From the NCBI RefSeq assembly GCF_009905545.1, contig NZ_JAAALB010000016.1, forward strand, positions 62,001 to 126,000: a stretch of 64,000 bases of DNA, in the 5' to 3' direction. The notes below the pieces were generated by a model, which made no database searches, was not told the origin of the DNA, and was given only the letters and a program-made list of their open reading frames with translations. Shown piece after piece: positions 1 to 64,000 of this stretch. The translations under genes were made by a program, and so were the position numbers. Within the stretch, counting starts at the first letter, position 1. Each line of letters starts with the position of its first letter. The DNA comes from Cellulophaga sp. BC115SP (GTDB taxonomy: Bacteria > Bacteroidota > Bacteroidia > Cytophagales > Spirosomataceae).

Positions 1-1
1 T

Positions 2-91
2 TTAAATGCTTGTAGGATTGGTTTTGCTTCGATGACTCTTTCAGAAATTGAAGAATCTATGTCGATTTTGAAAAAAATAATGACTGATTAG
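2..91 (+). CDS. C-terminal fragment of a probable PLP-dependent aminotransferase (MocR-like)
   Basis: Only the last 29 codons and the TAG stop are inside the window; the reading frame is open from base 2. The peptide contains CRIGFASMTLSEIEE followed by a short helix. This resembles the C-terminus of fold-type I aminotransferase domains, including MocR/PdxR regulators (a strand ending in an R-x-GFA motif, then an acidic helix). The stop overlaps the stop of the convergent sugar kinase gene by 3 bases. The family call rests on a very short segment and could be another class I/II aminotransferase. Confidence 0.45.
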   Translation, partial: LNACRIGFASMTLSEIEESMSILKKIMTD

Positions 92-1095
92 CGCTTAAGT
101 TTACCGCTTACATCGCCTTTGACCACCATTTCAATTTCCTGTAAAGTAGCTAAGTTAAAATCACCTTCCACAGTATGCTTTAAGGCTGAAGCCGCTACAC
201 CGTATTCTAATGCTTTTTGAATATCTTGAAATGTAATATACGCATAAATAAAACCAGCCATAAAGGCATCGCCCCCACCAATTCGATCTATAATATTTGG
301 TATATCTATTGTTTTCGTTTTAATCATTTCGGTACCATTCCAGCATTGCCCTGAAAGGGTATTATGTGACGCTGAAATTTGACCTCTTTTGGTATTCAAT
401 ACAAATTTTGCTTGGGGAAATTGGGTTAAAATCTGCTGGCAAATAGATTTAAAACTACCCTTTTCATCATTTGGTGTAATTCCAAACATATCATTTGCAT
501 CGCCTTTGCTACAGATAATAATATCGCAATACGAAATTAGCTCAGGCATTACTTCGCTAGGTTTTTTGCCCCACTGCCAAAGATTTTTGCGGTAGCCCAC
601 ATCTGCGGAGATAGTTAACCCCATTCTACGAGCCACTTTTACGGCCTGTAAGCAAGCTTCAGCAGCCGATGCCGATATAGCAGGAGATATTCCAGTAAAA
701 TGAAACCATTGCGCATCAGCAAAGATAGATTCCCAATCAAAATCAGCTGGGTTCAATAAAGCAAAAGCAGAATCAAAACGGTCGTATATCACCTTTGATG
801 GGCGCATAGCGGCACCATTTTCTACAAAATAGATACCCAAGCGATTTCCTTTCATTTGCATAAACTCCGTACCAACTCCGTATTTGAGATAAGTAGTGCG
901 AGCAGCATAGCCAAGGTCATTATCAGGAAAAACTGTAACATGGCTTGCAGGAATACCCATAATTGCAAGAGAAGATGACACATTGGCCTCGCCACCACCA
1001 AAGTTGATGTTGAAAGCATCTGACTGTGAAAATCTTGCAAAATTAGGCGTAGTTAATCTCATCAAAACTTCGCCAAAGGTGATTACTTTTTTCAT
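88..1095 (-). CDS. kdgK: 2-dehydro-3-deoxygluconokinase (PfkB family)
   Basis: Predicted cytosolic kinase that phosphorylates 2-keto-3-deoxygluconate to KDPG, the step before the aldolase in hexuronate breakdown. The protein has about 335 residues, normal for the family. It opens with a PfkB core strand (ITFGEVLMRL) and the substrate-side glycine motif FGGGEANVSSSLA. It has the Y-F-x-E-x-G-x-x-x-R segment typical of KDG kinases and ends in the PfkB signature DRIGGGDAFMAGF, whose Asp is the catalytic base. I chose the ATG at 1095: it is preceded by AAGGAA, and the longer frame to 1146 adds 17 residues that do not look like family sequence. It lies downstream of uxaB in the same direction, but a strong hairpin separates them, so it may be expressed partly on its own. 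Specificity for KDG rather than another sugar acid is inferred from the neighbour. Confidence 0.85.
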   Translation of the reverse strand: MKKVITFGEVLMRLTTPNFARFSQSDAFNINFGGGEANVSSSLAIMGIPASHVTVFPDNDLGYAARTTYLKYGVGTEFMQMKGNRLGIYFVENGAAMRPSKVIYDRFDSAFALLNPADFDWESIFADAQWFHFTGISPAISASAAEACLQAVKVARRMGLTISADVGYRKNLWQWGKKPSEVMPELISYCDIIICSKGDANDMFGITPNDEKGSFKSICQQILTQFPQAKFVLNTKRGQISASHNTLSGQCWNGTEMIKTKTIDIPNIIDRIGGGDAFMAGFIYAYITFQDIQKALEYGVAASALKHTVEGDFNLATLQEIEMVVKGDVSGKLKR

Positions 1096-1177
1096 GATTT
1101 CAGATTCCTTAATGGTTATAAGACATAGCTTTCCGAAAGATAACAAATACGTTTCAGAAATCTTATTTTAGGAATGC

Positions 1178-1220
1178 AAAAAGGCGTTCTAAACTCTTGA
1201 TGAGATAGAACGCCTCTTTT
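1178..1220 (-). terminator. Intrinsic terminator after uxaB
   Basis: Inverted repeat with arms AAAAAGGCGTTCTA and TAGAACGCCTcTTTT (one mismatch) and a T-run on either side. It lies about 30 nt past the uxaB stop on the minus strand. It would end or attenuate transcription before kdgK. Confidence 0.75.
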
Positions 1221-1248
1221 ATTTTAATATATGATAAACAAACAGTGC

Positions 1249-2700
1249 TTACAAGTATTTAGATACTGATTCTTCAAAGCCTGCTAGTTGAGTCAAATCT
1301 TCGCCCCAAAGACTACGATTAGACAATACTTTATGCAAATCAAAATTATCCCAAGCTTCGTAAAAATAGGATGCGTAGTTACAGTTAATTTGATAATGCT
1401 CGCCGTTACATTCTCCATAATAGTTGCCATTTACCTCCTTTACAGCATGCATAAACTGCAAATAAGCGGCAAAACCCATGGCAAATAATTCTGGAGCACG
1501 ACCAAACTCACGGTAGTATTCCATCAAAATTGGGATATTACGCATACGCATTTTAGCAGAATATTGTACCGTAATATCCAACAACTTATGATTGATATAT
1601 GGATTACGGAAACGATCCAAAACCATACGACCGAAACGATCTGCTGTTTTTGAATCCACTTTATATGGAATAGCCAACGACAATTCGCCCAACATGAGAT
1701 TGGTAATAATACGACTCATATAGCCATTTGCCATAACGTCTTTTACGTATTTAAAACCTAGTAAATACGCCATACCACACATCAGCGTATGTGTTCCATT
1801 CAACAGACGGAGTTTTAATTCACGATAAATTTCGATGTCTTTATCGATAATAACACCTTCATCAACTTGTGCAAAACTCAATACCTTACGAACGTGCTCG
1901 TCGCCTTGAATAGCCCACAAGCGATACACTTCCGACATAATTACTAGGTCGTCTTGGTAACCTAATTTTTGTAGGATTTCGGTTGCATTTTCTGGTTTTC
2001 CTGGTACAATCCTATCTACCAATGAATTACAGAAGCGATTATGTGTATCTATCCACTCGATAAACTCAGGCTCAAGCGCGTTACGGTGAGCTTGTTCTAA
2101 AACAATTTCTTGTAATTTATCACCATTGCCAACAATCAGCTCAGTTGGAACAATCACCATTCCGCTTTCAGCAGAACCACCAAAGTGTTTCCATCTTTCA
2201 TACAAGAATGCCAATAATTTTACAGGAAAAGATTGCGGTGGTGTCGAAGTTACCTTGTCTGATTCGAGTAATGCAATACCTACCTCTGTTGTATTCGAAA
2301 TTATAACCTGCATTTCAGGGTTGCGTGCGCATTCCAAAATAGCACTCCATTCGTTACGGGCAGATAAGGTACGAGAAATAGCACTATTAATGATTGTTTC
2401 TTCAATCAACTTACCATTTTCTAAGCCTTTTATACAGTGAGTATATAAGCCATCTTGCTCATTAAAGGCATCGGCATCGCCTTTATCTGTGGATTTTACC
2501 ACAACGACTCTTCCGTTAAAAACACCTTGTTTGTTAGCTTTATCGATAAAATAATCGCATAAGCCTCTTAATAATACGCCTGTACCAAACTGTAATACTT
2601 TTTCAGGTAAAGAGAATAGCGTTTCATCAGGCACTTGTACTTGTCCTTTAAATTGGGCAGTAGCTGTCGACAAAAATGACTTAGTTAGTTTAAGATCCAT
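1249..2700 (-). CDS. uxaB: Tagaturonate reductase / altronate oxidoreductase
   Basis: Predicted NADH-dependent reductase that converts tagaturonate to altronate in galacturonate degradation (mannitol dehydrogenase superfamily). From the ATG at 2700 it has 483 residues, matching the length of E. coli UxaB; the frame also allows a GTG one codon upstream. The N-terminal nucleotide-binding fold carries VLQFGTGVLLRG, and VVVVKSTDKGDADAF and IISNTTEVGI follow. The C-terminal helical domain has the LRLLNGTHTLMCG motif with the conserved K/N-x-x-H catalytic region of polyol dehydrogenases. It is followed by a terminator and kdgK, which acts two steps later in the pathway. Altronate dehydratase and an isomerase are not in the window. 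Mannonate reductase (UxuB) is the main alternative, but the tagaturonate-type N-terminus favours UxaB. Confidence 0.88.
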   Translation of the reverse strand: MDLKLTKSFLSTATAQFKGQVQVPDETLFSLPEKVLQFGTGVLLRGLCDYFIDKANKQGVFNGRVVVVKSTDKGDADAFNEQDGLYTHCIKGLENGKLIEETIINSAISRTLSARNEWSAILECARNPEMQVIISNTTEVGIALLESDKVTSTPPQSFPVKLLAFLYERWKHFGGSAESGMVIVPTELIVGNGDKLQEIVLEQAHRNALEPEFIEWIDTHNRFCNSLVDRIVPGKPENATEILQKLGYQDDLVIMSEVYRLWAIQGDEHVRKVLSFAQVDEGVIIDKDIEIYRELKLRLLNGTHTLMCGMAYLLGFKYVKDVMANGYMSRIITNLMLGELSLAIPYKVDSKTADRFGRMVLDRFRNPYINHKLLDITVQYSAKMRMRNIPILMEYYREFGRAPELFAMGFAAYLQFMHAVKEVNGNYYGECNGEHYQINCNYASYFYEAWDNFDLHKVLSNRSLWGEDLTQLAGFEESVSKYL

Positions 2701-2847
2701 CACACAACGAATATAATTTGTAAATACATACTTGACTAGAAAGTAAAATAAGGGGTTTATTCTACTCTATTTTAGAGATATTATTTCTTAAGGATGTTGA
2801 TGTGTCCCAAACCATTAGGTTGGAAAATGCGTGTACTACAGGTAGAG

Positions 2848-2943
2848 GCTTGGTATTCTCGGGTATGAGTTAACTATTCCAGAAGATAGACTCTTTTATT
2901 TTGGAGTCTATCAATTGACTCAAACCCGATAGGTTAACCAAGC
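2848..2943. other. Long imperfect hairpin (four nested stems)
   Basis: Four nested pairs of complementary segments share one centre: GCTTGGT with ACCAAGC, TCGGGT with ACCCGA, GAGTTAA with TTGACTC (one G-T pair), and GATAGACTC with GAGTCTATC around a loop of about 10 nt. In total about 29 base pairs fit into 96 nt. Neither side ends in a clean T-run, so it is not a typical terminator. It lies between the stop of the DUF3467 gene and the start of uxaB, about 150 nt upstream of uxaB. It could be a 5' regulatory structure or a palindromic mobile remnant. Confidence 0.6.
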
Positions 2944-2984
2944 AGATAGGATTAAATTTTCATAGTAAATAGTCAAATCGAAAG

Positions 2985-3305
2985 TTATGCTTCTCCGACT
3001 GGACCACTATAATTTGTTGGGAATTGGAAGCCTATGGCGCCTTTCTCATCAGAAATACTACCGTATGCATCCTCATATTTTGCAATGTTATCTTTCAAAG
3101 CATTCAATAATCTGTAAGCATGATCAGGTGTCATTATTACACGTGATTTCACACGTGCTTTAGGCAATCCTGGCATCATTTTAATAAAATCAATTACAAA
3201 TTCACTTTGTGAATGTGCTATCATTGCAAGGTTTACGTACTCGCCTTCAGCCATTTCCTCTGTAAGCTCTACATTAATTTGTGTCTCGTCTTGTTGATTT
3301 GCCAT
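2985..3305 (-). CDS. DUF3467 family protein
   Basis: Small acidic protein of 106 residues with no signal peptide or membrane segment. The body (EGEYVNLAMIAHSQSEFVIDF, then KARVKSRVIMTPDHAYRLLNAL and a Y-E-x-x-Y-G tail) matches the DUF3467 family as I know it. The molecular function of that family is not established. It lies downstream of rpoC, its common position in Bacteroidota, which suggests a link to transcription or translation by context only. A rpoC terminator and over 300 nt separate the two genes, so this gene probably has its own promoter. Confidence 0.8.
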   Translation of the reverse strand: MANQQDETQINVELTEEMAEGEYVNLAMIAHSQSEFVIDFIKMMPGLPKARVKSRVIMTPDHAYRLLNALKDNIAKYEDAYGSISDEKGAIGFQFPTNYSGPVGEA

Positions 3306-3590
3306 AGTTTAAAAACATAAAAGTTTGATTTTCAAATTTAATCAAAAACATCACCTATTCAATTATTCCAGCTTTTAATTAAGTTTTTTTCTTTTGAAAA
3401 GATACTGCTTAGTAAGGTGTACCAAGGTCATTAAAAAGCCTTTAAAATAGATAAATAGACATTTTTTTGAAAAATATCATTAAAAATCACCATGAATATT
3501 TAAACCACAAATAGCTGTATTACAAACAATTACGACCCATAAAACAAGATTTATCCCTTTTGAGAATTTGATATTTTCTATCAAAAAAGC

Positions 3591-3624
3591 CAAAGGCTCT
3601 TAGAACTGAATCTAAGAGCCTTTG
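3591..3624 (-). terminator. Intrinsic terminator of rpoC
   Basis: Perfect 14-bp stem (CAAAGGCTCTTAGA / TCTAAGAGCCTTTG) with a 6-nt loop, followed on the minus strand by GGCTTTTTTGA. It lies 26 nt after the rpoC stop. The remaining space up to the DUF3467 gene (3306-3590) is AT-rich and I see no gene in it. Confidence 0.85.
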
Positions 3625-3650
3625 AAAATATGTTCAAAATGAAGTTTGGA

Positions 3651-6600
3651 CTAAACAATCCAACGAGCTTTACGATAGCCACCCACTTTTTGTTGAGCTT
3701 GCTGTTCTTTAGCTGTTTCGATTTGTTGTAACTCTTCTTTTGAAGTAATGATATAATCTTGGTATTTACGAACACCAGTACCTGCTGGAATCAAGTGACC
3801 TACGATTACGTTTTCTTTCAAGCCATCTAAGCCATCTGATTTCGCTCTGATAGAAGCTTCAGATAATACTTTCGTTGTCTCTTGGAATGACGCAGCCGAG
3901 ATGAATGATTCAGTACCCAATGACGCCTGAGTAATACCTTGCAAGTTTGGTTGAGAAACTGCTGGTTGAGCGTCACGAACCTCTACTTTACGTAAGTCAC
4001 GTCGTTTCAATGAAGAGTTTTCATCACGCAACGCACGAGTCGTTACAATCATACCAACTTTCATTTTATCTGAGTCACCTGCATCTACAACAACTTTCTT
4101 GTCAAGAATATCGTCATTTGCCAAACGTACAGCAAAACGGTCTACATTCTGATTGTTCAAGAACATGGTATCACCAGAATCAACGATTTCTACTTTTTGC
4201 ATCATCTGACGAACGATACATTCGATGTGCTTATCGTTGATTTTTACACCTTGCAAACGGTAAACGTCCTGAATCTCATTTACTAAGTATTCTTGTACCG
4301 CTGTTGGTCCTTTGATAGCCAAGATATCTGATGGCGTAATTGCTCCATCTGAAAGAGGCACACCTGCACGAACAAAGTCATTGTTTTGTACAAGAATGTG
4401 TTTCGAAAGTGGAACTAAGTATTTACGTTCAGCACCATCTTTAGCTTTCACATAGATTTCACGGTTACCACGTTTGATACCACCTAATGTAATTACACCG
4501 TCGATTTCAGAAACTACGGCAGGGTTAGATGGGTTACGAGCTTCGAACAACTCGGTTACACGTGGAAGACCACCCGTAATGTCACGAGTTTTACCAGCTG
4601 CACGAGGAATCTTAGCAAGAATTTGACCTGGTTTGATTACAGCACCATTCTCAACAGAAAGGCGAGCAGCCACAGGTACGTTGAAAGAAGTTTCTTCACC
4701 GTTTTTGTTAACAATTACGATTGAAGGGTTCTTTGTTTTATCCTTAGATTCGATGATAACTTTTTCTCTCAAACCAGTTTGCTCATCGGCTTCCTCCTTA
4801 TAAGTGATATTTTCTTCGATTGAGTCGAATCGTGCAATACCATCTGCTTCAGAAAGGATTACGGCGTTGTATGGATCCCAAGCACAAATTTCTGCACCTT
4901 TAGTAATAGTTTGTCCATCTTTCACACGCAAGTAAGCACCATACGGAACGTTGTTCGTGATATATACTTGGTTAGTAGCTGGATTCACAATTTGAACCTC
5001 ACCCGAACGACCCATTACGATTTCTACTGGATTACCTTCTGGATCTACAGAGGCTACAGTACGCATCTCTTCGAAACGGATGATACCATCAAATTTCGCT
5101 TTGATTGTTGCATCTAGGGTTACGTTTTGTGCAGTACCCCCAACGTGGAATGTACGAAGTGTCAACTGTGTACCTGGCTCACCAATTGACTGAGATGCAA
5201 TTACACCTACAGCTTCACCAATACTTACCATTCTACCTGTTGAAAGGTTACGTCCATAACACTTAGCACAAACACCATTACGAGTTTCACAAGTTAATAC
5301 CGAACGAATCTCGATAGAATCAATAGCAGTATCATCTACACTTGTTGCCATTTCCTCAGTGATTTCTTCACCAGCAGGAATCAACAATTCACCAGTAACA
5401 GGATCATGTACATCGTGAATTGACACACGACCTAAGATACGTTCTGAAAGTGGTTCGATGATCTCTTCGTTATCTTTCAACGCAGCAATTTGGATACCAC
5501 GTAAAGTACCACAATCCTCTTCGTTTACGATAACATCTTGAGCAACGTCATGCAAACGACGAGTCAAGTAACCCGCATCGGCAGTTTTCAAGGCTGTATC
5601 GGCAAGACCTTTACGAGCACCGTGCGTTGAGATAAAGTACTCAAGTACGTCTAGACCTTCTTTAAAGTTAGAAAGGATTGGGTTTTCGATGATTTCACCT
5701 ACCGAACCTTGTAAGTTCTTTTGAGGTTTTGCCATCAAACCACGCATACCACCTAACTGACGAATCTGTTCACGAGAACCACGAGCACCTGAGTGCATCA
5801 TCATAAAGATCGCGTTGAAGCCTTGCTGGTCATTTTCCATTTGCTTCATCAACGTATCCGTGATTTTCGAGTTTACTTTCGTCCAAATATCAATAACAGC
5901 ATTGTAACGCTCATTATCGGTAATAAGACCCATCAAGTAGTTGTCTGTTACAGAAGCCACATCTTCAGTAGCTTTAGTAATTAACTCAGCCTTTTCTTCT
6001 GGTACGATAATATCACCGATACCCATTGAAAGACCACCTTTGAAGGCCATTTGGTAACCCAATTCTTTAATATCATCCAAGAATTTAGCTGTACGAGCTA
6101 CGCCTGAGATTTTAAATACTTGAGAAATGATTTGTTGCAATTTTTTCTTTGTCAACAATTCATTGATATATCCTACTTCTTCAGGAACACAAAGGTTAAA
6201 CAATACACGACCCGCAACAGTTTTCACCATTTCGTCTACCAATGTACCGTCTTCTTTACGAACCTTAGCTTTTACTTCGATATTAGCATGTTTCGAAACT
6301 CTACCTTCGTTCATACCAATTACTACTTCTTCAAAGCCGTAGAATTTCATTCCTTCACCTACAATTGGGTACTCTGGTGTATGTCTACGTCCTTTTGTTA
6401 CGTAGTACAAACCAAGAACCATGTCTTGAGAAGGTACTGTAATAGGAGCACCGTTGGCAGGGTTCAAGATGTTGTGCGAAGCCAACATCAATAAAGATGC
6501 CTCAAGGATAGCCTCTTGACCTAGTGGTACGTGTACCGCCATCTGGTCACCATCAAAGTCGGCGTTGAAGGCCGTACAAGTCAACGGGTGCAATTGGATA

Positions 6601-7979
6601 GCTTTACCTTCGATCAACTTAGGTTGGAAAGCTTGGATACCCAAACGGTGGAGAGTTGGGGCACGGTTAAGAAGAACAGGGTGTCCTTTCATTACGTTTT
6701 CCAAGATATCCCAAACTACAGGGTCTTTCCTATCAACGATTTTCTTAGCAGATTTTACCGTTTTAACGATACCACGCTCAATCAATTTGCGAATAACAAA
6801 TGGTTTGAATAGCTCGGCAGCCATATCTTTTGGCAAACCACACTCGTGCATCTTCAATTCAGGACCTACTACAATTACCGAACGACCAGAGTAGTCAACA
6901 CGTTTACCTAACAAGTTTTGACGGAAACGACCTTGCTTACCTTTCAACATATCAGAAAGAGATTTCAAAGCACGGTTACCTTCAGAACGAACAGCGTTAA
7001 CTTTACGTGAGTTATCAAACAATGAGTCAACAGCTTCTTGAAGCATACGTTTTTCGTTACGTAAAATTACTTCAGGAGCTTTGATTTCGATCAAACGCTT
7101 CAAACGGTTGTTACGAATAATTACACGACGGTAAAGATCGTTCAAATCGGACGTTGCAAAACGACCACCATCTAGCGGTACCAATGGACGTAATTCTGGT
7201 GGAATTACAGGAACCATTTTAATTACCATCCATTCTGGTTTGTTCTCGATACGAGTACCTGCTTCACGGAAAGCTTCAACTACTTTCAAACGTTTTAAAG
7301 CTTCAGCTTTACGTTGTTGAGAAGTATCATTAGCAGCCGAGTGACGAAGGCTATAAGAAAGGTCATCTAACGCAGTACGTTTCAACAACATTTCAAGTGC
7401 CTCTGCACCCATCTTAGCGATGAATTTTTGAGGATCTTCGTCAGGAAGCAATTGGTTTTCGCGAGGCAATTTGTCGATAATGTCCAAATATTCGTCTTCT
7501 GTTAAGAAGTCCATTTTGTTAACACCATCTTCCTCTTTGATACCAGGTTGAACTACCACATATCTTTCGTAGTAGATAACTTGATCCAATTTTTTAGTAG
7601 AAAGACCTAGCAAATAACCAATTTTGTTAGGTAAGCTACGGAAGTACCAGATGTGTGCTACAGGAACCACCAATTCGATGTGTCCCATACGCTCACGACG
7701 TACTTTTTTCTCAGTAACCTCTACACCACAACGGTCACAGATGATACCTTTATAGCGAATACGCTTATATTTTCCACAGTGACATTCCCAGTCTTTCGTT
7801 GGACCGAAGATACGCTCGCAGAACAAACCACCCATCTCTGGTTTGTAAGTCCTATAGTTGATGGTTTCAGGTTGAGTAACCTCACCATGCGAACCTTCAA
7901 GAATTGACTCTGGCGATGCCAACGAGATTGTTACTCTCTGGAAGTCGCTATTTAATTTTCTATTTTTTTTGAATGACAT
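3651..7979 (-). CDS. rpoC: DNA-directed RNA polymerase subunit beta'
   Basis: Catalytic beta' subunit of RNA polymerase, 1442 residues, full length. The N-terminal zinc site is visible (C66, C68, C81, C84). The active-site NADFDGD motif at residues 472-478 supplies the three Mg-binding aspartates. A second cysteine cluster ([13 protein letters not shown]) marks the C-terminal zinc site, and the trigger-loop region around [13 protein letters not shown] is intact. In most bacteria rpoC directly follows rpoB. Here a 1.65-kb membrane protein gene lies between them, and a 144-nt untranslated stretch precedes this start. In that stretch an AAGGAG stands upstream of a two-codon ATG-TGT-TAA mini-frame. 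Confidence 0.99.
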
Positions 7980-8123
7980 TTTTAAATCTGTTTTTAATTT
8001 AAAATATCTAAGGGTTTGGAGAAATTAACACATGGCCTTACTTCTCCTTGGTAATTGACTTTCAGAAAAATAACCTTACGATTAAGCGTGAGTACTCATT
8101 CACTTATGAAAAGCGTTATTCAT

Positions 8124-9770
8124 TTATAAAACATCCCAAGTAAGATTTGTCTTATAATATTTTGCTTTTGACTCCTGATAATCACACAAGATTAACTCGT
8201 AAGATCCTTTGTACAGTTCGCTTTTTGATATAATCGTATTGTATTCTGAGCTTTGTAAATATGGTTTTTTGGATGCCAACTGAACTCTACTTGGGTTATA
8301 CACAAATAAATGTTCTTTCGACTTCAACAAGTAATAAGTTCCATTAAGTCCAGATTGCTCCAGATTATTACCGTCTAATATCAAAGTGGAATCTGTTACC
8401 ACAGATTGCAAAGTCAAAGTTTCCTTCTCAAAAGTCGGTTTTTCAGCAAATGATTTCCATTCTTTATGCAAGGGTGTTGCCGGAAAAACATAAGCCTTAT
8501 AATGATTCATTAACGAATCGTTCGTCTTTTTGATAAAGTAGAATGGGTTATAATGCGGATGAGTAGGAGGAACACCATCATAATAATGATTAAATGTTAC
8601 TGCTGCTAAAAGTTTGGCACGCGAGGACATTAATCCCCAAAATTTTGCATATCCTAAAAAGAAGACTGCCATAGAAAACCCTAGAGCAATTTTAGCAAAA
8701 TGTGCATACCTTACATTCATCACAAAATATCCATACACTAATGCCAGTGCCATGAAAGCATAATAACGATGATTGGAAACTAACATCGTAAATTCTGGAT
8801 CACTTCCTGTTCGACCAAATGCGATTACACTGGTTGTAAAAAGTAGATATCCAAGCGCATAAAATGTAAATGATGCTACAAAACGTGTCGTTTGATCTTT
8901 TGCTCTCATATTGAGAAAAGATTTCCACAAAACAAAAAATACCAAAAGGAGAGTTAAAAACCCTGCTATACCTGGTACTGTAGCCTTCCAAAAACTTAAT
9001 GACGACAAGGATAAATCAGCCCATCCACCCCAAATGTACAAAAAACCTAAAGGAATATAAGTTGGATGCTCTTGAAACGTCTTTAGTCCTAATTCAATAA
9101 ATGGTTGCTTTTGGTAACCATGAAAATAAAATCCGACTATTATCGCTGCATAAGTCAACCATGCCAATAGCAACTTATATTTCTTTTCTACTAATAAGAT
9201 GACAGCTCCCAATGGTAGGGCAAAAATGCCACTACCAAAGGAAAAAATGCCCATTAGTACAGTTCCAAATGCAAGGTAATTCCACTTAGAATTTTTCTGT
9301 AACAATAGATATACTGTCCAAATACTATAAAACAAAGCCCATAAGTACTGACATGAAGAGTTTGCCCAGGTAATAATGATATAAATATGTAAAGGAAACA
9401 TAAGATATACCATTGGCAACAGCTTACTACTACTTTCAACTCTTCTGAAGGTACTATATACTACTAAATATAATCCTAGCAATGAGAAGTCTCCAATATA
9501 AGGGTAATAGTTGAAATGAATCTGACCAAACACTTTATATTGAAACATACTCATCAGCGTCAAAATAGGAAAACGATACTCATTGTGCTGTGCAAACAAC
9601 GCAGTAAGTTTTTCGCTAATAGTTGATGCTTTTAGTTCTCCTAAAAATGCTCCTGCTACCATCGTGTAGTCATCATAGATCACAAGGTTTTGTGTATGAT
9701 AAAAACAGAAATAGGCAAACATTAAAGGAGGTATTATACCTAGTAACCAAACACCTAGCTTCTTTGTCAT
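8124..9770 (-). CDS. Polytopic membrane protein, GT-C glycosyltransferase-like, between rpoB and rpoC
   Basis: 548-residue inner-membrane protein with about ten hydrophobic segments in the first 400 residues and a soluble C-terminal region of about 150 residues. I infer a GT-C type glycosyltransferase from three things: a D-D pair in the first periplasmic loop (IYDDYTM, D33/D34), the QHNEYRFP motif near residues 61-68, and the overall helix layout. I cannot name a donor or acceptor. The start is an ATG only 3 nt after the rpoB stop (TAA TAA ATG), so it is almost certainly co-transcribed and translationally coupled with rpoB. rpoC follows 144 nt later in the same direction. Base composition does not differ obviously from neighbouring non-ribosomal genes. 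Another fold of polytopic enzyme cannot be excluded. Confidence 0.75.
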   Translation of the reverse strand: MTKKLGVWLLGIIPPLMFAYFCFYHTQNLVIYDDYTMVAGAFLGELKASTISEKLTALFAQHNEYRFPILTLMSMFQYKVFGQIHFNYYPYIGDFSLLGLYLVVYSTFRRVESSSKLLPMVYLMFPLHIYIIITWANSSCQYLWALFYSIWTVYLLLQKNSKWNYLAFGTVLMGIFSFGSGIFALPLGAVILLVEKKYKLLLAWLTYAAIIVGFYFHGYQKQPFIELGLKTFQEHPTYIPLGFLYIWGGWADLSLSSLSFWKATVPGIAGFLTLLLVFFVLWKSFLNMRAKDQTTRFVASFTFYALGYLLFTTSVIAFGRTGSDPEFTMLVSNHRYYAFMALALVYGYFVMNVRYAHFAKIALGFSMAVFFLGYAKFWGLMSSRAKLLAAVTFNHYYDGVPPTHPHYNPFYFIKKTNDSLMNHYKAYVFPATPLHKEWKSFAEKPTFEKETLTLQSVVTDSTLILDGNNLEQSGLNGTYYLLKSKEHLFVYNPSRVQLASKKPYLQSSEYNTIISKSELYKGSYELILCDYQESKAKYYKTNLTWDVL

Positions 9771-9773
9771 TTA

Positions 9774-12700
9774 TTACTCTAACGTAATTTCTAGAGCTAA
9801 ACCTCTTAGTTCGTGGATCAATACGTTGAATGATTCTGGAATACCTGGTTTTGGCATGTTTTCACCTTTAACGATAGCTTCGTATGCTTTTGCACGACCT
9901 ACTACGTCATCGGATTTAACTGTCAAAATTTCTTGAAGGATATTAGCAGCACCAAACGCTTCGAGTGCCCAAACCTCCATTTCACCAAAACGCTGACCAC
10001 CAAATTGTGCTTTACCACCAAGAGGTTGTTGCGTAATCAATGAGTATGGTCCGATTGAACGTGCGTGCATTTTGTCATCTACTAAGTGACCCAATTTCAG
10101 CATGTAAATAATACCTACTGTTACTGGTTGGTCAAAACGCTCGCCGCTAAGACCATTATACAAGTATGTACGACCCCAAGATGGTAATCCTGCTAATGTC
10201 AATTCGTGAGCAACTTCAGCTTCTGTAGCACCGTCAAAGATTGGAGTAGCGTATTTCTTGTTCAATTTTTCACCTGCCCAAGCCAATACTGTTTCATAAA
10301 TCTGACCGATGTTCATACGTGAAGGTACCCCTAGTGGGTTCAACACGATGTCTACTGGAGTTCCATCTTCTAAGAATGGCATATCTTCGTCACGTACAAT
10401 ACGAGCTACAACCCCTTTGTTACCGTGGCGACCCGCCATTTTGTCACCCACTTTCAACTTACGTTTCTTAGCGATATATACTTTCGCCAATTTCACGATA
10501 CCCGCTGGCAATTCGTCACCTACTTCTAATACGAATCTTTCACGTTTGAAGCGACCTACTAGTTCGTTACGACGAACGTTGTAGTTTTTCACTAACTGTA
10601 ACAACAATTTGTTAGCTGCATCGTCTTCACTAGCCTCTTCCAAAATCAAGTCAGCCAACAAGTTAGCCTCTTCAGGAACGCTATATGAGCTATCGTCACG
10701 GTACAAGTTTTTAGCTGGGAACAAAGCTTCTTCAATGTTACGAGCTGTAAACTTGATTCCTTTTTCAAGGATAACCGAACCGAATTTATGTTTGATACCG
10801 TTACAAGTTTTACCTTCTAACAATTCAACCATTTTGCCTATCATCGTAGCACGAATAGAAGTAAGGTCTCTTGACAATTGTTTTGACAAAATTGCCAATT
10901 CTTTCTTCGCTTTCTCACGCTCGTCTTTATCTTTCTTAGGACGGCTGAACAATTTGGTATCGATAACAACACCTTTCAATGATGGTGGTGCTTTCTTAGA
11001 AGCATCCTTCACATCACCAGCTTTATCACCGAAGATAGCACGAAGTAGTTTTTCTTCTGGAGTTGGATCAGACTCTCCTTTTGGTGTGATTTTACCAATA
11101 AGGATATCTCCTTCTTTTACTTCAGAACCTACGCGTACAACACCATTTTCATCTAAGTTCTTCACAGTTTCTTCAGAAACGTTAGGAATCTCAGCTGTTA
11201 ATTCTTCTTCACCACGTTTTGTATCACGAACTTCTAGTTCAAACTCTTCAATGTGGATTGAAGTAAAGATATCATCACGAACAACTTTCTCAGAAATTAC
11301 AATCGCATCCTCGAAGTTGTAACCTTGCCAAGGCATGAAGGCTACTTTCATGTTACGTCCAAGTGCCAATTCACCTTGTTGTGTTGCATAACCCTCACAA
11401 AGTGCTTCTCCTTTTTTCACACGTTGTCCTTTACGAACAATTGGCTTCAAGTTGATTGTAGTATCCTGGTTAGTTCTACGGAACTTAATCAATTTGTATT
11501 CTTTTGTATCACCTTCAAAGCTTACTAGGTACTCATTAGGAGACATATCGTATTTTACAACGATTTTGATACTGTCTACATAAGCAATAACACCATCTGC
11601 TTCTGCAACAACTAATGTGCGAGAGTCAAGTGCTACACGAGCTTCAAGACCTGTACCTACGATAGGAGCTTCAGGACGCAACAATGGCACGGCCTGACGT
11701 TGCATGTTTGAACCCATCAAGGCACGGTTGGCATCATCGTGTTCCAAGAATGGAATCAAAGATGCTGCAACTGATACAATTTGGTTTGGAGCAACGTCCA
11801 TGAATTGAGCCTCTTGTGGGTCAACTCTTGGGAAGTCACCTTCAAAACGAGCTTTTACACGATCGCTTTCAAACAAACCATCATCACCATAAGAAGCATT
11901 TGCCTGAATGATGTTTTTACCATCTTCTTCTTCTGCTGTCAAATAATGAACTTGATCTACCTGTACTTTACCTCCTTCAACAACACGGTAAGGTGTTTCA
12001 ATAAAGCCCATCGAGTTGATTTTTGCGTGAACGCAAAGTGATGAAATCAAACCGATGTTTGGACCTTCAGGAGTTTCAATCGTACAAAGACGACCATAGT
12101 GCGTATAGTGAACGTCACGAACCTCAAAACCTGCACGTTCGCGAGAAAGACCACCAGGTCCAAGGGCCGATAAACGACGCTTGTGAGTAATCTCAGCCAA
12201 TGGGTTTGTTTGGTCCATGAACTGAGAAAGCTGGTTAGTTCCGAAGAACGAGTTGATTACTGATGAAAGCGTACGAGCGTTGATCAAATCTACTGGCTTG
12301 AAGTCTTCGTTATCACGAACGTTCATACGTTCTTTGATTGTACGAGCCATACGAGCCAAACCTACACCAAATTGAGCATATAATTGCTCACCTACTGTAC
12401 GAACACGACGGTTTGACAAGTGGTCAATATCATCGACTACAGCTTTAGAGTTGATCAAACCGATTAAGTATTTAACAATAGAGATGATATCATCTTTTGT
12501 TAAAACTTTTGTTTCCATCGGAATATCATGTCCCAATTTCTTGTTAATTCTGTAGCGACCTACCTCACCTAAATCGTAACGTTTGTCAGAGAAGAACAAG
12601 TTTTGGATAATATCACGAGCTGTTTGCTCATCAGGTGCTTCTGTGTTACGCAACTGACGGTAAATTTGCTCAACCGCTTCTTTTTCAGAGTTTGAAGAGT

Positions 12701-13643
12701 CTTTTTGTAACGTATTATAAATGATGTTATAATCGTTTACGTTCATATCTTCTTTGTGAAGAATGATTGTATCAAGACCTGCATCTAAAATAGTTTCGAT
12801 GTCATTGGCAGAAATAACAGAGTCACGCTCCAACAATACTTCGTTACGGTCGATAGATACTACTTCACCAGTATCTTCATCTACGAAGTCTTCTTGCCAA
12901 GTTCTCAATACCCTTGCAGCCAAGCGACGACCTACTGCTTTTTTCAAAGTAGCTTGGTCAGCTCTAACTTCTTCAGAAAGACCAAACAAGTCTAAGATTT
13001 CTTTATCTGAACCGAAACCAATCGCACGTAAAAGAGTTGTTACAGGGAACTTTTTCTTACGGTCGATGTAAGCATACATTACGTTGTTTACGTCAGTTGC
13101 AAATTCAATCCAAGAACCTTTGAAAGGAATAATACGAGCTGAGTACAACTTTGTACCATTTGTGTGACGGCTTTGAGAGAAGAATACCCCTGGAGAACGG
13201 TGCAATTGCGATACAATTACACGCTCAGCTCCGTTGATTACGAATGAGCCGCGCTCAGTCATGTAAGGAATATTTCCTAAGAATACTTCTTGCTCAATAG
13301 TTTCGAAATCTTCGTTGTCGTCATCATTACAAATCAAACGAAGTTTCGCTTTTAAAGGTACCGAGTAAGTAAGACCACGGTCGATACACTCATCTACCGA
13401 ATATTTTGGAGGGTCAACCGAATAGTCAATAAATTCGAGAACAAAGTTTTCACGAGAATCCGCGATAGGGAAGTTCTCTGCAAAAACCTTAAATAGACCC
13501 TCGTCATTACGATTTTCAGCAGGAGTTTCCAATTGGAAGAACTCCTGAAATGACTTCACCTGAATATCCAAGAAATCTGGGTACTCAAGCAAATTCTTAA
13601 CTTTGGCGAACGCGAGTCTGCCAGTGTTTGTCATGTGTGCCAA
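9774..13643 (-). CDS. rpoB: DNA-directed RNA polymerase subunit beta
   Basis: Beta subunit of RNA polymerase, 1289 residues, full length. Recognisable family segments run in order: the N-terminal lobe with [21 protein letters not shown]; the rifampicin region with [30 protein letters not shown] and [11 protein letters not shown]; the active-site neighbourhood [28 protein letters not shown]; and the C-terminal [21 protein letters not shown]. The start at 13643 gives the normal [12 protein letters not shown] beginning. It has a long leader of about 240 nt with its own Bacteroidota-type promoter. It is separated from rplL by a terminator and a convergent gene. Confidence 0.99.
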
Positions 13644-13888
13644 GGCTGTTACTGTTTTGAAGTTTACTGTAAAAGTTTACTGTTACCAGTTGGTATCAAT
13701 GAGCAAAGAATGGTAAGTAAGGTTCTTCTTTGCAAAACTGATAGGTTTGGCTTTTGTGCCAAATGGAGCCTCGTAGATGTGAGTATCATTGTTTCCCTTT
13801 GCTAATCTTCCTACGAAAAAAGAAAAGTGTTTCGGAACCAAGTACTTATCAAATGGGATGCAAAATCCGTAAAATCTTTGATAGCCTG

Positions 13889-13919
13889 CAAAATTACCAA
13901 ATTAATCTTTGATTATCAA
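13889..13919 (-). promoter_or_regulatory. Promoter of rpoB (Bacteroidota sigma type)
   Basis: On the minus strand a TTG at 13919-13917 is followed after 20 nt by TAATTTTG (13896-13889), an exact match to the Bacteroidota -7 consensus TAnnTTTG with the usual spacing. Transcription would start near 13882, leaving a leader of roughly 240 nt before rpoB. The leader (13644-13882) holds no open gene. Confidence 0.7.
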
Positions 13920-14108
13920 GTTTTTAGCAAGAAAATTTGGAGTTGTAAAGAAAATGCACTATACAGGGCATTTTTAACAAAAAAAGCCTCTGAAGACCAT
14001 TAAAACTTATTTAAAATATTCATCTTCAAATATACTTGACATTGTCACTTAAAACATTTAACTTCCTCTAAATCAAACCTTTTTACGACTAAGACAACCC
14101 TCGAACAA

Positions 14109-14534
14109 ATTGAGCACTGGGGCGACACACATCACCCAGCTTGGCTCGACATCGTACGTATTTTTTTGGGCGTTTTGCTTTTCATGAAAGGGGTTAGCTT
14201 TATTGGCGATACCACTTATCTTGCAACTTTGATTCAGGGATTACACTTTAATGCGTGGACAGTGGTGGCAGTGCATTATGTAGCATTTGCACACTTAGTA
14301 GGAGGACTCATGATTCTGCTGGGCTGTCTTACTCGTACAGCGTCGATTGCACAGCTTCCTATCATGATTGTAGCAGTTTTCTTTACCAACCTCAGAAATG
14401 GTTTTAGTTATTTAAACTCTGAGCTATGGTTATCGGTGTTTGTGTTAATTATGCTTATGGTATTTTCGGTAATAGGATCTGGAGGATTTTCATTTGATGA
14501 GTTTGTAAAAAGGAATACACCCAAAAGGAATTAA
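14109..14534 (+). CDS. DoxX-like small membrane protein with unclear start codon
   Basis: Small inner-membrane protein of about 140 residues with four hydrophobic segments, consistent with the DoxX family; the precise role is unknown. Conserved-looking sequence W-G-D-T-H-H-P-A-W-L-D-I-V-R lies upstream of the first usable start codon, the TTG at 14166. Reading back in frame to the stop at 14037-14039 there is no ATG, GTG or TTG. Translation therefore starts at a rare codon (ATT at 14109 or ACG at 14085), starts late at 14166 without this segment, or the start has been lost. I give 14109 as a compromise. It lies convergent to the ribosomal block, in the rplL-rpoB gap where nothing is normally expected. 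Confidence 0.6.
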   Translation: MEHWGDTHHPAWLDIVRIFLGVLLFMKGVSFIGDTTYLATLIQGLHFNAWTVVAVHYVAFAHLVGGLMILLGCLTRTASIAQLPIMIVAVFFTNLRNGFSYLNSELWLSVFVLIMLMVFSVIGSGGFSFDEFVKRNTPKRN

Positions 14535-14700
14535 AGATAAACACAAACATGAGAGATACCCGAATATTGGGGATATCGGATGTTTGACTTTGGATTAATC
14601 AGTTTTAGAGTACCAATCCAACATAATAGCAAACCTTCCTGCACGACTAATTCTTGTACAAATGAAAGATTAAAATCATTAGTAAAAGTTGATATAAAGC

Positions 14701-14735
14701 AAAAAGAGCCATAACCTTTGGTTATGACTCTTTTT
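14701..14735 (-). terminator. Intrinsic terminator of rplL
   Basis: AAAAAGAGcCATAACC pairs with GGTTATGaCTCTTTTT around a 3-nt loop, with T-runs on both sides. It lies 22 nt past the rplL stop and could also end transcription of the convergent DoxX-like gene. It separates the ribosomal protein transcript from rpoB. Confidence 0.8.
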
Positions 14736-14756
14736 TTATACTGTATATTGTGTTAA

Positions 14757-15137
14757 TTACTTAACTTCAACTTCAGCACCAGCTTCTTCTAAAGATTTTT
14801 TCAAACCTTCAGCTTCTTCTTTAGAAACGCCTTCTTTGATAGCTTTTGGAGCGCCGTCAACTACTTCTTTAGCTTCTTTCAAGCCAAGACCAGTCAAGTC
14901 TTTCACCAATTTAACTACTGCTAATTTGTTAGCACCAGCAGCTTTCAAGATTACGTCGAAAGAAGTTTTCTCAGCAGGAGCTTCAGCAGCATCACCAGCA
15001 CCACCACCAGCTACAACAACTGCAGCAGCAGCAGCAGGTTCGATACCATACTCATCTTTCAAGATAGCTGCTAATTCGTTAACTTCTTTAACTGTTAAAT
15101 TTACTAATTGTTCAGCGAATGCTTTTAAATCTGCCAT
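14757..15137 (-). CDS. rplL: 50S ribosomal protein L7/L12
   Basis: Stalk protein that binds L10 as dimers and recruits translation factors. The 126 residues are typical. An N-terminal dimerisation helix ([21 protein letters not shown]) is followed by an Ala/Gly-rich hinge (residues about 35-52) and the globular factor-binding domain with [21 protein letters not shown] 115-nt gap containing a possible hairpin separates it from rplJ. A strong terminator follows. Confidence 0.98.
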
Positions 15138-15252
15138 TGTATTAATAGATTTTAATTGTTTACGATTTTGATTTACTAATATGCGTTATATTGTGCTTGG
15201 AAGCCTCTTTCAAAGAGTATGCCTTCAAGGAAGAATGACCAATGGTCGGTTA

Positions 15253-15786
15253 TTATCCTTCTCTTTCTGACAAAGTTTTCAAGATACCTGCCAATTTGCC
15301 TCCACTGCTTTGAAGAGCAGAAACAACGTTTTTCGCAGGAGATTGCAACAATCCAATGATGTCGCCAATCATCTCTTGTTTTGACTTCACATTTTCAAGA
15401 GCTACTAATTGATCTTCTCCGATGAACAAACCACCTTCGATAGATGCTCCTTTGAAACGGATTTTATCTTTACCAGCTTCTTTTTTGAAGTCTTTGATTA
15501 ATTTAGCTGGAGTTTTAGGGTTTTCTGGTGAGAAAATTACACCTGACAAACCTTTCAAAACTGTTCCATTGAAAGCACTGTAATCAACACCAGTTGTTTC
15601 AAGTGCTTTAGCAATCAAAGTATTTTTAACAACACGGTATTCTAAACCACGTTGAAAACAAAGTCTTCTGAATGCGTTTACTTCTGCAACGGTCAACCCG
15701 CCGGTATCAGTGATGTAGAAGTATGGAGTAGCAGCGAACTTTTCGCTCAACTCACCAATAATGACTGCTTTTTCTTCTCTCGTCAT
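15253..15786 (-). CDS. rplJ: 50S ribosomal protein L10
   Basis: Stalk base protein that binds 23S rRNA and anchors L7/L12 dimers; 177 residues. The N-terminal rRNA-binding domain (LTVAEVNAFRRLC, YRVVKNTLIAKAL) is followed by the GLSGVIFS segment and the C-terminal L7/L12-binding helix (SPAKNVVSALQSSGGKLAGI). It starts 2 nt after the rplA stop, so the two are translationally linked. Confidence 0.97.
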   Translation of the reverse strand: MTREEKAVIIGELSEKFAATPYFYITDTGGLTVAEVNAFRRLCFQRGLEYRVVKNTLIAKALETTGVDYSAFNGTVLKGLSGVIFSPENPKTPAKLIKDFKKEAGKDKIRFKGASIEGGLFIGEDQLVALENVKSKQEMIGDIIGLLQSPAKNVVSALQSSGGKLAGILKTLSEREG

Positions 15787-15788
15787 GA

Positions 15789-16487
15789 TTACAAACCGTT
15801 AACTGTTGCTTTGTCAATTTGAACACCTGGAGACATAGTTGAAGACAAATTGATTGACTGCACGTATGTACCTTTAGCTGAAGATGGCTTCAATTTCAAC
15901 AAAGTGTTGATCAATTCTTGAGCGTTTTCAGCCAATTTAGAAGGTTCGAATGAAACCTTACCAATTGAAGTGTGAATGATACCAGTTTTGTCAACTTTGA
16001 AGTCGATTTTACCAGCTTTCACTTCTTTCACAGCTTGACCTACTTCCAAAGTCACAGTACCTGACTTAGGGTTTGGCATCAAACCACGTGGACCTAAAAC
16101 ACGACCTAAACGACCGATTTTAGCCATTACAGTTGGCATAGTAATGATTACATCAATGTCTGTCCAACCTTTTTCGATTTTTTGGATATATTCATCCAAA
16201 CCAACGAAATCAGCACCAGCAGCTTTAGCTTCCTCTTCTTTGTCAGGAGTACAAAGTACTAATACACGTACATCTTTACCTGTACCGTGAGGCAATGCTA
16301 CTACGCCACGTACCATTTGGTCGGCTTTACGAGGGTCAACCCCCAAACGAACGTCGATGTCTACTGAACTATCGAATTTCGTATATGAAATCTCTTTCAA
16401 AATCTCAGCCGCTTGCGTAAGTGAATACGCTTGCGTCTTGTCGTATTTCGAAAGAGCCTCTTTTTGTTTCTTTGTTAACTTAGCCAT
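15789..16487 (-). CDS. rplA: 50S ribosomal protein L1
   Basis: L1 protein of the ribosomal stalk on the E-site side, 232 residues. Family segments are clear: [19 protein letters not shown] near the N-terminus, the [20 protein letters not shown] motif in the middle, and [18 protein letters not shown] towards the end. In other bacteria L1 also represses its own operon by binding the rplK leader. A 108-nt gap with an inverted-repeat element lies between it and rplK. Confidence 0.98.
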
Positions 16488-16498
16488 TATTTCTTTTC

Positions 16499-16590
16499 AA
16501 TTTGAAAATTTGAAAATGTGCTAATTTGAAAAAGTTTAGATTTTGAAATGACGTATTTTTCAATCTTCTCATTTCCAAATCATCAAACCT
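16499..16590. repeat. AATTTGAAAATTTGAAAATG-type inverted repeat in the rplK-rplA gap
   Basis: The left side reads AATTTGAAAATTTGAAAATG followed by ctAATTTGAAAAAG. The right side is a degenerate inverted copy (read on the minus strand: CTAATTTGAAGGTTTG, then ATGATTTGGAAATG). A related fragment (AATTTGGTAATTTG, then AAAATTTGAAGATAG) occurs near 60950-60978 in another gap. Repeats built from these words are common in Bacteroidota intergenic DNA. Between two co-transcribed ribosomal genes it would form a long weak hairpin in the mRNA. Confidence 0.5.
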
Positions 16591-16595
16591 TCAAA

Positions 16596-17033
16596 TTAGA
16601 AAGGTTTTTCTCCTGTAACTGTGATACCCATAGAACGAGCTGTACCTGCTACCATGCTCATTGCTGCTTCTACTGTAAAGCAGTTTAAGTCTGGCATTTT
16701 AGTTTCAGCAATTGTACGTACTTGGTCCCAAGTTACAGAACCAACTTTTTTCAAGTTTGGCTGAGCTGAACCAATTTTCACCTTAGCAGCTTCCAAAATC
16801 AAAATTGGAGCAGGAGGAGTTTTTACTACGAAATCGAATGATTTGTCTTTGTAGTAAGTAATTAATACAGGTAGGATAACACCTGGTTTATCTTGTGTTC
16901 TGGCATTGAACTGCTTACAGAACTCCATGATATTCAAACCCTTAGAACCCAAAGCAGGACCGATTGGAGGTGAAGGGTTTGCTGCACCACCCTTGCACTG
17001 CAACTTAACGTAGCCAGCTATTTCTTTTGCCAT
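16596..17033 (-). CDS. rplK: 50S ribosomal protein L11
   Basis: L11 of the GTPase-associated centre, 145 residues. It has the N-terminal domain with [22 protein letters not shown] and the C-terminal rRNA-binding domain ending [13 protein letters not shown]. It is the first gene of the block here: nusG and secE, its usual upstream neighbours, are absent and pbpC lies there instead. A promoter and a leader of about 220 nt precede it. Confidence 0.98.
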
Positions 17034-17253
17034 TTCTTTGTAATGTCTTTAAATGTTGGATTGTGACGCTAAACTTTTTCGCAATACTGCGAAATTTAAT
17101 GCCAAGATTGACTCCTCTCTGCCAGTTGGGGTGGAAGCTTTCCCTACCTGATTGAAGTCGGGCGTTTGGGTAAGAAAATTTGTAACTGAACTTTCTGATT
17201 TACAGCATCTTGCTCTATCTCACAACAGGCAAACGTTGTGCTGCTACCGAAAC
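17034..17253 (-). promoter_or_regulatory. Structured leader of rplK
   Basis: The untranslated leader carries at least two hairpins. One is a perfect 7-bp stem with a 4-nt loop at 17077-17094 (TTTCGCA / TGCGAAA), ending 43 nt before the start. The other is CACAAC / GTTGTG near 17221-17240. L1 or L10 leaders in other bacteria act as autoregulatory binding sites; that this is one is inference. The rest of the gap (17291-17573) shows only a weak ATTGATT/AATCAAT hairpin just after pbpC and no gene. Confidence 0.45.
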
Positions 17254-17259
17254 GGACTG

Positions 17260-17290
17260 CAAAATTACGGCTTTCTTCTTAATATACAAA
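17260..17290 (-). promoter_or_regulatory. Promoter of the rplKAJL operon
   Basis: On the minus strand TTTG (17290-17287) is followed after 19 nt by TAATTTTG (17267-17260), an exact Bacteroidota -33/-7 arrangement. The -7 box and the following GCAG match the rpoB promoter. Confidence 0.72.
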
Positions 17291-17573
17291 TAGTTATAAA
17301 AAAAAATTAGAGGATTTGACGTTTTTTCTTATTTCTACACCCTTTTTACTCAAATGATGTCTATTTAAACAGACCAAGTAAAATTGTAAGTAGGAGTTAG
17401 GATTTAGTTGTTGAGCTTTAATGCAAGGAATATCATTAATCTCGCTATTGGGGCATATTCACACATAAACTAACTTTTAAAGGGTATATTATCCTGCATC
17501 ACGAAGGTTGATTTATGATTTTAGGTAACGGAGAGAACACTCTTTAAAAAGCATATTGATTTTGAATCAATCA

Positions 17574-19898
17574 CTAATTTCTTTTTACCTGTATATAAAT
17601 ATGAGATGTTCGGCCTTTGTCGTCGGTGCATGAAATTTTTATATTTCCTGCCTCTGGATAAAAAAATGTTTCTTGTTGAGGTGCACTTTTCTGATAAAGC
17701 TTATCATTAATGTACCAATAGATCATTTTCACATCATTGCCGACTTGACAGCTCAGTTGTAGCTTTACCGCTTCATTGGGTTCTATCCAATATTCTGCGC
17801 CATCATTAGGCGACGAAATGATAGGGGCGTTGTTATTGAAAACTCTGGTACATTGTGGATTATGAGGTGGTATTTGTTCATACTGAATATGTCGTGTTTG
17901 GTACCATGCTATTAGCTCTGGCGCAAAAACAGGATATTGCTTTTGTACCATACCGCTATCTGGCATACAAACGGCACAATAACTTATCGTAGCTGAGGGG
18001 TTTACCCAAACAGCTTTGGTATGCGTACAACTTTGCGTATTAGATACACCCATAATGTAGTAGTCTGTGATTTGGTGATTACAATGTTCGCTTGGAATAG
18101 CACCTGTTTCAGCACAAACTTTTCGCATGGCCAAATTAGCGCTTGGACTAAACCATTTGGCAGAAGAATTATAATCAATCGTATTAAAAATATCTAGCAA
18201 AAGTGGTGTAGCAATATTGGCGCCTGAAAGCTCTGGCACGCCCTCTCCCGAGAAATTTCCAATCCATATTCCTAAAGTATATTTGGCGTTGTAACCAATA
18301 CTCCAAGCATCTTTTTTACCAAAAGAAGTCCCTGTTTTCCAAGCAATTTTGGGCATTCGATAGGTATATTCATAATTGTTGGGTAAATCAGGACGGGTTA
18401 TCTGACTGAGAATTTGGTTTATTAAAAACGTAGCATCTTCCGAAAGGATTTCTGTAGGTTTATTGGGATTTTCTTCTGCTAGTAAAGTAGCCTTCGTAAA
18501 TGTTCCTTGATGGGCAAAACTGCTGAAAAGATTGGTTAATTCCTCCAAAGTAACACCACAACCTCCCAACGCTAGTGATAATCCTAGTTTCGAAGCACTT
18601 TTCTTAATCGTTTGAAATTCTGCCTTCTTTAGTTTTTCAATCATACTAGCTGTAGAAATATCTTTCAACAATTTTACCGCAGGAATATTAAGAGAATTTG
18701 CCAGAGCAAATTCGGCTGTAACTTTTCCATGAAATTGTTTATCAAAATTTTCGGGCTCAAAGCCTCCAAAATTGCTCGGCACATCGTTTATGGCTGATTT
18801 TGGTGTAATAATGCCCTTGTCAAAAGCAATTCCATATAATAAAGGTTTGAGCGTACTCCCAGGTGAACGAATCGCTCGGATACCATCTACTTGCCCACCA
18901 TCTATAGGATTATTAAAATCCGCTGAACCCACGTAAGCTTCTACTTGTTTGGTTTGGTTATTGATCAGCAGAACCGCCGCATTGTGGATATTGATACCAT
19001 ACAATCTATTAACATAGTTTTGAACGATTTTTTCTAAGGTCAATTGTAGATTTCTATGCAAACTCGAATGTATCGTTGGCTCATTAGGATAAGTAGTTTT
19101 GAGTCGATAGGCAAGATGGGGAGCCAGCTTAGGAGCTTCGTGTCGTCGTACTTGTAAAGGCTCTGCCAAGGCATCTTCTATATCTTGGGACGCAAATAAA
19201 TCAGCCTCAGCAAACCGCTGCAACCATTTATTTCTTTCCTGTAAAATATAAGTATTGTTTTTTCCCAATCTCAAACTCGAAGGTCGATTAGGAATAATGG
19301 TTAAGGCCGTCACTTCTGCCAAACTCAAAACATCTGGCGACTTTTGAAAATACAAAACGGACGCAGACTTTAGACCCTCGATATTAGAGCCATAAGGGAC
19401 AAGGCTCAAATACATTTGGAGAATCTCATCTTTAGAATAATGTAATTCAAGTTGTATGGCTCGAATCATTTCGGTGATTTTATGCCAATAGGTTCGCTCT
19501 TGTGGATAGAGTAACCGTACTACTTGCATGGTGATGGTACTAGCACCAGAGGTGCGTCGTCTTTTGATAATATTGTTGAAAAAAGCACGACCCACAGCTA
19601 TAGGATTAATGCCAAAATGATAACGAAACCAACGATCTTCTTTAAAGATTATAGCCTTTTCAAGGGTAGGGGTTATTTCTTTAAGTTCGGTTTGCATTCG
19701 CCATTTATCGTGAGGATTTAGAAAGGCATGCAATATTTTGCCATCAGAATCAGTAATTACTGTAGAATATAGAGGGTTAACTTTCACTGGAAAAGCAATA
19801 TCTAAAACCATCAATAGCAATATTGCCGTAAAGAATATTCGCCAATTGCGTGATTGATAAAGGCGTTTTGCCCAATATTCTAGCTTTGATAGAGGCAT
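17574..19898 (-). CDS. pbpC: Penicillin-binding protein 1C
   Basis: Bifunctional peptidoglycan synthase, 774 residues. One N-terminal membrane anchor (about residues 18-37) precedes a GT51 glycosyltransferase domain with EDRWFRYHFGINP and SGASTITMQVVRLL. The transpeptidase domain has the SxxK nucleophile motif (SPGSTLKPLL), SxN (SLNIPAVKL) and KTGTS. The C-terminal region resembles the BiPBP_C domain that marks the PBP1C class. PBP1C proteins commonly neighbour alpha-2-macroglobulin genes, but none is present here. It is divergent from the nuclease gene at 19982. Confidence 0.93.
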   Translation of the reverse strand: MPLSKLEYWAKRLYQSRNWRIFFTAILLLMVLDIAFPVKVNPLYSTVITDSDGKILHAFLNPHDKWRMQTELKEITPTLEKAIIFKEDRWFRYHFGINPIAVGRAFFNNIIKRRRTSGASTITMQVVRLLYPQERTYWHKITEMIRAIQLELHYSKDEILQMYLSLVPYGSNIEGLKSASVLYFQKSPDVLSLAEVTALTIIPNRPSSLRLGKNNTYILQERNKWLQRFAEADLFASQDIEDALAEPLQVRRHEAPKLAPHLAYRLKTTYPNEPTIHSSLHRNLQLTLEKIVQNYVNRLYGINIHNAAVLLINNQTKQVEAYVGSADFNNPIDGGQVDGIRAIRSPGSTLKPLLYGIAFDKGIITPKSAINDVPSNFGGFEPENFDKQFHGKVTAEFALANSLNIPAVKLLKDISTASMIEKLKKAEFQTIKKSASKLGLSLALGGCGVTLEELTNLFSSFAHQGTFTKATLLAEENPNKPTEILSEDATFLINQILSQITRPDLPNNYEYTYRMPKIAWKTGTSFGKKDAWSIGYNAKYTLGIWIGNFSGEGVPELSGANIATPLLLDIFNTIDYNSSAKWFSPSANLAMRKVCAETGAIPSEHCNHQITDYYIMGVSNTQSCTHTKAVWVNPSATISYCAVCMPDSGMVQKQYPVFAPELIAWYQTRHIQYEQIPPHNPQCTRVFNNNAPIISSPNDGAEYWIEPNEAVKLQLSCQVGNDVKMIYWYINDKLYQKSAPQQETFFYPEAGNIKISCTDDKGRTSHIYIQVKRN

Positions 19899-19981
19899 TG
19901 AAAAAATGTTTTGATAAATTGTAAAAATAAGGCTTGTTTTATGAACAGCTAAGTAACTTAAAATTTCCTAGACTTGATAAT

Positions 19982-21382
19982 ATGAAAATTCAATTTCACG
20001 GAGCCGCACAACGAGTGACGGGCTCGAAGCACTTGCTAATTACTGAAAAAGGCACTAAAATTCTACTAGATTGTGGGTTATTTCAGGGTTTGAATACACA
20101 GGATATGAACCAAAAATTTGGGTTTGAACCATCCGAAATAGATTATGTCATTTTATCGCATGCTCATATCGACCATACGGGCTTGTTGCCTCGATTGGTT
20201 GCCAAAGGTTTTCAAGGACCGATTTTTTGTACCTCTGCTACCAAAGATTTAGCTACGTTATTGCTTGGAGATTCGGCAAGGATTCAAGAAAATGACTTGG
20301 CAAGAATCAATAAGCGTCGTGAAAAAAGGGGCGAAACTTTACTCGAAAATCTATATACTGAAGACGATGTAGCACAAACTATAGCGCAAATGCAAGCCGT
20401 CAATTTTCGTGAAGAGGTTTCAATCTGTGAAGAAGTATCAGCCTATTTTACCGATACGGGGCATATTCTTGGTTCGGCGGCCATTTCTTTAACAATCAAA
20501 GAAGGTGAAAAATCGATTCATGTTTTCTTTTCAGGAGATATTGGTCGACCACACGACAAAATTCTCAAAAGTCCAGAACCTTTTCCACAAGCTGACTATA
20601 TCATTTGTGAGTCTACGTATGGTTCACGTTTGCATGAGCCCGAAGCTGATGTAAAGTCAAGTTTGCTCAAAATTGTAAAAAGAGTTTGTGTAGAACAAAA
20701 AGGCAAACTGATTATTCCTGCTTTTTCAATAGACCGTACTCAAGAGCTAGTTTATGCACTAGATCAGCTTGAAACCGAAGGGCATTTACCCAAAATTAAA
20801 GTATATGTAGACTCGCCGCTTTCGGTAAGCGCTACAATGGTCATGAAAAATCACCCCGAATGTTTTAATCCTGAAATATTAGCTTATCTCGAAAAAGGCG
20901 ATGGTGATGCCTTTGGCTTCCCGAATCTACACTACATAAGTTCAGTGGAAGAATCCAAAAAATTGAACGATAGCCCAGAGCCTTGTATCATTATATCGGC
21001 ATCAGGTATGGCAGAAGCTGGACGAATCAAACACCATATTGCTAATCATATAAACGATGTTCGTTGTTGTATTCTTTTGGTAGGATATACTTCTCCAGAT
21101 AGTTTGGGAGGACAGTTAAAATCGGGGGCGAAACAGGTACATATTTTCGGAGAAAATCATGATGTCAGAGCAGAAGTGTTAGTGATGGACTCTTTCTCAG
21201 CTCATGCTGATTATCAAGAAATTATTTCTTATTTATCATGTCAAAATAAAGAAGAAGTCAAAACCATATTCTTGGTTCATGGCGAGCTAGATACACAAGA
21301 AATATTCAAAGGAAAATTAGAGAAAGAGGGATACCAACACATCGAAATCCCACAGATGCACCAAGAAATAGAACTTGATTAA
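19982..21382 (+). CDS. MBL-fold beta-CASP exonuclease
   Basis: Metallo-beta-lactamase fold nuclease of the beta-CASP branch, 466 residues from the ATG at 19982 (a longer in-frame start at a TTG adds 16 unlikely residues). The zinc motif SHAHIDHTG places H60, H62, D64 and H65. Later motifs include GHILGSAAI (metal-binding His), the acidic CESTYGSRLH, the beta-CASP ISASGMAEAGRIKHHI region and DSFSAHAD. It is probably a cytosolic RNA-processing exonuclease; target RNAs are unknown. Confidence 0.88.
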   Translation: MKIQFHGAAQRVTGSKHLLITEKGTKILLDCGLFQGLNTQDMNQKFGFEPSEIDYVILSHAHIDHTGLLPRLVAKGFQGPIFCTSATKDLATLLLGDSARIQENDLARINKRREKRGETLLENLYTEDDVAQTIAQMQAVNFREEVSICEEVSAYFTDTGHILGSAAISLTIKEGEKSIHVFFSGDIGRPHDKILKSPEPFPQADYIICESTYGSRLHEPEADVKSSLLKIVKRVCVEQKGKLIIPAFSIDRTQELVYALDQLETEGHLPKIKVYVDSPLSVSATMVMKNHPECFNPEILAYLEKGDGDAFGFPNLHYISSVEESKKLNDSPEPCIIISASGMAEAGRIKHHIANHINDVRCCILLVGYTSPDSLGGQLKSGAKQVHIFGENHDVRAEVLVMDSFSAHADYQEIISYLSCQNKEEVKTIFLVHGELDTQEIFKGKLEKEGYQHIEIPQMHQEIELD

Positions 21383-21400
21383 AAGTATAGTTAAAGAATA

Positions 21401-21487
21401 AGCTTTGAGCTATCAGTAATCGAACAAAATCGGGAAAATGCTATTTTTTGTTTTTACCCGAAAGCCGAATCCTGAAAGCTCAAAGCT
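21401..21487. repeat. Palindromic intergenic element between convergent genes
   Basis: Outer arms AGCTTTGAGCTATCAG (21401-21416) and CTGAAAGCTCAAAGCT (21472-21487) pair at 15 of 16 positions; inner TCGGG and CCCGA also pair. The whole gap between the two convergent genes is this structure. Similar words (CGGCTTTCAGCCTTGAGC) recur near 57116, suggesting a dispersed family. It may also serve as a terminator, though it has no clean T-run. Confidence 0.6.
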
Positions 21488-21495
21488 CTAATTGA

Positions 21496-22614
21496 TTACT
21501 GAAGCGCCTGAGCCCAGTCAGCTATTAGATCTTCTATATTTTCTAAACCTACTGAAACGCGTAGCAAATTATCTGGCGTTGGACTTGTTGGTCCTTCAAC
21601 CGATTTGCGATGCTCGATTAAACTTTCGACTCCTCCCAAACTCGTTGCGGTAGTAAACAATTGTAGTTTTCCAGTCACATTCATTGCATTGATAGCATCT
21701 CCCATTACTTGTACCGACAACATGGCTCCTGCCTGTGACATTTGTTTTTGAGCAATAGCATATTGCGGGTGTGATGGCAAGCCAGGGTAATGCACGGCTT
21801 CGATGGCTGGATGCTGTGCTAGATATTCTGCTAATTGTTGAGCATTGGAAGTTTGCGCTTTTACCCGTAAAGACAATGTTTTGATTCCTCTTGCCACCAA
21901 CCAACATTCGAATGGAGAAGGAACTCCACCAGTCAATTTTTGGATTGTTCTAATTTTATTGGCTAATTCTCCATCTTCTTTTAAAATCAAGGCTCCACCC
22001 AATACGTCGCCATGTCCACCAAAATATTTTGTAGTTGAATGCATGACAATATCGGCTCCTAACAACAAAGGGCGTTGTAGCACAGGCGTCGCCCAAGTAT
22101 TATCTACAGCGCATAAAGCTCCATGTTGATGTGCCAAATCTGCAATGGCTGCAATATCCGAAACCTTCAGCTGAGGGTTAGAGGGAGTTTCAAGCCAAAT
22201 CAATCTAGTATTAGGCTGAATTGCATCCTTAACTGCCTCCAAATCGGTCGTATCTACTTTGGTCAGCGTAAGTCCCCAGTGCGAAAAAATTTCTTCGATC
22301 AATACATTTGTAGCAAAATAGGCGTCATCGGGTGTAATGATATGGTCACCAGACTTGAAAGACTGAAACAAGGCAGTTGTAGCGGCCATTCCCGAAGCAA
22401 AGGCAAATCCTACTTCTCCAGCTTCAAGAACAGCTAAACTTTTTTCTAGCAATTGGCGGTTTGGATTATCATTTCGCGCATAGATATACCCATGTGCATA
22501 CGAGCCGTCAGTTTCTCTTTCAAAAGTAGTCGAGAGATATATAGGCGAAGCAACTGCACCTGCATTGGCATCGGTCATTTGGGTGCTTTTTATAGCTAAT
22601 GTTTCAAAATTCAT
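21496..22614 (-). CDS. Trans-sulfuration PLP enzyme (cystathionine gamma-synthase-like)
   Basis: Cys/Met metabolism PLP-dependent enzyme, 372 residues, cytosolic. Family marks are YIYARNDNPNR near residue 45, the FASGMAA phosphate-binding turn, WLETPSNP, DNTWATP and the PLP lysine in MHSTTKYFGGHGD (K196). It could synthesise cystathionine from an acylated homoserine, or cleave cystathionine; the subfamilies are hard to separate by eye. No other methionine genes are next to it. Confidence 0.85.
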   Translation of the reverse strand: MNFETLAIKSTQMTDANAGAVASPIYLSTTFERETDGSYAHGYIYARNDNPNRQLLEKSLAVLEAGEVGFAFASGMAATTALFQSFKSGDHIITPDDAYFATNVLIEEIFSHWGLTLTKVDTTDLEAVKDAIQPNTRLIWLETPSNPQLKVSDIAAIADLAHQHGALCAVDNTWATPVLQRPLLLGADIVMHSTTKYFGGHGDVLGGALILKEDGELANKIRTIQKLTGGVPSPFECWLVARGIKTLSLRVKAQTSNAQQLAEYLAQHPAIEAVHYPGLPSHPQYAIAQKQMSQAGAMLSVQVMGDAINAMNVTGKLQLFTTATSLGGVESLIEHRKSVEGPTSPTPDNLLRVSVGLENIEDLIADWAQALQ

Positions 22615-22764
22615 CGGAAATAGTCTTTGGTTAAAAGTTTGAGCTGAAGCAAATACCAGAATAAGCCTTTTAGGCTTTACAAATTTAATCTAGTATTTTG
22701 GATTTTGTAACAATTTACCGATACCGACATATAAGGACAACAAGTAATTCCTTTCATAATAGCT

Positions 22765-22793
22765 TTGAGTAAAGCACTTTTTAAGTATATTTA
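22765..22793 (+). promoter_or_regulatory. Possible promoter of the Gfo/Idh/MocA gene
   Basis: TTG at 22765-22767 is followed after 18 nt by TATATTTA (22786-22793), one mismatch from TAnnTTTG. It lies about 55 nt upstream of the start. Confidence 0.35.
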
Positions 22794-22849
22794 TAAGTCC
22801 TTCAAAACGACCTATTGCGTCTTCTTTTTCAACCTAATTTTCTATTAAA

Positions 22850-24325
22850 ATGACTGATTCAACAAAATTGCCATCAGGTAGTGCTGGCAGTTCATCAAGA
22901 AGAGACTTCCTCAAAGCCGCTTCTTTGACACTCGGAAGTTTTTACATTGTTCCTCGTCATGTGCTCGGCAAGGGCTACACGGCACCTTCTGACAAACTTA
23001 ACATCGCAGCTATTGGTTGTGGTGGCAAAGGTTGGACAGACTTGAACGGCGCTTGGGATAATGGTCGTAACAATATCGCTACCTTATGCGATGTTGATGA
23101 CCGTCAGGCGGCTAATGCCATCAAAAAATTCCCTAATGCTAAGTATTACAAAGACTTCAGAAAACTTTTAGAAGCCGAAAAAAATAACATTGACGCCGTG
23201 ACTGTGTCTACACCAGACCATACGCACTATGTGATTGCTATGGCGGCTATGCAAATGGGAAAACATGTTTACGTACAAAAGCCTTTAGCTCATAACATTG
23301 CAGAGGTTCGTAAAATGACCATTGCAGCTCGTGAAAATAAGGTGGTAACGCAAATGGGTAATCAAGGTTCATCGGGCGATGGAGTTCGTCGTATGATGGA
23401 ATGGTACAAAGCTGGCCTGATTGGAGAAGTAAATCGAGTGCATGCTTGGACAAACCGCCCTGTGTGGCCACAAGGCTTAGCCAAACCTCAAGGCAAATTT
23501 GATGTACCAAGCGAACTGGATTGGGATTTGTGGTTAGGACCAGCAGCCTATGAAGAATATAACCCTGGGTATCACCCATTCAACTGGCGTGGTTGGGTTA
23601 ACTTCGGTACAGGCTCATTAGGCGATATGGCTTGTCACATGATGGACCCTCCTTATCGTGTACTAGGACTCGGGTATCCTTCAGAAGTAGAATGTAGCAT
23701 TAGCGACGTGTGGACAGGACCTTTTAAACAAGGTTATTTTCCAGAAAGCTTCCCAGCGTCATCTATGATTCACCTCAAATTTCCAAGAAAAGGAAAAGAG
23801 CCTGTAAAAATGACTTGGTATGACGGAGGACTTATGCCTGAACGTCCAGAAGAAATTCCTGCCGATGTAAAACTAGGTGACTGGAGCGGCGGAGTGTTAC
23901 TAATAGGGACTAAAGGTGTAATGATGTGTGGCGTATATGGTGCAAATCCATCGCTTTGGCCAGAAGCCAAACTCAAGGAAAAGGGTGATAAACTTCCTAT
24001 TTCTATTCCAAGAGTTGTGGGTGCCGACAACGAAGGACATTATCAGCAATGGCTACAAGCTTGTCGTGATGGATATGGCAAACATCAACCGTTAAGTTCA
24101 TCATTTGACTATGCAGGCCCTATGTCCGAAACAGTATTGATGGGTAATTTGGCCATTCGTAGTTATTTCTATCGTACTCCGAAAAAGGATAAACAATGGC
24201 TACAAGAATATGATTATCCAGGACGTAAAAAACTATTATGGGATGGTGAAAATATGCGTATTACCAATTTTGATGAAGCTAATCAATTTGTAAAAAGAGA
24301 ATATCGTCAAGGTTGGAGTATGTAA
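22850..24325 (+). CDS. Gfo/Idh/MocA family oxidoreductase with Tat signal
   Basis: Exported NAD(P)-dependent oxidoreductase of 491 residues. The N-terminus has a twin-arginine signal (SSRRDFLKAASLTLGS, R17/R18) before a Rossmann motif LNIAAIGCGGKG. The segments VSTPDHTHYVIAMAAMQMGKHVYVQKPLAHN and GNQGSSGDGVRRMMEW fit the family; QKP replaces the commoner EKP. Paralogous periplasmic enzymes of this type in Bacteroidota act on sugars and glycosides, but the substrate cannot be read here. It stands alone and ends at a strong bidirectional terminator. Confidence 0.87.
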   Translation: MTDSTKLPSGSAGSSSRRDFLKAASLTLGSFYIVPRHVLGKGYTAPSDKLNIAAIGCGGKGWTDLNGAWDNGRNNIATLCDVDDRQAANAIKKFPNAKYYKDFRKLLEAEKNNIDAVTVSTPDHTHYVIAMAAMQMGKHVYVQKPLAHNIAEVRKMTIAARENKVVTQMGNQGSSGDGVRRMMEWYKAGLIGEVNRVHAWTNRPVWPQGLAKPQGKFDVPSELDWDLWLGPAAYEEYNPGYHPFNWRGWVNFGTGSLGDMACHMMDPPYRVLGLGYPSEVECSISDVWTGPFKQGYFPESFPASSMIHLKFPRKGKEPVKMTWYDGGLMPERPEEIPADVKLGDWSGGVLLIGTKGVMMCGVYGANPSLWPEAKLKEKGDKLPISIPRVVGADNEGHYQQWLQACRDGYGKHQPLSSSFDYAGPMSETVLMGNLAIRSYFYRTPKKDKQWLQEYDYPGRKKLLWDGENMRITNFDEANQFVKREYRQGWSM

Positions 24326-24372
24326 GTATTATTTTGGATTTGAGATTTCCATAAAGTTCTAATTTTTCAAAA

Positions 24373-24430
24373 TTTTACCTAATAAAAAAGGAGTGGCTCA
24401 TACGAGTCACTCCTTTTTTATTAGGTAAAA
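24373..24430. terminator. Strong bidirectional terminator
   Basis: Perfect 23-bp inverted repeat (arms 24373-24395 and 24408-24430, each containing TAATAAAAAAGGAGTG or its complement) with further pairing towards a small ATAC loop. A/T tracts flank the GC core on both sides. It lies between the convergent oxidoreductase and LytTR genes. Confidence 0.9.
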
Positions 24431-24475
24431 CAGTATAAATTTTCACATTAGTATCTCGTTATTTCCAATCAGTTT

Positions 24476-24775
24476 CTAAAGATTACCTCGTCTACGACGG
24501 GCAATTGGTAAAATACTCTTATCGAGCAATTCAACATAGTCGCGATGTACAACGCGAATGTACTGGCGATTGACGAGGTGCTTACGGCTAATTCGAACAA
24601 ATCCTTCGTCGGTTTTGGTAGCAACGCGTCCTATGGTCTGAGCCATAACGTCTTTTCTACCTGTCTGTAAATGCACGAAGGTGTAATTAATAGAACCTTC
24701 GAAATACATAATGTCTTGGGAAAAATAGAAATATTTCCTCCCAATGGTCAAGTGGGTTGGGCAATTGTTGTTCAT
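24476..24775 (-). CDS. Stand-alone LytTR DNA-binding domain protein
   Basis: 99-residue protein consisting almost only of a LytTR domain: IMYFEGSINYTFVHLQTGRKDVM, then FVRISRKHLVNRQYIRVV and a basic C-terminal stretch ending ARRRRGNL. It has no receiver domain or membrane segment, so it is presumably a transcription factor controlled by level or by a partner protein. No kinase gene is adjacent. Confidence 0.82.
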   Translation of the reverse strand: MNNNCPTHLTIGRKYFYFSQDIMYFEGSINYTFVHLQTGRKDVMAQTIGRVATKTDEGFVRISRKHLVNRQYIRVVHRDYVELLDKSILPIARRRRGNL

Positions 24776-24966
24776 AAGAGGGATGTTGAGCTATTAATTT
24801 TTGACATACAAGGTTTATGCAAATATCAAATTAGAGGATATGGCATCAAATACTTAGCATTCAGTATTTTAACAAACGGCACTAAAAATGAATTGTACAA
24901 AATGGAGATATTCTTTAAGGAAAAACGAAATTATTTTAAGGTGCTTTATCTGTAAGCAAAGGGTTG

Positions 24967-25050
24967 TAACTTTGTGTGTATAATCACGCTATGTTGTATT
25001 GCATAGCGCCTCAACAGGGTATAAATTTCACAAGATGATCTCTTTGTGAT
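24967..25050 (+). promoter_or_regulatory. Promoter and hairpin leader of the cupin gene
   Basis: TAACTTTG at 24967-24974 matches the Bacteroidota -7 box exactly; the -33 side is only TTTA. The leader that follows contains two small hairpins: CGCTATG/CATAGCG at 24987-25008, and TCACAA/TTGTGA near 25030-25050. Confidence 0.45.
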
Positions 25051-25082
25051 GATTACATATCCATTCAATTAACAATTATCTT

Positions 25083-25604
25083 ATGAACCTAAACATCTCT
25101 CCCAACTCAAGTAAAGAAGAAATTTTCGAACAAATCGCTGCGGAATTAAATACGCTTGGTTTTAATGTAGTTAAACAAGACCAAACCCGTCCTTGGGGTG
25201 GTTTTTTTGTTATTGACGAAACTCAAGCTCCTGCTTTTGCTAGTACGTATTTTCCTCATTTGGAAATGTCTGACATTCAGATTACTAATAAATTAAGCCC
25301 AAAGATTTTGGTTGTTGCACCAGAAAAACGCCTTTCTTGGCAATACCATTTCCGTCGTGCTGAGATTTGGAAAGTCATTGCAGGAACGACTGTAGGCGTA
25401 AAAATCAGCCCAACTGACGAAGAAGGCGATGAAGTAAAAAGATTAGAATCTGGTAGCTTTATTCAAATGGATAAAGGCGAACGCCATAGATTAATCGGTT
25501 TGGAGTCGTGGGGAGTTGTTGCAGAAATTTGGCAACATACTGACCCAGAAACACCATCTGACGAGGAAGACATCGTTCGTTTACAAGATGACTTTGGTAG
25601 ATAA
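25083..25604 (+). CDS. Cupin protein, phosphomannose isomerase type II-like
   Basis: 173-residue cytosolic protein. The cupin core LSWQYHFRRAEIWKVIAGT matches the Q-x-H-x-x-R-x-E-x-W motif of the mannose-6-phosphate isomerase/GDP-mannose pyrophosphorylase C-terminal domain, and DKGERHRL supplies the second metal-binding His. It lacks a nucleotidyltransferase domain, so sugar-phosphate isomerase activity is possible but unproven. It is monocistronic, with a dispersed repeat beginning about 20 nt after the stop. Confidence 0.75.
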   Translation: MNLNISPNSSKEEIFEQIAAELNTLGFNVVKQDQTRPWGGFFVIDETQAPAFASTYFPHLEMSDIQITNKLSPKILVVAPEKRLSWQYHFRRAEIWKVIAGTTVGVKISPTDEEGDEVKRLESGSFIQMDKGERHRLIGLESWGVVAEIWQHTDPETPSDEEDIVRLQDDFGR

Positions 25605-25625
25605 GAATGAATGTAACGCTTTATG

Positions 25626-25732
25626 CAGTAAGCCGTAGGCATTAGGCAAAAAAGCTTTCATTATTTTAAGAGAAACTATTTTCAACATTTAGCCTACGGC
25701 ATAAAGCTTAATGCCTATTGCGGGTATTTGCC
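25626..25732. repeat. Dispersed palindromic repeat, copy A
   Basis: About 107 bp with internal inverted pairs GCCGTAGGC / GCCTACGGC and terminal ATTAGGC / GCCTATT-type arms, containing AAAAAGCTT and AAGCTTAATGCC. Copies B (33328) and C (58344) share the arms and parts of the AT-rich middle. The rest of this long gap (25733-26080) is AT-rich; it contains AAACTTTTTGAAAGTTTATAG near 25855, similar to the operator-like words further on, and no gene. Confidence 0.7.
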
Positions 25733-26080
25733 CACTAACTTAATTCTAGTATCATCATTGATTGACTGTAAGCTTTCAGAAAAAATTGTTTATCTCAAGA
25801 GTACATAAGACTTCATATCTTTGATTTTGAGTACCTTCTGATTATATCACAAACTTTTTGAAAGTTTATAGTTTTTCTTATAGTAATTCATTAACATCTT
25901 GATGTTTATCCATTCTCCTTTTCCTTCTCCTTCTTCAAGTAAGCCTAAATAAAATACAATTTGTTATAAAATTTCATAATATAATTACATTATACAAAAT
26001 CTTCTTTATCAACATTTTACCACTTATCCATACCCATTTCCATTCATCATACTGGTAGAACATTTCTACAAAAAATCACA

Positions 26081-26151
26081 GAAAACTTTGAACCTTTTTA
26101 AAGTTTCCATAGTTTTGCCTTCAGAAACTATTCAAATCATGAAAGTTTCCA
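26081..26151 (+). promoter_or_regulatory. Promoter and operator-like repeats of the tetR efflux operon
   Basis: TTG (26088-26090), 19 nt, TAGTTTTG (26110-26117) is an exact Bacteroidota promoter. The direct repeat AAAGTTTCCA occurs at 26100-26109, between the boxes, and at 26142-26151, about four helical turns apart. AAACTTT at 26084 pairs with AAAGTTT at 26100 as an inverted repeat, and ATAGTTT/AAACTAT brackets the -7 region. The placement suggests binding by the adjacent TetR protein. Confidence 0.6.
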
Positions 26152-26214
26152 ACCTCTGATAAACTTGCAAAACCTACCATATAATCAGGTCATTAGCAAT
26201 TTTACATATTAGAA

Positions 26215-26817
26215 ATGAAGGAAAGAATTATTGAAACTAGCGGTCGTTTGTTTATGCGTTATGGAGTAAAATCTATAACGATGGACGACATTGCCAAAGA
26301 GTTGGGGATTTCTAAGAAAACCATTTATCAACATTTTTCGGATAAAGACGAGATAGTTTTTCAGGTTGCAGTACATCAATTAGAAGAAGATAAGTGTGAG
26401 TACCAAACCATGAATGACAGTTCGAAGAATGTGGTCGAAAAAATGGTTAAAACTATTGAAATGCTCAAAAAGTCGTTTTGCGAAATCAATCCAACGATGC
26501 TTTACGACATCAAGAAATATCACCCTCGTGCATGGAATTTATTCATGGAGCACAAACAGAATTTTATTCTGACTCAGATGATTAAAGACCTTGAAAAAGG
26601 TATTGCTGACGGGTTGTTTAGACCAGAAATTAAAGTAGAAATTATAGCCAAACTACACTTAGAATCAATTTTTATTGCATTTGACATGCAAGTTTTTCCA
26701 CCTGATAGATTTTCGTTTATTGAAGTTCAAATCGCCTTGATTGACCATTTCATCAGAGGTGTATTGTCGGACGAAGGTCTCAAACTCTATAATAACTATC
26801 TCAATCTATTGAGTTAA
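26215..26817 (+). CDS. TetR/AcrR family transcriptional regulator
   Basis: 200-residue regulator. The N-terminal helix-turn-helix (ITMDDIAKELGISKKTIYQHFSDKDEIV, residues about 21-48) is textbook TetR. The C-terminal ligand domain is variable and gives no clue to the inducer. It is first in line with tolC, membrane fusion and RND genes in the same direction, so it is probably the local repressor of the pump and of itself. The operator-like repeats upstream support this. Confidence 0.92.
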   Translation: MKERIIETSGRLFMRYGVKSITMDDIAKELGISKKTIYQHFSDKDEIVFQVAVHQLEEDKCEYQTMNDSSKNVVEKMVKTIEMLKKSFCEINPTMLYDIKKYHPRAWNLFMEHKQNFILTQMIKDLEKGIADGLFRPEIKVEIIAKLHLESIFIAFDMQVFPPDRFSFIEVQIALIDHFIRGVLSDEGLKLYNNYLNLLS

Positions 26818-26921
26818 TGAGTAATTGCCTTTCTATTACTTAAGGCACTTGAGTAATCCTCTTTTAACAGATACTCGTAGCATATATGTTCTTTAAAAAT
26901 TTACTAATTATCTAGTCAAAA

Positions 26922-28271
26922 ATGAAAACTAAACTTAAAAGTAGCTTACTGACTTTCAGTATATTGCTTACTTCGGTAGTAGCTCGTGCCCAACAAAGCT
27001 ACACCCTTAAGGAGGCGATAGATTATGCAGTAAAGAACCATTCGAATGTAAAAACCGCACAACTTGATGTATTGAATGCCAGTGCTAAGGTAAATGAAAT
27101 CAAAGCAATGGGCTTGCCACAAGTAAATGCAAATATTGGTTACACCAACAACCTTATCATCCAAAGGGTATTTATTCCAGCCAAAACATTTGACCCAAAT
27201 GCCAAAGAAGGCGATGTAGTAGCAGCTGAATTTGGTGTACGTAATAGTGGTAATGCCGTTGCAAGCTTGAGCCAGTTATTATTTGATGGTTCGTATACCT
27301 TAGGCTTAAAAGCCGCAGATGTTTACAAAGAACTATCGGCTAAGTCTCTCACGCAAACCAAACAGCAAATTGCTGAAAATGTTACGAAGGCCTATTACGG
27401 TATTCTTGTCAATGAAGAGCGTTTAGAAATTCTTAAGCTCAATATGGGTCGCCTTGACTCTCTTTTCAACCAGACTAAAGCCTTGAATCTACAAGGATTT
27501 GTTGAAAAGCTTGACGTACAACGTTTAGAGGTACAAAAGAATAATCTTTCTATTGAGTACAAAAATGTAGAACGTTTACAAGAATTAAGTTACAACTTGC
27601 TCAAATTTCAGATGGGTTTACCCCTAACTGAACCAGTGGTAGTTACCGACAAATTGAGCAGTGTCAACTTAAATGAGTTTTTACCAGAAAACGAAACTCC
27701 TTTCCAATATGGTGACCGTATAGAATATTCGATGTTGCAAACACAAGATCGTTTGGCTCAACTAGATTTGAAAAACCAAAAAGCAGGTTATTTGCCAAAA
27801 GTATTTCTTACAAGTACGTATGGCTATTCGACGGGTCGTCCACAATTTGGTGACTTAATTACGAAACCTTGGTTTAACGCCGCTACACTTGGCTTCTCTA
27901 TCCAAGTTCCAATCTTTGATGGTTTTGCCAAAAAATACAAGATTATCCAATCTGCCAATGCTGTACAGAAGATTAAAGAAAACTTTACCTTCTTACAAAA
28001 TAGTATTGACTTACAGGTAAAACAAGGTCAAATTACCTTGAAAAATGCCTATGAAACGCTTCAAGAACAAAAGCATAATATGGATTTGGCAAAAGAGGTT
28101 GTTCGTGTAACCAAAATCAAATATGAACAAGGTGTTGGCACAAACTTAGAATTAGTCAATGCTGAATCATCATACAAAGAAGCTCAAAACAATTATTTTG
28201 CTACTTTATATAACGTCCTAATTGCTAAAGTTGATCTTGACAAAGCCAAAGGCAAGTTATTTGTAGAATAA
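26922..28271 (+). CDS. TolC family outer membrane efflux protein
   Basis: Outer-membrane channel of a tripartite efflux pump, 449 residues. A signal peptide ends near ARAQQ (residue about 24). Two OEP repeats follow, each with the long helices typical of TolC; YTLKEAIDYAVKNHSNVK opens the first and LKNAYETLQEQKHNMDLAKE closes the second. It lies between tetR and the membrane fusion protein, spaced like an operon. Confidence 0.93.
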   Translation: MKTKLKSSLLTFSILLTSVVARAQQSYTLKEAIDYAVKNHSNVKTAQLDVLNASAKVNEIKAMGLPQVNANIGYTNNLIIQRVFIPAKTFDPNAKEGDVVAAEFGVRNSGNAVASLSQLLFDGSYTLGLKAADVYKELSAKSLTQTKQQIAENVTKAYYGILVNEERLEILKLNMGRLDSLFNQTKALNLQGFVEKLDVQRLEVQKNNLSIEYKNVERLQELSYNLLKFQMGLPLTEPVVVTDKLSSVNLNEFLPENETPFQYGDRIEYSMLQTQDRLAQLDLKNQKAGYLPKVFLTSTYGYSTGRPQFGDLITKPWFNAATLGFSIQVPIFDGFAKKYKIIQSANAVQKIKENFTFLQNSIDLQVKQGQITLKNAYETLQEQKHNMDLAKEVVRVTKIKYEQGVGTNLELVNAESSYKEAQNNYFATLYNVLIAKVDLDKAKGKLFVE

Positions 28272-28303
28272 TCCCTAATACTAAAAATCGCAAAAAAGAA
28301 ATA

Positions 28304-29419
28304 ATGAAAAAGCAATACTTAGCAATAGCCTCTGCCTTATTCTTATTGGCAGCCTGCAATAAATCAACTGATAAAAAAGCGGAATTAGAAGCCCTAAAAT
28401 CTCAGAAGCAAGAAATTGAAGCTAAAATTAAAGGCTTAGAAAAAGAGTTAGGTAAAACAGAGAAAAAAGAAGAACAGAAAATCGTAGCAGTATCTGTAAG
28501 CCCAATTCAAGCACAAAGCTTCAAGCATTTCGTAGAAGTTCAAGGTTTGGTAAGCTCTGAAAACATTGTACAGGTTACCCCACAAATGAGTGGACAATTG
28601 ACTAGCGTTTTAGTAACGGTAGGTCAAGCTTTGAAAAAAGGACAATTAGTAGCCACTGTCGACAATACTGTTTTAAAACAGTCTATGGCTGAAATCAAGC
28701 AACAATTAGACTTAGCCGTTACACTTTTCAACAAGCAAAAAGCACTTTGGGATCAACAAATTGGTACTGAAGTACAATACCTTCAAGCAAAAGCTAATAA
28801 AGAAGCACTCGAAAAACGTATCGTAACGATGGAAGCTCAATTGGCGATGACTAAAGTATATGCGCCAATCGCTGGAACAGTTGAGGTTGTTCGCCAGAAA
28901 GTAGGTGAAATGGGTATGCCAGGACAACCTATTTTCCAATTAGTAAATGTAGGTAATTTGAAAGTTGTAGGTAAAGTAGCAGATACCTATTTGGGTTCTG
29001 TAAAACGTGGTGATGCCCTAAATGTGAAATTCCCAGATATTAACAAGGAATTGAATACAAAAGTAGGCGTAGTTGACGCCTTAGTTGATCCAGTTTCAAG
29101 AACTTTTGGCGTAGAAGCTAAAGTACCAAACTTGGGCGGTCAATTAAAGCCTAACCAAGTAGCTATCATGACGATTAATGACTTGTCAAAAGCAAACTCA
29201 ATCGTGATTCTTCAAAACTTAATTCAGAATACAGAATTAGGCAATATCGTTTATGTAGCTGTTACCGAAAATGGTAAAAAAGTAGCACGTGGTCGTAAAG
29301 TAAAAACTGGTTTGAGCTATAATGGCAATATCGAAATCCTTGAAGGACTTTCAGCAGGTGAACTTTTGATTACGCAAGGATACCAAGACTTAGTTGATGG
29401 AACTCCTTTGAGTTACTAA
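28304..29419 (+). CDS. RND efflux membrane fusion lipoprotein
   Basis: Periplasmic adaptor (HlyD/AcrA type), 371 residues. The signal ends in a lipobox (LFLLAAC, C18), so it is membrane-anchored by lipid. An unusual charged coiled coil (residues about 22-60, KAELEALKSQKQEIEAKIKG) precedes the lipoyl half-motif region (GQLTSVLVTVGQALKKGQL), the hairpin and the second half (VYAPIAGTVEVV). It starts 33 nt after tolC. Confidence 0.92.
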   Translation: MKKQYLAIASALFLLAACNKSTDKKAELEALKSQKQEIEAKIKGLEKELGKTEKKEEQKIVAVSVSPIQAQSFKHFVEVQGLVSSENIVQVTPQMSGQLTSVLVTVGQALKKGQLVATVDNTVLKQSMAEIKQQLDLAVTLFNKQKALWDQQIGTEVQYLQAKANKEALEKRIVTMEAQLAMTKVYAPIAGTVEVVRQKVGEMGMPGQPIFQLVNVGNLKVVGKVADTYLGSVKRGDALNVKFPDINKELNTKVGVVDALVDPVSRTFGVEAKVPNLGGQLKPNQVAIMTINDLSKANSIVILQNLIQNTELGNIVYVAVTENGKKVARGRKVKTGLSYNGNIEILEGLSAGELLITQGYQDLVDGTPLSY

Positions 29420-29435
29420 TCCACACGAGCCTTAA

Positions 29436-29546
29436 GAATGTGGATAACTTTTATTTATCCACATTCCAATCTCAATAATAGCATTTCTAAAGATAAATAG
29501 GCAAGCCATTGGCTTGTCGGCAGACCATAGCGCCAAGCCAATGGCT
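29436..29546 (+). other. Two strong hairpins between the MFP and RND genes
   Basis: The first hairpin (29436-29466) pairs GAATGTGGATAA with TTATCCACATTC across a 7-nt loop and holds two perfect DnaA-box words. The second (29504-29546) pairs AGCCATTGGCTTG with CAAGCCAATGGCT; each arm is itself nearly palindromic, like a REP pair. The second ends 20 nt before the RND start and may tune its expression or stabilise the upstream mRNA. Confidence 0.65.
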
Positions 29547-29566
29547 GTATAACTATCTCTATTAAA

Positions 29567-32500
29567 ATGGAAAATCAAGAAAAAGATATACAAGAATTAC
29601 CTCATGGTAGTGGTGGAATCTATAAGATGATTGGATGGCTTGCTTCCAACCAAACCACTGTTTACCTTTTCACCTTTATGGTGTTTTTAGCGGGTTTAGG
29701 TATCTACGGAAGCCTTCCCAAAGAGCAATTCCCAGACATTAAAGTACCACAGATTTATGTGCAAACTGTCTACTTTGGTACAACTCCTGCGGATATTGAA
29801 AACGTAATCAACAAACCCATTGAAAAGCAATTAAAAACGATTCAAGGGGTAAAACGTATCAAATCAAATGCCTTGCAAGATGTCTCGGTTATTTTGATTG
29901 AATTTAACCCCAATGTAAAGGTTGAGGATGCGTTACAGCGTGTGCGTGATGCGGTAGATAAATCGAAGAAAGATTTACCTCAAAAGCTAGATTCAGGACC
30001 AACGGCACAAGATGTGAACTTCTCGGAATTCCCGATTATGAACATCAACTTGGCGGGTAATTATCCTTTAGGAAAGCTAAAAGATTATGCAGAAGAATTA
30101 CAAGATTTGATTGAAGGTTTACCTGAAATTACCCGTGTAGATATCGTCGGTGCATTGAATCGTGAAATTCAAATCAACCTAGACTTATACAAAGCGCAGG
30201 CTTCAGGATTATCTTTTACAGATATTCAAATGGCTGTTCAAGGTGAAAACATCAACATTTCGGGTGGTGATCTTAATGTCGATGGCGTACGCCGTACACT
30301 TCGTGTAAAAGGAGAATTCAAAACGGTTGACCAAATCGCTAACATCATGTTGCGTTCGTCATCAGGTGCAATGATTCGCTTAGGTGACGTTGCAGAGGTA
30401 ATAGACAGTCATGAGGAGCGTCAGGATTTTGCTCGCTTAGATAACCGTTCGGTTATTACCCTTAACGTTATTAAGCGTAGTGGAGCCAACTTGATTTCGG
30501 CTTCAGAGCAAATTGAAAAGATTTTGGACAAATATGAGGAAACTCGTTTACCACAAGGTGTAAAAGTACAAATCACTGCCGATTCATCAGAACGTACAAA
30601 GTCCGATATTGATGACTTAGTGAATACCGTAATTCTAGGCTTTCTATTTGTAGTATTCGTCCTAATGTTCTTTATGGGTGTTCGCGATGCCATCTTTGTA
30701 GGTCTGTCGGTACCATTATCAGCGTTGATTGCCTTTATTCCTTTGTATTTCTCAGGGTTCACGCTCAATACTATCGTATTATTTGCTTTCTTACTAGGTT
30801 TGGGTATTGTGGTAGACGATGCCATTGTGGTAATCGAAAACTCACACCGTATTTTTAACCAATTCCGTAAGTTGAGCATTGTTGAAGCCGTAAAATTAGC
30901 GGCATCAGAGGTATTCTTACCAGTATTGTCAGGTACGCTTACCACGATTGCACCATTTGTACCTTTATTGTTTTGGCCAGGTATTGTAGGTGAGTTTATG
31001 AAATTCTTACCTATTACCTTGATTTATACGTTGTTTGCTTCCTTGTTGGTGGCTTATGTAATGAACCCTGTGTTTGCGGTATCGTTTATGAAACGCCACG
31101 ACGAAGAAACACACCATGTAGAAGGTATTAAGTCTTTGCAAAAGCCTCTGATTGTTATGGGATTGTTGGCGGTAGTGGGTTATTTCATCAACTTTGGACT
31201 TGGTAACTTGTTTGTGTTTATCCTTGCATTATACCTTTTCAACCACTTTATCTTATCGCCAAAAATCATCGTACCTTTCCAAGAAACAGCACTTCCTGCA
31301 TTCAAAAATCGTTATCGTGCGGTTGTTGCTTGGGTAATTCATGGCAAACGTCCGATTGGTGTTGTAATTGCTACTTTTGGTTTATTGATATTTACTTTCA
31401 TCATGATGGGAATTGTGCAACCAAAAGTAATTTTCTTCCCTAGTGGTGACCCTGACTATGTGTATATCTACAACGTAATGCCTGTAGGTACCGATGCACG
31501 CAAAACTGACTCGATCACGAAGATTATTGAGAAAAGAGTATTCAATATTATCAAGAAAAACAAAGCCGAAATAGCTGTTAACTCAGTAATCTCGAACGTA
31601 GGTAAAAACGCAGGTGACCCAACGAACCCAGATCGTTCGGCTACTCCACAAAAATCAAAAGTGACGGTAGCATTTGTGAAAAAGACAGAACGTGGAGAAA
31701 TTTCGTCGGAAAGTATTTTGCAAGAAATTCGTGATGAGCTTAAAAAATCTCCTATTCCTGGCAGTGAGATTTCAGTAGAAAGAGAGCGTAATGGTCCTCC
31801 AACTGGTAAGCCAATTGCCATTGAAATCGCTGGGGATGACTTTACGGTTTTACAAAAACTTGAAAAAGACGTTAAAGAAAGAATCGAAAAGTCAGGAATC
31901 AAAGGTATTGATGAACTAAAAAGTGATTTGATTACCAACAAGCCTGAAATCATCGTTGACGTTGATAAGCAAAAAGCTCAAAGAGAAGGGATTTCTTCTT
32001 CACAAGTAGCCTTGGCGATTCGTACAGCGTTATTTGGTTCGGAGATTTCAAAATTCCGTGATGATAAAGATGAATATCCAATCCAGTTGCGTATCAAACA
32101 AAGCGACCGTAATCAAATCGAAAAACTGTTGAGTTTGAATATCACTTATCGTGATATGACCATGGGAGGTGTTTTGCGCCAAGTACCATTGAACTCCATT
32201 GCAACGATTAGTTACTCAACTACCTTTAGTCAAATCAATCGTAAGAATCAGCAACGTGTTGTAACGCTAGGTTCGGATGTAGTAGCAGGTTATAACGCTA
32301 ACCAAATTGTAGCACAAATCAATGATTTGATTAAGGATATAGAAATTCCGAGTGGATATACTGTGAAAATGGGTGGGGAGCAAGAAGAACAAGCCGAAAC
32401 TGCCAACTTCTTAGGAACGGCTTTTGGTGGTGCTATTTTGTTAATTTTCTTGATTTTGACCATTCAGTTTAACTCTATTTCAAAACCAATCATCATTTTC

Positions 32501-32983
32501 GGTACCATCTTGTTATCATTGATTGGTGTATTGTTAGGCTTTATGGTATTCGGAATGACATTCTCTGTAATCATGTCGGGCGTAGGTATTATTGCCTTAG
32601 CGGGTATTGTAGTGAAAAACGGTATCCTCCTTATAGAATTTACCGACGAGCTTCGAGGTCGTGGATATGAATTAAAAGAAGCCATTATCGAAGCTGGTAG
32701 TGTGCGTTTGACTCCAGTATTGTTGACAGCCTCTGCCGCTATCTTGGGTCTTGTACCATTAGCAGTAGGTTTGAGTATCGACTTCGTAACGATGTTTACC
32801 GAATTCAATCCACATATTGCTTTTGGTGGTGACAGTGCGGTATTCTGGGGTATTTTGGCTTGGACTATTATCTTCGGTTTGAGCTTCTCGACAGTACTTA
32901 CACTTGTAATCGTACCTTGTATGTATTACATCAACGAACGAGTTCGTACCAAGTACTTCCGTAAGAAACCAGCAGTAGAGTAA
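29567..32983 (+). CDS. RND family efflux permease
   Basis: Proton-driven inner-membrane pump of the AcrB/HAE type, 1138 residues. The first membrane helix is followed by the porter domain (FPDIKVPQIYVQTVYFG). The proton relay aspartates lie in GLGIVVDDAIVVIENSHR, and the repeat symmetry is completed by GIIALAGIVVKNGILLIEF. It is longer than E. coli AcrB (1049): an extra hydrophobic stretch of about 30-40 residues sits in the central cytoplasmic region (VMGLLAVVGYFINFGLGNLF), giving probably two additional helices. Substrates are unknown; the HAE-type D-D pair favours organic compounds over metals. Confidence 0.94.
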   Translation: MENQEKDIQELPHGSGGIYKMIGWLASNQTTVYLFTFMVFLAGLGIYGSLPKEQFPDIKVPQIYVQTVYFGTTPADIENVINKPIEKQLKTIQGVKRIKSNALQDVSVILIEFNPNVKVEDALQRVRDAVDKSKKDLPQKLDSGPTAQDVNFSEFPIMNINLAGNYPLGKLKDYAEELQDLIEGLPEITRVDIVGALNREIQINLDLYKAQASGLSFTDIQMAVQGENINISGGDLNVDGVRRTLRVKGEFKTVDQIANIMLRSSSGAMIRLGDVAEVIDSHEERQDFARLDNRSVITLNVIKRSGANLISASEQIEKILDKYEETRLPQGVKVQITADSSERTKSDIDDLVNTVILGFLFVVFVLMFFMGVRDAIFVGLSVPLSALIAFIPLYFSGFTLNTIVLFAFLLGLGIVVDDAIVVIENSHRIFNQFRKLSIVEAVKLAASEVFLPVLSGTLTTIAPFVPLLFWPGIVGEFMKFLPITLIYTLFASLLVAYVMNPVFAVSFMKRHDEETHHVEGIKSLQKPLIVMGLLAVVGYFINFGLGNLFVFILALYLFNHFILSPKIIVPFQETALPAFKNRYRAVVAWVIHGKRPIGVVIATFGLLIFTFIMMGIVQPKVIFFPSGDPDYVYIYNVMPVGTDARKTDSITKIIEKRVFNIIKKNKAEIAVNSVISNVGKNAGDPTNPDRSATPQKSKVTVAFVKKTERGEISSESILQEIRDELKKSPIPGSEISVERERNGPPTGKPIAIEIAGDDFTVLQKLEKDVKERIEKSGIKGIDELKSDLITNKPEIIVDVDKQKAQREGISSSQVALAIRTALFGSEISKFRDDKDEYPIQLRIKQSDRNQIEKLLSLNITYRDMTMGGVLRQVPLNSIATISYSTTFSQINRKNQQRVVTLGSDVVAGYNANQIVAQINDLIKDIEIPSGYTVKMGGEQEEQAETANFLGTAFGGAILLIFLILTIQFNSISKPIIIFGTILLSLIGVLLGFMVFGMTFSVIMSGVGIIALAGIVVKNGILLIEFTDELRGRGYELKEAIIEAGSVRLTPVLLTASAAILGLVPLAVGLSIDFVTMFTEFNPHIAFGGDSAVFWGILAWTIIFGLSFSTVLTLVIVPCMYYINERVRTKYFRKKPAVE

Positions 32984-32989
32984 AATTTA

Positions 32990-33137
32990 GTGAATTTAGA
33001 TTGAGAGAATGAGTGATTATTCTTTCAATCTAAATTCACCAGTAGAGACGCAATGCTTTGCGTCTCAAAGAAGTGTCATGTTGAAATATAGTATTAAAAA
33101 AGGCGGTCGAAATTAGTTTTTCGACCGCCTTTTTTAA
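32990..33137 (+). repeat. Composite 3' element, copy 1 (hairpins plus terminator)
   Basis: Three stems follow the RND stop. The first is a perfect 15-bp stem, GTGAATTTAGATTGA / TCAATCTAAATTCAC (32990-33039). The second is the hairpin GAGACGCAA/TTGCGTCTC (33044-33065). The third is a perfect 19-bp intrinsic terminator whose core is GGCGGTCGAAA / TTTCGACCGCC (33094-33137). The last two stems and the spacer (AAATATAGTAT) recur downstream of two other genes. Confidence 0.8.
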
Positions 33138-33251
33138 TGAATAGCAATAAGATAACTCGAAAGGAATTGTACTTCGCAAACCATAGAGGAGCAAAGACCT
33201 TTTATGAGATTTAGTCTATCCATAACCCACCGATGATTGATATGAACTGAA

Positions 33252-33289
33252 TTTATCAATCATAAAATGGCATATTTATGATTGATAAA
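33252..33289 (-). terminator. Hairpin downstream of the MutS-like gene
   Basis: Perfect 15-bp inverted repeat TTTATCAATCATAAA / TTTATGATTGATAAA with an 8-nt loop. It is AT-rich, so a weaker terminator than its neighbours. It lies between the RND terminator and dispersed repeat B. Confidence 0.5.
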
Positions 33290-33327
33290 AGTTATTTTAT
33301 TCCTCATTTCCCTAAAAAGATACCTTT

Positions 33328-33425
33328 TAGGCTGTAAGGCATTAGGCAAAAAAGCTTAAATTCTTTCATAAATAACTATTTAACTTTTAGCTTACAGCGT
33401 ATAGCTTAATGCCTATTGCAGGTAA
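33328..33425. repeat. Dispersed palindromic repeat, copy B
   Basis: About 98 bp sharing GGCATTAGGCAAAAAAGCTT and AGCTTAATGCCTATTGC with copy A exactly, and the pair GCTGTAAG / CTTACAGC in place of GCCGTAGGC / GCCTACGGC. The compensatory change keeps the stem, which argues for selection on structure or insertion of a palindromic unit. It ends 25 nt from the stop of the MutS-like gene. Confidence 0.72.
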
Positions 33426-33449
33426 AATCAATTTAATTTTACCCTTTCC

Positions 33450-35252
33450 TTACATCTTTATCCCAATCTGAGCCATCAGCTGACTTGCATTGAAACTTCT
33501 ACAAATTCCTTGTTTGAGTGTGTAATCAAAAACTAATTTGCCATCTCTTACTTCTGATGAAAAACTATAATTTTTAACAAAACCTTTTTCACTAAACTCG
33601 TCTCCCAAATCAACATCATGGGTCGAAATAAAACCTGAGGCTTGAGCTTGATGCAATTGGAGCATCAGGGCCTTTGCGCCATCGTGACGGTCTTTTGAAT
33701 TGGTACCTTTTAAGATTTCGTCTAGAAAATAAAAAGTTGGTAAGCTTTGCTTTTCGTTTACCCAATCGATTAATTGTTTTAAGCGCTTGAGTTCTGCATA
33801 GAATGATGATGTATCTTCTTCCAAAGAATCTTGAGTACGCATACTAGTAAATACTTGCATCACTGAGCATTCAAACTGTTGGGCACACACCACACTTCCA
33901 GTCAATGCCAAAATAGTATTGAGAGCTACTGTACGTTGGAAGGTACTTTTTCCAGACATATTTGAGCCAGTAATAATCACGCATTGGCCAAGCCCAGCAA
34001 TCTGAATATCATTACAAACACGCTTCTCGGCCTTAATTAAAGGGTGCCCCAATTGTGTAGCATGAATGATAAAATCTTTATTAGCAATTTGGGGTATAAC
34101 ATGAGAGGGATTTGCAAAACTATGTCCAGCCAAACTATTCAGTGCTTCAAATTCGCTCACAATAGTAATCCAATGTCCCAAATGATTTTGATGTTTGGCA
34201 CGCCAATTTTCCAAATGAATAAAATAACGTAAATCCCAAAGTGTCAACATACCCACAGAGAGTGCAAAAATAGGGTTTTGTCGATTGCCAATTCTTTCCA
34301 ACAACACACTCAATTCTTGAATATGTGCAGTAGCTTGATTGACTTCAGCTTGTAGCTTTTGTAAATGAGGATGTTTAAATGCGGGTACTGCAATACTTTT
34401 ACACAAATTCGCATACGCTTTTAGCACATTAGCCACCGAAGAAGTTTTATCGAGATATTGACTAAGTAATCCACTGACTTTTCTAAGAATAAATCCATGA
34501 ATAATAAACACTGCCAATATCCATTGTAAAGGCAAAATATCAATGATACATGCCAACACTACAGGAATACTGAGATATGGCAAGTAGAGTAAATATTGTA
34601 AAGATTTTTGTTTTAAAATCTCAAATGAAGGTAGTTGAAGCCACTCAAGAATAGGGGTAATAGGTTGATGTACATCTTCAATTTGCCAAGCGTCTACCTC
34701 TAGATCTTGTCGCCAATCAATCAGCTCTTTCAATTCAGATGAGGTCTCTTGACGAGTTAAGATTGTTGCTTGCTCGGCTGGAGTTTGTAGCCAATCAGCC
34801 AATACCTCCGCGCCTTTGTAGGTACGTGTACGATTGAGCAATTTGAATATGGAATGCTTTCCAAAAATATCTAAATCTGAAGCATAAAAATGTTGTACTT
34901 GGGCGTAAATCTCCCCTGTTTCTTGCCGCACAAATTTCCCCTGCAAGCGGAGCGATTCGTCTTCATTAAGATTGGCTAATAGCTGATAACGCAGCTTTTG
35001 TGCCTTGATGGCCAAATGCTTGTTGATCATCCAAAGAAATATCCCAAAACCAAGGAACAAAATCCCTAAAAATACCCAAGGAGATAATGCTTCGAATGCC
35101 CAATAAGATAGTCCCAACCAAGCAATAAAATATACAGCTCGGACAATTGCCCATTGATTATATTGAGCTTGTGTTTGAGCTTGAAGCGATTCAAAATGTT
35201 GTTGTCTTTTTTGAAAAAAGTCAATTTGTGTAGTGATGGGATTTGATGACAT
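33450..35252 (-). CDS. Membrane-anchored MutS-like ATPase
   Basis: 600-residue protein with the MutS ATPase domain but no mismatch-binding domain. Two hydrophobic blocks (residues about 36-76 and 218-256) suggest membrane anchoring. The ATPase has Walker A GSNMSGKST (429-437), the SMRTQDSLEEDTSSFYAEL signature (470-488), Walker B FYFLDEIL (507-514) and the switch STHD near 545. Such truncated MutS relatives are frequent in Bacteroidota and their role is not settled; they are unlikely to replace MutS in mismatch repair. A TTG..TATTTTC pair upstream is a weak promoter candidate. Confidence 0.85.
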   Translation of the reverse strand: MSSNPITTQIDFFQKRQQHFESLQAQTQAQYNQWAIVRAVYFIAWLGLSYWAFEALSPWVFLGILFLGFGIFLWMINKHLAIKAQKLRYQLLANLNEDESLRLQGKFVRQETGEIYAQVQHFYASDLDIFGKHSIFKLLNRTRTYKGAEVLADWLQTPAEQATILTRQETSSELKELIDWRQDLEVDAWQIEDVHQPITPILEWLQLPSFEILKQKSLQYLLYLPYLSIPVVLACIIDILPLQWILAVFIIHGFILRKVSGLLSQYLDKTSSVANVLKAYANLCKSIAVPAFKHPHLQKLQAEVNQATAHIQELSVLLERIGNRQNPIFALSVGMLTLWDLRYFIHLENWRAKHQNHLGHWITIVSEFEALNSLAGHSFANPSHVIPQIANKDFIIHATQLGHPLIKAEKRVCNDIQIAGLGQCVIITGSNMSGKSTFQRTVALNTILALTGSVVCAQQFECSVMQVFTSMRTQDSLEEDTSSFYAELKRLKQLIDWVNEKQSLPTFYFLDEILKGTNSKDRHDGAKALMLQLHQAQASGFISTHDVDLGDEFSEKGFVKNYSFSSEVRDGKLVFDYTLKQGICRSFNASQLMAQIGIKM

Positions 35253-35409
35253 ACTGGAAACCGAACTCTTTTAATCAGGATTTTTTGAAAATATTTGTAT
35301 TAAAATCTGAATGCAAGTTAAGCCATGAAATATTACCTATAATCACAATAAGAAAAATAAACATGAATCGTTCCAAATTTTAGCACTGGAATTATTCTCC
35401 GAGTTTTCA

Positions 35410-35510
35410 TCAAAAAAAGCGCTCGAAAATTACTTTCGACCGCTTTTTGATACTAATATGCTCGATGAATCATTTTTAGACGCAATGTTTTGCATCTCTT
35501 TTGCTAGAAT
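35410..35510 (-). repeat. Composite 3' element, copy 2
   Basis: Read on the minus strand after the acyl-CoA dehydrogenase stop: a hairpin of the type AGATGCAA / TTGCGTCT (35478-35497), a spacer of about 27 nt, then a terminator of the family AAAAGCGGTCGAAA / TTTCGAGCGCTTTTTTT (35410-35450, one internal mismatch and two extra A residues). Same order as copies 1 and 3. Confidence 0.78.
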
Positions 35511-35534
35511 ATAGATTTTAAAATAATCACTAAA

Positions 35535-36677
35535 TCACAAAGGATAGTCCTTCAAAAACTCTCGTGTGATAACGATTTTTTGGATTTCAGTGGTACCTTC
35601 TCCGATGGTACAAAGTTTGGAATCACGATAGAATTTTTCTACTGGAAAATCTTTTGTATAGCCATATCCTCCGAAGATTTGAACCGCATCTGTAGATACC
35701 TCTACTGCAATTTCAGAAGCATAGTATTTAGCCATAGCGGCTTCTTTGGTCATACTTGTTCCTTCCATTTTGAGTTCGGCTGCATGGCGAGTCATCAGCT
35801 CGGCAGCGTGAACTTTAGTAGCCATATCGGCCAATTTGAAACTGATTCCTTGAAACTGTACAATCGCCTGTCCAAATTGTTGACGTTCTTGTGCATATTT
35901 TGCGGCTGCGGCCAAAGCACCTTTGGCAATCCCTAGTGACAAAGCTGCAATGGAGATGCGCCCACCGTCCAAAATTTTCATAGCTTGTTTGAAACCATCA
36001 CCTTCCTCACCCAAACGAGCAGATACAGGAATTCGGCAGTCTTCCAAAATCACTTCAGCAGTTTCGGAGGCACGCATGCCTAGTTTGTTTTCTTTTTTAC
36101 CAAACTTTAAGCCTGGGTTTCCTCTTTCTACGATAAAGGCTGTTGCATTATTTTTGGCACCCAATTCGCCTGTACGAGCCATAATTACTACAACATTGCC
36201 AGATTTTCCATGCGTAATCCAGCATTTGGAGCCATTGAGCACATATTCGTCACCCTCGCGACGTGCCACGCAGGTCATACGTGCAGAATCTGAACCCGTA
36301 TTAGGTTCGGTCAAACCCCAAGCACCAATCCATTCGCCAGAAGCTAATTTGGGAAGATACATTTGTTTTTGTTCTTCGTTACCAAACTGTAGAATATGAT
36401 TGGTACAAAGAGAATTATGGGCAGCTACCGAAAGACCAATTGAACCACACACTTGGGCGATTTCTTCAATGATGCTCACATACTCTTGATAGCCCAAACC
36501 AGAGCCACCGTATTGTTCAGGTACTAGAACACCCAAAAACCCTTGTTGCCCTAATTGGTGCATCAAGTCGATAGGGAAATGTTGTGCCTCGTCCCATTCC
36601 ATCACGTGTGGAAGTATATGGCGCTCGGCAAATTCTTTGGCCGCAAGGCGGACTAAATCATTTTTTGAATTGTACAT
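35535..36677 (-). CDS. Acyl-CoA dehydrogenase
   Basis: FAD-dependent dehydrogenase of fatty or branched acyl-CoA, about 380 residues from the ATG at 36677 (an upstream in-frame start at 36716 adds 13 residues unlike the family). Family marks are the FAD-contact segment WGLTEPNTGSDS, KCWITHG, the QFGQAIVQFQGISFKLADMA helix and the C-terminal IFGGYGYTKDFPVEKFYRDSKLCTIGEGTTEIQ. The Glu of GEGTTEIQ region is where short-chain enzymes carry the catalytic base. It is divergent from an enoyl-CoA hydratase gene, so both may act in one acyl-CoA pathway. Confidence 0.92.
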   Translation of the reverse strand: MYNSKNDLVRLAAKEFAERHILPHVMEWDEAQHFPIDLMHQLGQQGFLGVLVPEQYGGSGLGYQEYVSIIEEIAQVCGSIGLSVAAHNSLCTNHILQFGNEEQKQMYLPKLASGEWIGAWGLTEPNTGSDSARMTCVARREGDEYVLNGSKCWITHGKSGNVVVIMARTGELGAKNNATAFIVERGNPGLKFGKKENKLGMRASETAEVILEDCRIPVSARLGEEGDGFKQAMKILDGGRISIAALSLGIAKGALAAAAKYAQERQQFGQAIVQFQGISFKLADMATKVHAAELMTRHAAELKMEGTSMTKEAAMAKYYASEIAVEVSTDAVQIFGGYGYTKDFPVEKFYRDSKLCTIGEGTTEIQKIVITREFLKDYPL

Positions 36678-36849
36678 TTTATAGTTAAAGGTTTGTTGAT
36701 AAAGTATAATTTTCAATTAAATAGCCTATAAAAAGTATTTAAAGACTATTAGGTTTATCGATTTTTTATCATCTTTATATTAACAAGATAACGAACTAAA
36801 GATGATATTTTGATGAAAAAGTCCTGAAATTTCTAAAAATATTTTAATT

Positions 36850-37611
36850 ATGCAAAATTCTTCATCAGCAAACCTTGATATCTCTATTGCCTCTTCGGGT
36901 GTTGCAACGCTCACTTTTTCACATCCACCAACCAATGCTATGCCAATTGTACTTTTGGAAGATTTAGCAAATGCCATAGAAAAATTGGCAGAAGATTCTA
37001 AAGTGCAAATCATTATTTTGCAAAGTGGCGGAGAGAGAACTTTTTGTTCGGGGGCAGATTTTAATCAGTTACTCGCCATTGATAATTTGGAAGATGGTAA
37101 AATATTTTTTAGCGGTTTTGCTAAAGTGATTAATGCTTGCCGAAAATCTTCGAAAATTATTATCGGTCGCGTGCAAGGCAAGGCTGTTGGTGGAGGCGTT
37201 GGTTTGGCTGCTGCTACCGATTATTGCTTTGCTACTCAGGCAGCAAGTGTCAAACTGAGCGAACTCCATATCGGAATTATTCCTGCTGTTATTGAACCAG
37301 CCGTGAGCCGTAAAATTGGACTTTCCTCATTTTCAAAAATGTCCCTAAAACCTACTGAATTTTATTCGGCACAATGGGCTTTGGAGCAAGGATTATTTTA
37401 TGAAGTATTTGAAACCATAGCCGAAATGGACGAAGCTATAGGACGAATGGCTGAGCAATTGGCTACTTATAATCCAGAAGGATTACAAGAACTAAAAAAA
37501 ATCTTGTGGCAGAATACAAATCATTGGGATACCTTACTGTATGAAAGAGCAGAAATAAGTGGAAAATTGGTTTTGAGCGAGTTTACCAAACAGGCCTTAC
37601 GCAAGATTTAG
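36850..37611 (+). CDS. Enoyl-CoA hydratase/isomerase family protein
   Basis: 253-residue crotonase-fold enzyme. The oxyanion-hole segments are FCSGADF and GKAVGGGVGLAAATDYCFA. The Glu of SELHIGIIPAVIEPAVSRKIG is in the position used by methylglutaconyl-CoA hydratases, which suggests leucine degradation, but a generic enoyl-CoA hydratase is possible. It shares an AT-rich divergent promoter region of about 170 bp with the acyl-CoA dehydrogenase. Confidence 0.87.
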   Translation: MQNSSSANLDISIASSGVATLTFSHPPTNAMPIVLLEDLANAIEKLAEDSKVQIIILQSGGERTFCSGADFNQLLAIDNLEDGKIFFSGFAKVINACRKSSKIIIGRVQGKAVGGGVGLAAATDYCFATQAASVKLSELHIGIIPAVIEPAVSRKIGLSSFSKMSLKPTEFYSAQWALEQGLFYEVFETIAEMDEAIGRMAEQLATYNPEGLQELKKILWQNTNHWDTLLYERAEISGKLVLSEFTKQALRKI

Positions 37612-37698
37612 TTTACACTTTCTCAAAGTGTAAATTTTAAGCAATCTGAACGAATTACTTCTTCGTATATATGGCAAATAAGTAGTTGATTAACAGCG

Positions 37699-37736
37699 AA
37701 TAATAAAGATGTTCTGTTCTATAGAGCTTTATTATT
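37699..37736 (+). other. Leader hairpin before the small exported protein
   Basis: AATAATAAAG and CTTTATTATT (10 bp, perfect) flank an 18-nt loop and end 27 nt before the ATG at 37764. The position suggests an effect on translation, but this is not shown. Confidence 0.35.
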
Positions 37737-37763
37737 GCATCACCCCTTTAACCCATTATCAAT

Positions 37764-38195
37764 ATGAAGAAGTTTTTCGCTTTTGTAATTTTGCTAACAG
37801 GCGTATCTGTTGGTCTAAAGGCACAAGTTTTACCACTTTCGCCCAATATTACAGCTTTGGCAACACCTGTTGTTTCGCAGTCTGGTCTCAATGCACCCGT
37901 TAATCTTTCAACAGTAAGTTACTCTCCATCACTTGGCGTAGCCAATAACCTTAGAAATTTAGTGAGTCTGAATAATAATGGTAATAATACGATTATTGTA
38001 CAGTCTATCACAAATGGGATTACGACTCAAGGTGCAGCTATTGCCAATCAGGTAACGACTGCAACTGTACAAACAACTCCAAACTCGGCTACAGCGATTA
38101 TTGCAGCTCCGACAGCGGTAACCACAACACTTTTGAACAATACAGGTGTATCCGCAACACCAACGGTAGTTATTCATTTACAAAAAAGCAACTAG
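37764..38195 (+). CDS. Small exported Thr/Val/Asn-rich protein of unknown function
   Basis: 143 residues with a clear signal peptide (MKKFFAFVILLTGVSVGLKA, cleavage before QV). The mature part is low in charge and rich in Thr, Val, Asn and Ala, with short alternating hydrophobic stretches (NNTIIVQSITNGITTQ, TTTLLNNTGVSATPTVVIHL). This is compatible with a beta-rich secreted or fibre-like protein. I do not recognise a family. A leader hairpin precedes it and an intrinsic terminator follows, so it is a single-gene transcript. Confidence 0.7.
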   Translation: MKKFFAFVILLTGVSVGLKAQVLPLSPNITALATPVVSQSGLNAPVNLSTVSYSPSLGVANNLRNLVSLNNNGNNTIIVQSITNGITTQGAAIANQVTTATVQTTPNSATAIIAAPTAVTTTLLNNTGVSATPTVVIHLQKSN

Positions 38196-38263
38196 ATATA
38201 CTACTTTCAAGAAGTACGCTTCAAAAAGTAGTAATGATTGGAATTATTTCGAGCGAAGTACTG

Positions 38264-38297
38264 AAAAGCACTGGTTTTATACACCAGTGCTTTTTTT
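38264..38297 (+). terminator. Intrinsic terminator
   Basis: AAAAGCACTGGT / ACCAGTGCTTTT stem with a 7-nt loop and a T7 run. It ends the transcript of the small exported protein. Confidence 0.85.
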
Positions 38298-38441
38298 ATG
38301 GAGTATGATTTTGGCGATAAGAAAAAGTGCTTGAGTAATTTTGAAATAAATACAGTTAATTTCTCGCACAATTTTTGATGAGTAGTTAATTTTATCCCAG
38401 ATACGCAATTAGCTAGTAGCAATCCAATTAATCAATGATTC

Positions 38442-40559
38442 ATGGCAAAGAGTAAACCCTCAAGTCCTGCAAAATCTCAGAGCGCCAAATCTGTAGAGTC
38501 GCAGCCAACAAAAACCGCCTCAACCGTCAACTTTATCGCCCCACCTATCGAAAATACGCCCCGTAATTTCAAAATCTTTTTGGGTATTATCGTAGGTGCC
38601 ACTTTAATCGCATACCTTCCTGGCTTTCAGAATGGATTTGTCTGGGATGATATGTTTTACATTGTAAATGATGAAGACCTTCGCAAGGTTTCGTTTGATA
38701 ACTTTTATAAACTTATTAGCGACTTTTATTTAGGTAACTGGCATCCATTGACCATGCTTACCTATTATTTGGAATATACGCTAGTAAAAGATACTGCTTG
38801 GGTGTATCACCTCAACAATACCATTATCCATATACTAAATAGTATTTTGGTATTTAAGGTTATTGAAAAACTGAGTAAAAACTTTTTAGTCGGGGCAGTT
38901 ACGGCGGTTCTTTTTGCGATTCACCCATTACACGTTGAGTCGGTAGTTTGGGCAGCAGAGCGAAAAGACGTCCTTTATACCTTATTCTTATTGCTTTCTT
39001 TTAGACAGTATCTTAAATATAGTGATGCCCTTGAAGAATCAGGAAAAACCCAATGGAATAACAAGCATCTTTGGTCTGCCTTAGTCTTGTTCATACTTTC
39101 ATGTTTCTCGAAAGGTATGGCTGTAATTTTACCAGTTGTATTTTTGTTGACTGACTATTTCTTATTAAATCGTCGTAATCTGATTCAGATTGGTATCGAA
39201 AAAGCACCTTTTTTCCTAATATCACTCATTTTTGGTTTGATTTCCATCAAAGCACAAAGTGAGGCTGGTGCCAATGCCACTAAGGTAATCAGTTCGTCCT
39301 ATTCATTAGGAGAGCGTTTCTTTATGATAAATTATGGAATGCTCACTTACTGGCTCAAAATGCTTGTGCCTGCCAATATGTTAGCGTTTTATCCATATCC
39401 ACAAAAGCCAACAGGCGTGATTCCAAGTTCTTACTATTCTTCGTTTGCAGGTATTATTGTCATTGCTCTTTTGGTATATTTCCTTGGTCGTCGCAACAAA
39501 TTGGTGTGGTGGGGAGGATTATATTTCTTAATCGTGATATTTCCTGTTTCGCAAGTATTGCCTGTAGGTAGTGCGTTGATGGCCGACCGTTATTTCTATG
39601 TATCATCTATTGGACCATTGATGTTGATAGGTCTATTTGCGAATTACCTCTATCAAAAAGCTTCGACCAACAAAGCATTTCCGAGTATCGCCACCATTGT
39701 GTTGTTGGCATTTACCTTTTTGTCATTCCGCCAGTCTACCAAATGGAAAGATACGCTCACGCTATTTACGCCAGTTTTTGAGAAATACCCTAACGACCCG
39801 ATGGTCACAAGCAATTTAGGTTGGTATTGGTTTTTGAAAAAAGATAATGAAAAAGCAAAATTCTATTTTGAAGAAACCCACAAAACCAATTTCAAAACGG
39901 CAGATGTACACACTGCTTTAGGGCAGATTTATTTCGACGAAAAGAAATATAAACTCACCGTAGAAAACTTTGAAGCTGCATTGAAATTAAAACCTGAAGA
40001 AATGAAAAACCTGCACTGGATGCTTGGAGGAGCCTATTTCTATACAGGAGAATATGACAAAGCAATTACCGAAAGTCAGATTGCGTTAGACAAATCGGAT
40101 AATAAAAACCAGTTTGCCAACAATATCATGGGTTTGGCTTTGTGTAAAAAAGGTGATGAGGTAGAAGGTCGAAAATACTATGAAAAGGCCTTGTCGCTAG
40201 ACCCAAAATTTGCAGACCCTTATGTCAATATCTCTACGATATACAATCATCAGGGGAATCATGAAAAAGAAATAGAGGTACTCCAAAAAGCCTTAAAAGT
40301 GGATAAAAAAGCCATGACTGCTTACAAAAATCTAGGCGTAGCATATAAAACGCAAGGTAAATGGCAAGATGCAATTAAGGTGTGGGAACAAGGAGCCCAA
40401 ATGGATGCCAAAGATGGAAGTTTTTACTATAACATTGGGCTAGAATATGGTCAACACGGTGATATTCCGAATGGAGTAAAAGCAATGCAAAAAGCGGTAG
40501 CTAGAGGCGATTCTAATGCAATTTCCTTTTTGACGGTAAGAGGTATTCCATTAAAATAG
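38442..40559 (+). CDS. TMTC-like membrane glycosyltransferase with C-terminal TPR repeats
   Basis: 705 residues. A Ser/Pro/Lys-rich cytosolic tail (1-40) leads to about ten membrane helices with GT-C hallmarks: FVWDDMFYI (D69/D70), GNWHPLTML, and HPLHVESVVWAAERKDVLYTLFLL. From about residue 450 several TPR repeats follow (for example AKFYFEETHKTNFKTADVHTA, GKWQDAIKVWEQGAQMD). The layout matches bacterial relatives of TMTC O-mannosyltransferases. Protein glycosylation is possible, but donor and target are unknown. It ends at a bidirectional terminator. Confidence 0.82.
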   Translation: MAKSKPSSPAKSQSAKSVESQPTKTASTVNFIAPPIENTPRNFKIFLGIIVGATLIAYLPGFQNGFVWDDMFYIVNDEDLRKVSFDNFYKLISDFYLGNWHPLTMLTYYLEYTLVKDTAWVYHLNNTIIHILNSILVFKVIEKLSKNFLVGAVTAVLFAIHPLHVESVVWAAERKDVLYTLFLLLSFRQYLKYSDALEESGKTQWNNKHLWSALVLFILSCFSKGMAVILPVVFLLTDYFLLNRRNLIQIGIEKAPFFLISLIFGLISIKAQSEAGANATKVISSSYSLGERFFMINYGMLTYWLKMLVPANMLAFYPYPQKPTGVIPSSYYSSFAGIIVIALLVYFLGRRNKLVWWGGLYFLIVIFPVSQVLPVGSALMADRYFYVSSIGPLMLIGLFANYLYQKASTNKAFPSIATIVLLAFTFLSFRQSTKWKDTLTLFTPVFEKYPNDPMVTSNLGWYWFLKKDNEKAKFYFEETHKTNFKTADVHTALGQIYFDEKKYKLTVENFEAALKLKPEEMKNLHWMLGGAYFYTGEYDKAITESQIALDKSDNKNQFANNIMGLALCKKGDEVEGRKYYEKALSLDPKFADPYVNISTIYNHQGNHEKEIEVLQKALKVDKKAMTAYKNLGVAYKTQGKWQDAIKVWEQGAQMDAKDGSFYYNIGLEYGQHGDIPNGVKAMQKAVARGDSNAISFLTVRGIPLK

Positions 40560-40594
40560 AACATAAGTATCGAAAAAACTTAATGTTAATAATC

Positions 40595-40639
40595 AAAAAG
40601 GGCGATTGAGTAGTCTAAAACTATGCAATCGCCCTTTTT
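40595..40639. terminator. Bidirectional terminator
   Basis: AAAAAGGGCGATTG / CAATCGCCCTTTTT, a 14-bp perfect stem with a 17-nt loop, between the convergent TPR glycosyltransferase and small exported protein genes. Confidence 0.88.
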
Positions 40640-40642
40640 TAA

Positions 40643-40852
40643 TTAGTTGTTTGGTCTTGGAGTTCTTTTTCCTTCTTTACGAATCAAAGAATCACGCTTA
40701 GGACGTCCTTGTCCATCGCCACGAGGACCTCTCTGACGACCAGTTGAGTCGGCTTTCCATTCTCTTTTTCCTTTTTTAGTAGGAACATCTTGAGCCAAGG
40801 TTGTACCCAAAGTAAAGCTAAAAATAGCGGCAATCATCAATAATTTTTTCAT
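40643..40852 (-). CDS. Small basic exported protein of unknown function
   Basis: 69 residues: a signal peptide (MKKLLMIAAIFSFTLGTTLA) followed by a mature part of about 48 residues that is very rich in Arg, Lys, Gly and Asp and probably disordered (KADSTGRQRGPRGDGQGRPK). Similar short tails occur in many Bacteroidota exported peptides of unknown role. The good signal sequence and flanking terminators make it a likely real gene. Confidence 0.6.
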   Translation of the reverse strand: MKKLLMIAAIFSFTLGTTLAQDVPTKKGKREWKADSTGRQRGPRGDGQGRPKRDSLIRKEGKRTPRPNN

Positions 40853-40982
40853 GACTAAAAGTGCTCGAGTTTAAATAGTTGGATAATTGAAAATGGTAAT
40901 TTTGGTTCTTGGATTATTCTTAAAAGATAAGGTTTAACCATGATGCCCAAGATTCTAAACTCATATCAGATAGCTTAAAAAC

Positions 40983-41015
40983 AAAACCCTCGAATATGAG
41001 ATATTCGAGGGTTTT
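40983..41015 (-). terminator. Intrinsic terminator of wecB
   Basis: Perfect 15-bp stem AAAACCCTCGAATAT / ATATTCGAGGGTTTT with a 3-nt loop, followed on the minus strand by GTTTTTAAG. It ends the wecB transcript. Confidence 0.87.
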
Positions 41016-41043
41016 GACCTTTTTATATTTAGTAAGTCACGAT

Positions 41044-42147
41044 TTATTGACCAAGTTTTTCTACTAAAATATCCGCAATTCTTTCTGAGGTATGACCGTC
41101 CCAAAGCGGAGGAATGGCTCCTTGCTTGGCTTTTCCTTCCAAAATTTCTACAAATTTTTCATGTACTGTAATAGGATTCAAGTCTGCTAATAATTGATTT
41201 GTACCAATTTCTACGGTAACAGGACGTTCTGTTGTATCTCTGAATGTCAAGCATGGTACTTTTAAATAAGTAGTTTCTTCCTGAATACCTCCTGAATCAG
41301 TAATAATCAGACTAGCATTTTGCATCAATTGCAAAAACTCTAAATAGCCTTGTGGGTCAGTCAAAACTAGGCCTTCGATAGCTTGAAGTCTGTCCCAAAG
41401 CCCAAGATTTTTGAGATTGTTTGCCGTACGTGGGTGAATCGGGAATACTACCTTTTTGAATGGAACGGTATTTTCGATAATTGTCAAAATCGAAGAGAGA
41501 CCTTCAGCAGTGTCTACATTGGCAGGGCGGTGCATGGTCATTACTACAAATTCATCTTTTGTCAACCCTAATTCCTCAAGTACAGGAGTTTGCTGTGCTT
41601 TTTCAAGATAGTGCACCAATGAGTCAATCATGACATTTCCTACAAAGAAAACTTTTTCGTCAGGAACACCCTCATTCTTAAGGTTGTCGATACCTGATTG
41701 TTCCGTGATAAATAGGTAATCCGATACGCTATCTGTCAAAATACGGTTAAGTTCTTCTGGCATTTTGCGGTCACCACTACGAAGACCAGCTTCTACGTGT
41801 GCCACAGGAATATGCAGTTTGATAGCCACCAAAGTACAAGCCAAAGTTGCATTTACATCTCCTACCACTAATACCAAATCTGGTTTTTCTTGAAGAATAA
41901 CCTTTTCAAATTCCAACATTGTACGTGCTGTCACCTCTGTATGTGAGCCTCCTCCTACACCTAAGAAGTAATGTGGTTTGGGCATTTGAAGCTGCTCGAA
42001 AAATACATCACTCATCTTGGCATCAAAATGTTGTCCTGTATGAACAATCTTTGATTCGATAGCTGGGTGATTTTCAAAAGCACGATGTAATGGCGCTACT
42101 TTCATAAAGTTGGGACGAGCGCCAACGATGTTAAGAATTTTCAACAT
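41044..42147 (-). CDS. wecB: UDP-N-acetylglucosamine 2-epimerase (non-hydrolysing)
   Basis: 367-residue cytosolic enzyme that interconverts UDP-GlcNAc and UDP-ManNAc, a precursor for surface polysaccharides. Marks are IVGARPNFMKVAPL, VVGDVNATLA (catalytic Asp), HVEAGLRSGDRKMPEELNRILTD (catalytic Glu residues) and ITDSGGIQEE. It is downstream of a glycosyltransferase gene, with a DnaA-box palindrome between them. UDP-ManNAc could feed the glycan made by the neighbouring cluster. Confidence 0.93.
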   Translation of the reverse strand: MLKILNIVGARPNFMKVAPLHRAFENHPAIESKIVHTGQHFDAKMSDVFFEQLQMPKPHYFLGVGGGSHTEVTARTMLEFEKVILQEKPDLVLVVGDVNATLACTLVAIKLHIPVAHVEAGLRSGDRKMPEELNRILTDSVSDYLFITEQSGIDNLKNEGVPDEKVFFVGNVMIDSLVHYLEKAQQTPVLEELGLTKDEFVVMTMHRPANVDTAEGLSSILTIIENTVPFKKVVFPIHPRTANNLKNLGLWDRLQAIEGLVLTDPQGYLEFLQLMQNASLIITDSGGIQEETTYLKVPCLTFRDTTERPVTVEIGTNQLLADLNPITVHEKFVEILEGKAKQGAIPPLWDGHTSERIADILVEKLGQ

Positions 42148-42183
42148 AAAATATGTACAAAAAATGTTTGATGCTACTAATTA

Positions 42184-42219
42184 ACATAGTTATCCACAAT
42201 TGATTGTGGATAACTATGT
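42184..42219. other. 36-bp palindrome with two DnaA-box words
   Basis: ACATAGTTATCCACAAT (42184-42200) is the exact complement of 42203-42219, leaving a 2-bp centre. Each arm contains a perfect TTATCCACA. As RNA it would form a strong hairpin between the glycosyltransferase and wecB; as DNA it is a two-site DnaA-type binding palindrome. Confidence 0.7.
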
Positions 42220-42253
42220 GGGTAAATCCACTGCAAAGTTGGTTAAAATTGTC

Positions 42254-43390
42254 TTATTTACCACACAGTAAACGATGATATAGTGTAATAAAAGCTTGAT
42301 TGAGCTGTTGCTCTGTGTAGTTATCCACAACGACTTGTCTAGCATTGTACCCTAAACAATGTCTAACTTGTGGGTTTTCTAGCAGATAATCAATTTGTTG
42401 TGCTAGAGCTTCAATATGCCCAATCGGGGTAATTAAGCCATTTTTCTGGTGTTCAATCAAGGCTTTACAACCCTCACAATCACTAGCAATAATGGCTCTG
42501 CCAACTGCCGAAGCCTCCAAAAGTATGCGTGGAAAGCCCTCATGGTAGGATGGCAATACAATGATATGGGCTGTTTGCAAAAATGGTAGTATGGGGTATT
42601 GCGCTCCTTTCCACACAGTGTGAAAGTTATCCACATTGGCTTTGAGTTCTTGTTGGGTCAATGCGCTGGGGTTGGCATCGTCGATAGGACCAATAAGTTC
42701 AAAAGTAACTTTTCCTTCCCATTTACTCCGAAGAAGCTCTGCAGCTTTAATAAAATCCCATACACCTTTATCTTTCAACATTCTTGCGATAAGGCGAACC
42801 TTTAAGGGCACGTGAGTTGATTCTGGCGTATATGCGAAATAATTGGTATCTATACCAGTGCCTTTGATAAAATTGATTTGTTGTTTTTTTAGATGGAGTA
42901 ATTTCTGGAAAAACAGAGCATTTTGTTCATTCTGAAAAAGAAAATGTTGATAACTTTTTCTAAACATGAAACCCATAAGAAAGAATATCCTTTTTAAAAT
43001 ACTTTCCTTGTTTTGAGATAACGCCGAACCTAAACCTGCAACAGCATTAAGAACAAGACTATTGTTTAATCCCAAACGAGCAATACATCCGAGCAAGATG
43101 AGCTTGATACCAACGTGATGAATAAGGTCGGGGTTGATTTGACGGTATAATTTTCGAAGAAACCATACTTCTTTCAAATTCTGTAAAGGAGACTTACTTC
43201 CACGATTTAGTTGAAAGTCATAAAAATCAATACCGAGCGATTCGATATAGGTGCGATGCCCTGTGTCTTTAGTAATGATACTTACCTTAAACCCTTCTTT
43301 AATACAAGCCAAAGCCATTGATAGACGATGAGATACAAAGAAGGAATCAGCATTAACGACAAAAAGCAGGTGCCAAGTAGGTCTTTTCAT
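42254..43390 (-). CDS. Glycosyltransferase, GT4-like
   Basis: 378 residues, GT-B fold of the group 1 type, cytosolic and peripheral to the inner membrane. The C-terminal half has the nucleotide-sugar site with VRLIARMLKDKGVWDFIKAA and the E-x7-E motif (HEGFPRILLEASAVG). The N-terminal NADSFFVSHR region resembles transferases that add N-acetyl sugars. Two TTATCCACA words lie within the gene. Sugar and linkage are not predictable. Confidence 0.85.
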   Translation of the reverse strand: MKRPTWHLLFVVNADSFFVSHRLSMALACIKEGFKVSIITKDTGHRTYIESLGIDFYDFQLNRGSKSPLQNLKEVWFLRKLYRQINPDLIHHVGIKLILLGCIARLGLNNSLVLNAVAGLGSALSQNKESILKRIFFLMGFMFRKSYQHFLFQNEQNALFFQKLLHLKKQQINFIKGTGIDTNYFAYTPESTHVPLKVRLIARMLKDKGVWDFIKAAELLRSKWEGKVTFELIGPIDDANPSALTQQELKANVDNFHTVWKGAQYPILPFLQTAHIIVLPSYHEGFPRILLEASAVGRAIIASDCEGCKALIEHQKNGLITPIGHIEALAQQIDYLLENPQVRHCLGYNARQVVVDNYTEQQLNQAFITLYHRLLCGK

Positions 43391-43554
43391 ATAGGAGTGA
43401 CGTAAATGATGTAGAAGCGTTAAATAGAGAAATTAAAATATATTTTATAGTAATCCTATAAAAATGGATTGTTATTTGTTAGTGTTTAAAGAATAACTTA
43501 CCCTAAATTTTTGACATAGCCACATTTTGCATATTTAAGCTATTATTTGAAATT

Positions 43555-46500
43555 ATGAAAAAGGAACCTAATTTCCTAAGGTATAGTAATACGTTAAGAT
43601 TTGCTTTTGGGTGTATAAAGCATCTTACGATTTTCTTGTTGTTAGACAATGGAGCTATTTATGCTCAATTACTTCCAAGTTTAAACAACCACTATAATAT
43701 AGATACGTTTGATGAATCAAAAGGTCTCTATAATAAAGATGTATATGGTTTTGTCTTTGATCGAAATGGATTAGGATGGATAGGCAATACAGATGGCTTA
43801 CATATTTTTGATGGTAAACGTGTATACAAAGTCAAAGACTATATTCATATAGATAACCCATTACTTCAGGAACCAGTAAAGGCATTAGTTTATGATAAAG
43901 AAAAGCATAAATTAATAGTTTTTAGCTTTGCCAAGGATAAAACTAATATCTATGTTCTGCACTTGGATAGACTCAACCAGACAGCATCACAACCACCTCT
44001 TACGCTAATGCTATCTAGATTCGGACCTTTAGTAAAATGGCCTATATATGACGGACATCATATTAGTTGTCTTATAAATAGCATTCCAACATTTTTGGAT
44101 ATAAAAAACTTCTGCGTCGTAAAAACTCAATTAGCGAATCTAATAGGAATGGTGTTTTTTAAAAACTGTAAAAACCAATTACTATTATGTGCTCGTGATG
44201 GATATACTTATTTAGTTAGCAATGTTAATGGAAAAGTACACTTGAAATATGTCTTTAAATATACCGTAGATGGAGCTAAAGTTATGACCCATGGAGTCAT
44301 GTTTTCGCATCCTTATAGCCCACTTAATATCACTTTGTCTAATAAAAAACGGATTGATGATATAGTTCAACTAAATAGTAATAAAAAATATTCAATAGGT
44401 TCGTTTCAAGGACTTGTAGAAGATTCATTTGGAAATTTCTATCTGTGCAGTCGCGATTGGGGGATTCAAAAATGGTCGGTAGATAGACCTCTCGCTAAAA
44501 AAATTAAATGCTCAATAGAAACTAGAGCTATCTACTACAACAAAAAGAAAGATCAAGGGTGGGTTGGCACACCTAGAGGAGTACAAGCTTTTTCACTAAA
44601 AACAGATACAATCATCCTAGCTAATTGGTCTAAAAATGAAACTGAAAGGGTTTTTTATTATAATTGTTCTGTTGCTATTAACGATAGTTTGACTGTCTTT
44701 TTTCCATTGTATCCTCAAAATGATCCTCTGCACCGAGCAACATTATTGAATAAGAATACGAATAAAACAAAACTAGTTAGGCTTCAATACCCCAATTCCA
44801 TTCATAATAGTGATTTTTATTTACAGTTTACAATATCTACTTGTAAAAAAATGGCAGATGGCACTATTTATCTGGGGACAAATCATGGCTTATGTACAGC
44901 TCAATACAATGGACAAATAATAACCATCAAGCCCATACACATTCGAAACCATGATATTATTAACGGTATTTTGGAGTCACCCCAATCTCGTCATCTATTG
45001 TTAGCAACAGAATTGGGACTTTATGAGGTTAATTTATTTACCAAAAGAGAAGTACAGCTTAAACAAGGGAGTTTTGTTAGCCTTTTGCGATACCATGATG
45101 GTTGGATAGCTGGTAGTCGACAAGCTGGTGCCTATTTTTTTGACAATAATAATCAAGTTATTAGACAATTAAATACTGACAATGGACTCAACTCTAATAC
45201 CGTATATAGTATTCTGTATGACCCAAAATTCTATACCATCTGGTTTGGAACAGGAAATGGTTTGACCATGTATCATCTTAAAAATAATTTACTTAAAACT
45301 TACTTCGAAAAAGATGGGCTAGTACATAATGAATTTAATCGTGAAAGTACCTATATGGTGCCTGGTGATTCACTCATGCTGATGGGAGGAATTGCAGGAC
45401 TATCTGCTATTTATAATCGTAATTATTTCTTCTCTGATATAAATAAAATAAAACCTCTGGTTTGGGGAGTAGATGCTACCTACGACAACAGCCAGCATCA
45501 TTTTTCCTATATTTCCTCTGGCAATATGGTATCCACTTTCGCACCTAAACTACGTAAGCTTGTATTTCATGTAGCTAGTTTTGCCTCTGAGCAACAACTT
45601 TTTGGGGTACTTTATAGAGTAGACGATGGCGAATGGTTAAATCTAAAACAAGGAGATGATATTGAATTATTGGAGGTAGATGCTGGAGAGCATACCTTAG
45701 AGATAAGAGGCATGACCGCAGATGGTAAAATAACTCCTACCAATACCATTAAATACAAGGTATCCCAAATCTGGTACAAGTCATGGTGGGGAATTTCGCT
45801 GTTCACTCTACTAGGAGCCTTGTTAATGATTCCTGTGTTTTTGATTCGCAATAGAATCGTTCAAGTGAAAGCTAAAGAGGAGTTATATAAAAACCGTGAA
45901 AAACTCTTTGGAATGATTGCTCATGATTTACGCAGCCCACTAAGTGCTTATCAGGGTTTAGCAGATGTCATTAAGTACCTCATTGAAAAACAAGATTGGG
46001 AAAGATTACAAATTATTGGAAAAGAAATTGATGATACAGGTCGACATTTAGATTTAATGCTCAATAATTTACTCAATTGGAGTTTAATTCAGCAAAAAGA
46101 GTTGAAAAGCTATTTTGTTTCAACAGATTTAAGTAAAATTTTACAAGATTTTTTACCTGTTTATCAAACCTTGGCAAAAGCTAAAGATATAACTCTTTTA
46201 GTAGATATTGAGCAATCTACGACCTTAGTAATTGACCGTAATTTATCATCTCTTGTAATTAGAAATTTACTTGATAATGCTGTCAAAAATGCACCCGAGG
46301 GAAGTTTCATAAAAATGAAAATCAGCAAAGAATCACAGAATATGGTAATTCTTATTGAAAATGATTTTTTAGCAAACAGTCTACCTATAATTAATGAAAT
46401 AGTGAATAACATTAATACCCCCAATTGGGAGTTACAACGAGGGGTGGGGCTAAAATTTGTTATACAAGCATTAAATCTCATGCAAGCAACTACAGAAGTT

Positions 46501-46557
46501 ACTATTGTAGGTAATTTTAATCGAATTAGATGGTATATTAAGATTCCTTGTTTATAA
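43555..46557 (+). CDS. Beta-propeller sensor histidine kinase (Reg_prop/Y_Y_Y)
   Basis: 1000-residue membrane sensor. A signal peptide (residues 1-38) precedes a periplasmic region with two-component propeller repeats (GFVFDRNGLGWIGNTDGLHIF, ILYDPKFYTIWFGTGNGL). A Y_Y_Y domain (YRVDDGEWLNL, about 685-755) and one membrane helix (about 745-765) follow, then a HisKA domain with H790 in MIAHDLRSPLSAY. The N box is present (NLLDNAVKNAPEG), but the G1 D-x-G-x-G is not visible (IENDFLANSLP stands there) and only a GVGL G2-like motif remains, so catalysis may be impaired. There is no receiver or DNA-binding domain. The gene is AT-rich and opposite in direction to the surrounding polysaccharide genes, so it may have been inserted there. 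Confidence 0.82.
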   Translation: MKKEPNFLRYSNTLRFAFGCIKHLTIFLLLDNGAIYAQLLPSLNNHYNIDTFDESKGLYNKDVYGFVFDRNGLGWIGNTDGLHIFDGKRVYKVKDYIHIDNPLLQEPVKALVYDKEKHKLIVFSFAKDKTNIYVLHLDRLNQTASQPPLTLMLSRFGPLVKWPIYDGHHISCLINSIPTFLDIKNFCVVKTQLANLIGMVFFKNCKNQLLLCARDGYTYLVSNVNGKVHLKYVFKYTVDGAKVMTHGVMFSHPYSPLNITLSNKKRIDDIVQLNSNKKYSIGSFQGLVEDSFGNFYLCSRDWGIQKWSVDRPLAKKIKCSIETRAIYYNKKKDQGWVGTPRGVQAFSLKTDTIILANWSKNETERVFYYNCSVAINDSLTVFFPLYPQNDPLHRATLLNKNTNKTKLVRLQYPNSIHNSDFYLQFTISTCKKMADGTIYLGTNHGLCTAQYNGQIITIKPIHIRNHDIINGILESPQSRHLLLATELGLYEVNLFTKREVQLKQGSFVSLLRYHDGWIAGSRQAGAYFFDNNNQVIRQLNTDNGLNSNTVYSILYDPKFYTIWFGTGNGLTMYHLKNNLLKTYFEKDGLVHNEFNRESTYMVPGDSLMLMGGIAGLSAIYNRNYFFSDINKIKPLVWGVDATYDNSQHHFSYISSGNMVSTFAPKLRKLVFHVASFASEQQLFGVLYRVDDGEWLNLKQGDDIELLEVDAGEHTLEIRGMTADGKITPTNTIKYKVSQIWYKSWWGISLFTLLGALLMIPVFLIRNRIVQVKAKEELYKNREKLFGMIAHDLRSPLSAYQGLADVIKYLIEKQDWERLQIIGKEIDDTGRHLDLMLNNLLNWSLIQQKELKSYFVSTDLSKILQDFLPVYQTLAKAKDITLLVDIEQSTTLVIDRNLSSLVIRNLLDNAVKNAPEGSFIKMKISKESQNMVILIENDFLANSLPIINEIVNNINTPNWELQRGVGLKFVIQALNLMQATTEVTIVGNFNRIRWYIKIPCL

Positions 46558-46602
46558 TATGTAAAGTAAACTTTCTGTTAAAATATATTTGTTAGTGATT
46601 TT

Positions 46603-48468
46603 TTAGTTTATAGTTTGCTCATACCACTTTTGGAAACAGTAAATGCTCCAAAGTTGAAACTTATACCTGTTAGGTTTTTGAAGAAAAAAGTGAACTTGCT
46701 TTCTCATTTTTATAGTATCAAAAATGCCCTGTTTTTGAAGAAAATCGCTACTTATTAGCATCAAAAGCTCTTTTTTAAAACTTGTGCTCAGCCAAGTGGC
46801 GATTGGAACTTCAAACCCTTGCTTTTTTCTTTGCTGAAAACCTTCTGGAAAAAGTGTCGAATGATAGGCTTTCAATAAATATTTGGTAACACCCTTCTGG
46901 ATAAGTAACGTATCAGAGATTTTTTGTGAAAATTCCCAAAGGTTTTTCGACAAAAAAGGAGTTCTATATTCGATGGAAGCACGCATACTCATACGATCCG
47001 TTTTGACAAGCATATCTCCTTCCAATGCAATTTGTTTGTCCCAAAGCCTTGCCAATGTCAACGGACTCTCTAATGGCAAGGTCTCAAACAACTCTTGAAG
47101 TGTATGGGGTTGATATTGCCAATGAGGTAGTAATATTGTCTTTAGTATAGATTCTGTCATTCCCATTTGACTAATATTCCATATATCTTCTGAGGGGCTT
47201 GTACCTATTTTTTCCAAAAATTTAACCCAAGTATTTACTCGATTATTATCTGGTAATTGATGTAAAGGCAAACGATTTAGACTTCTTAAAAAAGGAGCAT
47301 AGCTTCGAATTTTTTCTGCCCAAAATGGCATCAAATAACGCTGATAGCCTCCAAATACTTCGTCTGCACCATCGCCACCATACATGATTTTTATATCATT
47401 TTTGACCCACTGATGGATGGTATCGCTAGCTATCGCTGAAGAGTCGGCATAAGGCTCGTCAAAATAGCAAAGTGCTTCACTAAGTTGTTTTTGTACTTGT
47501 GCAAAATCTAGTGGAATAATCTCATGCTTTAACCCTAAATATTGAGCTATTTTTTGCGCTGCAAAACTTTCATCATTTCTATCTGAATGTGTTTGTAAAG
47601 AAAAACAACAAACATTTGGATTCATCTCTTTAAACCAATACGCCAGAATACTCGAATCGATTCCTCCGCTAAGTAATAATCCAGACCGATGGTTGATACA
47701 TATTTGTTGTTGCATACTTTCTTGAATCAATCGATCCAAAGTGGATACGGCATCGTGATAATTGAAATGTGGAGCATAATCAGGCATTTTCCAAAAATCA
47801 AATGTACTAACCTGAAGCGTTGACAAATCTATGCTTAAACACAGTGCTGGCTTGACTTTTAAAATAGATTGGTAAATACTTAATGGCGCAGGAATAAAGC
47901 CTAGTCTAAAATACCAATTAAGTGCTTCAGGGTTAATTAATGCCTTTTCTTTTCTGAGTACTTCATAGCTAGTCAAAAGCCCTTTTAGCTCACTCGACCA
48001 AATCACAAACTCATGGTTAATAAAATAATACAAAGGCTTTTCTCCATTAATATCTCTTGCCAAAAAAAGTTTGTTGAGCTTGAAATCCATAATCGCAATG
48101 GCAAACATTCCTTCGAGGTGCTCAAAACAGGATGTTCCCCAATGAAGATAGGCCTTTGCCAGTACTTCAGTATCTGACTTAGTATTGAAGTGATACCCCA
48201 AACCAATGAGCGTCTGTCTGAGAACTCGATAGTTGTAAATTTCGCCATTAAAACACAAACAAATATCTTTCTCTTGCCAAGGTTGTTTGGCAAAACTCGC
48301 ATCAACAATTGCCAACCTACGCATTCCCATGCCCATCGTCAAGTCGCTGCTCGTCCAAATGCTACCATCATCAGGACCACGTTGTTGTAGTTTCTGATTC
48401 ATATTTTTTAATAATCTAGGCATAGATGCTACCGGTCGTAGCGCTATAATTCCATTAATTCCACACAT
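46603..48468 (-). CDS. Asparagine synthetase B-like amidotransferase (first)
   Basis: 621 residues. The N-terminal glutaminase domain starts with the catalytic Cys2 (MCGINGII) and contains QQRGPDDG, FNGEIYNY and SDTEVL. The synthetase domain has the PP-loop LLSGGIDSS. In glycan clusters such proteins transfer an amide to sugars or activate other substrates instead of making asparagine, and that is likely here. It is the last gene of the long minus-strand run, 6 nt after a glycosyltransferase gene. It is convergent with the sensor kinase. Confidence 0.88.
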   Translation of the reverse strand: MCGINGIIALRPVASMPRLLKNMNQKLQQRGPDDGSIWTSSDLTMGMGMRRLAIVDASFAKQPWQEKDICLCFNGEIYNYRVLRQTLIGLGYHFNTKSDTEVLAKAYLHWGTSCFEHLEGMFAIAIMDFKLNKLFLARDINGEKPLYYFINHEFVIWSSELKGLLTSYEVLRKEKALINPEALNWYFRLGFIPAPLSIYQSILKVKPALCLSIDLSTLQVSTFDFWKMPDYAPHFNYHDAVSTLDRLIQESMQQQICINHRSGLLLSGGIDSSILAYWFKEMNPNVCCFSLQTHSDRNDESFAAQKIAQYLGLKHEIIPLDFAQVQKQLSEALCYFDEPYADSSAIASDTIHQWVKNDIKIMYGGDGADEVFGGYQRYLMPFWAEKIRSYAPFLRSLNRLPLHQLPDNNRVNTWVKFLEKIGTSPSEDIWNISQMGMTESILKTILLPHWQYQPHTLQELFETLPLESPLTLARLWDKQIALEGDMLVKTDRMSMRASIEYRTPFLSKNLWEFSQKISDTLLIQKGVTKYLLKAYHSTLFPEGFQQRKKQGFEVPIATWLSTSFKKELLMLISSDFLQKQGIFDTIKMRKQVHFFLQKPNRYKFQLWSIYCFQKWYEQTIN

Positions 48469-48474
48469 ATTTTG

Positions 48475-49572
48475 TTAGGGATAAAGTAAAGACCAATGCC
48501 ATTCATCGTATTGTTGGGCAATTTTGGAAATATGAAAATGCTCCAACACTCTTTGTCGTAAGTCTAATCCAAGTTCAACACGCTTTTCTAAAGGCATAGA
48601 TAATACCGAAAGCCAAGCCTCCGCAAGCGCCTTGGGGTTTTGTATTGGAACAATCAATTCCGATTTCTCCACAAGTATTTGTGCGTCGCCAGCATTAGTA
48701 CATACACAAGGAATTCCCTTCATCATGGCTTCTCCTATCACATTTGGAAAACCCTCAGAATAAGAACTAAGTGTAAAAATATCCAAGGTATTCAGAAGCT
48801 TATCCAGCGATATTTGTGCTTCGTGTAGTTCGACATACTCGCTTAGTTCAAGCTGCACCAGCCATTTTTGAAGTTGTGGATTTTCGGAATTACAACCTTT
48901 CCCAACTAATACAAATCGACAATTGGTATTTTTTTGTAAGAAAAGATATGCAGCCTTTAGAAAAGTGTAATGGTCTTTTTCAGGTGTAAATCGCGCTATC
49001 ATTCCAATGCGCATGACAGAACGATTCTCAAGTACAATAGGATTGTTATCCACAAAGCCGTTATGGATAACTTTGATTTTTTGCAAAAACCCAGCCTTAT
49101 GGTGTTCCTCTGCACCCTTTTGTGAACAACTCACAATATAATCAGGGATAAAACGAGAGGTTATTTTTATGAGTAGAAAGAAAGCCCTTTGAGACCAAGA
49201 CGTTACTCCACTCAAAGTATTTCGAATATTCCATACAATGATGGGACGATGAGGCAAAAAATAAGTGGCTATTCCCCCCAGTAGATTGGCATGGTACAGC
49301 CAAGTATGAACAATGTCAGGGCGAAGTTTGTAAAGTACACGATGGCATTCAAATGTGATGAAGGGAAGATTATACCAACGACTTTGAAAGGGCAAAACAA
49401 ATACCTCTATTCCTAGAGATTGAATAGATGCTAACAAATCTGCCTCCGAAGTCAGGCAAATTACCGATGGTACGAACTCTTTTCGGTCGGTATATTTTAA
49501 CAATTTATAAAGCATATTTTCGGCACCGCCTATGCCTAAACTTGTAATGATATAGGTGATTTTGATGGGCAT
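48475..49572 (-). CDS. Glycosyltransferase, GT4-like
   Basis: 365 residues, GT-B fold. The N-terminal domain opens with ITSLGIGGAENMLYKL, the glycine-rich loop of this family. The C-terminal domain has GMIARFTPEKDHYTFLKAAY and the E-x7-E motif SEGFPNVIGEAMMKG. It probably adds one sugar of the polysaccharide repeat unit on the cytosolic face. It contains one perfect TTATCCACA word. Confidence 0.88.
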   Translation of the reverse strand: MPIKITYIITSLGIGGAENMLYKLLKYTDRKEFVPSVICLTSEADLLASIQSLGIEVFVLPFQSRWYNLPFITFECHRVLYKLRPDIVHTWLYHANLLGGIATYFLPHRPIIVWNIRNTLSGVTSWSQRAFFLLIKITSRFIPDYIVSCSQKGAEEHHKAGFLQKIKVIHNGFVDNNPIVLENRSVMRIGMIARFTPEKDHYTFLKAAYLFLQKNTNCRFVLVGKGCNSENPQLQKWLVQLELSEYVELHEAQISLDKLLNTLDIFTLSSYSEGFPNVIGEAMMKGIPCVCTNAGDAQILVEKSELIVPIQNPKALAEAWLSVLSMPLEKRVELGLDLRQRVLEHFHISKIAQQYDEWHWSLLYP

Positions 49573-49635
49573 ACGATTCTAGTAAATCATTGTTGATCAG
49601 ATGTAGTTTTTGAGTACTTAATCGAATCTATATTC

Positions 49636-50688
49636 TTAAAGCAATTTGCTATAAATATCCATAACATTCTTTAAATCAAATAGATGAATTGTTTCTGTTA
49701 ATTTATGTGATAAAAAAGGTTTCTCTAATACATGATTAATGGAGCTTGCAAAATCGTTGGTTTCCATTGCCAGAAAACCATTTTCACCAGAACGAATAAT
49801 CTCGGAAGTTCCTCCAGAGATATCAAAGGCGATAGGAGTTATCCCCAAACATAGTGCTTCTAAAATGACATTCGGAAAAGCCTCCGAGTATGAGCCTTGC
49901 AGATATACATGAGCGTTTTTGAGTAGAGGAAAGGGATTTTTTAGTTCGCCTGTCAAAACAACTTTCGATTCAAGTTGATGCTGTTTAATATAGGCTTCTA
50001 TGACCTCTCTCTCTTGTCCTTCTCCCACAATAAAGTAACAAAATGGGAAATCGAGCAAGGTCAATGCCTCCAAAATTCGTAGATGTCCTTTGATGGTATC
50101 TAACCTTGCAATCGTAATAAAAACAGGGCAATTAGGAAGGTTATACTCCAAGGGCATCTGAGCAAGTTTTCTGACCAAAGCGGTATCAATGGGATTAGGA
50201 ATAACCAAAGTTCTCGGGGCTATTTCGGGTAAATATTGGATAATATGTTGTTCCATCAAATCCGATTGCACAACCAATAAATCGATATTGCTGTACAAAT
50301 ATTGAGATAGCATCTTCTGTGGAGTATTTAACCATTCGAACAGGTAATTTGACTCACGAGCGATAAGCTTACACGATGTTGGAATAAATGGTTTTAACAA
50401 AATCATTAATCTTGTAAAATCCAAGACGCTAAAAATATAGTCTGGGCGCTCTTTCCAAATGAGTTTCAAAAGCTTTATCCAAGTGTATCTAACTCTACTT
50501 TTACCAAAAATAGAAATAGATACAGCAGTATTGGTTATGGAATAAAATGGTCTCTCTTTTGAATTGACACCTAACAGAATATCAAACCGCTCACCATCCC
50601 AATGATTAATGAGTGTACTGATCACTTTTTCGGTGCCTCCACATGCCAGACTGGGAATCAAAAACAATATTTTAGGTTTTATAGCCAT
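49636..50688 (-). CDS. Glycosyltransferase, GT4-like
   Basis: 350 residues, GT-B fold. It has the CGGTEKVISTLINHW loop near the N-terminus and the SEAFPNVILEALCLG motif with its paired Glu residues. The C-terminus is short. It overlaps the upstream AsnB-like gene by 10 bases, a sign of coupled translation, and probably adds another sugar of the repeat unit. Confidence 0.87.
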   Translation of the reverse strand: MAIKPKILFLIPSLACGGTEKVISTLINHWDGERFDILLGVNSKERPFYSITNTAVSISIFGKSRVRYTWIKLLKLIWKERPDYIFSVLDFTRLMILLKPFIPTSCKLIARESNYLFEWLNTPQKMLSQYLYSNIDLLVVQSDLMEQHIIQYLPEIAPRTLVIPNPIDTALVRKLAQMPLEYNLPNCPVFITIARLDTIKGHLRILEALTLLDFPFCYFIVGEGQEREVIEAYIKQHQLESKVVLTGELKNPFPLLKNAHVYLQGSYSEAFPNVILEALCLGITPIAFDISGGTSEIIRSGENGFLAMETNDFASSINHVLEKPFLSHKLTETIHLFDLKNVMDIYSKLL

Positions 50689-52526
50689 CGATTATACCAA
50701 AGTTGAAATTGCAATAGGTGCCAAAGTGTAGTAGTATAGCTATCCGAGCCTCCATAAAAATGCTTGAGATAACGATTCACAGTCGCTGTATTGAGTAATC
50801 CGTGTTGCTCCAGTGCAGAGGTTGTCAATGTATCCAATACCAGCTCTTTCAAAGAACCTCTCAGCCATTTACTTAATGGGACACCAAAACCCTTTTTAGG
50901 TCTGTCCAAAAGTGTCTGTGGGATTTTTTGATGTGCTAATTTTTTCAATAAATACTTTTGCTCCAAGCCTTTGATTTTGTACTGACTCGGTAAACTCGAT
51001 ACCCATTCTACCCATGGATGATGTAACATAGGCTCTCGAATTTCGAGACCAACGGCCATTCCTGTACGGTCAGCTTTGACCATCAAATCATCGACTAGAT
51101 ACTGAGAATAATCCCAATACAGCATCGCATGAATGGGGTCATTGGGAAAAGCCTTTCTAAAAGTATATTCTGAATTCGGGATAAAATCTTGTACTAATGA
51201 CGTCACCAAATTACTACTAAGTGTCTGACTCACGGCATCGAGTACCCAAACTGGATTTTGAGGATGTGCTAAAATATGCCTCAATTTGGCATATTTGCGG
51301 TGTTTAAATGGTTTTAGCAACCATCTGACCACTGAATTTGGAGCATACTTTAATCCCTGAAGAAGTCTTAAACTTTGTACATAGCGTGGGTATCCAGCCC
51401 AAAGTTCGTCGCCACCTTCAGCAGATACCACTACTTTGACAGATGACCTCACTCGCTGACTTAACGCCAAACAAGCTACTGCCGAACTATCGCCAAAGGG
51501 TTCGTCAAATACTTCAGGCAATTGCCTTGTAAGGTATATAGACTCTTGATTTTCTAGGATAAACCCTTCAAAGGGTATTCCTAAATGTTGAGCTATTTGT
51601 TGGGCAAAAGGAATCTCGCTGTATTCATTTTCCTCAAAACCTAAACAATAAGCTTTGTGAAAATTGCTATGCTTACGAGCATAATACGCTACCAACGAAC
51701 TGTCGTAACCTCCGCTCAAATATAAACCTATAGGGTGGTCGGCTGTCATGCGTGTTTGGCAAGCAGTATCGAGTCTTTGGTCTAGCTCATGCAATAAAAA
51801 TGATTCAGCGTGATATTGCCTTGCGATTGGTTGGCTGAAAGAATCTAAAATCGACCAATAGGTTTGATAACGTGTGGTATGTTGTTGCAAGTCTATCACT
51901 AAAATCTGTCCTGCTCGTACCTTGTGAGTTTGTTCAAAAATACAATGTGAGCTAGGAACATAGCCATACTGAAAATATAGTCCCACAGATTGATTTTGCA
52001 TTTTTCTTGGAAAATCAGGATGAGCCATCAAGGCTTTTAGTTCAGAACCAAATAAGATTACGTTTTTTGATTGGTACACATATAGTGGCTTTGTACCCGC
52101 CCTATCTCTTACCAAAATCAATTGCTGGCTTTCCTGATTATACAATCCAAAAGCAAACATGCCCGTCAATTGCTGAACAGCAGTTTCGCCCCAATAATCA
52201 AATGCTTTAACTAATACCTCTGTATCAGACTCACTTTCAAAATAGTAGCCTTTTCGCTGAAGAGTATGTCTGATTTCTCTAAAATTGTATATTTCTCCAT
52301 TGAATACCAATACCCAATGTTTCCATCGGTAGGGTTGCGAGGCCAGAGTACTATCGTCTAAAAGTGACAAACGAGTGTGCCCTAGTCCTATTTGGTACAA
52401 TGGCATAGATTTCCAGTATTCTCCAGAGGCATCTGGACCACGATGGCTCAAAGATGAATACATTTGATGTAGTATTTGACGAGAGCTTTTATAACGAAAA
52501 TCAACAAGTCCAGTTATTCCACACAT
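50679..52526 (-). CDS. Asparagine synthetase B-like amidotransferase (second)
   Basis: 615 residues, paralogous to the protein at 46603 but clearly diverged. It has Cys2 (MCGITGLVDF), SHRGPDASG, FNGEIYNF and the PP-loop YLSGGYDSS. Two AsnB-type genes in one glycan operon suggest that two different amide modifications are made, or that only one still makes asparagine; this is inference. It starts 3 nt after the polymerase-like gene. Confidence 0.88.
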   Translation of the reverse strand: MCGITGLVDFRYKSSRQILHQMYSSLSHRGPDASGEYWKSMPLYQIGLGHTRLSLLDDSTLASQPYRWKHWVLVFNGEIYNFREIRHTLQRKGYYFESESDTEVLVKAFDYWGETAVQQLTGMFAFGLYNQESQQLILVRDRAGTKPLYVYQSKNVILFGSELKALMAHPDFPRKMQNQSVGLYFQYGYVPSSHCIFEQTHKVRAGQILVIDLQQHTTRYQTYWSILDSFSQPIARQYHAESFLLHELDQRLDTACQTRMTADHPIGLYLSGGYDSSLVAYYARKHSNFHKAYCLGFEENEYSEIPFAQQIAQHLGIPFEGFILENQESIYLTRQLPEVFDEPFGDSSAVACLALSQRVRSSVKVVVSAEGGDELWAGYPRYVQSLRLLQGLKYAPNSVVRWLLKPFKHRKYAKLRHILAHPQNPVWVLDAVSQTLSSNLVTSLVQDFIPNSEYTFRKAFPNDPIHAMLYWDYSQYLVDDLMVKADRTGMAVGLEIREPMLHHPWVEWVSSLPSQYKIKGLEQKYLLKKLAHQKIPQTLLDRPKKGFGVPLSKWLRGSLKELVLDTLTTSALEQHGLLNTATVNRYLKHFYGGSDSYTTTLWHLLQFQLWYNRWL

Positions 52527-52529
52527 AGG

Positions 52530-53801
52530 TTAGCTTGATTTAGCATGAGAACTATTCCAGCGAATATTGATCAGCGAAAAAAGCCAAGGCACTATCGCAA
52601 AAATCAAAACTCGTTTTTGTAAGTATAGTTGAAACAAAAGATTATTTCGATGAATATAAAAAGCCCATATCGAGAAAAATAAAGCGATAATGACCAAAGA
52701 ATATCCCGTTGAACGCTTAATGAGGAGATTGCCAAGTACCAAAACAATATGGTAAAAAAAGATAAAAACAATTAAGGCAATCCAACCGCCACTTGCCCAA
52801 ATATCTCCCCAAATATTATATGCCAAGCCATATTCAAGTTGTGGAAATAAATCCTTTTGGCTCAAATAGTGACTATTAGACTGCATTCCAAGCCAATCGC
52901 CACCAATAATCAATTGACCAACAATATCCACAGGATGATACCAATCTACCTCTATTCCTTTACGCAAGGTTTCTGACAAATTTGCTTGAATAGCGGCGGG
53001 CTCGCTTACCACAAAAGCATGAAACAATACGTCTTGCCAAGAAGGATAAATCTCCTCAAACAAGTCCATACGATTGGCTTGTAATAAAGGCAATATGAGT
53101 TTTGAGATAAAGAAAATACATCCTAGACTTGTGAGTAATAGACTTTTTCCTAAATTTTTCCAATGACTCAAATAGCTCACTAATCGTTTGGGTTCATGCT
53201 GAGTTGCTAACACTAATAATGCCAAAACTACAAATGCTGAGGAAGAGCGATTTCCTCCCCAAAACAAATCCAAACCTAAGAGTACAACTGCTAGTATTTG
53301 GTAAAATCGATAGCCTGCTTTGAACGCTATCATGGCCAGTAGACTTGCACCCATCGCCCAGAGCACACTCCAACGGTCTGCTCGATTGCTAAGGATTTCT
53401 TGAAGTTCTCCCTTACTTACTTCCGCACGATTCAAATACAAATCAGGAAATTGAATCAGTGACCCAGCTAGTCCTATCACGCCCATCATAAGTGCTCCTA
53501 GAGCTAGGCTAGGCTTAAACTCTCCTTTTATACTGATGGATTTGTCTTGTAAAAAACTATCATTTATCAACACTGTAAATAAGTTAATCCCCAAGACCAA
53601 ATCATAAACCCAATAACAAGGGGGATAAATAGCAGTAGTTTCATCGGTATCGTATGGATTAATAATCAAACCTGAAAACCCTGGAATAAAATAAACCAAT
53701 GAACTAAAGAAGGACAAACTCAAAAAATCAAATAGGCGTTTCGTAAAAATGTAATAACAAACTCCTGTAAAACTTAAGCCATAAAATAAGGTTTCGAACA
53801 T
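52530..53801 (-). CDS. Polysaccharide polymerase-like membrane protein (Wzy type)
   Basis: About 423 residues from the ATG at 53801, with around ten to twelve hydrophobic segments and a periplasmic loop of some 90 residues before the last helices (for example LFPQLEYGLAYNIWGDIWASGG). No motif is decisive, as usual for Wzy. The call rests on topology and position between flippase and glycosyltransferases. The upstream frame to 53906 would overlap the flippase by 133 bases; from 53801 the overlap is 28 bases. O-antigen ligase-like proteins are the alternative. Confidence 0.7.
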   Translation of the reverse strand: MFETLFYGLSFTGVCYYIFTKRLFDFLSLSFFSSLVYFIPGFSGLIINPYDTDETTAIYPPCYWVYDLVLGINLFTVLINDSFLQDKSISIKGEFKPSLALGALMMGVIGLAGSLIQFPDLYLNRAEVSKGELQEILSNRADRWSVLWAMGASLLAMIAFKAGYRFYQILAVVLLGLDLFWGGNRSSSAFVVLALLVLATQHEPKRLVSYLSHWKNLGKSLLLTSLGCIFFISKLILPLLQANRMDLFEEIYPSWQDVLFHAFVVSEPAAIQANLSETLRKGIEVDWYHPVDIVGQLIIGGDWLGMQSNSHYLSQKDLFPQLEYGLAYNIWGDIWASGGWIALIVFIFFYHIVLVLGNLLIKRSTGYSLVIIALFFSIWAFYIHRNNLLFQLYLQKRVLIFAIVPWLFSLINIRWNSSHAKSS

Positions 53802-55060
53802 AACAGGGAAGGTATAAAACGTGTTTCTCGAAAAATATAATTGCTCAACCAGCATTGCCATATACCTGTAATCCAAGCGCTCATGATTGCACCATAAATC
53901 CCCCAAACAGGTATTAATAAATAACTAAAGACAACTCCCAATAAGCATGAAATCACCTGAATTGGTATCATCAAATGGGTCAAGTTATTCGTAAATAGCA
54001 AGCTTGAGCGAGCCATGTCCAACATATAAAACAGTAGGTTTAACGATAATCCTCCAATAAGCCAACTCAACTGTCGCACTTCTAAAATTCTTTCAAACAA
54101 AGGGGCACTCACCCACATCATTACTACAAACACAATACTCGTCCCTACACTTACCTGAAGATACTGGCGCATTTTTTTGAAGAATAGCATTTCCGACAAT
54201 CGTTTTGCCTCCACCAAGCGAGGATATTGATGGGTAAATAACAATACTGGGACAAAATAGCTAGCTTCAACCAAGCGTAAAGCAGAACTATACCTGCCTG
54301 TATCACTCAGATTCAACAAGCTTGCTAGCAACAACACATCCGTTTTGGATTGGGCTAAACCAATGATTTTACTCACAAAAACAGACCATGCTCCTTTACT
54401 CATTTCTAGCACTAATGACCATTGAATCTGCCATTTTCGAAATCCCAGCCCTTCGCTCTTAATAAGCCCATAATAGACCATTGATAACCCCAAGCTACAA
54501 CCTAATTGAAACCATAAAAAAGTGGAAAATGAAAATGGCTTTATCTCGACACAAATTACCTTACAAATTCCTGCACAAATGGCATAATAAGCATTCACTT
54601 GGTTGATTAGTTGAGGCTTTTTGATAGCATCAAAATAAAAGTACACAACATGAAAGGGCGTTGTCAGCAAATTTCCTGCTTGTATCCACATGAGGTTTTT
54701 CAAAAATGAATATTGTGGAAAAAATAGCATAAAACTTACTCCACAAACAACAAATCCAAAGACTGATAATAACACCGCTATAAATGCCACACTACCCAAA
54801 AGTGTTTCGATTTTCCTGCCTTCTACGATAGCTTTGATTACCCAATCTTTTAACCAAATTCCCGAAAAAACACTGAACATTCCATGATAAGATACCAGCA
54901 AACTTATGCTTCCCCAATGTGAGTTATCTAGGTGTCGTATTAGCCAAATGCTACCGATAAATGTCGCTCCTAATTGTACAATATACCATCCTAGCTGACA
55001 CGAAAGCCCTTTTAATTGCAGGTTAAATAGGCTTTGTAGTTTTGGAAAAAGGCTAAGCAT
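53774..55060 (-). CDS. Polysaccharide flippase (Wzx/RfbX-like)
   Basis: 428 residues with about twelve hydrophobic segments, of the MOP/polysaccharide export superfamily. The N-terminus includes GLSCQLGWYIVQLGATFIGS and the helices alternate with short charged loops. It probably flips the lipid-linked repeat unit across the inner membrane. It overlaps the epimerase gene upstream by 8 bases and the polymerase-like gene downstream. Confidence 0.82.
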   Translation of the reverse strand: MLSLFPKLQSLFNLQLKGLSCQLGWYIVQLGATFIGSIWLIRHLDNSHWGSISLLVSYHGMFSVFSGIWLKDWVIKAIVEGRKIETLLGSVAFIAVLLSVFGFVVCGVSFMLFFPQYSFLKNLMWIQAGNLLTTPFHVVYFYFDAIKKPQLINQVNAYYAICAGICKVICVEIKPFSFSTFLWFQLGCSLGLSMVYYGLIKSEGLGFRKWQIQWSLVLEMSKGAWSVFVSKIIGLAQSKTDVLLLASLLNLSDTGRYSSALRLVEASYFVPVLLFTHQYPRLVEAKRLSEMLFFKKMRQYLQVSVGTSIVFVVMMWVSAPLFERILEVRQLSWLIGGLSLNLLFYMLDMARSSLLFTNNLTHLMIPIQVISCLLGVVFSYLLIPVWGIYGAIMSAWITGIWQCWLSNYIFRETRFIPSLLCSKPYFMA

Positions 55061-56042
55061 GGACTTTCTGTGCTTGATACCAAGAAACTGTTCGACGAAT
55101 ACCTTCGTTGAAATACACCAAAGGCTGATAATCCAAGCATTGTTTGGCTCGACTTATATCGGCTTTACTATGCAAAATATCTCCTTGTCGAGGATGCTGG
55201 TATAATATTGGGAGTTCAGAATCACAACAAATATTAATGGCATTCCATACTTGGTTCAAAGAAATGGACTGACCACAAGCAATATTAAAGAAGCGATGCT
55301 CTTGAGAGTTGGTGAATAGGGCCAAAATATTAGCATATACCACATTGTCGATATAAGTAAAGTCACGGCTTTGCTCACCATCGCCAAAAATAATCCCTGC
55401 TTTATCTTCCAAAACCGCCTGAATAAACCTAGGAATCACCGCAGCATAAGGTCCATTAGGATTTTGTCGTGGACCAAATACATTGAAATAGCGCAAACCA
55501 ATCAAATCCTGTTGGTATGTTTGAGCAAAAATATCCGCATAAATTTCATTGATACGCTTGGTAGCCGCATAAGGAGAAAGTGGTTCACCAACGGTAACTT
55601 CTTGTTTGACATCAGCAAGTAAACTGCCATATACAGAGGAGGAAGAGGCAAAAACCATTTTTTTGACTTGCGCTTTTTGCATAGCTACTAATAAATTCAC
55701 AAAGCTATTGACATTGGCCTGATGTGTACTAATAGGATCGTGAATAGAGCGTGGCACTGAGCCAAGGGCTGCCTGATGAAAAACAAAATCGATTCCTTCA
55801 CAGGCCATTTCACAAATAATGCGATTTTGCAAATCTCCTTCAATTAATTGGCAATTAGCAAACCTCAAGGCAGATTGAATATTTTCGAATGTACCTGTTG
55901 AAAAGTTATCCACAATGACAACTTTTTGTGCATGGTGTTTTAGTAAAAAATCCACCAAATGTGACCCAATAAATCCAGCGCCACCCGTAACTAAAAAGCT
56001 ACTTTGCTGAATCAGTGTAGAAAGGGGTTGTGATATAGTCAT
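55053..56042 (-). CDS. NAD-dependent epimerase, UDP-HexNAc C4-epimerase type
   Basis: 329-residue extended SDR. Rossmann motif FLVTGGAGFIGSHLVD, catalytic Ser/Tyr region FASSSSVYG and YAATKRINEIYAD, and a substrate-loop FNVFGPRQNPNGPYAAVIP like that of WbpP-type UDP-GlcNAc 4-epimerases. It would provide UDP-GalNAc (or the uronic acid form) for the repeat unit. Galactose 4-epimerase is the alternative. One perfect TTATCCACA word lies in the gene. Confidence 0.85.
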   Translation of the reverse strand: MTISQPLSTLIQQSSFLVTGGAGFIGSHLVDFLLKHHAQKVVIVDNFSTGTFENIQSALRFANCQLIEGDLQNRIICEMACEGIDFVFHQAALGSVPRSIHDPISTHQANVNSFVNLLVAMQKAQVKKMVFASSSSVYGSLLADVKQEVTVGEPLSPYAATKRINEIYADIFAQTYQQDLIGLRYFNVFGPRQNPNGPYAAVIPRFIQAVLEDKAGIIFGDGEQSRDFTYIDNVVYANILALFTNSQEHRFFNIACGQSISLNQVWNAINICCDSELPILYQHPRQGDILHSKADISRAKQCLDYQPLVYFNEGIRRTVSWYQAQKVHA

Positions 56043-56066
56043 AGAATGATTTTGTTAAGTAGTAGA

Positions 56067-57011
56067 CTAGTTTAGGTATTTGAAAAGATGATAAAGCCGT
56101 ATTATGACTCTGAGAGCTATTTTCTGCTTGATTAAATAGGTGATAATCTTTTTCCAAATTGGGCTTGATAATAGATGAGCGAAACGTAGTGCCATCTCAA
56201 ATTGCTGAGAAGTATAGGCTCTTAGACAATAGTTTAAAATTCGTTTGTCCAAAGCTTTGTGCTCTTTACGAGAATCAAGCTTAAACTGTGTAAGCAAACA
56301 AACTCGATATGCCGACTCCAACAAGCCTTTTTCTGCATCATTAAAACCTGAAGTAGCTGAATTAGGTACTTTTCGTACTTGCATGAGTACTTGTGGTAAA
56401 TACGCATAATGACATATTCGAGATGACCTTAACCAGAAGTCCAAATCTTCATAAGCTAGTTGCTCGTTATATCCGCCTATTTGCAAAAGCAAACTTCTAC
56501 GCATCATCATCGCAGGTGCAGGAATAAATGATTTTGCTAGAAGTTTTAGCCAGATATTCCCACTCGGAGGAGGTAAGTTTCCAAAGGCTTTACCTTTGCT
56601 TTTTCCCTGTGCATTAATCCATTCAATGTTCGAATATATGACGCCAATTTCGTCTGGTTGTTTTTCAAAAAACTGCACTTGTTGACTTACACAATGCGGT
56701 AGCAAAATATCATCAGCCGAAAGGTCTATGATATACTTCCCAGTAGCTTTAGCGAATGATTGATTAAAGGCTTTACAAATTCCTACGTTTTCAAGATGAT
56801 AGGAAATTTGAAAATCGTGGATATTTTTTTGACAAAAGTCCTGTATACGACGAGCACTATCATCAGTACTTCCATTGTCGGACACAAAAACTTCGAGATG
56901 AGGATAGTCTTGAGACAATATAGAGTTTAGCGTTTGTTCAACAAACGTAGCTTGATTGTAACAGGTACAAATGATAGATACAAGGGGTAATTTATGAGGT
57001 ATAGTATTCAT
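56067..57011 (-). CDS. Glycosyltransferase family 2
   Basis: About 314 residues, GT-A fold. The opening VSIICTCYNQATFVEQTL and SDNGSTDDSARRI are family 2 signatures, and the D-x-D-type metal site is DLSADD. The ATG at 57011 is chosen because a good GGAGAA lies 7 nt before it; the frame extends to a TTG at 57023. It is the first gene of the contiguous run that ends with the amidotransferase at 46603. Confidence 0.85.
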   Translation of the reverse strand: MNTIPHKLPLVSIICTCYNQATFVEQTLNSILSQDYPHLEVFVSDNGSTDDSARRIQDFCQKNIHDFQISYHLENVGICKAFNQSFAKATGKYIIDLSADDILLPHCVSQQVQFFEKQPDEIGVIYSNIEWINAQGKSKGKAFGNLPPPSGNIWLKLLAKSFIPAPAMMMRRSLLLQIGGYNEQLAYEDLDFWLRSSRICHYAYLPQVLMQVRKVPNSATSGFNDAEKGLLESAYRVCLLTQFKLDSRKEHKALDKRILNYCLRAYTSQQFEMALRFAHLLSSPIWKKIITYLIKQKIALRVIIRLYHLFKYLN

Positions 57012-57155
57012 GCGGTTCTCCAATTTTCAAATAAATAGCCATGGAGTTTTCGCAGTAGAGCAGGTCTGATAAGATATTATAGGTGTGTTATCTAATTATT
57101 GGGCCTTCGGCTTTCAGCCTTGAGCATTCGTTAAAAAGTTTTTGAGGAAGATTGA

Positions 57156-57215
57156 AATAGTACTATAATCATGACCTTTGGTAGTACTATTCTGATTATG
57201 AGCACATTCTCATAA
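57156..57215 (-). other. Tandem hairpins in the wzz-glycosyltransferase gap
   Basis: AATAGTACTA / TAGTACTATT (10 bp, 57156-57191) is followed by TTATGAG / CTCATAA (7 bp, 57196-57215). Without a long T-run they look like processing or attenuation structures. The rest of this 244-nt gap (57012-57267) includes a CTTTCAGCCTTGAGC fragment like the 21401 palindrome and no gene. Confidence 0.5.
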
Positions 57216-57267
57216 CCGATAATCTCAATATTAAAACATTATTCTGAAAAAGCCAAATATGAAGTGT

Positions 57268-58347
57268 CTAAGAAAACAAATTCGACACTTTAAAATGTCT
57301 GAAAACCAATACTAAACAAGCAATCATCCCTCCCAAAATCATAAAGGCAAGTACCATAATCGTGCGTTTAGGCTCACTTTTTTTAAGAGGCACTTGTGCT
57401 GGTTCGAGTACCTGAAAAACAGGTGTGTCATGTTGAACTTTTACTCTTGATTCTTCGAGTTTTTTACTTAATTCTGAAAATAAAGAAAAGGCTAGTTCTG
57501 ACTCTTGTTGTAGTTTCTGTTCTTGCTGTCTGGCCGTATTCAAAAATAACCCTCTGTGACTATCCTGATAAGCAGAATAACGTTGCAGAGCAAGTTGGTA
57601 TCGTTTCTGAGCTTCTTCAACTCTTTTTTCCAAGAAATCTACTTCTTTTTGTGTCTTTTCTAAACGATACTTTTTTACATATTGATTCAAATAGTCTTGA
57701 GCATATTTTACCACGATAGTAGCCACCAAAGGGTCTGGCATTTTAGCACTAATGCTTATTACACCTGATTTTTTATCTAAAGAAGCTATGATATTTTCTT
57801 TTAAATCTTTCAAAATAGATACTTCTTGCTTGTTCAATAATAGCGAACTTTCGGGTGTCTGTGAAGATGACACGCCCATAGTTTCTGAGGAGCTTTCTCC
57901 AAAAATCCGATAAGATAATTTTTGTTTACGAAGGCCATTGAGATACTCAAACAACGTCGTTTTTTCTTGCGTTTTTGCCACTAATACGGGCGTTTTGAAT
58001 GTACTCAGTAAAAAAGGAGTACTTTGCAAAATAGGAGGATATAAATCGGGTCGAATAGCTTCGGTGCTATTCAAATTATCCAGATCAATTCCTGCTAGTC
58101 CTGCCAAGGACTTAAACTTATCAAGGCTCTCGATATTTTTGGTATCAATTTCTGGTAAAATTTTAACTTCAGAAGTATATAGGTTTGGCAACGAAATCGC
58201 ATATAGTGCACCCAAGATTCCAAACGAAAGGCTCATCAACAAGATAAAACGCTTGCCCTGAACCAAACCCGAAATGAGGTCTTTGATTGATATGGTTATA
58301 TGGTTTTTATTCGTGTCCAAATGAAGAAAAGAATGAATTCTATACAT
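57268..58347 (-). CDS. Chain-length determinant protein (Wzz type)
   Basis: 359-residue inner-membrane protein with two membrane helices (about 34-53 and 328-350) enclosing a periplasmic domain with strong coiled-coil helices (EVDFLEKRVEEAQKRYQLALQRY). It lacks a BY-kinase domain. The PCP motif region before the second helix contains a proline-rich EPAQVPLKKSEPKR. It controls polymer length in Wzx/Wzy pathways. The ATG overlaps the edge of dispersed repeat C. Confidence 0.85.
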   Translation of the reverse strand: MYRIHSFLHLDTNKNHITISIKDLISGLVQGKRFILLMSLSFGILGALYAISLPNLYTSEVKILPEIDTKNIESLDKFKSLAGLAGIDLDNLNSTEAIRPDLYPPILQSTPFLLSTFKTPVLVAKTQEKTTLFEYLNGLRKQKLSYRIFGESSSETMGVSSSQTPESSLLLNKQEVSILKDLKENIIASLDKKSGVISISAKMPDPLVATIVVKYAQDYLNQYVKKYRLEKTQKEVDFLEKRVEEAQKRYQLALQRYSAYQDSHRGLFLNTARQQEQKLQQESELAFSLFSELSKKLEESRVKVQHDTPVFQVLEPAQVPLKKSEPKRTIMVLAFMILGGMIACLVLVFRHFKVSNLFS

Positions 58348-58451
58348 TAAGCTTTTGGCAATAAGCCGTAAGCAAAAAATATAGAAGTGTTTTTTGAATG
58401 AAATAATATAAACATTTAACCTACTGCTTATTGCCTAAAGCCTATCAGTTA
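58344..58451. repeat. Dispersed palindromic repeat, copy C, filling the wza-wzz gap
   Basis: The whole gap between the wza stop and the wzz start is this repeat. Arms contain TTGGCAATAAGCCGTAAGC and GCTTATTGCCTAAAGCC, with an AT-rich middle sharing AACATTTA with copy A and TGAATGAAAT-like words with copy B. It overlaps the first codon of wzz by about 4 bases. Confidence 0.65.
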
Positions 58452-60836
58452 CTACTTAATCGCATTGGTGATACTAATAATCACATAAACCAAAGAGCTA
58501 ATGCCGCTCATAATGGCGATACGTTCGCCCACGCTAAGTTTAGATTGCGTTTCTTTATCTTGTTCGGGTACAATTACTTCCGACCCCGGCAATACTTTAG
58601 GATATTTTCTGAAAAACAAAAAATGATTGGTTTTGTCAGACATCCCATTGGCATATTTTACATAAATACGATTTCGTTGTGCCAAAGGACTAAGCCCCCC
58701 AGCTTGCGATAAATACGTCTGTAAACTTTGCCCTTCTCGGTAAGCTACCGCAACTGGATTGAGCAAACCGCCCGTCAATTTGACAGTTTCTACTAGCCTT
58801 GGAATGGTAATTTTATCACCAGCCAACAAAAGCAAATTTTCGGACTGCTGTGGATTCGCCAAAATTAAAGATAAATCAATCGCCACTACTGAAGAATCTC
58901 GCTGAAAAACGGCACCTTGTGGATAAGCACCTTTTTTAAGACCACCTGCCAATTGAACCAAATCGCTAATACGTTGCGCTTTATCCTTAATGGTATAAGA
59001 ACCGGGATAGGCTATTTCTCCATCGATATAAACTGACTTTTGTGCTTCGTAATTGGGAGCAGTTCGAATATAAACTTTATCAAAAGGCATCAACGACATA
59101 GAAGCTTCTTTGGATTCAAGACTTAAATTTTTATCTAAATCAAAAAATAGAATTTCTACGCTATGGTCGTTGCCTGCTGAGTATAGCTCTGTTTTGATTC
59201 TTCGTGATAATTCCACTTTCGAAGCACTTGCCCCTTCGGTAAATCCTTTGGCTTGTAAAATCAAATCGCCCAAAGTCATGCCATCGATATATTCATAAGT
59301 GCCCGCCTGATTGACTTCTCCTTCGATTTTTACCACACGTTTTTCTTGTAAATCATGTGTAGAATAAACGGTTAGAAAATCTTCACGCTTCAAAGGAATA
59401 TCTGGATTCTGTCCACTCAAAATTTTCCCTAAATCAATATTAACTAATTCATATTGGTCATTACTTTTCAAACGACGCAGGCTTGCACGATTCATAAATG
59501 CCTCTGGTTTGAGTCCTTCGGCTATTTGGATCAATTCTTTTACGGTAGAAGTACCTTTTTCGATGGCATATTCACCCGGACGAAAGATAGCACCTGCTAT
59601 TTTTACTCGATTTTCAAAACGCTCTAAAATCGTTCCGATGGTATATTTGTCGCCACTTTTAGGAATAAAGCTTGCCACTTCTTCCTGTGCAACATTGATA
59701 AGCTTTAATTCTTTTGCGGTATTACGTTTCAACTGAATCGAATACGTATAAGCTTTGTCTGTAAAACCTCCCGAAAAGCGTAAAACATCTTGAAGTGTTT
59801 CTGTTTTTTCTACTTCAAAAATCATCGGACGCTTCACTTCTCCTTGTAACTCAACTCTTGCTGTATAATCTCCTATTCGGATAATATCTTGATCTTGTAA
59901 ACGCACATTATCTTTTTGGTCGGCACGAAGCAAGAAGTCATATAAGTCTAATATGCGATAAACCTTGTTGTTACGAATCAAACGGATATTTCGAAAAGAA
60001 CCGTTTTCTGATGGTCCACCCGCCGCATACAAAGCATTGAATATCGTTGCCAATGACGAAACCGTGTAAGTGCCTGGTCGGCTAACTTCGCCTGTAAGTG
60101 TTACCTTAATACTTCGTACATTGCCCAAAGTCACTTGTGCCGATACGCCACTTCCTGCCACATTGAGCCCTTGGTATAACTGTCGCAAACGTGATACAAT
60201 ACGTTGAGAGGCATTTTCTACACTGAGTCCATTGACATAAATCGGGCTAAGATTCAATATTTTGACAGTTCCTTCTGGACTTACTTTCACATGAAAGTTA
60301 TCTAGCGCAGCACCGTAAATATCCACAATAAGCTCGTCGTCGGGACCTAATTGATAATTTTGAGGCGTGGCAATACGTAGATTAGGTTCAAAACTTAATC
60401 CTTCTTTTGTAAAAAGAGATTTGCCAAAAATAGCAGAAGTAATCTTGGATGACTGAGGCTCAGAAAGTTGCCCTAATTGAGTTCTAGAAGTATTTTCAGG
60501 AGGAGTGACATTGGTCAAAACCTTATTTTGTTCGGTTCTTACTTTTTCTACTCGTTCTTTAATCCTAGCAATTTCGGCAGGGCTATATCCCTGTTGTTGC
60601 GCTACTTTTTCGATTTGACTAATAGACAAACCGCTAGTTTGCGCTTTTTGGATAAAGAGCTGAATTTGTTCGTCTGAGACCGTTTCTACAGATTTTTTTT
60701 GAGAAAAACCATTGATAGAAAGTGAAAAGCAGATCAAGATTATAGGTGTACAAAGCAACAAACTTCGGCGACTGATGGAAAAATAACCTCGCCAAAAAGC
60801 CGTAGCTATTGGTAGAAAAACTTGTAAGGTTCGCAT
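58452..60836 (-). CDS. SLBB-domain polysaccharide export protein (Wza type)
   Basis: 794-residue outer-membrane exporter, about twice the length of E. coli Wza. A signal segment (about residues 28-46) precedes a charged coiled-coil region, the Poly_export motif (YQLGPDDELIVDIYGAALDN, about 156-175) and several SLBB repeats (VTLTGEVSRPGTYTV, VELQGEVKRPMIFEVE, VKIEGEVNQAGTYEY, VYIDGEIAYPGSYTI). A hydrophobic C-terminal segment (VGERIAIMSGISSLVYVII) may anchor it. It is the first gene of the polysaccharide export unit. Confidence 0.9.
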   Translation of the reverse strand: MRTLQVFLPIATAFWRGYFSISRRSLLLCTPIILICFSLSINGFSQKKSVETVSDEQIQLFIQKAQTSGLSISQIEKVAQQQGYSPAEIARIKERVEKVRTEQNKVLTNVTPPENTSRTQLGQLSEPQSSKITSAIFGKSLFTKEGLSFEPNLRIATPQNYQLGPDDELIVDIYGAALDNFHVKVSPEGTVKILNLSPIYVNGLSVENASQRIVSRLRQLYQGLNVAGSGVSAQVTLGNVRSIKVTLTGEVSRPGTYTVSSLATIFNALYAAGGPSENGSFRNIRLIRNNKVYRILDLYDFLLRADQKDNVRLQDQDIIRIGDYTARVELQGEVKRPMIFEVEKTETLQDVLRFSGGFTDKAYTYSIQLKRNTAKELKLINVAQEEVASFIPKSGDKYTIGTILERFENRVKIAGAIFRPGEYAIEKGTSTVKELIQIAEGLKPEAFMNRASLRRLKSNDQYELVNIDLGKILSGQNPDIPLKREDFLTVYSTHDLQEKRVVKIEGEVNQAGTYEYIDGMTLGDLILQAKGFTEGASASKVELSRRIKTELYSAGNDHSVEILFFDLDKNLSLESKEASMSLMPFDKVYIRTAPNYEAQKSVYIDGEIAYPGSYTIKDKAQRISDLVQLAGGLKKGAYPQGAVFQRDSSVVAIDLSLILANPQQSENLLLLAGDKITIPRLVETVKLTGGLLNPVAVAYREGQSLQTYLSQAGGLSPLAQRNRIYVKYANGMSDKTNHFLFFRKYPKVLPGSEVIVPEQDKETQSKLSVGERIAIMSGISSLVYVIISITNAIK

Positions 60837-60883
60837 TTACTACAAAATAACGGATATGAGGTTAACATATAGTTCTATCCTTA

Positions 60884-60891
60884 CAAATGTA
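60884..60891 (-). promoter_or_regulatory. Possible promoter of wza
   Basis: TACATTTG on the minus strand is an exact -7 box, about 48 nt upstream of the start. No clear TTG is found at the expected -33 distance. Confidence 0.35.
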
Positions 60892-61009
60892 AAAATATCC
60901 CTTGAAATTCATAAAGTTTATGCCTGATTTTTATAGGATAATTTGGTAATTTGAAAATTTGAAGATAGTATTAATACCCGTATAGCAAGACGATTTACTC
61001 GCTTTAGCA

Positions 61010-61101
61010 GTAAAAAGGCGGTCGAAATTATTTTTCCGACCGCCTTTTACTTACTATATTTCATAATTATACCTCTTTAGACGCAATACATTGTGCCTCT
61101 A
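61010..61101 (-). repeat. Composite 3' element, copy 3
   Basis: After the histidine kinase stop, read on the minus strand: a hairpin TAGAGGCACAA / TTGCGTCTA (61078-61101), a spacer containing GAAATATAGTA, then the terminator GTAAAAGGCGGTCG / CGACCGCCTTTTTAC (61010-61050). The spacer word and order match copy 1. The AATTTGGTAATTTG repeat fragment lies next to it at 60950-60978. Confidence 0.78.
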
Positions 61102-61138
61102 CCTCAGAAATATATGATTAAAATAATCGATCAATTTA

Positions 61139-62425
61139 CTAAATCTTCTTTACCTGCGGAAAGAACAAGCGAAACTCGCTGCCTTCTCCTAATTTACTTT
61201 TGAGTTCAACTTTTCCTTTGTGTCCTTCAACCATTTCTTTGACATAATACAATCCTAAGCCAAAGCCTTTCACATTGTGGACATCGCCTGTGTGTACTCT
61301 AAAAAATTTATTGAAGATGTATTTTTGATCACGCTCCGAAATACCTATTCCATTATCTCGAATACTAATCACTACATCATTTCCTTGATTATAAGTACTA
61401 ATTTTTACTTTAGGAATAATCTCACAATACTTTAGCCCATTATCAATCAAGTTGTGGATAACATTGCTGATATGTAGTTTATCTGCTTTGATTAATGTTG
61501 AACTTGCTCGTAAATCAAGTAATAACTCGCCTTTTCTTTCTTTAAAAATCGGCTCACAGTTAATACTCAAATCTTCTAATAGCTCATGTACATCTATTTC
61601 TTCCAAATTGAGCTTATCTATTTTTTGGTCGATATTGGCTGTTTGAAGAACTGTATCTACATTCTTTTTAAGTCGTGAGGCTTCTTTTCTGATAATTGAA
61701 GCATAGCTGAGTAAGCGCTCGGGCGTATTCACAATTTCGGGCTTCATCAATACCTCAGACGAAATAGAAATAGTAGAAATAGGCGTTTTGAACTCATGGG
61801 TCATGTTATTGATAAAATCATTCTGAATTTCAGAAAGGCGTTTTTGTTTAAAAATCACCATAAGGGCATACACAAAGAAAGCCATTACCACCAAAAGAAT
61901 GGTCGATGAAATAAACCAGTTATCTAAATCGCCTAATAAGAAGAATTTTTTATCAGGAAAATATACGCCAAAATAGTAATTATGGATATTGAGGTCAGGA
62001 AAACGATAGTGCGCTGTAGAGTCACTTCTATCACAATTTTCGGAATGACAAACAAATGATTTGTAATTGATTCTGTCGCTCAAACAATCATATATCCCAT
62101 ATTCAAAATTGAGACGAATATCGCTTCTGGCAAACTCCTGCTTCAAGAATTCTTCCAATACTTTTGCGTTGATAGTATCATTGGTCTGTACAGTGTAATA
62201 GTTCGAGGTTACACGCTCGACTGGCTGCAAAAGTTTATTATTGGGATTATGGTTAAAGTCAAGGATACGACGACTTACCACTCTTAAAGCGGAAGTCACA
62301 CGCTGGTCAAAATCTCGGTCTTGGATATTGTAAGCCTGTTTAAACCAAAAATATTGGATTACAATAACGCCAGCCATTAGCAAGATTGACAGCGCAACAA
62401 ATATGCGTAAGGTCTTTGAATTCAT
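61139..62425 (-). CDS. Sensor histidine kinase
   Basis: 428 residues. Two membrane helices (about 8-28 and 170-192) frame a periplasmic domain of about 140 residues with three Cys (C114, C126, C131). A HisKA domain with H210 (NNMTHEFKTPIS) follows, then an intact ATPase domain (NVIHNLIDNGLKYCE, RDNGIGISE, GFGLGLYYVKEM). The response regulator that usually accompanies this class is not next to it; a terminator element follows directly, so it is an orphan here. Confidence 0.92.
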   Translation of the reverse strand: MNSKTLRIFVALSILLMAGVIVIQYFWFKQAYNIQDRDFDQRVTSALRVVSRRILDFNHNPNNKLLQPVERVTSNYYTVQTNDTINAKVLEEFLKQEFARSDIRLNFEYGIYDCLSDRINYKSFVCHSENCDRSDSTAHYRFPDLNIHNYYFGVYFPDKKFFLLGDLDNWFISSTILLVVMAFFVYALMVIFKQKRLSEIQNDFINNMTHEFKTPISTISISSEVLMKPEIVNTPERLLSYASIIRKEASRLKKNVDTVLQTANIDQKIDKLNLEEIDVHELLEDLSINCEPIFKERKGELLLDLRASSTLIKADKLHISNVIHNLIDNGLKYCEIIPKVKISTYNQGNDVVISIRDNGIGISERDQKYIFNKFFRVHTGDVHNVKGFGLGLYYVKEMVEGHKGKVELKSKLGEGSEFRLFFPQVKKI

Positions 62426-62521
62426 AGTTCAAAATTAACGTTTATCGCCTACAAGTTCGTATCCTTTAACATTTCATTAACAGCAGTGAATTTTTGCTAA
62501 AGGCTGAACAATATTGATTGT

Positions 62522-63625
62522 CTATTTACAGACGTATTTTACTTCGTGTGCTTCCCAAAGGTTAGGCACTTCCCACTTTTCAATCATACGGTGTATAATT
62601 TTTTCTGGAACGACTGCCTCACGTTTAGAATTCTGTTGTAATAAGGTTTTGTACGGAACTTCTAGATAGACTATTTCTACAAAAGCACGGTAGCTAACAA
62701 ATAATGATATTAGCTGTTCGCGCATTTGCATAGTAATGTTTGTAGCGTTCCAAACAAAACTTTGGTGGCTTCTAAGATACTCCTTCGCCTGTTCTTTGGC
62801 AAGTTGAATCACCTTCCCATTTCCCTTCGTATCTGTTGGCGAAATTTTAAGTTTTCGTCGTAAATCATCCAAGCTTATTACGGGTAAATCTCCACAGTTT
62901 TTTTGAATCCAGTAATCTTTGCCTGTACCAGCTACACCTGACAAAAGAATCACTTTTACTTTTGATTCATCAAACAATAGGACATCAGGATAAAGAGATT
63001 CTTGACGAAAAAATTCGAATCTGCTATAATTTGAAGGAAATACTCGCTTAGTTCCCCAACATTGTTGTTCTTGACAGAGGAGTTTAAATAACTCTACTTT
63101 TTCCAAAAGTAGTTTTTGATCTTCACAAATACGACCTAACACATCAGCCTTTGCCAGCATCGCTAGTAGTTTGGTATTAACTTCCAAGCTGACCTTGATG
63201 AGCGTTTGCTCTGGTGAAGTTTTTTCAAAAATCCATAATGGTAAACCGTGATAGCGAACTAGTTTGGCTATTTGTTCTCGGTACTCGAATGGCATCGCAA
63301 AGTCTTGATAGAGAATTTGTCTTGCTGTTCGCTCACCTTTTTTAGCATGCCCAGGCGATGATATTCTCCCATGCTCATCGATGACAGTGGTCGAACGTTT
63401 TTCGATATCATGCATCAATGCTGCATACCATAAAATGTTCTGTTCAGTTTGTGTCAATTCTTTGTATTCTGGCAATGAAGTTAATGCCTCTAATACCATT
63501 TGGGTATGTATTGCCACATTGCCCTCTGCATGATGGATAGGGTCTTGTGGCACATTGTGCATCTGGAGCACCCAATCGTATCGAGTACTCCAATATTCCC
63601 ATGTTTGATTATCTATAGTTAACAT
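62522..63625 (-). CDS. HD-Pnk: HD phosphoesterase fused to polynucleotide 5'-kinase
   Basis: About 367 residues from the ATG at 63625 (another ATG at 63658 is in frame). The N-terminal half is an HD domain. Numbered from the longer start, H51, the HD pair H83/D84 (ALMHDIEKRS), H104, H137 and D172 are its likely metal ligands. The C-terminal half is a P-loop kinase: Walker A GVAGTGKDYW (G241-K247), SLDDLRR with the catalytic Asp, WNATNITMQMR, and a lid Arg (NSKREAVVPEKII). The Runella HD-Pnk enzyme has this architecture and removes 2',3'-phosphates and phosphorylates 5'-OH ends. The start overlaps the RNA ligase stop, so they are one operon. Confidence 0.85.
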   Translation of the reverse strand: MLTIDNQTWEYWSTRYDWVLQMHNVPQDPIHHAEGNVAIHTQMVLEALTSLPEYKELTQTEQNILWYAALMHDIEKRSTTVIDEHGRISSPGHAKKGERTARQILYQDFAMPFEYREQIAKLVRYHGLPLWIFEKTSPEQTLIKVSLEVNTKLLAMLAKADVLGRICEDQKLLLEKVELFKLLCQEQQCWGTKRVFPSNYSRFEFFRQESLYPDVLLFDESKVKVILLSGVAGTGKDYWIQKNCGDLPVISLDDLRRKLKISPTDTKGNGKVIQLAKEQAKEYLRSHQSFVWNATNITMQMREQLISLFVSYRAFVEIVYLEVPYKTLLQQNSKREAVVPEKIIHRMIEKWEVPNLWEAHEVKYVCK

Positions 63626-64000
63626 TTGCTTTTTTCCAATTTTTAGTCCAGTGCTCATCTGTTTTTACGTGACCTTTACGCACGTATTTGAACACATGAT
63701 GTTGAAAGTTATCTACTTCAAAAGCCTCTATATTTCGAGTAACAATACCCTCACAAGTACATAAAAGCTGCGTTTGGCTATCTACAGAACCGAATTGACT
63801 TGGTTGTGCAGTCAAGGTCAATATTTCTTGCTCATAAAGCTGTTGTGTATAATTGTTGAGCAATACCCTTGCCAATACAGGTACGGTGGGTAAGTCCAAA
63901 ACTCCTGCATAAAAGCATACCTCTTCCCAAGAGAGCCACTGATTATTTTCACGGATAGCAAACACAAAAAATGTGTCCTCCAAACGCTGATACTCTATTG
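63609..64000 (-). CDS. RNA ligase family protein (5' part cut by window edge)
   Basis: The last 130 or so residues are inside the window; the frame is open to base 64000 and continues beyond. Visible family sequence: Y-Q-R-L-E-D-T-F-F-V-F, LSWEEVCFYAGVLDLPTVPVL, the motif IV CEGIVTR and the motif V region HHVFKYVRKGHVKTDEHW with the nucleotide-binding lysines. The nucleotidyl-lysine (motif I) must lie outside. It overlaps the HD-Pnk gene by 17-50 bases; together they could heal and seal broken RNA or DNA ends. Confidence 0.8.
   Translation of the reverse strand, partial: IEYQRLEDTFFVFAIRENNQWLSWEEVCFYAGVLDLPTVPVLARVLLNNYTQQLYEQEILTLTAQPSQFGSVDSQTQLLCTCEGIVTRNIEAFEVDNFQHHVFKYVRKGHVKTDEHWTKNWKKANVNYR

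Follow-up and report, generated by a model that had tools for sequence, protein, structure and literature searches.

The beta and beta' subunits are both required in RNA polymerase, and their genes, rpoB and rpoC, are usually regarded as fixed neighbours, a linkage held to be near universal in bacteria. In the 64,000-nucleotide stretch of DNA analysed here (the window), another gene, which we call X, stands between them. The gene order on the minus strand is rpoB, X, rpoC, all in one direction. The locus comprises the following features, listed in the direction of transcription of rpoB.

14701..14735, minus strand: intrinsic-terminator-like hairpin after rplL, parting rplKAJL from rpoB
14166..14534, plus strand (opposite to rpoB): 122-residue open reading frame between rplL and rpoB, which we take to be DoxX-like
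13889..13919, minus strand: Bacteroidota-type promoter-like site upstream of rpoB, TTG - TAATTTTG (motif match only)
9774..13643, minus strand: rpoB, RNA polymerase beta, stop codon included (start codon position tentative)
8124..9770, minus strand: X, a 548-residue polytopic membrane protein, suspected GT-C-like glycosyltransferase (from hydropathy, family alignment and the context of relatives)
7980..8123, minus strand: X-rpoC spacer, 144 nt
3651..7979, minus strand: rpoC, RNA polymerase beta'
3582..3624, minus strand: intrinsic-terminator-like hairpin with a T-run after rpoC

The first two genes are 3 nt apart: rpoB runs from 13643 to 9774 and is followed by TAA and then by the ATG of X. 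The X reading frame has 548 codons, starts with ATG and contains no internal stops. A preliminary description of this DNA had placed a 548-residue polytopic gene 3 nt after rpoB, with rpoC 144 nt further on and on the same strand, and we confirm these coordinates.

The rpoB-rpoC spacer in related genomes

What normally lies between rpoB and rpoC in this group? We drew 150 genomes of the same taxonomic family from a larger group and measured the spacer in 138 of them; in the 12 left out, rpoB or rpoC was missing or cut. Coordinates compared by eye supplied 119 of the measurements (some of these spacers were also read as sequence), and fetched loci supplied 13 and a further 6.

Intact spacers are structured. 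We folded 48 distinct spacers of 40-200 nt, leaving others out, and 43 of these are more stable than their shuffled versions (z below -2; mean -4.7). The remaining five do not fall below -2, and the X-rpoC gap is weak too (z -1.0). Intact spacers such as those at loci L090, L012 and L149 contain long hairpins without a T-run; the structure is kept and the stem sequences are very different. Among 46 family spacers, 21 have a CATTTTC box 24-28 nt before rpoC (loci L009-L011, L013-L016, L019, L020, L047, L048, L084, L086-L088 and L092-L097); it is present in 0 of 16 others. This box could pair with GAAAATG at the rpoC start codon. Start-codon pairing before rpoC averages 0.67 against 0.52 in shuffles for the 46 family spacers, and 0.53 against 0.52 for the 16 others. 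A search of 20 loci against Rfam gave no match. As guesses, the hairpins and the CATTTTC box might mark a site of processing or hold back rpoC.

Fourteen of the 138 spacers contain genes or the remnant of one, and three of these hold X. A ParE-type toxin pair sits in the spacer of G087 and of G132, with a decayed pair at the same place in G127 (G132 and G127 are loci L082 and L083). Five g20 genomes have an acyltransferase (G020, G060, G072, G082 and G091), G023 has a GDSL-like gene that scores below the Pfam cut-off, and G006 has small open reading frames. G065, from the neighbouring genus g36, has two ParE-type toxin pairs, another polytopic protein and, beside rpoC, a relative of X that we call X'. 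One acyltransferase and four ParE proteins were searched against Pfam. Every inserted gene that was read points in the same direction as the operon. In six g16 genomes the spacer measures 326-330 nt and shows no clear gene (L080, L081 and L212-L215).

As controls we used the junctions rplK-rplA, rplA-rplJ and rplJ-rplL; none of the 48 such junctions in 16 genomes is longer than 300 nt. The rplL-rpoB junction exceeds this length in 7 of 16 genomes. Of 20 fetched genomes, 5 showed no rplKAJL within roughly 6 kb upstream of rpoB. Loose junctions are therefore not confined to rpoB-rpoC.

Distribution and history of X

Three of the five sampled Flectobacillus (g1) genomes have the order rpoB-X-rpoC: the window genome, G066 and G037. 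X is intact in the latter two, with amino acid identities to the window protein of 98 and 94%, respectively. Two named records matched by X, Flectobacillus sp. BAB-3569 and F. longus LYT7W, show the same order. In G001 and G053, also Flectobacillus, rpoB and rpoC are contiguous, with spacers of 111 and 106 nt and no X. Because these two genomes keep the genes adjacent, the rpoB-X-rpoC link is not conserved, even inside Flectobacillus. The preliminary description had proposed a search of related genomes for the same order and had named, as evidence against its reading, the absence of X from close relatives with contiguous rpoB and rpoC. That evidence is found in part: two further Flectobacillus genomes share the order, two congeners are contiguous without X, and elsewhere unrelated inserts occupy the spacer.

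Where X is present it is, judging by substitution rates, under purifying selection. Pairwise comparison of the three X-bearing genomes gives dN/dS ratios of 0.05, 0.10 and 0.10 for X; the values for rpoB and rpoC are 0.009-0.019.

Did X arrive at rpoBC once or more than once? The X' protein of G065, which abuts rpoC, is 36-37% identical to X and is its nearest relative by far, with 325 bits compared to 131.7 for the next. In a tree with 29 other members of the protein family, X and X' form one clade, apart from the rest, with support of 100. This closeness, taken with the adjacency to rpoC, fits a shared origin at rpoBC better than a chance passenger. X could have entered once, in the ancestor of Flectobacillus and g36, and later been lost in the lineages without it, rather than having arrived twice or spread through recombination within the adjoining rpoB and rpoC. 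The single clade, both of whose members adjoin rpoC, argues for one entry. The rpoC tree argues against it, requiring two changes for presence at rpoBC, as do the spacers of genomes without X: several keep the CATTTTC box shared with other genera, most keep the hairpin, and an ancestral-looking spacer would need restoring by clean loss. We regard a single entry as somewhat unlikely. The ancestral-looking spacers of genomes lacking X point to two entries, or to transfer by way of the adjoining rpoB and rpoC, rather than to one entry with losses.

The nature of X

The hydropathy profile of X has several peaks between residues 4 and 319, and the C-terminal part of the protein is free of strongly hydrophobic stretches. 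X has no match in Pfam or NCBIfam at E 1, and 15 members of its protein family gave only stray matches to these models, the best at E 0.029. A profile search of the PDB returned a single irrelevant match (E 0.1). An AlphaFold2 model of X was discarded: its mean pLDDT was 36 and its input was three near-identical sequences.

The protein family is common, with a member at E 1e-10 or better in 132 of the 150 genomes and in 35 of 36 genera. Across 15 aligned members, D33, D34, N63, E64 and R66 are invariant, the acidic pair D33/D34 standing after the first hydrophobic stretch. We also fetched 29 loci of X relatives away from rpoBC, namely the best-scoring relatives and three from the window's own genome. 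A GT2-like neighbour is found at 20 of the 29 and a DUF6056-like neighbour at 22, the Pfam names having been verified on three GT2 and one DUF6056 proteins. None of the window genome's three relatives has a GT2 neighbour. One of the three, an X paralogue (L002/L200), lies directly behind a PMT_2 glycosyltransferase gene. Comparison of the X family with 10 PMT_2 proteins of relatives by hhalign gave a probability of 3% over 46 columns, which is no support.

Three-component GtrA/GtrB/GtrC-like systems contain GT-C glycosyltransferases. X resembles these enzymes in being polytopic, in its early acidic pair and in having relatives that often lie beside GT2 genes; it differs in lacking a Pfam GT-C match, a PMT_2 profile match and a GT2 neighbour of its own. 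By this analogy the X family fits a GT-C-like transferase that uses a lipid-linked sugar. We do not file X as a member of the GT-C superfamily; the curated-model and PMT_2 profile tests were both negative. The earlier label 'glycosyltransferase-like' is thus still plausible: the GT2 neighbours of X relatives speak for it, whereas the searches of curated models and the PMT_2 comparison do not.

Separation of rpoB and rpoC in Cytophagales

We extended the survey to the order and the class, using genomes at least 85% complete and reading adjacency by eye. Among 75 Cytophagales genomes, rpoB and rpoC are adjacent in 54, not adjacent in 20 and undetermined in 1. The separated genomes belong to the coded families f2 (5/5), f4 (5/5), f18 (4/4), f9 (4/5) and f20 (2/4); the one undetermined genome is G196 of f20, whose rpoC lies 105 nt from the end of its contig. 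In six of the 20 a single contig holds both genes, at distances of 38 kb to 2.4 Mb. The remaining 14 have them on different contigs, and the sequence left before the contig ends implies a separation of at least about 14 kb; for these cases the flanking sequence was read on both sides. The class-level sample contained 76 genomes, from which 3 without a match and 3 of the window's own order were removed. Of the 70 matched genomes from other orders, 69 keep rpoB and rpoC side by side, and in one the genes fall on two contigs. In the same sample, G240 and G242 additionally have part of rpoC on a second contig. On the rpoC tree, separation takes three state changes, one of which is forced by well-supported branches alone; the tree is weakly resolved.

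Separated genes have signals that the intact junctions scanned lack. By our own rule (a stem with a T-run within the first 120 nt), a terminator-like hairpin follows rpoB in 17 of the 20 separated genomes (loci L101-L140) and in 0 of 52 intact spacers. The -7 box of the Bacteroidota sigma-A promoter is TAnnTTTG (PMC9723704). This motif occurs within 150 nt before rpoC in 17 of the 20 separated genomes, where shuffles predict 2.1, and at 25-70 nt in 15, where they predict 0.7. It is absent from intact spacers, both the 51 of the family and 20 others. Our searches of the open-licence literature, in which PMC2584045, PMC3879981 and PMC1924603 were consulted, brought up no paper that we recognised as dealing with inserted or separated rpoB and rpoC in Bacteroidota.

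Probable transcription of rpoB-X-rpoC as one unit

In the window, the hairpin after rplL, the opposite-strand reading frame and the promoter-like site (13889-14735) cut rplKAJL off from rpoB. On the minus strand from 14760 to 3300 there are seven TAnnTTTG sites, two of which have a TTG at a distance of 17-23 nt: one before rpoB (13919-13889) and one after rpoC (near 3340). A scan for E. coli-type sigma-70 promoters was set aside, having found 12 motifs against 7.8 in shuffles.

By its motifs, rpoB-X-rpoC looks like a self-contained transcription unit. The promoter-like site before rpoB, the terminator after rpoC and the lack of a recognizable promoter in the gap lead us to infer that rpoC transcription probably depends on read-through of X. 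The preliminary description had left a choice between read-through and a promoter in the 144-nt gap; with no promoter of the sigma-A type found there, the motifs make read-through the likely course.

Could rpoC nevertheless have a promoter of its own, within the gap or towards the 3' end of X, leaving X without effect on beta'? Three species share exactly the same 41 nt next to rpoC, whereas the end of the gap nearer X has diverged, and because of this identity the gap may contain an unrecognised control element or type of promoter. A lone TAnnTTTG lies inside X at 9038, and separated relatives did acquire such promoters. Yet the gap itself has no TAnnTTTG, compared to 17 of 20 separated rpoC genes with one, and the terminator-like stem after X is weak, at 6 bp. 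We consider a separate rpoC promoter unlikely, and take read-through of X as the working model.

Discussion

How does a membrane protein gene come to lie between two subunits of RNA polymerase? On balance we favour the view that X is a passenger gene that rides the rpoB promoter, in an order whose rpoB-rpoC link has relaxed. X would be a member of a common polytopic family, probably a GT-C-like envelope glycosyltransferase acting on a polyprenyl-phosphate sugar. It would have settled immediately downstream of rpoB in one clade of Flectobacillus, replacing the usual short hairpin spacer, and this would have been possible because the link is relaxed in this order. X would be kept for its own function, with its expression riding on the rpoB promoter and rpoC transcribed through it by read-through. 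Unrelated genes have entered the Cytophagales spacer time and again, and where whole families have rpoB and rpoC separated outright, rpoB would have gained a terminator and rpoC its own promoter.

The contrary view is that the arrangement is regulatory: envelope glycan synthesis would scale with RNA polymerase, or translation of X would set the beta/beta' ratio. X is on the same strand as rpoB, and the 3-nt spacing permits translational coupling. X' of G065 likewise adjoins rpoC, some of the other inserts could be envelope proteins (the acyltransferase, the polytopic protein and the GDSL-like product), and X is under purifying selection. These points are outweighed, in our judgement, by what is seen elsewhere: two congeneric genomes lack X, ParE-type toxin pairs are among the other inserts, and certain families have rpoB and rpoC apart. 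A regulatory link is thus quite improbable. The preliminary description had held that a cell-envelope protein is tied to RNA polymerase expression. The tie survives as one apparent transcription unit, as judged from motifs; its regulatory meaning is not supported, with X missing from G001 and G053 and unrelated genes in the same spacer of other relatives. Misassembly, which that description had raised, or an annotation artefact has a negligible chance of accounting for the order and is excluded for practical purposes, because divergent, intact copies of X occupy the same position in three genomes and the two named records agree.

The Flectobacillus unit can be compared with the rpoBC (beta) operon of most bacteria. 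Both have rpoB then rpoC on one strand, with a promoter-like site upstream and a terminator downstream. Here, however, an unrelated membrane gene lies between the two, a terminator and a reading frame on the other strand part rplL from rpoB, and relatives of the same order have rpoB and rpoC fully apart. In Helicobacter and Wolbachia, rpoB and rpoC are fused. That too is a lineage-specific change at the junction, but fusion closes the junction whereas in Cytophagales it has been opened.

It is possible, and we suggest it tentatively, that the linkage is dissolving stepwise in Cytophagales: from a spacer with a hairpin lacking a T-run, to insertion with read-through into rpoC, to a terminator after rpoB and a promoter before rpoC, and finally to separation. 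If this is true, beta and beta' would need a new way of being balanced. X is a case of an envelope-type gene inside an RNA polymerase unit, but the wider pattern, repeated insertion and separation within one order, merits attention more than X itself. With intact, invaded and broken junctions among related species, the order offers a natural series in which to ask whether the balance of beta and beta' needs co-transcription.
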